Program-made: the position numbers and the translations under genes
The notes under the pieces: generated by a model
What the model saw: only the letters and a program-made list of their open reading frames with translations
Database searches by the model: none
Told to the model about the DNA's origin: nothing
Shown here: positions 1 to 30,070 of the stretch, piece by piece
How positions within the stretch are numbered: position 1 is the stretch's first letter
Layout: each line of letters begins with the position of its first letter
Source of the DNA: a virus
Length of the DNA stretch: 30,070 nucleotides
Direction: 5' to 3' (one strand)
IMG/VR virus record: IMGVR_UViG_3300022749_000065
Span: 1-30,070 of that record

Positions 1-70
1 GGTGGTAGCACCGCATGGCACCGTGCCGGTCCGCGAAGATCTTGAACCCCTTCACCCGGATGCGCGTCAC
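1..70 (-). CDS. int: Tyrosine integrase, N-terminal fragment (runs off the left edge)
   Basis: Only the first 23 codons are inside the window. The reading frame opens with a GTG that overlaps the TGA of the upstream Xis-like gene in a GTGA arrangement, which supports translational coupling and this start. The visible residues begin VTRIRVKGFKIFADRHG and continue to MRCYH. This matches the way many alphaproteobacterial phage tyrosine integrases begin, with a basic N-terminal strand before the Arm-binding or core-binding domain. Nothing of the catalytic domain can be seen. The call rests on that start and on the position directly after an excisionase-like gene at the end of the leftward operon. 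An unrelated small basic protein remains possible. Confidence 0.6.
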   Translation of the reverse strand, partial: MTRIRVKGFKIFADRHGAMRCYH

Positions 71-339
71 CCAAGCCTCGCCAGGATATCCTCGTCGCTC
101 TCCTGGGTCGCTTCGCGCTCCGGAAGGGCCTCGAAGAAGAGATCCACCTGGGCGCGGTCCCATAGGACGCGGGTGCCGACCATCTTCGGTCGCGGCATCA
201 GCCGCTCGCGCACCATCTCGTCGAAGGTGGTCGTCGAGACGCCGACGTAGCGGGCGGCCTCAAGCCGGGAGAGCCCCTTGGGTGCGAACGGGAGCGCGGG
301 GCGCTCGGTCCGCTCAATTGCCCGAACGCTACGCGGCAC
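67..339 (-). CDS. AlpA/excisionase-like helix-turn-helix protein
   Basis: A 90-residue protein with a MerR/AlpA-type winged helix between about residues 22 and 72: GLSRLEAARYVGVS is followed by a second helix, then the wing (KMVGTRVLWDR). This is the fold of the helix_turn_helix_17 / excisionase families, which recognise att-site or promoter DNA. The start is a GTG preceded by a strong purine-rich Shine-Dalgarno (AGGGAGGGGG), and the gene overlaps the end of the J-domain gene upstream. It is coupled to the integrase start downstream by a GTGA overlap. Position and size point to an excisionase or integrase regulator. The exact role is inferred. Confidence 0.75.
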   Translation of the reverse strand: MPRSVRAIERTERPALPFAPKGLSRLEAARYVGVSTTTFDEMVRERLMPRPKMVGTRVLWDRAQVDLFFEALPEREATQESDEDILARLG

Positions 340-946
340 TGCCCCCTCCCTGCTCCTTCAGCCCGGCGTCGCGCGCCCGGTTCAGATCCGCCATCATGTC
401 GTGAGATCCGCCCGGCCGGTCCGGATGACGCTCGCGAGCGAGGCGCCTGAATGCTGCCTCGATCTCCTGGACGCTCGCACTCGGCTGCACGGCCAGCACC
501 TGCCACCAAGGCGTCGAGCCCGGCGCTGGCAGGGCCTGGAAGCCCGCGAACATCTCGGCTGCAGTCGCCACACCGAGTCGCTCGATCTTGCGCGTCGCTT
601 CGATGTGCGCGGCCAGAGCGGCGATGTTGTCTGCCACGCGCATGTACGTGTCGCAGGCGAGCACATGCGGCTTGCTAGACAGGCTGAAATAGAGGGCGAC
701 GCCTGGATCGTTGGGCTCGCCCCGGCCCGATCGCGGCAGGCCGTCCAGCCGCAGTTCAACGTTCGTGCTCAGCACCACCGATCCGGCCCGCAGGAGGTCC
801 ACCTCCATCTGCAGGCGCTCGCGGGCGTCAGCCACGGTGAGCTCGACGCGGTAGCCGCGCGGCCCCTGCTTGCCGAACGGGGCGGCCTTGCGCAGCCGCC
901 TGCGGGGGCGACCCTGCGGCCACTGGAGCGGGTAGGCCTGGGTCAC
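329..946 (-). CDS. J-domain (DnaJ-like) phage protein
   Basis: A 205-residue protein whose last 60 residues form a J-domain-like segment: WWQVLAV at about 147, the helix EIEAAFRRLARERHPD with the diagnostic HPD tripeptide at about 174-176, then a final helix. J-domains stimulate the ATPase of Hsp70/DnaK. The N-terminal 145 residues are not recognised. The domain is at the C-terminus rather than the usual N-terminus, and there is no G/F region or zinc centre, so this is not DnaJ itself. The GTG start at 946 overlaps the stop of the DUF1643 gene and has AAGGAAGG about seven bases upstream, so it is preferred to the GTG at 964. Recruitment of host DnaK to phage recombination or replication complexes is inference. 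Confidence 0.75.
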   Translation of the reverse strand: MTQAYPLQWPQGRPRRRLRKAAPFGKQGPRGYRVELTVADARERLQMEVDLLRAGSVVLSTNVELRLDGLPRSGRGEPNDPGVALYFSLSSKPHVLACDTYMRVADNIAALAAHIEATRKIERLGVATAAEMFAGFQALPAPGSTPWWQVLAVQPSASVQEIEAAFRRLARERHPDRPGGSHDMMADLNRARDAGLKEQGGGSAA

Positions 947-1548
947 CGGGCACCTTCCTTCCACAGCACCGGCTGAGCATGATCAGGGATGCGCGAGCGG
1001 CCCCGCGCCATTGGGTGCATCGGTGCCCCCTCGGCGGTCAGCCCGAAGCAGTGGACATCGGGCCAAGGCGCCTCGCCGGTGGTGATCTCCTCGAGCACCT
1101 GGTCGACGAACTCGGGATCCCACGCGCCAGCGCCCCAGCAGGCCACCGCCAGCGCGGCCGCCTTCGCCTCGCGCACGAGGACCGGCAGGTTGCCGAAGTG
1201 GATCACGTCGCGCGCGTGCCAGTCCGGGCCGTTGTCCATGAAGTCCGCCCAAGCACGGCACTCGACCGGCGACGAGGTGCGCAGCGGATAGAGATTGACC
1301 GCGGTGAACCCGCCGTAGCCCCACGACCGGGCGAAGTGGATCCAGCGGCGCACCGTCGGATCGTCCTGCCGGTGGTCGGCGGTGCTCGGGTTGAGGCCGA
1401 TGAAGCAGACGTGCCCGCCCTCGCTCGACCAGGTGCGAGTCAGCGTGAAACGGTAGGCGCCGCACCGGGACAGGTTGACCGAGCGGGCGATGGTGTCGGC
1501 GAAGGGCACGCCGAAGAGGTCGCGGGTGGCGAGGGCGGCGGCGGTCAT
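943..1548 (-). CDS. DUF1643 domain-containing protein
   Basis: A 201-residue protein matching the DUF1643 family. Hallmarks are YRFTLTRTW near the N-terminus, then GHVCFIGLNPSTAD, the segment DPTVRRWIHFARSWGYGGF, and AVNLYPLRT. The C-terminus keeps the pattern VACWGAGA. The biochemical role of DUF1643 is not known; it is common in phages and near DNA-modification genes. The ATG at 1548 overlaps the TGA of the preceding gene (ATGA), which excludes the longer upstream extension of this frame. It lies in the distal part of the leftward early operon. Confidence 0.85.
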   Translation of the reverse strand: MTAAALATRDLFGVPFADTIARSVNLSRCGAYRFTLTRTWSSEGGHVCFIGLNPSTADHRQDDPTVRRWIHFARSWGYGGFTAVNLYPLRTSSPVECRAWADFMDNGPDWHARDVIHFGNLPVLVREAKAAALAVACWGAGAWDPEFVDQVLEEITTGEAPWPDVHCFGLTAEGAPMHPMARGRSRIPDHAQPVLWKEGAR

Positions 1549-1910
1549 CGGCGGGCCCCCATACTGGCAGCGGCCTGCCGGCACCCGACGTCGAGCAACG
1601 CAAGGCGGACGGCGGTCCAGTAGTCGTCGGTGGCGGTGCGACGCTCCAGGGCGGCGCGAAACTCGGCCGGCACGACAGGGTGCATGAACATCGCATTCTG
1701 CGCCTCGGCGTAGAGGATCTCGCGCCGCGGCTCTTGGCGGATGACCACGCGCTGCCGGTGGCCCCGCCAGTGACGCCGGGCCGCTCGCGAGGGGGATCGG
1801 CACTGCGACCAATCCCAAACCGTATCCGTCGGCATAGCGTCGCTGGCGAAGATGCGGATGGTGCCGAGCCCGGGCGGACCCAGGAGGAGGCTGTCGCGGA
1901 CCGCGCTCAT
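1545..1910 (-). CDS. Hypothetical early protein, 121 aa
   Basis: I do not recognise this protein. It has a polar N-terminal half containing DTVWDWSQC, a basic stretch rich in Arg, and a helical C-terminal half (PAEFRAALERRTATDDYWTAVRLALLDVGC). No signal peptide or membrane segment is seen. The start at 1910 is chosen because its ATG overlaps the TGA of the DUF4326 gene, and its own stop overlaps the start of DUF1643 in the same ATGA fashion. It is therefore coupled on both sides. A longer in-frame extension upstream lies inside the DUF4326 gene and is rejected. Confidence 0.65.
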   Translation of the reverse strand: MSAVRDSLLLGPPGLGTIRIFASDAMPTDTVWDWSQCRSPSRAARRHWRGHRQRVVIRQEPRREILYAEAQNAMFMHPVVPAEFRAALERRTATDDYWTAVRLALLDVGCRQAAASMGARR

Positions 1911-2428
1911 GCCGCCCCCGCGATGTCGAGCGCGTCGGCCGGGGCGGCTTCGCACCGGAGATTGGCCAAGCGCAGAAGCACGTCGGCGTGGCATGGGGCG
2001 TCGAGAGCGCACCAACACGCGAGGTTCTTGCCGCGCAGGCACGCGATCCGGTCGGCGCTCGGCGGGCGCCGCCCGACCTCAGCGACCAGTCCACCGGCAA
2101 GCCACTCTTCGAACCATCGGACGGCAATGACGTGCGCCGTCTCATCCTTGCTGTGCAGACCTGCATCCTTCGTGTCGGCGAGGTAGGCGCGGGCATCGGA
2201 CAGCGGGAACGGATTACCGTAGACGCTGGGCCGCGACACGACGACGGCAGGCAAGCCGTTGAGCGCGCGGCTTGCGGCCTGCAGATCTGCGCCCGGTGCC
2301 CGGGACAAGCGCATGCGGACGGGCTGGATCACCGTTCCACCTCCGTTCGGCGCCTCGGCCGCCGATCGGTCCGATACTGGACCTACTTTGCCGCCGGTTG
2401 CCGCGGTGTTCTGGTTGACGGGGCTCAT
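1907..2428 (-). CDS. DUF4326 domain-containing protein
   Basis: A 173-residue protein with the DUF4326 signature. The core starts near residue 38 (VRMRLSRAPG), continues with PAVVVSRPSVYGNPFPL, and ends with the conserved cysteine motif LRGKNLACWCALDAPCHADVL near residues 132-152. The family is widespread in phages and its function is unknown. The Cys-Trp-Cys/Pro-Cys-His arrangement suggests a bound metal or a reactive cysteine. The first 35 residues (rich in T, G and A) are poorly conserved in appearance, so a later start just before the core is possible. The downstream neighbour is coupled by ATGA. The start overlaps the stop of a leftward frame that now carries antisense plus-strand genes. 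Confidence 0.8.
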   Translation of the reverse strand: MSPVNQNTAATGGKVGPVSDRSAAEAPNGGGTVIQPVRMRLSRAPGADLQAASRALNGLPAVVVSRPSVYGNPFPLSDARAYLADTKDAGLHSKDETAHVIAVRWFEEWLAGGLVAEVGRRPPSADRIACLRGKNLACWCALDAPCHADVLLRLANLRCEAAPADALDIAGAA

Positions 2429-2628
2429 CGGGCGCCTCCCGTCGCGAAGGCCGTGCGCCCTCCTGTCAACAGACGGAATACTGTCGATAATCGCACATAG
2501 CAGCCAAATTTCTGTGCATAATCAATACTCACATGTCCCTTAACACGGGGGTACGCAGTTCGGAATGTTGCGTGCGTTCCGACATCTGCGACCTTCCGGA
2601 AGGCTAAGTAGATGCGGATCAGGGAAAG

Positions 2629-2952
2629 ATGGCAAATGATCTGCCGGACGATCCTTCCTTCGAAGACGGATTGTCTTCGGCCGCAGCACAGGAGGCAAAC
2701 GGGATCGCTTTTCTGCTTTCCAGCGCGGCGTATCTCATGCTTGCAGAGGCCTACCTGCGATGCGAGGGTCAGCGCGGGCTTGCCTTGATGGATGAGATCG
2801 AAAGCAGGATTGCAGAAGCGACAGAGAGCTTCTTGGCCGAACACCCCGACGTGGTCGCGAATCCAGAAATTATCTCGCGCGCAGCGCAGAAGATCCGCGA
2901 GCTGTTGGATGCGGGCCGTAACCTGCTTCCCGGGACAACCTTCCGGCACTGA
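2629..2952 (+). CDS. Hypothetical helical protein, 107 aa (plus-strand cargo)
   Basis: Not recognised. The protein is acidic and almost entirely helical in appearance (AYLMLAEAYLRCEGQRGLALMDEIESRIAEATESFLAEH), ending with a helix IISRAAQKIRELLDAG. No membrane segment or catalytic motif is seen. The ATG has AGGGA five bases upstream. The 150 bases in front are AT-richer than the surroundings and contain a perfect 12-bp palindrome CCTTCCGGAAGG at 2592-2603, so the gene seems to have its own promoter and perhaps operator. Codon choice is RNY-like but less GC-biased than the backbone, which suggests acquisition. It lies antisense to the leftward operon. It shares a general plan with the gene at 3207 and could be a distant paralogue. 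Confidence 0.6.
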   Translation: MANDLPDDPSFEDGLSSAAAQEANGIAFLLSSAAYLMLAEAYLRCEGQRGLALMDEIESRIAEATESFLAEHPDVVANPEIISRAAQKIRELLDAGRNLLPGTTFRH

Positions 2953-3206
2953 CAGGACCTGCCCGTAAGAATGGCACGCTGCGCCGGCCTCGATCATCTC
3001 ACGCGTGATGGTGCGGGACTCAGCCATGGGGCAACTCCGCGGCTTCGATGATCGGATGGTGGTGAAACCAATGACCAGCGGTTCCGGCGCGTCACGCCGA
3101 ATGACAGCGGTCAATAAGCTGTTGCAGCGCGGTATTTGCGTCATCGACCACACGCCGAGGCGCTGATAACAATGCCCGCTATTGATTCGGCTCTATAGCG
3201 ACGACA

Positions 3207-3512
3207 ATGTCTTCTAAACCGCAGGCAAATACGCTGGCCGGCTTGACCCTTGCCTTCGAGATGATGGGCCGAGCCTATGAGGCGTTGGCTCTGCTCAACG
3301 AAATGCATCGCCCTGGTGAATACGCAGATCACGGTCGCAAGATTAAAGAATACATCGCCGACAACTTTCGCCACGTCGAAGCGGCTTTGACGGAAGACGC
3401 AGCAGGCGTCAGTTCTTTCCGCGAAGCTGTACTTATTGTGCGCGAGGTGTTCGATCGTGTTGATGCCGAAGTGCTCGCAACCCAATCCGCCTTCCAACGT
3501 ACGCAGAGGTAG
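3207..3512 (+). CDS. Hypothetical helical protein, 101 aa (plus-strand cargo)
   Basis: Not recognised. It begins MSSKPQANTLAGLTLAFEMM, followed by helices containing YEALALLNEMHRPGEYADHG and KIKEYIADNFRHVEAALTED, and a final helix VLIVREVFDRVDAEVLATQ. It is soluble, without cysteines or a signal peptide. No convincing Shine-Dalgarno is seen before the ATG (upstream ACGACA), so the start is less certain. Base composition is lower in GC than that of the flanking phage genes. Like its neighbours at 2629 and 3680 it runs against the leftward early operon, with which it shares no regulatory signals that I can see. Confidence 0.58.
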   Translation: MSSKPQANTLAGLTLAFEMMGRAYEALALLNEMHRPGEYADHGRKIKEYIADNFRHVEAALTEDAAGVSSFREAVLIVREVFDRVDAEVLATQSAFQRTQR

Positions 3513-3679
3513 ACCGTCAGGCTCATGCGAGCCGCGGAGGATCGGTGCGGGCGCGTTCATGCCGCCGCTCCCAAGTTCGAGAACGGGACCGGTGCCCTGC
3601 AAATGATGTCGCGAACTTGTGTGTTCTGAGCCTGTTTGTTGCGGCCTAACCTTCTGGGCGACCGACCAGAACACTGTCT

Positions 3680-3880
3680 ATGGCCTGCACCGATGAAGAC
3701 GCACCGTGGCTGGATCCCCTCGACGAGTTGGCGCTGGCAAAGGGCCTCATCGCACGCAAGGAGCGAGGAGAGCCGGTAGATGGCGACATCCTGGTGCTGC
3801 TGGACGACCTGGAGCGGGTGAGGCTGACTGATACGGAGGCCTACAGGGTGCTCGACGCACACAGGCCTCAGAAGCCGTAG
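3680..3880 (+). CDS. Hypothetical small acidic protein, 66 aa (plus-strand cargo)
   Basis: Not recognised. The protein is short and acidic, with two amphipathic helices (LDPLDELALAKGLIARKER and GDILVLLDDLERVRLTDTEAYRVLDAH). This is the sort of composition seen in small DNA-mimic or regulatory proteins, but no family can be named. A split dyad GTGTTCTG (3621-3628) and CAGAACAC (3667-3674) brackets the 40 bases before the ATG and could be an operator. No clear Shine-Dalgarno is present. It is the third plus-strand gene nested in the leftward operon. Confidence 0.5.
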   Translation: MACTDEDAPWLDPLDELALAKGLIARKERGEPVDGDILVLLDDLERVRLTDTEAYRVLDAHRPQKP

Positions 3881-3933
3881 GCTGCCGAGTGTTTCCCGGC
3901 CGTCCGCCAAGACGTCGATGTGAGCGCGCACCG

Positions 3934-4464
3934 TCATGCCGCCGCTCCCTCGCCGCTCGCCGGGGCGGAGGCGCGCCGCTTGCGACCGCTCGGCTTCCGG
4001 CCATCGCCGTACTTCGCCCAGTCGCGGATCTCGCTGTACGAGACACCCTTAAGCGCGGCCCAAGCCTCGCGGCACTGTTCAAGCGTGAACATGGCCGTGT
4101 GGCAGGTCTCGCGGGTGAGCCCCATGCGGGCGGCGAGGAAGCCGTAGACGCGGCCGCGGGCGGCGCGCTGGACCTGCTTGATGCCGTCAGTGTCCAGGCG
4201 GCCGTAGCCACCTGACACGGGCGCGTTCTTCCAGAGCGGGTCGATCCTGCGGTGATGCAGAAGGATCCGCGCCTCGCGAAGCGCGGCGTCAGCCGGGAAT
4301 CCGAGTGGATCCTCAGTGCCGGGGTGACAGCCGACGTACGTGTCCCCGCAGAACGTGCAGGCCCAGATCGGCTTGTCCGCGAGGTCGGGCCGGTGCGGGT
4401 AGATCTCGCGGCCGTCCGTGAGGCGGGCGGTGGTCTCGCAGATCGGGCAGATCGGGGCTGCCAT
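3934..4464 (-). CDS. DUF3268 zinc-finger-containing phage protein
   Basis: A 176-residue protein with the DUF3268 layout. There is an N-terminal CPIC pair (C6, C9), WACTFCG (C36, C39), then YVGCHPGTEDPLGFPAD, which is the family's most conserved stretch. A basic helical domain follows: FDPLW-like DPLWKN, the GRVYGFLAARMGL segment and CHTAMFTLEQCREAW. The four N-terminal cysteines should bind zinc. The family is common in phage early regions and probably contacts nucleic acid, but its function is unknown. The C-terminus is a basic, low-complexity tail (KPSGRKRRASAPAS). The gene follows the 226-aa recombination-associated gene after a 2-base gap. Confidence 0.82.
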   Translation of the reverse strand: MAAPICPICETTARLTDGREIYPHRPDLADKPIWACTFCGDTYVGCHPGTEDPLGFPADAALREARILLHHRRIDPLWKNAPVSGGYGRLDTDGIKQVQRAARGRVYGFLAARMGLTRETCHTAMFTLEQCREAWAALKGVSYSEIRDWAKYGDGRKPSGRKRRASAPASGEGAAA

Positions 4465-4466
4465 GG

Positions 4467-5147
4467 TCAGGCTGCCTCCTCGGCGGGCGGCGCGAAACCG
4501 GGGAATCCATCGTCGTCGGCGACGTCCGCGCGGGCGGTGATCCGCTCCAGCTCGTCGGCGATGTCGTCGAGGGCGCGGTCGGCCCGCGGGTCGAGCTGGT
4601 CGCGGAAAGCGCGGAGAGCGTCGCTGCCCTTCGCGGCTTCGGCCCGGGCAGCGGCGTACAGGCGCTCGCGTGGGCCCGGCAGACGAGGTGCCTCCTGCTG
4701 GTCGCCGGCAGGGGCGGCATCGTCCTTCCGTTTCTCCGGCGGCGGGGCACGCTCCTCGGCCAGCGGCTTGACCGTGAATGCCCGGCGGACGGCCTTCGTG
4801 ACCGTAAGCGGCATCGTCACGGCGCTCGTGATGCCGGACATGTGGCTGATCCGGATGCCGCCGACCGCCACGCCGCCGAACTGCACGGCGTCATCGCGGT
4901 AGAGCGTCATCCGGCGCCCGGCGTAGGTCGACGCGTCGCTGCCCCAGATCCGCAGGAGCACGCGGCGCATCGACTTGCCGGGCTTGTAGGGCTTGCCGTT
5001 GTCGCCTTCGAAGTAGATCGCGATCGGCTGATCCGGCTCCTTCATGGCGGAAACGCGCGTGACCTTGATCGTGCGCGGGCCACCGATCAGGTCGTCGGCG
5101 TTGAGCTGGTCGCTCTTCGGCGCGACCGTCTGCGAGATGTCGATCAC
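4467..5147 (-). CDS. Recombination-module protein of unknown function (possible ssDNA-binding or annealing partner)
   Basis: A 226-residue protein. The N-terminal 130 residues are beta-rich: MIDISQTVAPKSDQLNADDL, PRTIKVTRV, QPIAIYFEGDNGKPYKPGKSMRRVLLRIWG, then YAGRRMTLYRDD and GGIRISHMSG. The rest is a charged, Pro/Ala-rich and helical tail ending in acidic residues and PPAEEAA. I recall this N-terminal pattern from many alphaproteobacterial phages, where it is unnamed. A beta-rich core with an acidic tail next to a YqaJ exonuclease is the plan expected of an SSB-like or strand-annealing partner; that role is inference. The ATG overlaps the exonuclease stop (ATGA). No recognisable RecT, Bet or Erf gene exists elsewhere in the operon. 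Confidence 0.72.
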   Translation of the reverse strand: MIDISQTVAPKSDQLNADDLIGGPRTIKVTRVSAMKEPDQPIAIYFEGDNGKPYKPGKSMRRVLLRIWGSDASTYAGRRMTLYRDDAVQFGGVAVGGIRISHMSGITSAVTMPLTVTKAVRRAFTVKPLAEERAPPPEKRKDDAAPAGDQQEAPRLPGPRERLYAAARAEAAKGSDALRAFRDQLDPRADRALDDIADELERITARADVADDDGFPGFAPPAEEAA

Positions 5148-5872
5148 GCTGCGATCTCCCTGGGAATGCGCTTCGTGGGGACGGCGCGAGCGGAGGCGAT
5201 CACCTCGCTGTAGCGGTCCATCGCTTCCCTGATGCGGCGCTCGAAGTCGCCGGCCGCCTCGACGATCGCCTGCTGGATCTTCTCGTCCGGGTAGGCGCGG
5301 ATCCGGGCGAGCGGCAGCCCGCCGGAATACGAGACGAGGTCACACCAGGATCGCTCGGAGACGAGGAGGCCGGTCTGGATCTGGAGCAGGTAATCGGTCG
5401 GGATCGTCTGCTCGACGACGTGCACCAGGAAGGTCTCGACCTGGTACTTCTGCCGGCGCGACTTGCACTCCACGAGGCCGTCGCTGCCGACCAGCGCGTC
5501 CGGCGAGTAGCCGAGCGTGAAGCCCCAGCGGTCGTTGGTGATGAAGCCGACGGTCTCGGTCTCGGCGTAGTGCCGCGCGTAGAGGGTAAGCGCCTCGATC
5601 TCGTCGTCCTGCCCGCGCAGCATGTCGTCGCTGACGTAGCGGGGCTCGACGAAGCCGGTGATCCGCTGAGCGAGCAGCTCGTACAGGTGCGAGCGCTCCT
5701 TCTCGTTCTTGGCCGCCTTGAAGGTCGGCGTCAGGATCAGCGACATCTCGCTGGCGGTGAGCATCCCACAGCGGGCCGCGATCCACTCGTCCGTGCCCTG
5801 GTAGAGGTCGGCGTGGATGCGCACCGTGGACGGGCGCTCGATGGTGTCGGGGGCGAGCAGAGCCATGGTCAC
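5144..5872 (-). CDS. YqaJ-like viral recombinase (lambda-type exonuclease)
   Basis: A 242-residue PD-(D/E)XK nuclease of the YqaJ family, which degrades one strand of linear duplex DNA to give single strands for annealing. Visible motifs are WIAARCGMLTASE near residues 30-42 (the conserved R-x-G-x-[ILV]-T/S-A-S segment), an acidic helix at 88-95 (GQDDEIEA), the catalytic D125 in GYSPDALVG, and E135/K137 in LVECKSRR. The helical segment TDYLLQIQTGLLVSERSWCDLVSY carries the family's QIQ motif. The length is typical. The start overlaps the preceding stop, and ATG codons at 5872 and 5866 are both possible. Its probable partner is the next gene downstream. Confidence 0.9.
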   Translation of the reverse strand: MTMALLAPDTIERPSTVRIHADLYQGTDEWIAARCGMLTASEMSLILTPTFKAAKNEKERSHLYELLAQRITGFVEPRYVSDDMLRGQDDEIEALTLYARHYAETETVGFITNDRWGFTLGYSPDALVGSDGLVECKSRRQKYQVETFLVHVVEQTIPTDYLLQIQTGLLVSERSWCDLVSYSGGLPLARIRAYPDEKIQQAIVEAAGDFERRIREAMDRYSEVIASARAVPTKRIPREIAA

Positions 5873-6168
5873 GCCTCCGCCGGCGCGGGCTGACCGGCGA
5901 CGCCAAGCCCAGCGTTGATCGCGGCGGCGAGCATCTCGGCCCGCTCGCGATCCAGGCTCGCGGAGCCGGCCGGGATGAGCAGCGCGAACACCGTCCCATC
6001 AGCATCGGCGAGACCGTGCAGGGTGCTCTCGCAGGCCCGGACGGGCGGTCGAACCCCGAAAAAGGTCGCGCGCTGGGCGGGCGTCACGGCGCGGGGCTCG
6101 CGCATCTCGAAGGGGAGAACGGAGCGGGTCATCACGGCCTCGGTCTGGGAGAAGGGTTCGAGGGTCAC
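5869..6168 (-). CDS. Hypothetical early protein, 99 aa
   Basis: Not recognised. The protein begins VTLEPFSQTEAVMTRSVLPFEMREPRA and ends with a helix RERAEMLAAAINAGLGV. The middle contains a short beta-like stretch (ADGTVFALLIPAGSAS) and two cysteine- and arginine-containing turns. The GTG at 6168 overlaps the previous stop (GTGA) and is preferred. An ATG at 6132 is the alternative and would give an 87-residue product. The longer upstream extension of this frame lies in another gene. It is coupled to the exonuclease downstream. Confidence 0.65.
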   Translation of the reverse strand: MTLEPFSQTEAVMTRSVLPFEMREPRAVTPAQRATFFGVRPPVRACESTLHGLADADGTVFALLIPAGSASLDRERAEMLAAAINAGLGVAGQPAPAEA

Positions 6169-6413
6169 TGCGGCCTCCCCTGGTCGGGTTGGCGGAACAG
6201 GTGAGCGCGCCGCGCCACCATCTCCGGCAGGCCTTCGACGGCGAGGGCGGTGATCGTCGAGGAGGCGACCGGGTCGCCCCTCGTTACGGCCGCGATCGTC
6301 GTCGCGAGGGCGGCCGTCATGATGTGCGTGAGCGTTGCGCTCTCCGTGACGCCGTGCGTGCGCGCGGCCTCGTCGACACACAGCGCGTAAAGCCGGCTCT
6401 CGAAGTCGCTCAT
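6165..6413 (-). CDS. Hypothetical early protein, 82 aa
   Basis: Not recognised. A small helical protein: SDFESRLYALCVDEAARTHG, then an Ala/Thr-rich helix (LTHIMTAALATTIAAVT), then a polar C-terminus with a basic end. The hydrophobic stretch is short and interrupted, so a membrane location is not supported. The ATG overlaps the stop of the upstream 109-aa gene and its stop overlaps the next GTG, so it is coupled on both sides. It sits in a run of four small proteins typical of phage early operons. Confidence 0.65.
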   Translation of the reverse strand: MSDFESRLYALCVDEAARTHGVTESATLTHIMTAALATTIAAVTRGDPVASSTITALAVEGLPEMVARRAHLFRQPDQGRPQ

Positions 6414-6739
6414 CGCGCACCCGCCAGCTTCGCGGTGAGGCGGCCGGCCGAGATCTCGACCTTCTGGTGGATCTCCGCGAGGCGGGTGGAGACGCGCTGC
6501 AGCTTCTCCAGGTCGTAGCCCTGACCGGCGCCGCGCCCGGTGGCACGCTCGACGTGCCAGGCCAACATGCCCAGCGACTCCAGCAGGCTATCGAGGCCGG
6601 AGAGGCCGGCGCTCAACTCGCCGTCGGCGTGGTGGCGCTCGTAGGAGCTGACCGGCTCGGCCGGCGCCAGAGCGTCGAGGCTCGGCGCGACGCCGACGAG
6701 ATGGCCATGCAGGGCGCGGATCGGGTGCGGCGCGTTCAT
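6410..6739 (-). CDS. Hypothetical early protein, 109 aa
   Basis: Not recognised. After an extended N-terminus (MNAPHPIRALHGHL) the protein is helical: LSGLDSLLESLGMLAWHVERATG, then YDLEKLQRVSTRLAEIHQKVEISAGRLTAKL, which looks like a coiled-coil hairpin. Its first codons resemble those of the leftward frame that starts at 3560 (MNAPAPILRG), so the two may be old duplicates. It is coupled by ATGA overlaps to both neighbours. Confidence 0.65.
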   Translation of the reverse strand: MNAPHPIRALHGHLVGVAPSLDALAPAEPVSSYERHHADGELSAGLSGLDSLLESLGMLAWHVERATGRGAGQGYDLEKLQRVSTRLAEIHQKVEISAGRLTAKLAGAR

Positions 6740-6954
6740 GCTGCCTCGCGGAACTGGTCGGCTTCGAAATCCGCGATGGCGGCCAGCTCGTCGGCGGCCT
6801 CCAGCGCGAGGGGATCGGCGTGATCCTGGCAGGCGAAGATCGCCTCGGCCTCGCAGTCGCAGTCGTCGCGGATCAGGCCGTAGGGGCTGTGCGCGGCGTA
6901 GCCGGTGGGGGTGCGCGTGAAGCGGTAGCCGGCGGGAAGGTCGAGGAGCGCCAT
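6736..6954 (-). CDS. Hypothetical small acidic protein, 72 aa
   Basis: Not recognised. The N-terminal half looks like a small beta-sheet (LPAGYRFTRTPTGYAAHSPYGLIRDD). The C-terminal half is an acidic helix (LALEAADELAAIADFEADQF), with two cysteines at the junction (DDCDCEAEAIFACQDH). The strong negative charge could suit a protein that binds another protein rather than DNA. The start lies two bases after the stop of the XRE regulator gene. Its stop overlaps the next ATG. Confidence 0.62.
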   Translation of the reverse strand: MALLDLPAGYRFTRTPTGYAAHSPYGLIRDDCDCEAEAIFACQDHADPLALEAADELAAIADFEADQFREAA

Positions 6955-6956
6955 GG

Positions 6957-7202
6957 TCAGGCAGCCTCCGCGTTGGAGACTTCGTCGAAGAAGGCCGCGA
7001 TCGGCGCGCCGGTCAGATCGGCGACGATGTTCAGCGCGATGGCGCTGATGCGGTTCGTGCCCTTCTCGTACTTCTGGAGCTGGGCGGCCGAGACGCCGAT
7101 CGCGGCGCCTATGGCGCGCTGGGTCAGTCCCGCCCGTGTCCGGGCAGCCCAGATGCGTTCGCCGATGCGGACATCGACTTCGGTAGCGGGAAGGCCGGCC
7201 AT
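6957..7202 (-). CDS. XRE-family helix-turn-helix regulator (Cro/CI type)
   Basis: An 81-residue protein that is essentially one HTH_3 domain: RIGERIWAARTRAGLTQRAIGAAIGVSAAQLQKYEKGTNRISA, with the recognition helix in SAAQLQKYEKG at about residues 38-48. There is no C-terminal oligomerisation or protease domain. It is the third gene of the leftward operon, so it is made only when the leftward promoter is active. It may modulate the early promoters or a host gene. A second Cro-like gene lies to the right of the repressor, so calling this one Cro would be a guess. The ATG follows the stop of the 30-aa membrane peptide by one base. Confidence 0.82.
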   Translation of the reverse strand: MAGLPATEVDVRIGERIWAARTRAGLTQRAIGAAIGVSAAQLQKYEKGTNRISAIALNIVADLTGAPIAAFFDEVSNAEAA

Positions 7203-7203
7203 G

Positions 7204-7296
7204 TCAGCGCCCCCAGCCGATAGCGTGACCGCCGAGGGCGACCGTCCCGACGATGAGCGCCGGCAGGACGAGGCCGAGGATGACGACGGGGCCCAT
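7204..7296 (-). CDS. Small single-pass membrane peptide, 30 aa
   Basis: A 30-codon frame reading MGPVVILGLVLPALIVGTVA followed by LGGHAIGWGR. Residues 3-22 form a clean hydrophobic helix and the C-terminus is polar with one Arg, as in a single-pass inner-membrane peptide. Its ATG overlaps the preceding stop (TGATG) and its stop ends one base before the XRE start. It therefore fills the gap between two genes exactly, which is strong support that it is real. Its function is unknown. Early phage membrane peptides often act in superinfection exclusion or host takeover, but that is inference. Confidence 0.6.
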   Translation of the reverse strand: MGPVVILGLVLPALIVGTVALGGHAIGWGR

Positions 7297-7520
7297 CACG
7301 CGGCCTGCGCGGTGAGCGTGGCGACGACCCGGCAGCCCAGGCGGCGGATCAGGGCTTCACGAGCGCCCTTCTTCGGCTCGTAGGCGCTACGGACGCGCTT
7401 GACCGGGATCCCCCGGAACACGTGGGCCAGCTCGGAGGAGCCGGCGTCACGAACCGCGAAGAGCTGGTTCGCGCTGTCTTCGACGATGTGGGTGTAGGCG
7501 GTGAGCATCTGCGGCACCAT
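7296..7520 (-). CDS. First gene of the leftward early operon, hypothetical, 74 aa
   Basis: Not recognised. The protein begins MVPQMLTAYTHIVEDSANQL, contains FAVRDAGSSELAHVFRGIPVKRVRSAYEPKK and ends in a basic helix (GAREALIRRLGCRVV). The open frame extends to 7568, but that part overlaps the promoter core and operator, and transcription should start near 7539. The ATG at 7520 or the one at 7508 must therefore be the start. No clear Shine-Dalgarno precedes either. The basic charge suggests nucleic-acid contact, and the position just after the early promoter is where lambda-like phages place regulators such as N. That is only positional inference. Confidence 0.65.
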   Translation of the reverse strand: MVPQMLTAYTHIVEDSANQLFAVRDAGSSELAHVFRGIPVKRVRSAYEPKKGAREALIRRLGCRVVATLTAQAA

Positions 7521-7545
7521 CGGCTCGTGGGGAGGCGATGGGCAG

Positions 7546-7573
7546 ATCATAATGGGCAAATGCCCCATGTCAA
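7546..7573 (-). promoter_or_regulatory. Leftward early promoter (pL-like)
   Basis: On the minus strand a perfect -35 box TTGACA (7573-7568) is followed after 16 bases by TATGAT (7551-7546). An operator copy fills the spacer, so repressor binding should block RNA polymerase directly. Transcription would begin near 7539 and read the whole leftward early operon. Confidence 0.8.
7554..7565. promoter_or_regulatory. Operator OL1
   Basis: GGGCAAATGCCC, a full match to the inverted repeat GGGCA-N2-TGCCC that recurs around both early promoters. It lies between the -35 and -10 boxes of the leftward promoter. Confidence 0.75.
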
Positions 7574-7581
7574 CGGATAAA

Positions 7582-7595
7582 TGGGCAAAAGCCCA
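7582..7595. promoter_or_regulatory. Operator OL2
   Basis: TGGGCAAAAGCCCA, a symmetric 14-bp copy in which the inner T of the right half is replaced by A. Its centre is 29 bp from OL1, about three helical turns, just upstream of the leftward -35 box. That spacing would allow cooperative repressor binding on one face. Confidence 0.7.
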
Positions 7596-7715
7596 AATTG
7601 CCGATCAGCGGTTGTCCACAGGCCGGGCGAAAATCTGGGGATCGTTGGGCAACTATGTTCCTGTTTCGTTCTTACAGGTGCAACCTTGAGGCGAACGGAG
7701 CCCGGGAGGTCATAA

Positions 7716-7973
7716 GTGCCAAGCCTCACCTATTTCGTCGTTCAACCCTTCTGCGATGCTGGGAGAGGGCGCATCGCTCCAGGGGAGCCGCGACAGGTAC
7801 CATCACGACGGGAAGCAGAGCGGATTGTGGAAACGCTTCGCGGTGGCCTCGCCGGTGCGGTGGCCTTCTCGCGAACAGGAGATCCCGTCGAGGGAGATTG
7901 GGCGGACGCTGAGATCATCGCCAAGAATGGCGCCGTGCCGCTGGAGTTCTTGGAGGCAACGCTTCCGTGGTAG
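7716..7973 (+). CDS. Hypothetical immunity-region protein, 85 aa
   Basis: Not assigned a function. The protein starts MPSLTYFVVQPFCDAGRGRI, then carries SRREAERIVETLRGGLAGAVAFSRTGDP and ends AEIIAKNGAVPLEFLEATLPW. I have the impression of a small protein family common in Methylobacterium genomes, but cannot name it. The GTG start is supported by GGAGGT five bases upstream. It lies between the leftward promoter and the repressor, oriented away from the former and towards the latter. It could therefore be expressed in the lysogen. It overlaps the start of the next gene (GTGGTAG). Confidence 0.65.
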   Translation: MPSLTYFVVQPFCDAGRGRIAPGEPRQVPSRREAERIVETLRGGLAGAVAFSRTGDPVEGDWADAEIIAKNGAVPLEFLEATLPW

Positions 7974-8239
7974 CTGCAAAGAGAAAGCCCGTTGATCCCC
8001 GCTTATCTACTCCACTCACCTCCGCCCCTTCTGTCCGCGTTCAATGTGATGACTGCGGTCACATGGGCTACTTGGATGCTGAACGGCTCAGGGACCTGTC
8101 TGAGGCAGGATGCGTCACGTTCGGTGACCTTGGACGGCGTCTAAAGTGTCACGACTGCTACGCAGCTGGAGGCTTAGGAAAGAGCATATCGCTCGAAGCT
8201 GTCGGTGGCGATCCTACACGTATAGCGAGCCGACGATGA
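7967..8239 (+). CDS. Zinc-ribbon-like protein, 90 aa
   Basis: A small protein with two CxxC pairs, CDDC (residues 27-30) and CHDC (61-64), separated by a helical segment (LDAERLRDLSEAGCVTFGDLGRRL). This is the plan of a treble-clef or zinc-ribbon domain. The N-terminus is Pro- and Ser-rich and basic. The GTG start overlaps the stop of the preceding gene, so the two are probably co-translated. Its last 26 bases overlap the 3' end of the convergent repressor gene. A function cannot be assigned; a DNA or protein adaptor is plausible. Confidence 0.65.
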   Translation: MVAAKRKPVDPRLSTPLTSAPSVRVQCDDCGHMGYLDAERLRDLSEAGCVTFGDLGRRLKCHDCYAAGGLGKSISLEAVGGDPTRIASRR

Positions 8240-8897
8240 CGTGGACAGATTTTACCAAACTTCGATGCAGCTCGATCTCTTCGGCCGGATTGTGCTGCCA
8301 GAGTACTAGCTTCGTCGGCGTGAACTTGATGAATTCCTTTATGTAGCCCTCCGGTGCTTCGCCATCGATCTTAGGGTGTAGCTGGACGACGACATCGTCG
8401 CCCTGGCGCGGCGGTCGGTGAGGATGCACCCAGACTTTCTCACCGGGTTTGAAGCGTGGCCGCATGCTGTCGCCCACCACGTACGTGGCATAGGCCTCGT
8501 CGACGTTCTCAAGCTGAGGCGGCCGGGGAATCGTCTCGATCACCTGGCCGTTATAGACGAGCTTGCCGTCGTCGCCGCCGCGAGAGACGCCGAGCACGTC
8601 CAGCGGCGGCCCGTAGGAGGGTGCCGGCTCACGACGTGAAGCGTTCGGCTTCATCGTCACGGTTGCGCTGCCCCTCGCTTCAACCGGTCCGGACTCGACC
8701 GCGCCGAGCAGCCACTCGTTCGATTTGCCGAGCTCGGCTGCGACTTTGAACAGGTTCTCCAGCTTGCCGCGCCCGCGTTTGAGCGCGTCGCGGACGTAGG
8801 TCTCTCCCAGGCCGGCTGCCAAGGACAGCTCCTTCATCTCGCGGCCCTGCTCCAGCATCTCGCTTTCCAGGCGGCGTCGAACTGCATTCTCGATCAT
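8214..8897 (-). CDS. CI/LexA-like phage repressor with S24 domain
   Basis: A 227-residue repressor. Residues 5-65 form a helix-turn-helix (MKELSLAAGLGETYVRDALKRGRGKLENLFKVAAELG). Residues 100-227 form the S24 serine-protease/dimerisation fold, with the nucleophile S144 in VVGDSMRPRFKPGE and the probable general base K187 in GYIKEFIKF. No clear Ala-Gly or Cys-Gly cleavage pair is visible in the linker, where RGGDDG occurs instead, so RecA-dependent self-cleavage is uncertain. The frame stays open to 8963, but that stretch contains the operators. The ATG at 8897 fits the usual N-terminus of the family. It should repress both early promoters through the GGGCA-N2-TGCCC sites. Confidence 0.88.
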   Translation of the reverse strand: MIENAVRRRLESEMLEQGREMKELSLAAGLGETYVRDALKRGRGKLENLFKVAAELGKSNEWLLGAVESGPVEARGSATVTMKPNASRREPAPSYGPPLDVLGVSRGGDDGKLVYNGQVIETIPRPPQLENVDEAYATYVVGDSMRPRFKPGEKVWVHPHRPPRQGDDVVVQLHPKIDGEAPEGYIKEFIKFTPTKLVLWQHNPAEEIELHRSLVKSVHVIVGSLYV

Positions 8898-8900
8898 AGT

Positions 8901-8912
8901 GGGAGACTGCCC
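8901..8912. promoter_or_regulatory. Weak operator OR3 next to the repressor start
   Basis: GGGAGACTGCCC has one perfect half-site (TGCCC) and a degraded one (GGGAG in place of GGGCA). It sits four bases before the repressor ATG. Binding here would let the repressor limit its own synthesis. Confidence 0.4.
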
Positions 8913-8935
8913 ACCGTCTTGCCCATCTCCAATAT

Positions 8936-8946
8936 GGCAGATGCCC
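8936..8946. promoter_or_regulatory. Operator OR1
   Basis: GGCAGATGCCC differs from the consensus GGGCA-N2-TGCCC only in the outermost base of the left half. It lies just upstream of, and abuts, the -35 box of the rightward promoter. Its centre is 23 bp from that of OR2. Confidence 0.6.
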
Positions 8947-8947
8947 A

Positions 8948-8976
8948 TTGACTTGATGGGCAAATGCCCTTTATCT
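8948..8976 (+). promoter_or_regulatory. Rightward early promoter (pR-like)
   Basis: TTGACT (8948-8953) and TTATCT (8971-8976) are separated by 17 bases that contain operator OR2. A start near 8983 would leave only one or two bases before the ATG of the Cro-like gene, so the transcript may be leaderless. The -10 box is weaker than that of the leftward promoter. Confidence 0.65.
8958..8969. promoter_or_regulatory. Operator OR2
   Basis: GGGCAAATGCCC, identical in all 12 bases to OL1. It is located inside the spacer of the rightward promoter, so repressor occupancy should exclude RNA polymerase. Confidence 0.75.
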
Positions 8977-8984
8977 CGCCTATC

Positions 8985-9203
8985 ATGAGCGAGACCGGCC
9001 AGCTTCTCCGCGAGATCGAGTGCTTCATCCGCGATGCGCGGATGGCCGCAAGCACGTTCGGCCGGAAGGCCGTCAACGACGGGAAGCTGGTCGGTCGACT
9101 ACAGACCGGAAGCACGGTGACGCTGGAGAAGGCGGCGCGCATCCGGGCGTACATGCGCGAGAACCCGCCCTCCTCCGCCCCCGTCGAGGGAGCGGCCGCG
9201 TGA
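8985..9203 (+). CDS. Cro-like small HTH protein
   Basis: A 72-residue protein with a degenerate helix-turn-helix: LREIECFIRDARMAASTFGRKAVNDGKLVGRLQTGSTVTLEKAARIRAYM. The pattern FGRKAVND-KLV-RL-G resembles short regulators found beside CI genes in alphaproteobacterial phages. The open frame begins at 8964, but that overlaps OR2 and the promoter, so the ATG at 8985 (MSETGQLL) is used. It is the first gene right of the switch and diverges from the repressor, which is the position of Cro. Its stop overlaps the next start (TGATG). Confidence 0.75.
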   Translation: MSETGQLLREIECFIRDARMAASTFGRKAVNDGKLVGRLQTGSTVTLEKAARIRAYMRENPPSSAPVEGAAA

Positions 9204-9595
9204 TGGGCGCCGATCGCGAGCTCCGCATCGTTCACGGCTGGGATCCACGCGAGCACGGTCTGTCCCTGGAGCGCGTGCCGCTTCACGTCGGCCATATCTC
9301 TGGCGATGTGCTCAGCGACTTGCCGCCGATCGGCGTCCCGTTCGTAGAGGTCGCAGCCCTCCTCGACGGCGACGTGATGTTCGTGCTGGGCGCTCGGCTC
9401 GCCGACAATCACGTGCTGCGCAAAGGCGGCGGGCGCGCCCGGGCCAGCGTGATCCGCGAGTTTGCGGCAGCGCTGGTCCGGGCAGCTGATCTTAGCGAGG
9501 CCCAGGCCGCCAGCGCTCCAGTTCGTATAGACGAGCGTTCGAGTCCGGCCCCTCATGCGGAGCAGCTTGAGCATACGCTTCGAGGCGCTCCATGA
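9203..9595 (+). CDS. Hypothetical protein, 130 aa
   Basis: Not recognised. The N-terminal two-thirds looks like a mixed alpha/beta fold (LRIVHGWDP, VPFVEVAALLDGDVMFVLGARLADNH), with a basic helix GGGRARASVIREFAAALVRAADL. The last 35 residues are low in structure and overlap a convergent gene by 104 bases. The ATG shares a base with the upstream stop, supporting the start. The true end may be as annotated, or the tail may be an evolutionary extension. Confidence 0.6.
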   Translation: MGADRELRIVHGWDPREHGLSLERVPLHVGHISGDVLSDLPPIGVPFVEVAALLDGDVMFVLGARLADNHVLRKGGGRARASVIREFAAALVRAADLSEAQAASAPVRIDERSSPAPHAEQLEHTLRGAP

Positions 9596-9704
9596 ACTCG
9601 GCTCGCGCCTTCATGCCGCCGGGTGCGCCCGCGAACAGGAACTCGATCGCCAGTTTGATCGCGTCCAGGCGTGCGTTCAGCTGCGCCCGTTCTTCTTCCG
9701 TCAT
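9492..9704 (-). CDS. Hypothetical small helical protein, 70 aa, leftward
   Basis: The protein reads MTEEERAQLNARLDAIKLAIEFLFAGAPGG followed by a second helix containing RAEFMERLEAYAQAA and a polar tail. It is not assigned, but the first helix resembles small coiled-coil proteins. GGAG lies six bases before the ATG at 9704, which supports this start over the ATG at 9716 and the frame opening at 9728. It runs against the rightward operon and overlaps the end of the 130-aa gene. Because its sequence looks more protein-like than that tail, both are kept. Confidence 0.5.
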   Translation of the reverse strand: MTEEERAQLNARLDAIKLAIEFLFAGAPGGMKARAEFMERLEAYAQAAPHEGPDSNARLYELERWRPGPR

Positions 9705-9765
9705 CCTCAGCTCCATCGGTCTTCGCACTTCCGATGGTAGGCCGCGCGGGTCGGGTGTCCACCGG

Positions 9766-10044
9766 ATGCTCCGGCCCGCGCTGGTGGCCCTGCTGCCGCT
9801 GTCGCTCGCCTCGTGCGAGGCCGACGAGGTCGCCGCCCGCGCGACCCTGACCGAACTCGGCTTTCACGCCATCGCGCTCCGGCAGGCGCCTGCGTTCGGC
9901 CGACCGTGCGCGTGGGGCGAGCCCTTCGCCGTCCGGTTCCGCGCCGTGCGCGAGGACGGAACGGTCGTCTCCGGCACGATGTGCTCGGCCGACGAGACCA
10001 CGACGGACGCGCGCCTGCTCGCCGATGCGGAGGGCTCGCGCTGA
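9766..10044 (+). CDS. Small phage-encoded lipoprotein, 92 aa
   Basis: The N-terminus MLRPALVALLPLSLASCEAD is a classic lipoprotein signal: one Arg, a hydrophobic core, and a lipobox LASC with the acceptor Cys at residue 17. The mature part is about 75 residues with two more cysteines (GRPCAWGEPF and SGTMCSADET) that could form a disulphide. An Asp does not follow the lipobox Cys, so outer-membrane sorting is likely by the usual rule. Phage lipoproteins of this size often block superinfecting phages at the cell surface; that role is inference. No good Shine-Dalgarno is seen. The next gene starts on the stop codon (TGATG). Confidence 0.6.
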   Translation: MLRPALVALLPLSLASCEADEVAARATLTELGFHAIALRQAPAFGRPCAWGEPFAVRFRAVREDGTVVSGTMCSADETTTDARLLADAEGSR

Positions 10045-10550
10045 TGGCGCCCCTTCACCTCTCACCGCGTGCCCCTGCCGTCGCCAGCGTAGAGGCCGCG
10101 GCCTCGGTGGCGGTCTCCTGCCTGGAGCCCACCGTGATCGACGCCAAGCGACTTCTCGCTCTCGGCTGCACCTGCCGGCGCGCTGCGTGCGCACTCGCGA
10201 TCCATGCGTCGCGGCTCGCCGTCGAGGTCGAGCGCGGCGAGCAGCCGGACACCGGCGCGGCTGCCGAGATGGCGCAGAGCGCTCTCGATCTGGAACACGC
10301 CGCGCAGCACCTGCAGGCCGAAGCCCAGGACGCCGAGCTGCTGGCGCTCCTGCCTCATCGGGCCCGGTTCGCCGATCTGCTGCGCATGGCCCAGGCCATG
10401 GATCGCGGGCTGGTGTTCGTGCCGGTCGAGCCGGTCACCGCCGACCGGTCTGAGCGCCCGGTGGATGTTGTCGTTGTCGGCCAGGACAACGCCGCCTCGC
10501 TGCGCGAGCGTGCGGGCCGTGGCCTGTCGCGTCTTCTGAGGCGCGCCTGA
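10044..10550 (+). CDS. Hypothetical protein, 168 aa
   Basis: Not recognised. The protein has a mostly helical core (VIDAKRLLALGCTCRRAACALAIHASRLAVEVERG, then MAQSALDLEHAAQHLQAEAQDAELLALLPHRARFADLLRMAQAMD). A short beta strand (GLVFVPVEPV) and a C-terminal segment PVDVVVVGQDNAASLRERAGRGLSRLL follow. The CTCRRAAC cluster is notable but too tight for a standard zinc site. The ATG shares a base with the lipoprotein stop. Confidence 0.6.
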   Translation: MAPLHLSPRAPAVASVEAAASVAVSCLEPTVIDAKRLLALGCTCRRAACALAIHASRLAVEVERGEQPDTGAAAEMAQSALDLEHAAQHLQAEAQDAELLALLPHRARFADLLRMAQAMDRGLVFVPVEPVTADRSERPVDVVVVGQDNAASLRERAGRGLSRLLRRA

Positions 10551-10704
10551 AATGTCGCTGCCGATGCACATCGCCGGGTCTGCCGTTCTCTTCCGCGAGA
10601 ACAGTAACGCCCCTATGGTGCTGTCGTCTGTATTAGCTGTTGCGTGGCTGTGCACAGCTTTCCTCCATCGCAGCGGTCGCAGGCTCACGCCTCCCGCCGG
10701 CGAG

Positions 10705-10749
10705 CGACCCGGCCGAGACCATCGCAGTCTCGGACCCTCGGCCGGGTCG
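10705..10749 (+). terminator. Strong hairpin with an alternative inner fold (attenuator-like)
   Basis: A perfect 13-bp stem pairs CGACCCGGCCGAG (10705-10717) with its complement at 10737-10749 around a 19-base loop. A second stem, CCGAGAC with GTCTCGG around a 7-base loop, uses part of the same left arm, so the two folds exclude each other. The bases after the large stem (TCCCTTCTCC) are only weakly T-rich. Confidence 0.5.
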
Positions 10750-10843
10750 TCCCTTCTCCTGCGCGCCCGTCCCTGCCTGCAAGCTGGCGGTCGCGCTCGT
10801 GTGTGTGCGTACCTTCAAGAACTCCCTCTGCATGTCGGCTCGC

Positions 10844-10873
10844 TCCGTCCGTGGTCGCAAGTAACCACGGACG
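10844..10873 (+). terminator. Strong hairpin, 11-bp stem
   Basis: CCGTCCGTGGT (10844-10854) pairs perfectly with ACCACGGACGG (10863-10873) around an 8-base loop, followed by ATTTGCC. It lies 40 bases before the next gene start, where it could terminate upstream transcripts or protect a processed 5' end. Confidence 0.45.
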
Positions 10874-10912
10874 GATTTGCCCATGTGCAAAAGGTCTTTG
10901 CGGAAATCGCAA

Positions 10913-11353
10913 ATGTCGAACGCTGACGTGATGAGGGCGCGAACCGCCTTCGACGACCTGCTGCGCTTCGAGACGCGCGGCCCAGGCGACACGGCCAACG
11001 CCATGCGCCGGATCGCGACGCGCGCCGCAGTCCCGTTCGGGAAGCTGTGGGCGCTCCGGTACCGGCCGCCCAAGGAAATCGCCTCGCACGTCCTTGCCCG
11101 GATCGAGGCCGCCCACGCCGCCGAATGCGAGCGGCAACTCAGGAGGCTCGCCCATGACGTCGAGGTCACCGCCGCCATCGCCGGGGCTGCGCACCCTGCT
11201 GTTCGCGCGGGTGAGGCTGTTCTTCGCGCGGCTGGCCGCCCGGTTGAAGGCGCAGCTCCGCGAGTGGTGCGTGCGGCTCGCCAGCCGGCTCCGGCGCGTC
11301 CGGTGGAACTGAACGACCTGCCGCTGTGGCGGGCCGCGAGTGGAGAGGAGTGA
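10913..11353 (+). CDS. Hypothetical phage protein, 146 aa
   Basis: Not named, but the stretch RAAVPFGKLWALRYRPPKEIASHVLARIEAAHAAECERQLRRL is familiar from small proteins in alphaproteobacterial phages. It looks like a DNA-binding helix-turn-helix (GKLWALRYRPPK) followed by a helical bundle. The C-terminal third is Ala/Arg/Pro-rich, which fits a flexible basic tail. The start MSNADVMRARTAF is preferred to two earlier in-frame ATGs because those lie inside or close to the upstream hairpin. The downstream gene begins three bases after the stop. Confidence 0.62.
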   Translation: MSNADVMRARTAFDDLLRFETRGPGDTANAMRRIATRAAVPFGKLWALRYRPPKEIASHVLARIEAAHAAECERQLRRLAHDVEVTAAIAGAAHPAVRAGEAVLRAAGRPVEGAAPRVVRAARQPAPARPVELNDLPLWRAASGEE

Positions 11354-11355
11354 AC

Positions 11356-11961
11356 ATGGACGCTTTCAAGCCGACGCACGTCTCGCACAAGCTGGTCGAG
11401 GCCTATCCGATCGCAGCGGCCGAGTTCCATGCGGACGGCTCAGGCCGGGTCGCGCTGAAGGGCGGTCGCATCGTCGACGTCCCGATGGGCTTCGCGTCGC
11501 GCGGGGCCCCGGCCGAGGGCGACCTGCTCGTCCGGTATGGACCGCAGCCAGGCCAGACGGACGGCTACCTCTCGCACTCACCGCGCGCCGTGTTCGAGAG
11601 CGGGTACGCACCGCTCTCGCGAGACGCCGATGCTCGCGGCGAGCCGGCGCTGTCGCTCGGCGAGACGCAGGCCATCGTCGAGACGAAGACGGCGCCGCGC
11701 GTCACCGAGGCTTCCATCAAGGTCAAGATCGCGGACGTCGAATATTTCCGCGTCCGGCACCTGACGATCTGCATCATCACGCTGCGGAACGGCTTCTTCG
11801 TCGAGGGGCACAGCGCGCCGGCCGCGCCGGAGAACTACGACCAGCAGGTCGGCGAGCGGTACGCCTACGACAACGCCTTCCGGCAGCTCTGGGCCTTCGA
11901 AGGCTACCTGCTCCGCGAGCAGCTGGCAGCCTCCGAAGCGGATCCGGTCCGGGCCGCCTGA
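11356..11961 (+). CDS. Phage N4 Gp49 / Sf6 gene 66 family protein
   Basis: A 201-residue protein whose C-terminal 75 residues match the N4 Gp49/Sf6 gp66 family: VTEASIKVKIADVEYFRV, then LTICIITLRNGFFVEGHSAP and YDQQVGERYAYDNAFRQLWAFEGYLLREQL (about 123-193). The family is common in tailed phages and its function is unknown. The N-terminal 110 residues form an extra domain (VSHKLVEAYPIAAAEFHADG, RIVDVPMGFASRGAPAEGDLLVRYG), which resembles a small beta-barrel. The ATG at 11356 has GAGGAG seven bases upstream, supporting this start over the longer frame. Confidence 0.82.
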   Translation: MDAFKPTHVSHKLVEAYPIAAAEFHADGSGRVALKGGRIVDVPMGFASRGAPAEGDLLVRYGPQPGQTDGYLSHSPRAVFESGYAPLSRDADARGEPALSLGETQAIVETKTAPRVTEASIKVKIADVEYFRVRHLTICIITLRNGFFVEGHSAPAAPENYDQQVGERYAYDNAFRQLWAFEGYLLREQLAASEADPVRAA

Positions 11962-11963
11962 CC

Positions 11964-12260
11964 ATGTCCGACGGCGCCTTCGTCACCACCCTGCCCCGGC
12001 ACTTCAGCACCCTGCGCAAGGGCATCGAGGCGCATGTGCCCGAGACGGCCGCGAACAGGCCGTTCCGCATGTGCCTCGTCGCGCTGCTCGGCTGGGCGGA
12101 AGGTTTGGCTCTGGCCCTGGTGGCGATGACGCCGACGCCGCCCGTTCAGCAGCAGTTCCACGCGCCCCTCGGCGCCCGGTCACCCCTCATTGAGGAGCCG
12201 CTCGTCTCGCGTCGCGACGGCCACGATCCGCGCCTGCCCGGCGGTCGTCCCCACCCATAA
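11964..12260 (+). CDS. Hypothetical protein with possible membrane segment, 98 aa
   Basis: Not recognised. The protein begins MSDGAFVTTLPRHFSTLRKG. Residues 35-55 (FRMCLVALLGWAEGLALALV) are hydrophobic enough for one membrane span, although a Glu and a Trp interrupt it. The C-terminal 35 residues are polar and Pro/Arg-rich. It starts two bases after the Gp49-family stop. The function is unknown. Confidence 0.55.
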   Translation: MSDGAFVTTLPRHFSTLRKGIEAHVPETAANRPFRMCLVALLGWAEGLALALVAMTPTPPVQQQFHAPLGARSPLIEEPLVSRRDGHDPRLPGGRPHP

Positions 12261-12268
12261 GGATCCCG

Positions 12269-12694
12269 ATGCTCGGCTTCCTTTCCCTCCTTCCGCTCGG
12301 GCGCCGTCGCCCGTCCGTGCGGGCTCACCTCGGCGGCATCGCAGGCAAGCTCATGAGCCTCCAGCAGACCATCGACACCCTCGCGGCTGACACGAAGCTG
12401 AATGCCCAGGTCACCGCCCAGACCGCGGCTGTCGCCGCCGCCACGGCCGTCGCGGTGAAAGCGATCGGCGAGACCGTCTCGAAGCTCGCCGAGGTGCAGG
12501 GCGTCGACACGACGGCGGCCGATGCCGCGCTCGATGGCGTGGGCGAGCACCTCACCACGCTGCTCCAGACCACAGGCCAGACCGGGGCGACGCTGCCGGG
12601 CACCGACGCCGCGCCGGCCGCCGGAACCACGCAGGAGCCCGCCGCTGGCGATCAGACCGGCGCCGCCACCGAGCAGGGCGCCTCGGCCACCTGA
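12269..12694 (+). CDS. Hypothetical helical protein with low-complexity tail, 141 aa
   Basis: Not recognised. A basic N-terminus (MLGFLSLLPLGRRRPSVRAH) leads into a long Ala/Thr/Val-rich helix (KLMSLQQTIDTLAADTKLNA, then AAVAAATAVAVKAIGETVSKLAEVQGVD), which looks like a coiled coil. The C-terminal 40 residues are a Gly/Ala/Thr/Gln low-complexity tail. AAGGA precedes the ATG by a suitable distance. An internal ATG (MSLQQTIDTL, 12353) is an alternative start. The composition resembles small phage virion-associated or spacer proteins, without a specific match. Confidence 0.6.
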   Translation: MLGFLSLLPLGRRRPSVRAHLGGIAGKLMSLQQTIDTLAADTKLNAQVTAQTAAVAAATAVAVKAIGETVSKLAEVQGVDTTAADAALDGVGEHLTTLLQTTGQTGATLPGTDAAPAAGTTQEPAAGDQTGAATEQGASAT

Positions 12695-12707
12695 CCCCGA
12701 AACGAGA

Positions 12708-12744
12708 ACCGCCCGGCCTGCTGTGGGAGCGGGTGCCGGGCGGT
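12708..12744 (+). terminator. Intergenic hairpin, 10-bp stem
   Basis: ACCGCCCGGC (12708-12717) pairs perfectly with GCCGGGCGGT (12735-12744) around a 17-base loop. It lies between two rightward genes and is not followed by a T-run, so it may be a processing or attenuation site rather than an intrinsic terminator. Confidence 0.4.
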
Positions 12745-12784
12745 CTGAACAGAATGGGCGTCGTGCCCATCCATGGAGAGACAG

Positions 12785-13345
12785 ATGGAAGCCACAACAG
12801 ACGCGGTTGCGCAAGCCGAAGCCATAGTAGAGCTCGGCATTGAGACCTTGCGCGGCGATATCCGCGACCGGATCCTGGACAATATCGTTCGGCAGATGCC
12901 GTGCTGGACCAAGATGTCCGAGCACGAGCAGCGCACCATGATCGGCCGCGCTGACGAGGTGGCCGGTAAGACGGTGCGCGAGGCCATCAAGGTCGTGGCG
13001 CATCAGGGCTTCGACCACCTGGTGGTCTCGACCGGCAAGTGGACTGTGAAGGACGGCCTTAAGCTTGAGGTCGGAGCATCCGGCTCGGTCGACGATATCA
13101 CGAAGCTGGCTGAGCACGGTGCCAAGCCGGCGGTCCTCGTCCTGGCGGAGCCAAGCGTGTTCTTCGGCCAGCGCGCCGATGCGCTCGCGGACAAGGATCA
13201 ACCCGACCTGCCGATCGACGAGGGTGACGAGTCCGAGGACGGCGACGGTGATAGCGACGAGGCCGAGGCCGATCGCTCGCCCTTGCCGGAGCCGCCCGCC
13301 CGCGAGACCCGGTCGCGTCGCACCCGCGAACCCGCAGACGCTTGA
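12785..13345 (+). CDS. Conserved hypothetical phage protein, 186 aa
   Basis: The N-terminal 60 residues (AQAEAIVELGIETLRGDIRDRILDNIVRQMPCWTKMSEHEQRTMI) and the following VREAIKVVAHQGFDHLVVSTGKWTVKDGLKLEV are a pattern I recall from early genes of several alphaproteobacterial phages. They are unnamed there. The C-terminal 60 residues are highly acidic (QPDLPIDEGDESEDGDGDSD) and then switch to a basic end. The acidic segment suggests a protein-binding tail like those of ssDNA-binding or DNA-mimic proteins. GGAGAG lies six bases before the ATG at 12785, so it is preferred to the ATG at 12773. It immediately precedes a RusA resolvase. Confidence 0.72.
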   Translation: MEATTDAVAQAEAIVELGIETLRGDIRDRILDNIVRQMPCWTKMSEHEQRTMIGRADEVAGKTVREAIKVVAHQGFDHLVVSTGKWTVKDGLKLEVGASGSVDDITKLAEHGAKPAVLVLAEPSVFFGQRADALADKDQPDLPIDEGDESEDGDGDSDEAEADRSPLPEPPARETRSRRTREPADA

Positions 13346-13360
13346 GCCTGGAGGCGCGCG

Positions 13361-13819
13361 GTGTTCGAGACCGTTATCATCCGCCTGCCCGGCGCCCCTC
13401 GCGGGAAGGGCCGGCACCGCGCGCAGCTCGTCCATCGGGGAGGAGTGGCGCGCATCCATTCCCATCCCGACCAGAAGACCGAGGCCTACGAGGGCGCCCT
13501 GCGCCTCGCGGCCGGCGCCGTCATGCGCGGGCGCGCCCTGCTTTCCGGACCGCTGGAGGTCCGGATCTTCGCCACCATGCCGATCCCGGGGAGCTGGTCG
13601 AAGCGGAAGCGGCTGGACGCGTTCGAGCGCCGCCTGCGGCCGACGACCAAACCAGACTGGGACAACATCGCCAAGGTTATCGACGCGCTGAACCAAGTCG
13701 TCTGGGCAGACGACGCGGCCGTGGTCGATGGCGTGGTCCGCAAGTTCTACGGCGAGACGCCCGAGCTGGTGATCCAGGTCACGGCGCTAGAGCCGCAAGC
13801 CGCGAGGGCGGCGGCATGA
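13361..13819 (+). CDS. RusA-family Holliday junction resolvase
   Basis: A 152-residue RusA-type endonuclease, which cleaves four-way junctions formed during phage replication and recombination. The diagnostic motif KPDWDNIAKVIDALNQVVWADD lies at 97-118, with metal-binding D99 and D101, K105, D108 and the final DD pair (117-118). The N-terminal PGAPRGKGRHR and ATMPIPGSW segments fit the family's beta-strands. The GTG start at 13361 has GGAGG eight bases upstream. Its stop overlaps the next ATG (ATGA). Confidence 0.92.
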   Translation: MFETVIIRLPGAPRGKGRHRAQLVHRGGVARIHSHPDQKTEAYEGALRLAAGAVMRGRALLSGPLEVRIFATMPIPGSWSKRKRLDAFERRLRPTTKPDWDNIAKVIDALNQVVWADDAAVVDGVVRKFYGETPELVIQVTALEPQAARAAA

Positions 13820-14016
13820 CATGGGTGCTCATTTTCTCGGGCCGCGAGCTGTTCCGCGGCACCTATGGCGGCGCGCTCGACGCGGCCGAATCCATGCGCC
13901 TCTGCGAACGGGCCTTCCATCCGGATGGGACCGAGTTGGCGCCGCGCCTGGACCGCGGAGTGATGCTGGTGCTCGCGCGGATGGTCCCGGCCTTCCGACG
14001 GAGGGCTGCAGCATGA
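13816..14016 (+). CDS. Hypothetical small protein, 66 aa
   Basis: Not recognised. The sequence runs MTWVLIFSGRELFRGTYGGALDAAESMRLCERAF, then a basic C-terminus (LARMVPAFRRRAAA). It is probably a small alpha/beta protein without a membrane span. ATGA overlaps with both the RusA gene and the methyltransferase gene support its reality and its start. Confidence 0.62.
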   Translation: MTWVLIFSGRELFRGTYGGALDAAESMRLCERAFHPDGTELAPRLDRGVMLVLARMVPAFRRRAAA

Positions 14017-14624
14017 GCCACCGAGAGAATAAGGCGCACGCGCTCTCGGAGCGCGGGAACGACCTCTATGAGACGCCGGCCGTGGCCGTGCGGGCGCTAC
14101 TCGGGCGTGAGTGGTTACCGCAGCGGATCTGGGAGCCGGCCTGCGGGCCCGGCGCCATCGTGCGCGAGCTGTGCGCGGCCGGGCACGACGTCCTTGCCAC
14201 CGACCTAGTCGATTACGGCTGGGGCCACGAGGCCGGCTTCGACTTCCTGAAGTACGAGCGGGCGCCCCGCGGCATCGACTGCATCGTCACGAACCCGCCC
14301 TACAAGGACGCCCGCGCCTTCGTAGAGCAGGCCGTGCGGCTCTGCCCGCGCGTGATGCTGCTGCTGCGGTTCTCGTTCTACGAGAGCATCTCGCGCGGCT
14401 CCATCCTCGACACGGGCACGCTGGCTCGAGTCCGCTGCTTTCGGAAGCGGCTGCCGATGATGCATCGAGACGGCTGGCAAGGCCCGAAGGCCTCCTCGAA
14501 CATGGCGTTCGCCTGGTTCATCTGGGACGTCTCGCACGACGGAGCGACGCAGCTCAGCCGGCTCTCCTGGGAGGACTTCACCGACGAGGCCAGTGCCGAT
14601 CCTCTCCTCATGGCCGCGGAGTAG
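14013..14624 (+). CDS. Orphan DNA adenine-type methyltransferase
   Basis: A 203-residue SAM-dependent methyltransferase. The SAM-binding motif is EPACGPGAIVRELCAAGHDVLATDL (41-65). The catalytic tetrapeptide NPPY is at 94-97 in CIVTNPPYKDA, which fits N6-adenine or N4-cytosine transfer. The N-terminal RGNDLYETPAVAVRALL is common in phage methyltransferases of this size. No target-recognition domain beyond the core and no cognate restriction nuclease is seen in the window, so it is an orphan. Such enzymes usually protect phage DNA from host restriction or act on replication timing. It is coupled by ATGA to the preceding small gene. Confidence 0.87.
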   Translation: MSHRENKAHALSERGNDLYETPAVAVRALLGREWLPQRIWEPACGPGAIVRELCAAGHDVLATDLVDYGWGHEAGFDFLKYERAPRGIDCIVTNPPYKDARAFVEQAVRLCPRVMLLLRFSFYESISRGSILDTGTLARVRCFRKRLPMMHRDGWQGPKASSNMAFAWFIWDVSHDGATQLSRLSWEDFTDEASADPLLMAAE

Positions 14625-14627
14625 GCG

Positions 14628-15482
14628 ATGGCGATCCGTTCAGAAGCCCTTCGCGCGCTCGTGGCGGCCGGCGCCTCGGCCGAGATGCTGCTCGCGGTGA
14701 TAGAGGCGGACGAGAAGGCTGCGGCGGCCGAGGTCGATGCCAAGACCGAGAAGCGCCGAGCCCAGACCGCCGCCCGGGTGCGCCGGCACCGTGAAACGCA
14801 CCGTAACGCTGGTAACGGCGGTAACGCGTTACCCCCCGGCCCCTCCCCGGATGGTCCGCCCCCTCCTCCTGCACCTCCACCCCCACCCCTTAACCCCTCC
14901 CCGACCCCCGGTTCCGACCCTGAAGGGTCGGCCGACGATGTCGGGCAGGCTGGCGCAGGCGCGGCCGAGCTGGCGCGAGCCTTTCGCCGAGAGCTGCTGA
15001 CACGGGGTGCCGCGCTGATCTGCGCCAACACCGGCCGGTCCCATCGCTCCGCCCTGGCCCTGATCGGTCACTGGCTGGCGATTGCCCACGACGAGGCGGT
15101 GGTGGTGCTCGGTCTGATCGAGGAGGCCGACGGGCGCGAGCTGGCTGATTTCTCGAGCTGGGTCGACCGGCGCCTCCAGGCCCGCCGCGAAGCCACTGGC
15201 CGACGCCCGGACCGCGGGCGTCCTGCCCAGCCAGCGCCTACGGGCCTCGCCGCCCGTCTCATCCGCCAACACGCCGAATCCCTGACGGGGGCCCTTGATG
15301 TCGAACCGCCTGCCATCGACGCGAACGACCCAAACGCCGGCCCTCATAGAGGCGAGGATCTCGGAACTGCATGGCAGGCTGGAGGCGCATCCCGTCCTTC
15401 CGACGCGGTACTGCGTGCGGCGGGACAGGGCGGTTTCGACCTCCGAGCGGCAGCAGCTCTCCGCCGTCGCCGAGCGGCTTAG
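14628..15482 (+). CDS. Hypothetical protein with proline-rich linker, 284 aa
   Basis: Not recognised. Residues 1-60 are helical and end in a basic segment (EKRRAQTAARVRRHRETHRN). A linker of about 35 residues follows, dominated by proline (PPPPPAPPPPPLNPSPTPG). Then comes a helical domain (LARAFRRELLTRGAALICANTGRSHRSALALIGHWLAIAHDEAVVVLGLIEEADG, ELADFSSWVDRRLQARRE). The two-domain plan with a linker recalls phage replication or helicase-loader proteins, but no motif confirms it. The last 62 codons overlap the next gene in another frame and look like shadow sequence. Confidence 0.55.
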   Translation: MAIRSEALRALVAAGASAEMLLAVIEADEKAAAAEVDAKTEKRRAQTAARVRRHRETHRNAGNGGNALPPGPSPDGPPPPPAPPPPPLNPSPTPGSDPEGSADDVGQAGAGAAELARAFRRELLTRGAALICANTGRSHRSALALIGHWLAIAHDEAVVVLGLIEEADGRELADFSSWVDRRLQARREATGRRPDRGRPAQPAPTGLAARLIRQHAESLTGALDVEPPAIDANDPNAGPHRGEDLGTAWQAGGASRPSDAVLRAAGQGGFDLRAAAALRRRRAA

Positions 15483-16047
15483 CGCTGAGCTGGCCGCCTC
15501 CTCAAACCCCGCCCACGTCGACACGGTCGTGACCCGGGTGCTCCTGGGATTCGAGCAGGGGCGCGGGCGGGGCGACGACGAGAACGAGGTGCTGATCGCG
15601 GAGTACGTGTCGGCGCTGAAGGCTCTGCCTCTGGCGGCGATTCACGCGGCGGCCGAGCGCTTCCGGTCCGGCGAGACACTGCTGCTGTGGGTGAAGCGCT
15701 GGCGCCCTTCACCGGCCGAGTTCGCGGCCGAAGTGCGTGAGGGGCTGATCCCGCTCCGGACGCGGCTGCTGCACATCCGGCGCGTGCTGGAGGCCGAGGT
15801 CTACGACGTGTCGACGCCGGAGCAGCGCGCGGAGGTCGCGAAGGCGGCCGAGGCGCACCTGCAGCGCATGCTGCAAGCCGAAGCCACGAGGCACCGGCCG
15901 GAGACGCCAGCGGAGATCGCCCGAGCGCAGCGGGCGAAGCTGGACGAGGACCTCGCACGCCTCCGTGCGACCGGCAACGGGCCGGACATCGGCCGGCTGA
16001 TCGCCCGCATTGACCAGCGACACGGTTCGGCTGGAGGCGCGCGGTGA
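15298..16047 (+). CDS. Hypothetical protein, 249 aa
   Basis: Not recognised. The first 60 residues include ARISELHGRLEAHPVLPTRYCVRRDRAVSTSERQQL. A helical core follows (AHVDTVVTRVLLGFEQGRG, LIAEYVSALKALPLAAIHAAAERFRSGETLLLWVKRWRPSPAEFAAEVREG). The final part is a long charged helix (EQRAEVAKAAEAHLQRMLQAEATRHRPETPAEIARAQRAKLDEDLARLRATG), likely a coiled coil. The central part recalls phage proteins that control loader or primase steps, without a nameable family. The ATG at 15298 lies inside the preceding gene. If a later start is used, the overlap disappears. Confidence 0.6.
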   Translation: MSNRLPSTRTTQTPALIEARISELHGRLEAHPVLPTRYCVRRDRAVSTSERQQLSAVAERLSAELAASSNPAHVDTVVTRVLLGFEQGRGRGDDENEVLIAEYVSALKALPLAAIHAAAERFRSGETLLLWVKRWRPSPAEFAAEVREGLIPLRTRLLHIRRVLEAEVYDVSTPEQRAEVAKAAEAHLQRMLQAEATRHRPETPAEIARAQRAKLDEDLARLRATGNGPDIGRLIARIDQRHGSAGGAR

Positions 16048-16289
16048 GCCGGCGCCCGGATCTCTGGAAGGCCGAGTTGCGCGACCGCGAGACTGCGCGG
16101 AAGGCGGATGAGGCTGCACGCGAACTGCCCGTCGAGCGCACATGCGCGGCCTGCGGGGTGTTCGGTGCCTCGTTCGGCTTTGGCGTGATGAAGAATCGGT
16201 CTGACGGTATGTGGTCGTGCGGCGATCGAGAGTGCCGGGCGATTGTCGAAGCCCAGGTGACGATGTCTGCCTTGATAGCTGCGGAATAG
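16044..16289 (+). CDS. Small zinc-finger protein, 81 aa
   Basis: A small basic protein with an N-terminal helix (DLWKAELRDRETARKADEAARELP) and a four-cysteine site: C34 and C37 in RTCAACG, then C59 and C64 in WSCGDREC. This fits a zinc-ribbon or treble-clef finger. The GTG start overlaps the previous stop (GTGA). It is the last gene of the coupled early run, and the sequence after it becomes AT-richer. Confidence 0.68.
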   Translation: MSRRPDLWKAELRDRETARKADEAARELPVERTCAACGVFGASFGFGVMKNRSDGMWSCGDRECRAIVEAQVTMSALIAAE

Positions 16290-16350
16290 GAAATTTGACG
16301 GCAAATTATCGCAACGTCGCTCAGAACTTGTTTCTACCCCCTAAACTACA

Positions 16351-16587
16351 TCAGTTCATCGGCCCGCGGAGATGCATCTCAGTGAAGCGGGGTAGCACAG
16401 TGATCGAGTGCTTAAACGACCGCTGGCCTCTAGGCCGAATGCGGGGCTCTAGATGGTCGAAAACTTGCGTTTGGAACCTTTGCGCCGACGGCCCGACGTC
16501 ATACCGCTCTTGGTTCGAGGCAAGCAGAAGCGTCGCGATCAACATCGCGCATGGAAGGCTGAGGAGAACAATCTGGGGGATGCTCAT
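16351..16587 (-). CDS. Putative small membrane protein, 78 aa, leftward
   Basis: The N-terminus MSIPQIVLLSLPCAMLIATLLLAS is an uninterrupted hydrophobic helix without a preceding charge cluster. It is followed by a polar, Arg- and His-containing domain of about 55 residues. It could be a signal anchor or an uncleaved membrane span. No clear Shine-Dalgarno is seen. Base composition is lower in GC than in the neighbouring genes and there is no competing plus-strand gene here, which supports it. It may be cargo. The rest of 16290-16767 shows only a small AATTTG/CAAATT hairpin at 16292-16307 and the GGCTGC repeats. Confidence 0.42.
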   Translation of the reverse strand: MSIPQIVLLSLPCAMLIATLLLASNQERYDVGPSAQRFQTQVFDHLEPRIRPRGQRSFKHSITVLPRFTEMHLRGPMN

Positions 16588-16666
16588 TGCTGGTCCCGCA
16601 ACTTCTGATTGTGCTCAGGTTGTCCTTGCTGATGGTAAATGGATTGTTAACGCGTCCAGGGATGTG

Positions 16667-16732
16667 GGCTGCGGGCACGATCAGGCTGCTGGGCTACGGG
16701 AGGCTGCGGTCTTGGCTGCTGGCCCTGGCTGC
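16667..16732 (+). repeat. Five GGCTGC direct repeats (iteron-like cluster)
   Basis: GGCTGC occurs at 16667, 16684, 16702, 16714 and 16727, followed by the dyad GCTGAC-C-GTCAGC at 16744-16756. The cluster lies just before the DUF6362-like gene. It could be an iteron or regulator-binding array, or simply codon repetition in a 28-codon frame (16662-16748). Confidence 0.3.
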
Positions 16733-16767
16733 GCTGTCGAGCGGCTGACCGTCAGCGTGCAGCCGCA

Positions 16768-17208
16768 ATGTTGATGGCGAACCCGTCGAGGATCGAGGGG
16801 CCGGACCCGCCGGCCATGACGTGCCATGATGTCGAGCGCTGGCTGGTGGCGGCGTTCATGGCCTTCACGGGCGCGGGTATCTTCAGCGTCCGGGCGAACC
16901 GGATGCAGCCGAACGACCCGGGCGAGATGGCCGCCACCTTCGATTGGATCGTGTTCTCGGCCGAGATCCTGGGGCGCGACAGCCCGGAGCGCATGGCCCT
17001 GCTGACTTGGTCGCGGGCGAAGGCGCGGCGGCGGATCAAGCGCCACCGCCGGCTCCGGCTGCTGAAGGATGTGCCCGGCGGCACGATCACTGATTACTGT
17101 CGCGAGTTCGGGATCTGGCGGCGGACCTTCGACCGGCGCCGGAAACGGGCCTGCGAGCGCCTCGCCGAGGCTTGGAATATGCGCGGGTTGGATCGGCCGA
17201 GTGGTTGA
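16768..17208 (+). CDS. DUF6362-like HTH protein, possible late regulator
   Basis: A 146-residue protein. The core begins MTCHDVERWLVAAFMAFTGAGIF. Its C-terminal half resembles the DUF6362 pattern: ERMALLTWSRAKARRRIKRHRRL followed by an HTH-like segment (GTITDYCREFGIWRRTFDRRRKRACERLAEAW). The strongly basic middle suggests DNA binding. It is the last gene before the accessory block and lies in the position where lambdoid phages keep late-gene regulators, so a role in late transcription is possible. That is inference from position. The ATG at 16768 has no clear Shine-Dalgarno, so starts at 16774 or 16816 remain possible. Confidence 0.65.
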   Translation: MLMANPSRIEGPDPPAMTCHDVERWLVAAFMAFTGAGIFSVRANRMQPNDPGEMAATFDWIVFSAEILGRDSPERMALLTWSRAKARRRIKRHRRLRLLKDVPGGTITDYCREFGIWRRTFDRRRKRACERLAEAWNMRGLDRPSG

Positions 17209-17430
17209 TCCGCCTGACTACTTCAAAAGCCCTCGCTGTTTGGACGGGTAGCCTGGTATGTTTCCTTGTGACCTATCTCGTTAATCAGTAAAATTCTGCA
17301 GATATCCGGTAGGTAGGCGCTTAAAAGGCACTAAACCCTAGCTTAGCTGGGGTACGTGTTCATCAGAAGAACAGTTTCTGCTTGATGAGTGGGCCAACAT
17401 TCAGAAATAAATTCAGGAACTGCTCATCGT

Positions 17431-18123
17431 TTAAGTGACAGAAGTGAGATCGTCGGCATTCTTATAACAAAGATCAATGTTGAACTTTTTGCGATTGATC
17501 GAGTCTATAATTTTCTGCAGCTGCTTTTGCGCTGCCTCATAGTTTTCGCATTTGACAATTTCGTTAATCGCTTCAGAGGAAGGCGATCTACGCCCTGTTC
17601 GTCCGCTTCGTTGAAGTATAAGATTGAGTTCCATCTCGCGCGAAATATCGTTCACGAAATGACCTTTATCGTCGTCAACGATGAAGTAATCAAATACGGA
17701 TAGGAAGAAATACTGATATAATTTATTGTCGACCATCGCAAGACGACTCGAAAGATTCAAACGAAATTCGTTTCTGACCTGCTCATAGCCCTTCCTTTTT
17801 TCGAGAAGTTCATCGACCACCAGCTTAAGGATTTCGTTGGTATCCTTTGGGTCGGCATCCCTCTGGTTTTTGATGTCTAATTCCTTGATTCTTGCCTGTG
17901 CAGCAATAAATATCATTCCGTAGTCTACATGTATTTTGGTGATCTCTTCGTATGTTTTTTTGATATATTTTCTAAAATGCTTACTATCTCGCCCTGGTAC
18001 TCTAACGTTGTCTTTGAAAAGAAGTGCAATGCCTTCTTTAAAAGATTGCAGAATGGCCTTTAGCGAAATTATCTCAGGCAAAGCAAGCTCCATCCGCTCA
18101 CATTCGATCTTTTCCGGGTGCAT
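17431..18123 (-). CDS. AT-rich cargo gene of unknown function, 230 aa
   Basis: Not recognised. The protein is soluble and Lys/Glu/Asp-rich: LPEIISLKAILQSFKEGIALLFKDN, then FRKYIKKTYEEITKIHVDYGMIFIAAQARIKELDIKN, a charged helix (EILKLVVDELLEKRKGYEQVRNEFRLNLSSRL), and KLYQYFFLSVFDYFIVDDDKGHFVNDI. It appears all-helical and has no membrane span or catalytic motif that I can name. Its GC content is far below the rest of the phage and it runs against the flanking genes, which is typical of a recently acquired, independently expressed cargo gene. A second in-frame ATG at 18093 (MELALPE) could be the true start. Confidence 0.72.
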   Translation of the reverse strand: MHPEKIECERMELALPEIISLKAILQSFKEGIALLFKDNVRVPGRDSKHFRKYIKKTYEEITKIHVDYGMIFIAAQARIKELDIKNQRDADPKDTNEILKLVVDELLEKRKGYEQVRNEFRLNLSSRLAMVDNKLYQYFFLSVFDYFIVDDDKGHFVNDISREMELNLILQRSGRTGRRSPSSEAINEIVKCENYEAAQKQLQKIIDSINRKKFNIDLCYKNADDLTSVT

Positions 18124-18376
18124 AAAATCTATGCGTTACTGAGACATATTTGTACTGCTCATCCATAGTCTTGCGATTATCGGTGGCTGGTCGCGTCACC
18201 AATCAATGTTAGTTATATAGCCTGCCGTGCCGCAGTCCAGGGCGGGACGGCTACAAACACGTCCGGATTTTCGTTTCTGTATCAGCGAGCGGGCGGGGGG
18301 AATCCGCCCGATGCGAACGCTACGGGCGGGAACCAAGCGTTGAGTTTGAGCCGTTTGCGCGGGCTTACGGTTCTGA

Positions 18377-19420
18377 ATGCCGCACCGACCGATCGCGGTT
18401 GCCAGTGTCCAAAAACGGGACGCAGATGAAGCGTCACGGATCGGCGGAAGGCCGGCCGGCGCTAGGGGCACCACCGTGGCAGCGTCCAGGACCAAGACCA
18501 TCAGCCTCGCCGGCTCGCCGGCCCACCACCAGCCGGGCGCAGTCGACCGCCTCGCCGTGCTTCGGGCACAGCAAGCGGATCTCGCTGAGAAGCGTGCCGA
18601 CAACGCCGAGCTGAAGGCGCGCCTCGCGGCGAAGCAGGCCGCTGAGGACGCGACGACGAAGGACCTCTGCAAGGTCGTGATCGACCGCATCCAGAAGCGC
18701 GAGGCCGATGCGCGTGCGCGCCGGAAGCTTGAGACGCCTCAGGAGCGCCACCGTGCGAACCAGCAGCGGAAGCGGCTCCGCCTCAACCCGCACGTCGAGC
18801 GGGACGCCGCGATCAAGCCTGGCCGTCGCATCGTCACCGACCCGACCAGGCTCGGCGGGTTCGTCGAGGTCCAAGTCAACAAGCAACTCGATGTCCTGAC
18901 CATGGAGCACTCGGCCAGCCGGATCAGCGATCAGGAGTTCGCCGTCGGGCGGCTGCTCCAGGAAGCCTGGACCGGAAGCAGCGACAGCGCGGATCGGCGC
19001 ATCGAGCGCATGGCGCGACTGGGCGTGATGATTGACAGCCGAGAAGAGGAGGAGCTGGCACCGCGCGAGATGGGGATGCTCCGGGAGGTGTTCCGGCTCC
19101 GAGCGATGGCCAAGCTCGACGAGAAGCTCGCCGGGATCGTCGGGTGGATAGGGGTTCGCTTCCTGAAGGCCATCCTGGTTGAGGGCCACACCCTCAAGTC
19201 CTACGCCTCCTGCACGGTCGGCGGTGGGGATCGCGGCGTCGGGCGGGTTGGGGATCGGTTCCGGTGGCTGCTGGAATCGGTGACGGACGGACTGCACACC
19301 GCCGAGGGGCCGAGGCAGCACACGCCGCGAGACATCTACCGCGATGATGCCGACACGGTGCCGGCCCGAGTGGCGGCGCTGAAGGCGCGGGTAGAGGCTG
19401 CGGAGGCCGAGACAGCCTGA
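18377..19420 (+). CDS. Hypothetical phage protein, 347 aa
   Basis: Not named. Residues 1-50 are low complexity. Residues 55-135 form a charged, basic helix (LRAQQADLAEKRADNAELKARLAAKQAAEDATTKD, then KREADARARRKLETPQERHRANQQRKR). The C-terminal half is a folded helical domain: QEFAVGRLLQEAWTGSSDSADRRIERMARLGVM, LREVFRLRAMAKLDEKLAGIVGWIGVRFLKAILVEGHTLKSYA, FRWLLESVTDGL. That second half faintly recalls DUF6456-like regulators found in alphaproteobacterial phages, but the match is weak. No Shine-Dalgarno precedes the first ATG, and a GTG at 18476 could be the true start. Confidence 0.6.
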   Translation: MPHRPIAVASVQKRDADEASRIGGRPAGARGTTVAASRTKTISLAGSPAHHQPGAVDRLAVLRAQQADLAEKRADNAELKARLAAKQAAEDATTKDLCKVVIDRIQKREADARARRKLETPQERHRANQQRKRLRLNPHVERDAAIKPGRRIVTDPTRLGGFVEVQVNKQLDVLTMEHSASRISDQEFAVGRLLQEAWTGSSDSADRRIERMARLGVMIDSREEEELAPREMGMLREVFRLRAMAKLDEKLAGIVGWIGVRFLKAILVEGHTLKSYASCTVGGGDRGVGRVGDRFRWLLESVTDGLHTAEGPRQHTPRDIYRDDADTVPARVAALKARVEAAEAETA

Positions 19421-19455
19421 CTTGGCTGTGCCAGCATGGGCGTCGGGAGGCGTCC

Positions 19456-20406
19456 ATGCGCGAACTGTACGAGCATCTGCGAGATGGTGGAGAGCGAGCC
19501 ATTGAAGCTCTGCGTGAAAATCGTATGGAGGAGGATCTTCAGCTCGAATTCAAGACTAAATCATCGGCTGATAGATACGGATTGAGCGACGACGATAAAA
19601 AATCTTTCGGGGAATGTTTGTCCGGGTTTAGTAATTCTGCGGGCGGTCTTTTGATATTTGGAGTGCTTTGCAGGAAAGGAGAGGACGGGGTCGACTGCGT
19701 CCAAAGTTTGCACCCGATCATTGAGATTGATCGGCATGCCTCAGATTTGCGCAGCATGCTTGGCGGTTTTCTGCAGCCCGGGAATGATGGGATCGAGATA
19801 TCTGTAGTTCAATCGGAAGCGTCGCCTGGATCTGGCTACCTACTCATGCTGGTGCCCCGGTCTGAACGCAGACCACATCAATCCAGAGTAAAGGGGCATT
19901 TTCGCTATTACAAAAGGATCGGAAGAGATTTCCATCCTATGGAACATTATGACGTTGAAGATGCGTTTAGTAGAAATTCCTTGGCCGACTTACACATTGA
20001 GCTGGCAAATCATGGATATGCACGGAGCGGAGTGTTTGAATTCCGTGTTGGCCTCAATCTCAGAAACGATGCCATCGTGACTGCGAAGTACCCTTTTGTC
20101 AAAATTGGCAATCTATCTAATATTAGTCTGATGCAGGTTATGAAAGGCCATTCAGGCATAGAGGCCGTATATGCCAATGGAAGTGCCGCTGCGGTTGGAG
20201 GCGCCGATCAGGTGGTGCACAGTGCTATCCCACTTAATATGCTTACCTTGCGTATATTTGCGACCCAGGCGGATGGCGGTTGGCTGATTGACGGAGTTCC
20301 TGCTGATGAAGTGCAGATCGGATTTGATTACGCAGTGGGATGTGAAAATGGGCTTGTGAAAGAGGGAAGGTTTACGCAGCCTGCTCGCGACTTCCTCATC
20401 GCTTGA
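19456..20406 (+). CDS. Schlafen/AlbA_2-domain protein (accessory)
   Basis: A 316-residue protein with an AlbA_2 (Schlafen-like) domain in its N-terminal half. Evidence is LQLEFKTKSS near residues 28-37, the Asp/Lys-rich helix DDDKKSFGECLSGFSNSAGGLLIFGV at 45-70, and a later FRYYKRIGRDFHPMEHYDVED at 148-168. The family covers predicted nucleic-acid-binding or nuclease-like proteins, several in defence contexts. The C-terminal half (about 175-316) is a beta-rich domain that I do not recognise. GGGAGG lies six bases before the ATG. GC content is lower than in the phage backbone and a terminator-like hairpin follows, so it looks like a self-contained cargo gene. A defence or superinfection role is inference. 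Confidence 0.8.
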   Translation: MRELYEHLRDGGERAIEALRENRMEEDLQLEFKTKSSADRYGLSDDDKKSFGECLSGFSNSAGGLLIFGVLCRKGEDGVDCVQSLHPIIEIDRHASDLRSMLGGFLQPGNDGIEISVVQSEASPGSGYLLMLVPRSERRPHQSRVKGHFRYYKRIGRDFHPMEHYDVEDAFSRNSLADLHIELANHGYARSGVFEFRVGLNLRNDAIVTAKYPFVKIGNLSNISLMQVMKGHSGIEAVYANGSAAAVGGADQVVHSAIPLNMLTLRIFATQADGGWLIDGVPADEVQIGFDYAVGCENGLVKEGRFTQPARDFLIA

Positions 20407-20449
20407 CCCGTCGGGCGAAACCCGGCAGAAACCAACTGTCGCGAGACGC

Positions 20450-20486
20450 ACGCCCGGGGCTGAGAAGCCGCCGGGCGTTGTCGTTT
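20450..20486 (+). terminator. Rho-independent-like terminator after the AlbA_2 gene
   Basis: ACGCCCGG (20450-20457) pairs with CCGGGCGT (20471-20478), extended inward by GGC/GCC around a short loop, and is followed by TGTCGTTTCGG. The stem is strong and the T-run is weak. It lies 44 bases after the AlbA_2 gene's stop. Confidence 0.6.
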
Positions 20487-20706
20487 CGGTAATGAGTTTC
20501 GCCTATCTCCACTTCTGGGGCGGTCGGGTCCGGAACCGACCATGCCGCGGGCAGCTTCTGTCCCGCAGGCAACCATAGCCACTATGGGTCCCTGCAAATT
20601 TCTCGACCTCGAAGGCTCAGCCTCGGTCGCAACCTCGAACCCGCTTAACAGCTTAGGCGTTGCTCCGGCAGACGCGGGCGGTGTTCCATGTCATGATCGG
20701 TTCCCG

Positions 20707-20961
20707 ATGAGCGCCCACGCTATCGTCACCGCGATCGAGGAGGAGGCCCGCGCCTTCTGTCGCTCGCGCATGACCGGTCGGGCCGATCAGGACCTCGACG
20801 CCAAGGACGCCCACTGCAAGCGCATCGCCGCGCTGGTGCGCCAGCTTCGCCCGCAGCTCGGCACTGTCGAGAAGCGTACCTTCGGGCAGAACGGCACGAG
20901 CACGAAGGGCGTACCTTTCACGGTCGCCCGGCGTCGTCGGACGGTCCGGCCGGCGGCCTGA
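20707..20961 (+). CDS. Hypothetical small basic protein, 84 aa
   Basis: Not recognised. The sequence MSAHAIVTAIEEEARAFCRSRMTGRADQDLDAKDAHCKRIAALVRQLRPQL is helical. It is followed by a basic, Gly/Thr-rich tail (RTFGQNGTSTKGVPFTVARRRR). The frame is open further upstream to 20542, but that part looks like non-coding sequence and the ATG at 20707 begins a better protein. GC content returns to the phage norm here. It precedes the palindrome and the serine recombinase. Confidence 0.52.
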   Translation: MSAHAIVTAIEEEARAFCRSRMTGRADQDLDAKDAHCKRIAALVRQLRPQLGTVEKRTFGQNGTSTKGVPFTVARRRRTVRPAA

Positions 20962-20972
20962 TTGAGGGCCAT

Positions 20973-21000
20973 TTTCCAAGGTCTCCTGAGATCTTGGAAA
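20973..21000. repeat. 28-bp near-perfect palindrome, candidate recombinase crossover site or operator
   Basis: Two 13-base arms (TTTCCAAGGTCTC and GAGATCTTGGAAA) match at 12 of 13 positions around a central CT dinucleotide. The outer bases are framed by a direct repeat GGCCATTT (20968 and 21005). The layout of 12-13 base half-sites around a 2-base core is that of serine-recombinase crossover sites such as hix and gix. It lies about 50 bases upstream of a serine recombinase gene. Its right arm also supplies a TTGGAA that could be part of that gene's promoter. Confidence 0.6.
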
Positions 21001-21048
21001 TATCGGCCATTTAGACGCTAAAACATTAGCAAAATCAGAGGCTTGCAG

Positions 21049-21900
21049 GTGGTTTCGGGCTCACGTCGTGTGGGCCGCCAGCGGGCCCGGAATAAAATCC
21101 AGACCGACACGAAGGCAGCCAGCGCCGTCCGGGCGCTCGGGTACCTGCGGGTCTCCACGGAAGAGCAGGCCGCGACCGGCCACGGGCTTGAGGCGCAGGA
21201 GAAGGCGGTCCGCGCCTTCGCCGAGAGCCAGGGCTACGAGCTGATCGAGGTCCTCACCGACCCGGGTGTATCGGGCGCAACCCGGCCCGCCGATCGCCCC
21301 GCCTTCGGGCAGGCGCTGGAGTTCGCCGCGGCCAAGGCCTTCGACGTGCTGCTGGTGGCGAAGATCGACCGGCTGTCTCGCGATATCCGCCACGCGATGA
21401 CGACGGTCTCAGATCTCGCCGAGCAGCACGAGGTGGCGTTCCGGTCGGTCACGGAATCGGTGATCGACACGTCCAACCCGATGGGTCGGACCTTCTTCGC
21501 GATCTTCGCCGGCATGGCGGAGAACGAGCGGTTCGTGATCCGGGACCGGACTGCCAGCGGCCGAGTGGCCAAGGCCGGCAAGGGCGGCTTTGCCGGAGGC
21601 AAGGCGCCCTACGGTTACACCAAGGATCTGGAAGGCGGCCTCCGGGTCGTCCCGGAGCAGGCGCGCATTGTGCGCCGGATCTACCAGGAGCGCCGCCGCA
21701 AGCGGACGCTCCAGGCTATCGCCGACGGCTTGAACGCCGAGGGCATCCCGGCGCCGAAGGGCGGCCGCTGGGCCGTCTCCACGGTCGCGTACGTGACCGA
21801 CAACCCGAAATATCGCGGCGCGATCGAGTACCTGTTCCGCTGGAAGGGGACCGAGACGCACGTCCTGCAGCCGGGCGCCCACGCCGCGATCATCGGCTGA
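21049..21900 (+). CDS. Serine recombinase (resolvase plus Recombinase domains), short form
   Basis: A 283-residue serine recombinase. The catalytic domain begins VRALGYLRVSTEEQAATGHGLEAQ with nucleophile S36, followed by DPGVSGATRPADRPAF and AKIDRLSRDIRHAM (family arginines) and TFFAIFAGMAENERFVIRDRT. A Recombinase (PF07508-type) DNA-binding domain follows: GGKAPYGYTKD, VPEQARIVRRIYQERRRKRTLQAIADGLNAEGI, then YVTDNPKYRGAIEYLF. The protein ends there, without the zinc ribbon and coiled coil of large serine integrases (usually 450-550 residues). The GTG at 21049 has AGAGG seven bases upstream and is preferred to the TTG at 21043. The phage also has a tyrosine integrase, so this enzyme is probably an invertase, resolvase or cargo mobility gene. 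Confidence 0.9.
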   Translation: MVSGSRRVGRQRARNKIQTDTKAASAVRALGYLRVSTEEQAATGHGLEAQEKAVRAFAESQGYELIEVLTDPGVSGATRPADRPAFGQALEFAAAKAFDVLLVAKIDRLSRDIRHAMTTVSDLAEQHEVAFRSVTESVIDTSNPMGRTFFAIFAGMAENERFVIRDRTASGRVAKAGKGGFAGGKAPYGYTKDLEGGLRVVPEQARIVRRIYQERRRKRTLQAIADGLNAEGIPAPKGGRWAVSTVAYVTDNPKYRGAIEYLFRWKGTETHVLQPGAHAAIIG

Positions 21901-21912
21901 CGAAAGCTCCAC

Positions 21913-22146
21913 ATGATTGTCTCGAAGCTTCACGCCTCCATCCAGGAGGCGCGCGTTGCCGCGCTCATCGGCCGGACCACGCTGTCCGGCGTCGCTGCGC
22001 TCCACATGGCGAACGTCGTCCAGGCCTGGAACGCGATCGCGCCGAAGCGCATCGCTGCCACGCGTGAGGTACCCGATGCCACGATGGTGCTGCACCCGAC
22101 CAAGGGCTGGCGCCGGATCTCGCACAAGCGCCTCGGCATCGCCTGA
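21913..22146 (+). CDS. Hypothetical small protein, 77 aa
   Basis: Not recognised. It reads MIVSKLHASIQEARVAALIGRTTLSGVAALHMANVVQAWN followed by a basic C-terminus (HPTKGWRRISHKRLGIA). It is the first of four small coupled genes leading into the packaging module, and its stop shares a base with the next ATG (TGATG). It starts 12 bases after the recombinase stop. Confidence 0.58.
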   Translation: MIVSKLHASIQEARVAALIGRTTLSGVAALHMANVVQAWNAIAPKRIAATREVPDATMVLHPTKGWRRISHKRLGIA

Positions 22147-22370
22147 TGCGCACCGGCGCGGAGCACACCGCGGCCGACGCCGAGCAGGCGCTTCGGCACG
22201 CGCAGCGCCTTCAGCGTGACCCGGCGGCCCAGGCCTACGGTGATGATCTGCGCCGCCGTGGCTTCCTCCGCCAGCCGACGCCGCTCCCGGCGGAGAGTCC
22301 GTACGACGAGGCACGGGCCGGCGAGTTCGAGGTCCGCCGCTCCATGGCGATGCGGAACGCCCGGCCATGA
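22146..22370 (+). CDS. Hypothetical small protein, 74 aa
   Basis: Not recognised. It is a polar helical protein (AADAEQALRHAQRLQRDPAAQAYGDDLRRRGFL) with a second short helix near the C-terminus (YDEARAGEFEVRRSMAMRN). Its start uses the preceding stop (TGATG) and its stop overlaps the next gene (ATGA). Confidence 0.58.
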   Translation: MRTGAEHTAADAEQALRHAQRLQRDPAAQAYGDDLRRRGFLRQPTPLPAESPYDEARAGEFEVRRSMAMRNARP

Positions 22371-22555
22371 TCAAGCGCCTCGTCCTCCGTTGGCTGTTCG
22401 GCACCCAGCCGGCGGCCGCCGAACCGATCGTCCATCGCGGCGAGCGCGAGCTGACCCGCGGCGCCGGTCTCGGTGCGGCGGCTGGCCCGGTCGCGAAGCT
22501 GTCCTACGACGAGGCGCTGCGGTGCTTCGGCGTTAAGCAGGGAGGCCGGCTCTAA
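22367..22555 (+). CDS. Hypothetical small basic protein, 62 aa
   Basis: Not recognised. The N-terminus MIKRLVLRWLFGTQPAAAEP is a basic amphipathic segment that could associate with a membrane. The remainder is polar and ends LSYDEALRCFGVKQGGRL. ATGA and TAATG overlaps with both neighbours support it. Confidence 0.55.
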   Translation: MIKRLVLRWLFGTQPAAAEPIVHRGERELTRGAGLGAAAGPVAKLSYDEALRCFGVKQGGRL

Positions 22556-22839
22556 TGCTGCTGCGCATCGCCCCGCTCTACCTCGCGACGTCGCTGCTCC
22601 TCTGGATGCTGGCGGTCGCGACGGGTCACGCCGAGACGCACGGCTTCATGGCCGGCGCCCTCGCCTGCCCGGCCGGCGTTCAGGGTCCGGACTGCACCCG
22701 CGAGACTGCGCTCGACGTGCTCACCCAGCCGGTGGCGCTGCTCACCCAGTGCCCGATGGTCGGCACACTGCTGGCCACGCATCTGAGCCTGCCGGCCGGC
22801 GGCACGCACAAGACGTTCTGCGAGCGGCGACGCTCCTGA
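22555..22839 (+). CDS. Small exported or membrane-anchored protein, 94 aa
   Basis: Residues 1-26 (MLLRIAPLYLATSLLLWMLA, then VATGHA) form a good Sec signal peptide with a possible cleavage after GHA, or an uncleaved anchor. The mature part has four cysteines (ACPAG, PDCTRE, TQCPM, TFCERR) that could form two disulphides in the periplasm. The function is unknown. Phages place small periplasmic proteins near packaging genes for lysis control or superinfection exclusion, but no spanin or holin signature is seen. The next gene starts 22 bases later. Confidence 0.62.
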   Translation: MLLRIAPLYLATSLLLWMLAVATGHAETHGFMAGALACPAGVQGPDCTRETALDVLTQPVALLTQCPMVGTLLATHLSLPAGGTHKTFCERRRS

Positions 22840-22861
22840 GATCAGGCACGAAACAGGCCCC

Positions 22862-23152
22862 ATGAGCCAGTTCCAGCCAGGTCAGTCCGGCAACCCCGGC
22901 GGCCGCCCGAAGGCTTCGGCCAAGGTCCGCGACCTCGCTCGCGAATACACCGAGCAAGCCCTGCAGGTGCTCGTGCAGATCGCGACCGAGGGCGAGAGCG
23001 AGGCGGCTCGTGTCGCGGCGGCCAACGCCATCCTCGACCGTGGCTACGGCAAGCCGACCCAGCCCATCGATGGCGATGGCGAGGGCGGCGCGATCCCGAC
23101 CGGCATGACGGTGACCTTCATCCGGCCCGGGCAGACGCCCGATGAAGGTTGA
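22862..23152 (+). CDS. DUF5681 protein, putative terminase small subunit
   Basis: A 96-residue protein that begins with the DUF5681 signature (FQPGQSGNPGGRPK at residues 4-17). A helical segment follows (VRDLAREYTEQALQVLVQIATEGESEAARVAAANAILDRGYGKP). This family lies directly before large terminase genes in many phages and is taken as the small subunit or DNA-recognition partner; direct proof is limited. The basic N-terminal GxxGNPxGRP loop could contact DNA. Its last 11 bases overlap the terminase start. Confidence 0.85.
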   Translation: MSQFQPGQSGNPGGRPKASAKVRDLAREYTEQALQVLVQIATEGESEAARVAAANAILDRGYGKPTQPIDGDGEGGAIPTGMTVTFIRPGQTPDEG

Positions 23153-24446
23153 GTTCCCGGAGAAGCTCGCCTTCCTGTTCGAGCCGGCGCGCTACAAGAT
23201 CGCCTACGGCGGCCGCGGCGGCGCCAAATCCTGGGGCTTCGGCCGCGCCCTGCTGATCATGGGCGCGCAGCGTCCGCTCCGTGTCCTGTGCGCCCGCGAG
23301 TTCCAGAACAGCATCGCGGAATCGGCGCACGCGCTGTTCGCGCAGCAGATCGACCTCCTCGGGCTCGACGGCCTGTACGAGGTCCAGGAGAAGCGGATCC
23401 TCGGCCGAAACGGCACCGAGTTCATCTTCAAGGGCCTCCGCCACAACGTGGCCTCCGTGAAGTCCACGGAAGGCGTGGATGTGGCTTGGGTCGAGGAAGC
23501 CCGCACCGTCTCGAAGACGTCCTGGGACGTGCTGATCCCGACCATCCGCAAGGAAGGCTCGGAGATCTGGATCAGCTTCAACACGGAGCTGGAGGAGGAC
23601 GAGACCTACCAGCGCTTCGTGAAGAAGCCGCCGACCGGCGCGCGGGTCGTGAAGATCGGCTGGGAGGACAATCCCTGGTTCCCGGAGGTGCTCCGGCAGG
23701 AAGCACTCGACCTGAAGGCCCGTGACCCGGTCGCCTACGAGACGGTCTGGGGCGGCAACTGCAAGCAGGTCCTCGACGGCGCGATCTACACCCACGAGAT
23801 CCTAGCCGCGACGCGGGCCGGCCGGTTCCGGAAGATCGCCTTCGACCCGACGAAGCCCGTGCACACGTTCTGGGATCTGGGCCGGGCCGACAAGACCAGC
23901 ATCTGGTTCGCCCAGCAGGTCGGCTTCGAGTTCCGGCTGATCGACTTCTACGAGAACCGCGGCTTCGCGCTCAGCCACTACCTGGAGATGCTGACGCAGC
24001 GGATCACCGACTGCGGCTACGCCTACGGTGAGCACTGGCTCCCGCACGACGCGCAGAACGAGCTCCTCGCCTCCGAGCGGACGATCGAGCAGCAGATGTG
24101 GGCGGCCGGGCACGAGGTCTGGATCACGCCGAAGCTCTCGGTCGCCGCCGGCATCGATGCGGCGCGCCAGGTGTTCGCGCGGTGCTTCTTCGACGAGGAC
24201 CGGTGCGCCGACGGGATCCAGGCGCTGCGGAACTACCGCTACGACGTAGACCCGAACACGCAGGCCTTCTCGAAGAACCCGCTGCACGATTGGGCGAGCC
24301 ACGCGGCCGACGCCTTCCGGTACTTCGCCGTCGCGATCGCCGAGCCGCAGTCGCCGCCGAAGGAAGAGCCCGGCCCGCAAGACCGCTACGCGCGCATCCG
24401 CCGTCGCGAGCGCACCGAAACTGACGAAGGTACCGGATGGGCGTGA
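23142..24446 (+). CDS. Terminase large subunit (PBSX-type)
   Basis: The packaging motor, 434 residues. The ATPase domain has a Walker-A-like GGRGGAKSWGFGRALL (23-38) and Walker B with the catalytic Glu pair in VDVAWVEEA (112-120). The coupling motif follows in WISFNTE. The C-terminal RNase-H-like nuclease has D245 in HTFWDLGRADKTS, D303 in LPHDAQNE and D383/D390 in HDWASHAADAFRY. The segment KIGWEDNPWFPEVLRQEALDLKARDPVAYETVWGG is typical of the PBSX/Terminase_3 group. Its length is normal. It overlaps the small-subunit gene upstream and the portal gene downstream by about 10 bases each. Confidence 0.96.
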   Translation: MKVEFPEKLAFLFEPARYKIAYGGRGGAKSWGFGRALLIMGAQRPLRVLCAREFQNSIAESAHALFAQQIDLLGLDGLYEVQEKRILGRNGTEFIFKGLRHNVASVKSTEGVDVAWVEEARTVSKTSWDVLIPTIRKEGSEIWISFNTELEEDETYQRFVKKPPTGARVVKIGWEDNPWFPEVLRQEALDLKARDPVAYETVWGGNCKQVLDGAIYTHEILAATRAGRFRKIAFDPTKPVHTFWDLGRADKTSIWFAQQVGFEFRLIDFYENRGFALSHYLEMLTQRITDCGYAYGEHWLPHDAQNELLASERTIEQQMWAAGHEVWITPKLSVAAGIDAARQVFARCFFDEDRCADGIQALRNYRYDVDPNTQAFSKNPLHDWASHAADAFRYFAVAIAEPQSPPKEEPGPQDRYARIRRRERTETDEGTGWA

Positions 24447-26530
24447 CGGACACCGACGCGCCGGCCGATGAGGCCGTGTCGCCGGAAGAGCAGGAGGGCC
24501 TCGACCGCGAGGCGCTGATGCGCAAGCTGCGGGCTTGGTTCCGCGCGGACCGCGATGCCTCGTCGGAGTGGCGGAAGGAGGCGAAGACCGACTTCGACTT
24601 CGTGGCCGGTCACCAGTGGGACGAGCGAGACCTTGCCGTCCTGAAGGAGCAGCGCCGGCCGCCGATCACGTTCAACCGCGTCTTGCCGGTGATCAAGGCG
24701 GTGGCGGGATCCGAGGTCTCGGCCCGCCAGGACATCCAGTATCTGCCGCGCGAGGTCGGCGACTCGGCGCTGAACGAGGTGCTGACGGAAGCCTCGCGCT
24801 ACCTCGCCGACGAGGCGGACGCGGAGGATGAGGAATCGGATGCCTTCGTGGATGCCGTGATCTGCGGCGTCGGCGTGATCGAGCAGCGGCTCGACTATGA
24901 GACCAACCCCGACGGCGATTACGTCGAGGATCGGGTGAACCCGCTCGAGATGTTCTGGGACCACACGGCGACGAAGCGCGGCCTGTCCGACGCGCGGCGT
25001 GTGTTCCGGGCCAAGACCATGGACCGGGCCGAGGCCGAGGGACTGTTCCCGGATGCCGACCCGTCCGACCTCGACGCGGCCTGGGCGGAGGATCGCGACG
25101 GCGGCGAGACGCATCACCCGCTGCAGGCCGGTGAGCACCGGATGGACCGCCGTGAGTCGGCCGACGCCGGCACCGACCGCGTCACCATCGTCGAGGTGCA
25201 ATGGTGGGAGCGCGAGAAGGTCGCGGTCGTCATCAACCCGCAGACCGGCGAGCCGATGGACATGGACCCGGCCAAGGCGAAGGTGCTGGTCCAGCGCGCC
25301 GCCGCGATGGGCATGCCGCCCGTGCAGGTGTTCCACCAGATGAAGCGCGTCTACCGGCGCGCGTTCCTCGGCGCGACCGTGCTGGAGGAAGGCCCCGCCC
25401 CGGCCGGCGACCGCTTCTCGTACGCGTTCCTCACGGGCGACCGGGATCAGAACAAGGGCTCCTGGTTCGGGATCGTGCGCCCGATGCGCGATCCGCAGCG
25501 GTTCGCCAACACGTTCCTCAGCCAGACCCACGACATGCTGAACCGCCAGGCCAAGGGCGGGCACTTCGCCGAGACCTCGGCGGTGAAGGATGTGCGGCAG
25601 TTCGAGACCTCGGCGGCCAAGCCCGGCGCGACGACCTGGGTGAACCCTGGGGCGCTGCGCTCCGGCGCGATCAAGGAAAAGGGTCTGCCGCAGCTGCCGG
25701 CTGGGCACTGGCAGATGATGGAGTTCGCGATCCGCTCGATTCCCGACGTGTCCGGCGTAAACGCGGAGATGCTCGGCCAGCAGCAGAACGATCAGGCCGG
25801 CGTGCTTGAGGTCGAGCGCAAGCGGACGGTCATGAACATCCTCGCCACCGCTTTCAACGCGCTGCGGCGGGCCCGCAAGCATATCGGCCGTGTGCGGCTC
25901 CACTTTATTCAGACCTACCTCTCGGACGGCCGCCTCGTGCGCATCACCGGCCCGCAGGGCCAGCGTGTGATCCCGCTGCTGCGCGACCAGACCGCGGGCG
26001 ACTTCGACGTGGTGATCGACGAGGCGCCCTCGTCGCCGAACCAGCAGCAGGTCGTCTGGCAGACCTTCGTGTCGGTGTTGCCGATCATGAAGGACATGAT
26101 CACCCCGCAGGTGCTCCTCGAGGTCCTGCCCTACTCGCCGTTCCCGGACAGCTTCGTCGCCAAGATGCGCGAGCTGCTCGCCCAGCAGCAGAGCGATCCG
26201 GAGGCGCAGCAGCAGAAGCAGATGGCCATGCAGCAGGTGCTCACGGCGATCGAGGATAAGGCCGCCGGTGCCGACCTGAAGCGCGCCCAGGCTCAGCACC
26301 AGCGCTCGCTCAGCACGTACGACCAGGTCGACACGGTCGGGCGCACGCTGGAGATCGCACACGGCCACGTCCAGGCGACGCAGGGGCACCAGAGCACCGC
26401 CGCGCCGCATCAGCATGCCGGGCCGGTTCCCACGCCGATCCCGGTGGATCCGGCGCCCTACGGTGGCCAGCTCGCGCTACCGGCGCCGGCACCCGCTCCT
26501 CAGCCCTACCCGGGCCAGCCCAGCTTCTAA
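24437..26530 (+). CDS. Portal protein (P22-like)
   Basis: A 697-residue portal of the P22 type, the dodecameric channel through which DNA enters the head. Recognisable parts are the N-terminal WRKEAKTDFDFVAGHQWDERDL and RRPPITFNRVLPVIKAVAGSE, the segment AVICGVGVIEQRLDY, and the conserved NPLEMFWDHTATKRGLSDARRVFRAK. Then come the wing and stem region (GIVRPMRDPQRFANTFLSQTHDMLNRQAKGG) and SGVNAEMLGQQQNDQAGV. The last 150 residues are Gln-, Ala- and Pro-rich helix, like the P22 barrel extension. The start lies within the end of the terminase gene. Confidence 0.92.
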   Translation: MGVTDTDAPADEAVSPEEQEGLDREALMRKLRAWFRADRDASSEWRKEAKTDFDFVAGHQWDERDLAVLKEQRRPPITFNRVLPVIKAVAGSEVSARQDIQYLPREVGDSALNEVLTEASRYLADEADAEDEESDAFVDAVICGVGVIEQRLDYETNPDGDYVEDRVNPLEMFWDHTATKRGLSDARRVFRAKTMDRAEAEGLFPDADPSDLDAAWAEDRDGGETHHPLQAGEHRMDRRESADAGTDRVTIVEVQWWEREKVAVVINPQTGEPMDMDPAKAKVLVQRAAAMGMPPVQVFHQMKRVYRRAFLGATVLEEGPAPAGDRFSYAFLTGDRDQNKGSWFGIVRPMRDPQRFANTFLSQTHDMLNRQAKGGHFAETSAVKDVRQFETSAAKPGATTWVNPGALRSGAIKEKGLPQLPAGHWQMMEFAIRSIPDVSGVNAEMLGQQQNDQAGVLEVERKRTVMNILATAFNALRRARKHIGRVRLHFIQTYLSDGRLVRITGPQGQRVIPLLRDQTAGDFDVVIDEAPSSPNQQQVVWQTFVSVLPIMKDMITPQVLLEVLPYSPFPDSFVAKMRELLAQQQSDPEAQQQKQMAMQQVLTAIEDKAAGADLKRAQAQHQRSLSTYDQVDTVGRTLEIAHGHVQATQGHQSTAAPHQHAGPVPTPIPVDPAPYGGQLALPAPAPAPQPYPGQPSF

Positions 26531-26545
26531 CCAGCAGGAACACAC

Positions 26546-27010
26546 ATGGCAGTTGAGCAGAGCGCGGTCCGCGAGGGCACGCGGTGGGATCTCCGTGGCC
26601 GCGTGGTCGTGGTCGATGAGGTGACGGCCAAGTCCGTCGTCTTCGTCGAGCAGTTCTGCCTCCATTCGGAGGTCATGAAGCTCGACCGCTTCCTCGAACA
26701 GGCGGCTGACCCGCTCCGTGCCGAGCACTCCCGGCTCATGGACGGCCTGATGCACGCGATGCACGATCTGCCCAGCGACAGCTCGACCGGCAAGACGCTG
26801 AAGGTGCTGCGTGACGTGGCCGTCTACCTGCTGGAGCGCATACCTCCGACCGTCCCGGCGTACGTCGAGCCGGTTGTCGCCCCTTCGCCGCCTCCCAAGC
26901 CCATGCCTGAGCCGGTTGTCCAGTGCGAGGCTGAGGCCCAGCAGGTCGAAGACTACGCCATCGCGATGCCGGACTACGATCCGCCCAGCGTGAAGAAGCG
27001 CCGGTTCTGA
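26546..27010 (+). CDS. Hypothetical protein, 154 aa
   Basis: Not recognised. The N-terminal half appears folded (EGTRWDLRGRVVVVDEVTAKSVVFVEQFCLH, then HSRLMDGLMHAMHDLPSDSSTGKTLKVLRDVAVYLLERI). The C-terminal 50 residues are Pro/Val/Glu-rich and end in KKRRF. The GTRWDLRGRVVVVDE pattern suggests a small beta-barrel. It starts 15 bases after the portal stop, with CAGGAA upstream. The position suggests a minor head protein or an internal regulator of head assembly. Confidence 0.62.
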   Translation: MAVEQSAVREGTRWDLRGRVVVVDEVTAKSVVFVEQFCLHSEVMKLDRFLEQAADPLRAEHSRLMDGLMHAMHDLPSDSSTGKTLKVLRDVAVYLLERIPPTVPAYVEPVVAPSPPPKPMPEPVVQCEAEAQQVEDYAIAMPDYDPPSVKKRRF

Positions 27011-27013
27011 TCC

Positions 27014-27265
27014 ATGCGCCTCGTCCAGCTCCGCATCTTTTCCGGCGACCCGTCGGTGGAGGGTGACGTCGTGTTCGTCGCCCCTGCGAACGTCGGCATG
27101 GTCGCGTTCGGCATGGCCGAGCCACCGTGCGCCGAGGTGTACCCCGTGGTCGGTCCGATGATGCTCGTGGAGGGCTCAGTCGAGCACGTGGCGGCGCTGG
27201 TCTCCGACGGCGAGATCAGCTGCCGCGAAGACCCCTACTTCGCCCGCGCTCGCTCTCAGAGCTGA
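27014..27265 (+). CDS. Hypothetical beta-rich protein, 83 aa
   Basis: Not recognised. Predominantly beta in appearance: MRLVQLRIFSGDPSVEGDVVFVAPANVGMVAFGM, EVYPVVGPMMLVEGSVEHVAALVSDGEI. It could be a small decoration or head-joining protein given its place after the portal, but there is no motif. Its last ten bases overlap the convergent gene at 27256-27483. Confidence 0.62.
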   Translation: MRLVQLRIFSGDPSVEGDVVFVAPANVGMVAFGMAEPPCAEVYPVVGPMMLVEGSVEHVAALVSDGEISCREDPYFARARSQS

Positions 27266-27483
27266 CGGCGCTCGAACGTCACATCCACGCCGTGAAGGCG
27301 CACGTCGCCCCGGATCTTGGCGTGCTGGTCACTGGCAAGGTTTGAATTCAACTCTGCCTGGGAAATCGATCTGGCTTCGTAGGCGTCGCGGCCTTTGGGC
27401 ATCACGACCCGCAGCTCGACGCCGTCTGCCGGCAGCCCGTGGCGCTCCAACCACTGGCGCAGCTCCAGAACAACCCGATCCAT
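27256..27483 (-). CDS. Leftward gene inside the head module, 75 aa
   Basis: Not recognised. The protein reads MDRVVLELRQWLERHGLPADGVELRVVMPKGRDAYEARSISQ, then LASDQHAKIRGDVRLHGVDVTFERR. This suggests an N-terminal helix followed by a beta sheet, like a small modulator. GGAG lies seven bases before the ATG. It is the only gene in the head module that runs leftward, so it must have its own promoter and is a moron candidate. The remaining 120 bases up to 27604 show only the approach to the scaffold gene. Confidence 0.6.
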   Translation of the reverse strand: MDRVVLELRQWLERHGLPADGVELRVVMPKGRDAYEARSISQAELNSNLASDQHAKIRGDVRLHGVDVTFERRQL

Positions 27484-27604
27484 CACGCTCTCCGGTCGGA
27501 CCTGAGCTGATCCGATCCGATGTGGCCGCGCAAGCAGCCTGAAACCCCTCCGCCCGGCCGGCGCGACAGACCGGCCTTCCGTCCCATCACGTTACGAGGA
27601 CCAC

Positions 27605-28633
27605 ATGATCGAGAACGATTTCGCCACCAGCGAGAGCGGTGAATCCTTCACGCCCGAGGAGCAGGCCGCCTTCGAGGCGTACGAGCGGGGCGAGGAACGC
27701 TCGTCCGCTGCACCGGCAGCACCGGAGGCGCCCGAGGGTGTCGTGGCCGGTGGTGAGCCTGCTCCGGCCGCTACTGCCGCTCCCGAGGCTGCCCCGGGCG
27801 AGGTCGTGGACCCCGAGGCCGATGCTGGCTCCGCCGACGACAACAAGGGCAAATTCGTCCGCCACGGCGCGTTCCACCAGGAGCGCGAGCGTCGGAAGGC
27901 CGTCGAGAAAGAGCTGACCGACCTCCGCGAGAAGTTCGCCCGCGGCGACGAGCGCCTCCGCGTCATTACCGAGGCGATGCAGGCTCGCCCGGCCGCCCAG
28001 CAGGAGACGCAGGCCGAGCCGCCGAAGGTCATCGACCCGAAGGAGGATATCTTCGGCGCCTACGAGCAGCTCAAATCCGAGCTGGAGGCGCTGAAGGGCG
28101 GCGTGCAGCAGGAGACAGCCCGCCAGCGCCAGGAGCGCGAAGCCGGCGAGGTCATCACTGACTACAAGGCCGATCTGAACCGCTTCGCCTCGTCCGAGCC
28201 CGCCTTCGCCGACGCATTCCGCCACGTCATGCAGAGCCGTGCGGCCGAGTATGCCGCGCTCGGTGTGCCCGAGGCGCAGATCCGGCAGGCGCTGGCCAAC
28301 GACGAGTTCCAGGTCGCGGTCCAGGCGCGGCAGCAGAGTGTCTCCCCGGCCGAGCGCATCTTCCAGATCGCCAAGGCCCGCGGCTTCACGCCGAAGGCCG
28401 CCGAGCCGGCTCCTGCCGCCACTCCGGCCGCTCCCGCCGAGACCGCGGCCGCGCGGGCCGAGCGCGTCGCGGCGGGTCAGGCCGGCCCGGGCAAGTCGCT
28501 CTCGGCCGCCGGTGGCGCGCCGGCCGGTGAGGTCACCTTCGAGATGCTGGCGCAGATGAACGAGGCCGACTTCGAGGCCTTCGCGCTCAAGAACCCGCGC
28601 AAGCTCGCCAAGCTGATGGGCGAAGAGGCTTAG
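27605..28633 (+). CDS. Probable head scaffolding protein
   Basis: A 342-residue, highly charged protein with the look of a phage scaffold. It has an acidic, Ala/Pro/Glu-rich N-terminus (residues 10-75), then long helices (FHQERERRKAVEKELTDLREKFARGDERLRVITEAMQA, EDIFGAYEQLKSELEALKGGVQQETARQRQERE). A conserved-looking middle follows (FASSEPAFADAFRHVMQSRAAEYAALGVPEAQIRQALANDEFQVAVQA), and the C-terminus ends in FEMLAQMNEADFEAFALKNPRKLAKLMGE. Scaffolds of P22-like phages share this layout and lie between the portal and coat genes. The assignment is by composition and position; a head-protein precursor with another role is possible. Confidence 0.78.
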   Translation: MIENDFATSESGESFTPEEQAAFEAYERGEERSSAAPAAPEAPEGVVAGGEPAPAATAAPEAAPGEVVDPEADAGSADDNKGKFVRHGAFHQERERRKAVEKELTDLREKFARGDERLRVITEAMQARPAAQQETQAEPPKVIDPKEDIFGAYEQLKSELEALKGGVQQETARQRQEREAGEVITDYKADLNRFASSEPAFADAFRHVMQSRAAEYAALGVPEAQIRQALANDEFQVAVQARQQSVSPAERIFQIAKARGFTPKAAEPAPAATPAAPAETAAARAERVAAGQAGPGKSLSAAGGAPAGEVTFEMLAQMNEADFEAFALKNPRKLAKLMGEEA

Positions 28634-28686
28634 GCCTCTCGCTCCCCCTTCACCCGATCCGCCCTGCCCGACCTGACGGAAGCGCC

Positions 28687-29130
28687 ATGAAGCTCCTCCG
28701 AACCCTGGCGCTCGTCGCCTTCCTGCCTGTGGCCCTTCTGCCCACCGCCACGCTGGCCCGTCCTCCGATGGAGACGAACCAGCTGGTGGACAGCGCGGGC
28801 AACCCGCTCGGGACGCCGGACAACCCGTTCACCTTCGCTCCGAACGGCTCGACTGGCACGGACTACTCGGCGAATCCGGCTGCGGTCTCGGGTACGCCGC
28901 TGGTGACGATCCCAGCAACTGCCACGCGCGCCTACGTCGAGGTACAGAACCAGTCCGCGAACCAGCAGCAGCTCGTTCGCGACGACGGGAATGGCAACAA
29001 CCAGACCTCGATTTTGCTCTCAGGCGTCGGTGCGGGGCAGCAGGGCGGCGGGTGGTCGTCCTCGACCTTCAAGGGCCGCGTGAGGGTCTACGGGCCCGCT
29101 GGTTCCCAGGTCTCCGCCTACCAGGACTGA
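28687..29130 (+). CDS. Exported protein, 147 aa
   Basis: Residues 1-25 (MKLLRTLALVAFLPVALLPT, then ATLAR) form a Sec signal peptide, cleaved probably after TLA. The mature protein is beta-rich and Ser/Asn/Gly/Gln-rich: DYSANPAAVSGTPLVTIPATATRAYVEVQNQSANQQQLVRD, then a Gly-rich GVGAGQQGGGWSSSTFKGRVRVYGPAG. Such sequence resembles small virion or receptor-type proteins, yet a signal peptide is odd for a phage structural protein. GGAAG lies before the ATG. Its leader matches that of the next gene (MKLLRS), pointing to a duplication or a shared leader. Confidence 0.68.
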   Translation: MKLLRTLALVAFLPVALLPTATLARPPMETNQLVDSAGNPLGTPDNPFTFAPNGSTGTDYSANPAAVSGTPLVTIPATATRAYVEVQNQSANQQQLVRDDGNGNNQTSILLSGVGAGQQGGGWSSSTFKGRVRVYGPAGSQVSAYQD

Positions 29131-29241
29131 TCGCCGGCCGCTGCGCGCCTGAGCGCCGGCCGAGCCCACCCCGCCCATCCGCCTGAGATCGCCTACGCGC
29201 CCCGCGCCGCCGGGCTCTCCCGCCATGCCTGAGGCTACCCG

Positions 29242-30070
29242 ATGAAGCTCCTCCGCTCCCTGGTGGCGCTCCTGTGCCTGATGCCGTCGTTGGCGATGGC
29301 CGCGGGGGCGAGCTTGCCGCCATTCACGGTCAACTCGCCCGTCGTCATCAACACCATCCCGACCACGCTCGGAGCTGCCGTCGGACGCCTTCAGGCCAAA
29401 GACGTCACGCAGCGCGCGCCCTTGGCGACCGACGATTGGTCGGCAGGCTACTATGCGGCGGGTTCCGTTTCCGACGTCGGCATGACAGCGCTCGGCACCG
29501 GTTACACGACAGCGACCGCAGCCTTTTCGGCCTCAGGCAACACCTGCTCTGTGGTCGGTACGCTCCAGCCGGTCGTTTACAACGGACAGGTCATCGCGAT
29601 CCGGCAGAAGTCGCCCTCGACAGGCTGCTCGGTCGGTAACGTCCCGCCGACCATCGTCATCTCGGGCGACGGAACAGGGGCGGCAGCAACGGCGAAGATC
29701 GCCCCTGTCGGCGCCGGCTGGATCGACCAGAACGGCGCCGTGTACCGCATGTTGCGGGACACCCCCGGCGCCGCGATGTGGCAGCGCCAGTTCCTGTCGG
29801 CGAACGCGCGCGCGGCCGATGTGGCGACCGGTGCCGCCTTCGCGTGTGGCGAGGATCTGCTTCGGGCGGGCTACACGGGCGCCGCCTTCAACGCCGCCCG
29901 CGTGGATGGCACGGCGGCCAAGGATATCGGCTTCGTCGGCGGCTCGCTCGACTATGGAAGCCTCGATGCCTACGCGGCCGGCAAGGCGACGGGCGTCGCC
30001 ACCTGCTACGATCAGGTCGGAGCGAACAACGCGGTCGGGCAGAGCGGCGTCGGCACGCTGATCGCCATGA
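29242..30070 (+). CDS. Exported protein with arabinofuranosidase-B-like domain, 3' end beyond the window
   Basis: At least 276 codons, open at the right edge. A Sec signal peptide (MKLLRSLVALLCLMPSLAMA) precedes a beta-rich part (SLPPFTVNSPVVINTIPTTL, then VVYNGQVIAIRQKSP with two cysteines). From about residue 195 comes ACGEDLLRAGYTGAAFNAARVDGTAAKDIGFVGGSLDYGSLDAYAAGKATGVATCYDQVGANNAVGQ. This follows the pattern of the alpha-L-arabinofuranosidase B catalytic-type fold (A-YSLR-L-S-Y-G-A-RVRR--D---DIGF ... WYDQSGN), as found in many phage and bacterial surface proteins. Binding or cutting of a host glycan is a reasonable guess. An in-frame ATG ends the window, so the length is unknown. Confidence 0.72.
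   Translation, partial: MKLLRSLVALLCLMPSLAMAAGASLPPFTVNSPVVINTIPTTLGAAVGRLQAKDVTQRAPLATDDWSAGYYAAGSVSDVGMTALGTGYTTATAAFSASGNTCSVVGTLQPVVYNGQVIAIRQKSPSTGCSVGNVPPTIVISGDGTGAAATAKIAPVGAGWIDQNGAVYRMLRDTPGAAMWQRQFLSANARAADVATGAAFACGEDLLRAGYTGAAFNAARVDGTAAKDIGFVGGSLDYGSLDAYAAGKATGVATCYDQVGANNAVGQSGVGTLIAM

Follow-up and report, generated by a model that had tools for sequence, protein, structure and literature searches.

Why should the early operon of a temperate phage, with its genes coupled through overlapping stop and start codons, remain open to reading across three successive intervals that each hold a gene on the opposite strand? The locus that raises this question lies in a 30,070-bp IMG/VR virus record, analysed here over its whole length (the window). 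The closest relatives of this virus are prophages found on bacterial contigs, some of them from Methylobacterium; among isolated phages, DNA matches to the whole window are weak and partial only. The leftward early operon (943-7202) comprises DUF3268, cargo, DUF4326 and DUF1643 genes with tight overlaps, and its relevant features are the following, where a bridge ORF is a leftward frame that runs across cargo lying on the other strand:

943-1548, minus strand: DUF1643 gene (PF07799, E 5.7e-30), in the same operon as the cargo hotspot
1907-2428, minus strand: DUF4326 gene (PF14216, E 1.2e-14), the first leftward gene past the cargo
2425-3144, minus strand: bridge ORF C, stop-free across g1 together with its upstream DNA, ending in ...FATGGAR
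2463-2491, plus strand: possible, weak sigma-70-like promoter upstream of g1 (9/12 matches; 0.4 expected by chance)
2629-2952, plus strand: g1, antisense cargo gene of 107 aa, with 83% amino-acid identity to the copy in L002, the nearest phage
3141-3560, minus strand: bridge ORF B, open over g2; its start (MNAPAPILRGS...) is the remnant of a PAPS-reductase-like gene
3207-3512, plus strand: g2, antisense cargo gene of 101 aa, with homologs in 26/111 genomes of the genus
3557-3937, minus strand: bridge ORF A, open over g3, with ATGA at both ends
3680-3880, plus strand: g3, antisense cargo gene of 66 aa, with homologs in 12/111 genomes of the genus
3934-4464, minus strand: DUF3268 zinc-finger-containing gene (PF11672, E 1.9e-19; 8 viral relatives), upstream flank of hotspot 1

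The four ATGA junctions described in the initial annotation are exact, each leftward ORF opening in an ATGA and closing within that of the next cistron, and each bridge is indeed overlain by a single plus-strand gene of lower GC content (0.59, 0.55 and 0.64 for g1, g2 and g3, the operon on either side being at about 0.70). All three genes are codon-aligned (phase 0) with the ORF that overlies them. The upstream dyad attributed to each gene was not recovered, no inverted repeat of at least 10 nt being found, and the scan that gave the single sigma-70-like match listed above showed no terminator signal above background. Elsewhere in the window, an 85-aa plus-strand gene (7716-7973) sits between a repressor-like gene (8214-8897, minus strand) and the leftward operon, and its relatives occupy the same position in several phages and are never bridged; a 316-aa plus-strand gene (19456-20406), AlbA_2/Schlafen-like by eye, adjoins a serine-recombinase-like gene (21070-21900).

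Comparison with five relatives (L092, L105, L169, L002 and L107) bears out the earlier view of this site as a cargo hotspot within a coupled leftward operon, with the three antisense genes as independent acquisitions. In L105 and L169 the stop of the DUF3268-like gene overlaps the start of the PAPS gene directly, with coupling and no cargo in between, and other phages carry TM genes (L002, L007, L011, L104), PilZ (L107) or DUF4145 (L155) at the site. Intact leftward genes are found in L092, where a PAPS-reductase-like gene (3601-4743, PF01507) has the same start as bridge B and a 66-aa gene (5345-5545; MAESSTI...ATGGARG) matches bridge C in the start at 3027 and the end at 2425, bridge C from 3027 being a remnant of this MAESSTI gene. 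Bridges homologous to C occur in L002, L084 and L154. The leftward frames are not relics, and the idea that the operon once ran through here is wrong or unproven: no frame is broken between its two junctions, either here or in relatives. They match displaced phage genes only at their ends.

Many alphaproteobacterial prophages show the same arrangement with unrelated cargo (PilZ, HicBA, DUF4145 and a family with two TM segments), their hosts beyond the genus (Rhizobiales and other alphaproteobacteria) being assigned from protein content and GC. Bridges may span several cargo genes (554 codons in L007, 560 in L208, 529 in L215 and 525 in L206), and several run in a phase other than 0; gaps with no bridge also exist (L104 9267-10057, L170 8232-8604, L205 and L223). 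HicBA-type toxin-antitoxin pairs were seen nested antisense in open operon-strand frames at L115 2808-3485, L117 3780-4484 and L206 2850-3470. The two-TM family, which is uncharacterised and carries an invariant C-x-E-[FY]-W-x-N-R-Y-Q, is present at dozens of prophage loci (e.g. L007 7226-8083, L002 6549-7397, L206-L222 and L245-L258), almost always nested antisense in operons, and gave no match against 50,697 phage records; the member in L205 immediately precedes a terminase-like gene.

That g1-g3 are real genes follows from a six-frame search of 111 genomes of the same genus, in 12 to 26 of which their families stand alone. Homologs of g1 occur in 21 of the 111, the best at 50-64% identity and a few at about 30%, many of them stand-alone on the chromosome. 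Those of g2 (mostly 31-43%) usually form two tandem copies and at some loci adjoin UDP-glucose dehydrogenase; none was found in viral contigs. Homologs of g3 (53-69%) are in part chromosomal and in part antisense in prophages L089, L091 and L092; in L089 a DUF1643 gene (5366-5989) lies directly downstream of the g3 homolog, and in L215 a g3 relative is nested beside a TM gene. An 89-aa antisense gene in L089 (4288-4557) is a distant relative of g1 (E 0.001), making the g1 family broader than its close copies. The proposed anti-phage or anti-defence role finds no support in the searches made: g1-g3 matched no family in Pfam, PHROGs or NCBIfam, and nothing significant emerged from PADLOC for them or for seven other cargo proteins, the best value for g1-g3 being that of g3 (E 0.045). 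The g1 model consists of three helices at a pLDDT of 67 and had no PDB match better than E 0.58, so that no function was inferred.

The explanation that we favour, and hold to be probable, is that cargo lies within a bridge ORF which has the shape of a cistron, contains no stop and lets translation and coupling of the operon continue past the cargo. The site is a hotspot of a temperate phage, with host-type genes placed antisense to a leftward early operon whose cistrons are tightly coupled. Each bridge takes over where the preceding phage gene stops, most often with ATGA or GTGA, reads stop-free across the cargo and its promoter-like DNA, and ends where the following phage gene begins. During lytic transcription, ribosomes finishing the upstream gene would reinitiate at the bridge and translate it, so that the nascent RNA would stay covered, Rho termination would be averted and translation would be passed on to the next gene. 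Cargo breaking the bridge would be polar on essential lytic genes and would then be lost, and antisense placement would allow cargo to be expressed in the lysogen with the lytic genes staying off. Being shaped like an ordinary ATGA-to-ATGA cistron, such a cassette could thus be swapped between phages and positions. That phages can also escape polarity through antitermination counts against this model, as do the gaps with no bridge. The bridge architecture, its recurrence and the selection of openness independently of amino acids are well supported by the comparisons below; the anti-polarity role we infer, in keeping with the general principle that translation shields RNA from Rho (PMC5021804).

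Ribosome occupancy might instead be selected on other grounds than Rho and coupling, for instance against pairing with cargo mRNA or against RNase attack on the antisense RNA. Ribosome protection has been proposed for the similar reverse ORFs of narnaviruses (PMC8316113), but the bridges studied here reach from one junction to the other and have ATGA or GTGA at their ends, an arrangement suggestive of coupling to the gene that follows. This second explanation is unlikely, if the least unlikely of the rivals.

A lower probability still, amounting to an outside chance, attaches to true dual coding, in which each leftward ORF would encode a selected protein of its own. Its appeal is that the frames run full length, start as phage genes do, and share their first and last codons with intact phage genes. 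What favours the bridge explanation instead is seen at g1, where the bridges of the window, L002, L084 and L154, which share one insertion in the MAESSTI gene, are all stop-free over 200-202 codons, and about 70 of these codons lie in AT-rich, non-cargo DNA in which some 50-60% of sites differ between distant pairs. Gaps are of 3 or 6 nt only in the multiple alignment and in 5/6 pairwise alignments, those of 1, 17 and 18 nt between the window and L084 resembling alignment ambiguity. When a fixed segment of about 600 nt (the cargo with 200 nt upstream and 75 nt downstream) is considered, no stop interrupts the opposite frame in 5/5 phage copies of g1, against 2/20 chromosomal copies; g2 and g3 bridges end sooner, and the fixed segment was therefore applied to g1 only. 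What is conserved on the leftward strand is the lack of stops and the frame. Its product, on the other hand, diverges faster than the cargo (63% identity against 83% for the plus-strand protein between the window and L002; 0.12-0.32 against 0.23-0.53 in TM pairs), and changes outside the cargo fall evenly on the three bridge codon positions (0.38/0.32/0.43 between L084 and L154, about 0.6 in most distant pairs); within the g1 cargo, it is the third cargo codon position that varies most. Amino-acid constraint was thus seen on the cargo strand only, and the initial suggestion of a two-strand coding region fails in the sense of dual protein coding. An operon strand that stays stop-free with no protein conservation suggests that ribosomes must traverse the cargo for the operon to function.

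It could also be argued that the leftward ORFs are meaningless chance shadows, given that TTA, CTA and TCA are rare in GC-rich DNA and that the codon-aligned antisense frame is therefore usually open there. All three frames in the window, and most others, are in phase 0, and a short GC-rich gene can leave the frame open by itself: taken singly, the three intervals of the window have probabilities of being open of 0.44 (the g3 interval), 0.059 and 0.002. These values come from synonymous recoding of the cargo and dinucleotide shuffling of the remainder. For the sets of gaps that follow, the null likewise recoded the cargo, using codon weights matched to its GC content, and shuffled dinucleotides elsewhere, while junction-proximal DNA was kept fixed. 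A gap counted as bridged, in real and null sequences alike, when ORFs whose starts were coupled followed one another all the way between the stop of the upstream gene and the start of the downstream one. Among 30 curated early-operon gaps, a list partly assembled via open frames, in which a script drew some of the cargo sets from the gene map and the null held no cargo gene fixed for one interval (PilZ in L091), 28 are crossed by a coupled ORF or ORF chain against 5.5±1.9 expected. Since openness had entered into that list, two further sets were gathered by protein alone, through the motif or the profile of the TM family. Viral contigs searched with the TM-family motif E[FY]W[FLV]NRYQ gave 19/21 bridged loci against 2.9±1.5 expected, counting L224 as bridged on weak grounds (four short ORFs), and further Methylobacterium genomes gave 13/13 against 0.7±0.8, most bridges starting with ATGA or GTGA, with one locus lacking a flank and with L256, identical to L219 in gap length, cargo and bridge, possibly the same prophage. 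The protein family of both TM sets is also that of part of the curated loci, and L104 and L216 are one contig; what the two sets add is therefore further loci, not a type of cargo that is entirely new. Many loci are related, and the bridging counts are hence not independent.

It is this comparison across many phages that is decisive for openness beyond chance. In a contrast set from the same phages, antisense genes between the repressor and the operon start were bridged in 0/8 cases. Gene calls in this work came from a home-made caller, which at g1 chose wrongly between bridge and cargo. Our initial survey of gaps, made with it, found an open frame and a coupled start in 15/52 phage gaps versus 1/46 chromosomal gaps; it was too loose, because ORF chains were missed and shadow genes miscalled, and conservation-based gene sets with the chain test were used instead. 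A listing that started from bridges sums to a log10 P of -24, but is ascertained and thus not our main statistic.

The composition of the cargo genes is in agreement with these counts. TTA, CTA and TCA are the complements of the stop codons, and g1-g3 contain none of them. Across 33 nested TM genes (8,472 codons, GC 0.52), TTA and TCA are absent and CTA appears once, in L156 and probably upstream of the true start, while TTG (180), CTT (192), TCT (111), ATA (130) and GCA (280) are all in use. Seven further family members that were not picked for openness have zero TTA, CTA or TCA, against a total of 26 among the 656 codons of three unbridged members. At L205, L223 and L224, TM-family loci with no proper bridge, there are 7-11 such codons each. 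As a sole cause, chance shadowing is refuted by the far smaller number of bridges that the GC-matched recoding null yields in all three sets, by TM genes of only 43-55% GC with antisense frames open over 279-406 codons, by the chromosomal copies of g1, most of which are not open, and by the several bridges in another phase; we give it very little credence. Equally improbable is overprinting, whereby cargo born de novo antisense to old phage genes would face frames open with no selection: the TM family is nested antisense at nearly every locus found and bridge ends match phage genes, but g1, g2 and g3 have stand-alone chromosomal homologs, PilZ, HicBA and DUF4145 are ancient families, and outside the cargo the frames have stayed open although the DNA has diverged by about 60%.

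Extending the bridge explanation, we put forward, with marginally less assurance than for the bridges themselves, that an ambigrammatic cassette is in general use among alphaproteobacterial prophages: coupled lytic operons would admit a foreign gene antisense only where their own strand forms a content-free, stop-free ORF that hands ribosomes on between successive phage genes. One DNA strand would then be selected purely for translatability. An antisense gene devoid of TTA, CTA and TCA within a junction-to-junction ORF would provide a sequence signature for prophage cargo, and such genes are likely to be miscalled by annotation pipelines, since either bridge or cargo can be wrongly chosen. It also becomes testable whether phage operons not of the lambda type need unbroken translation, instead of antitermination, for their long early transcripts.

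A search of the openly accessible journal literature yielded no earlier description of this phage bridge architecture, but several known systems share part of it. Phage hotspots of antiviral systems likewise place variable cargo between conserved phage genes (PMC9122126); the abstract of that description mentions neither antisense orientation nor a bridge ORF, and here g1-g3 and the seven other cargo proteins had no significant PADLOC match. Morons and other lysogenic-conversion cargo (PMC7067206) are extra genes of different GC, absent from the same site in relatives and presumably expressed in the lysogen. The present cargo resembles them in that L105 and L169 are empty at the site and other phages carry other cargo, and in its GC content (0.55-0.64 against about 0.70) and chromosomal homologs; it differs from them in lying antisense within a stop-free operon-strand ORF coupled at both ends. 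In Pseudomonas phage Fc02, a forward gene expressed in the lysogen (olg1) overlaps a reverse-strand gene of the lytic operon (gene 10), and both show superinfection exclusion (PMC9936078). Fc02 is a single case in which both proteins are functional, whereas the operon-strand protein here is unconstrained and the pattern widespread. A further parallel is found in ambigrammatic narnaviruses, RNA viruses with both strands of a whole segment open, in which a long reverse ORF nearly covers the coding strand and a stop within it is harmful (PMC8316113, PMC8155312). Here too a codon-aligned reverse frame is open through exclusion of TTA, CTA and TCA, with some bridges in another phase. A DNA prophage nevertheless falls outside that group of RNA viruses, and, unlike narnaviruses, it presents a cassette that carries unrelated cargo and is joined by ATGA coupling to the other genes of a polycistronic operon. 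Such cassettes would be to DNA what ambigrammatic viruses are to RNA, a case in which selection apparently acts on the act of translation and not on its product.
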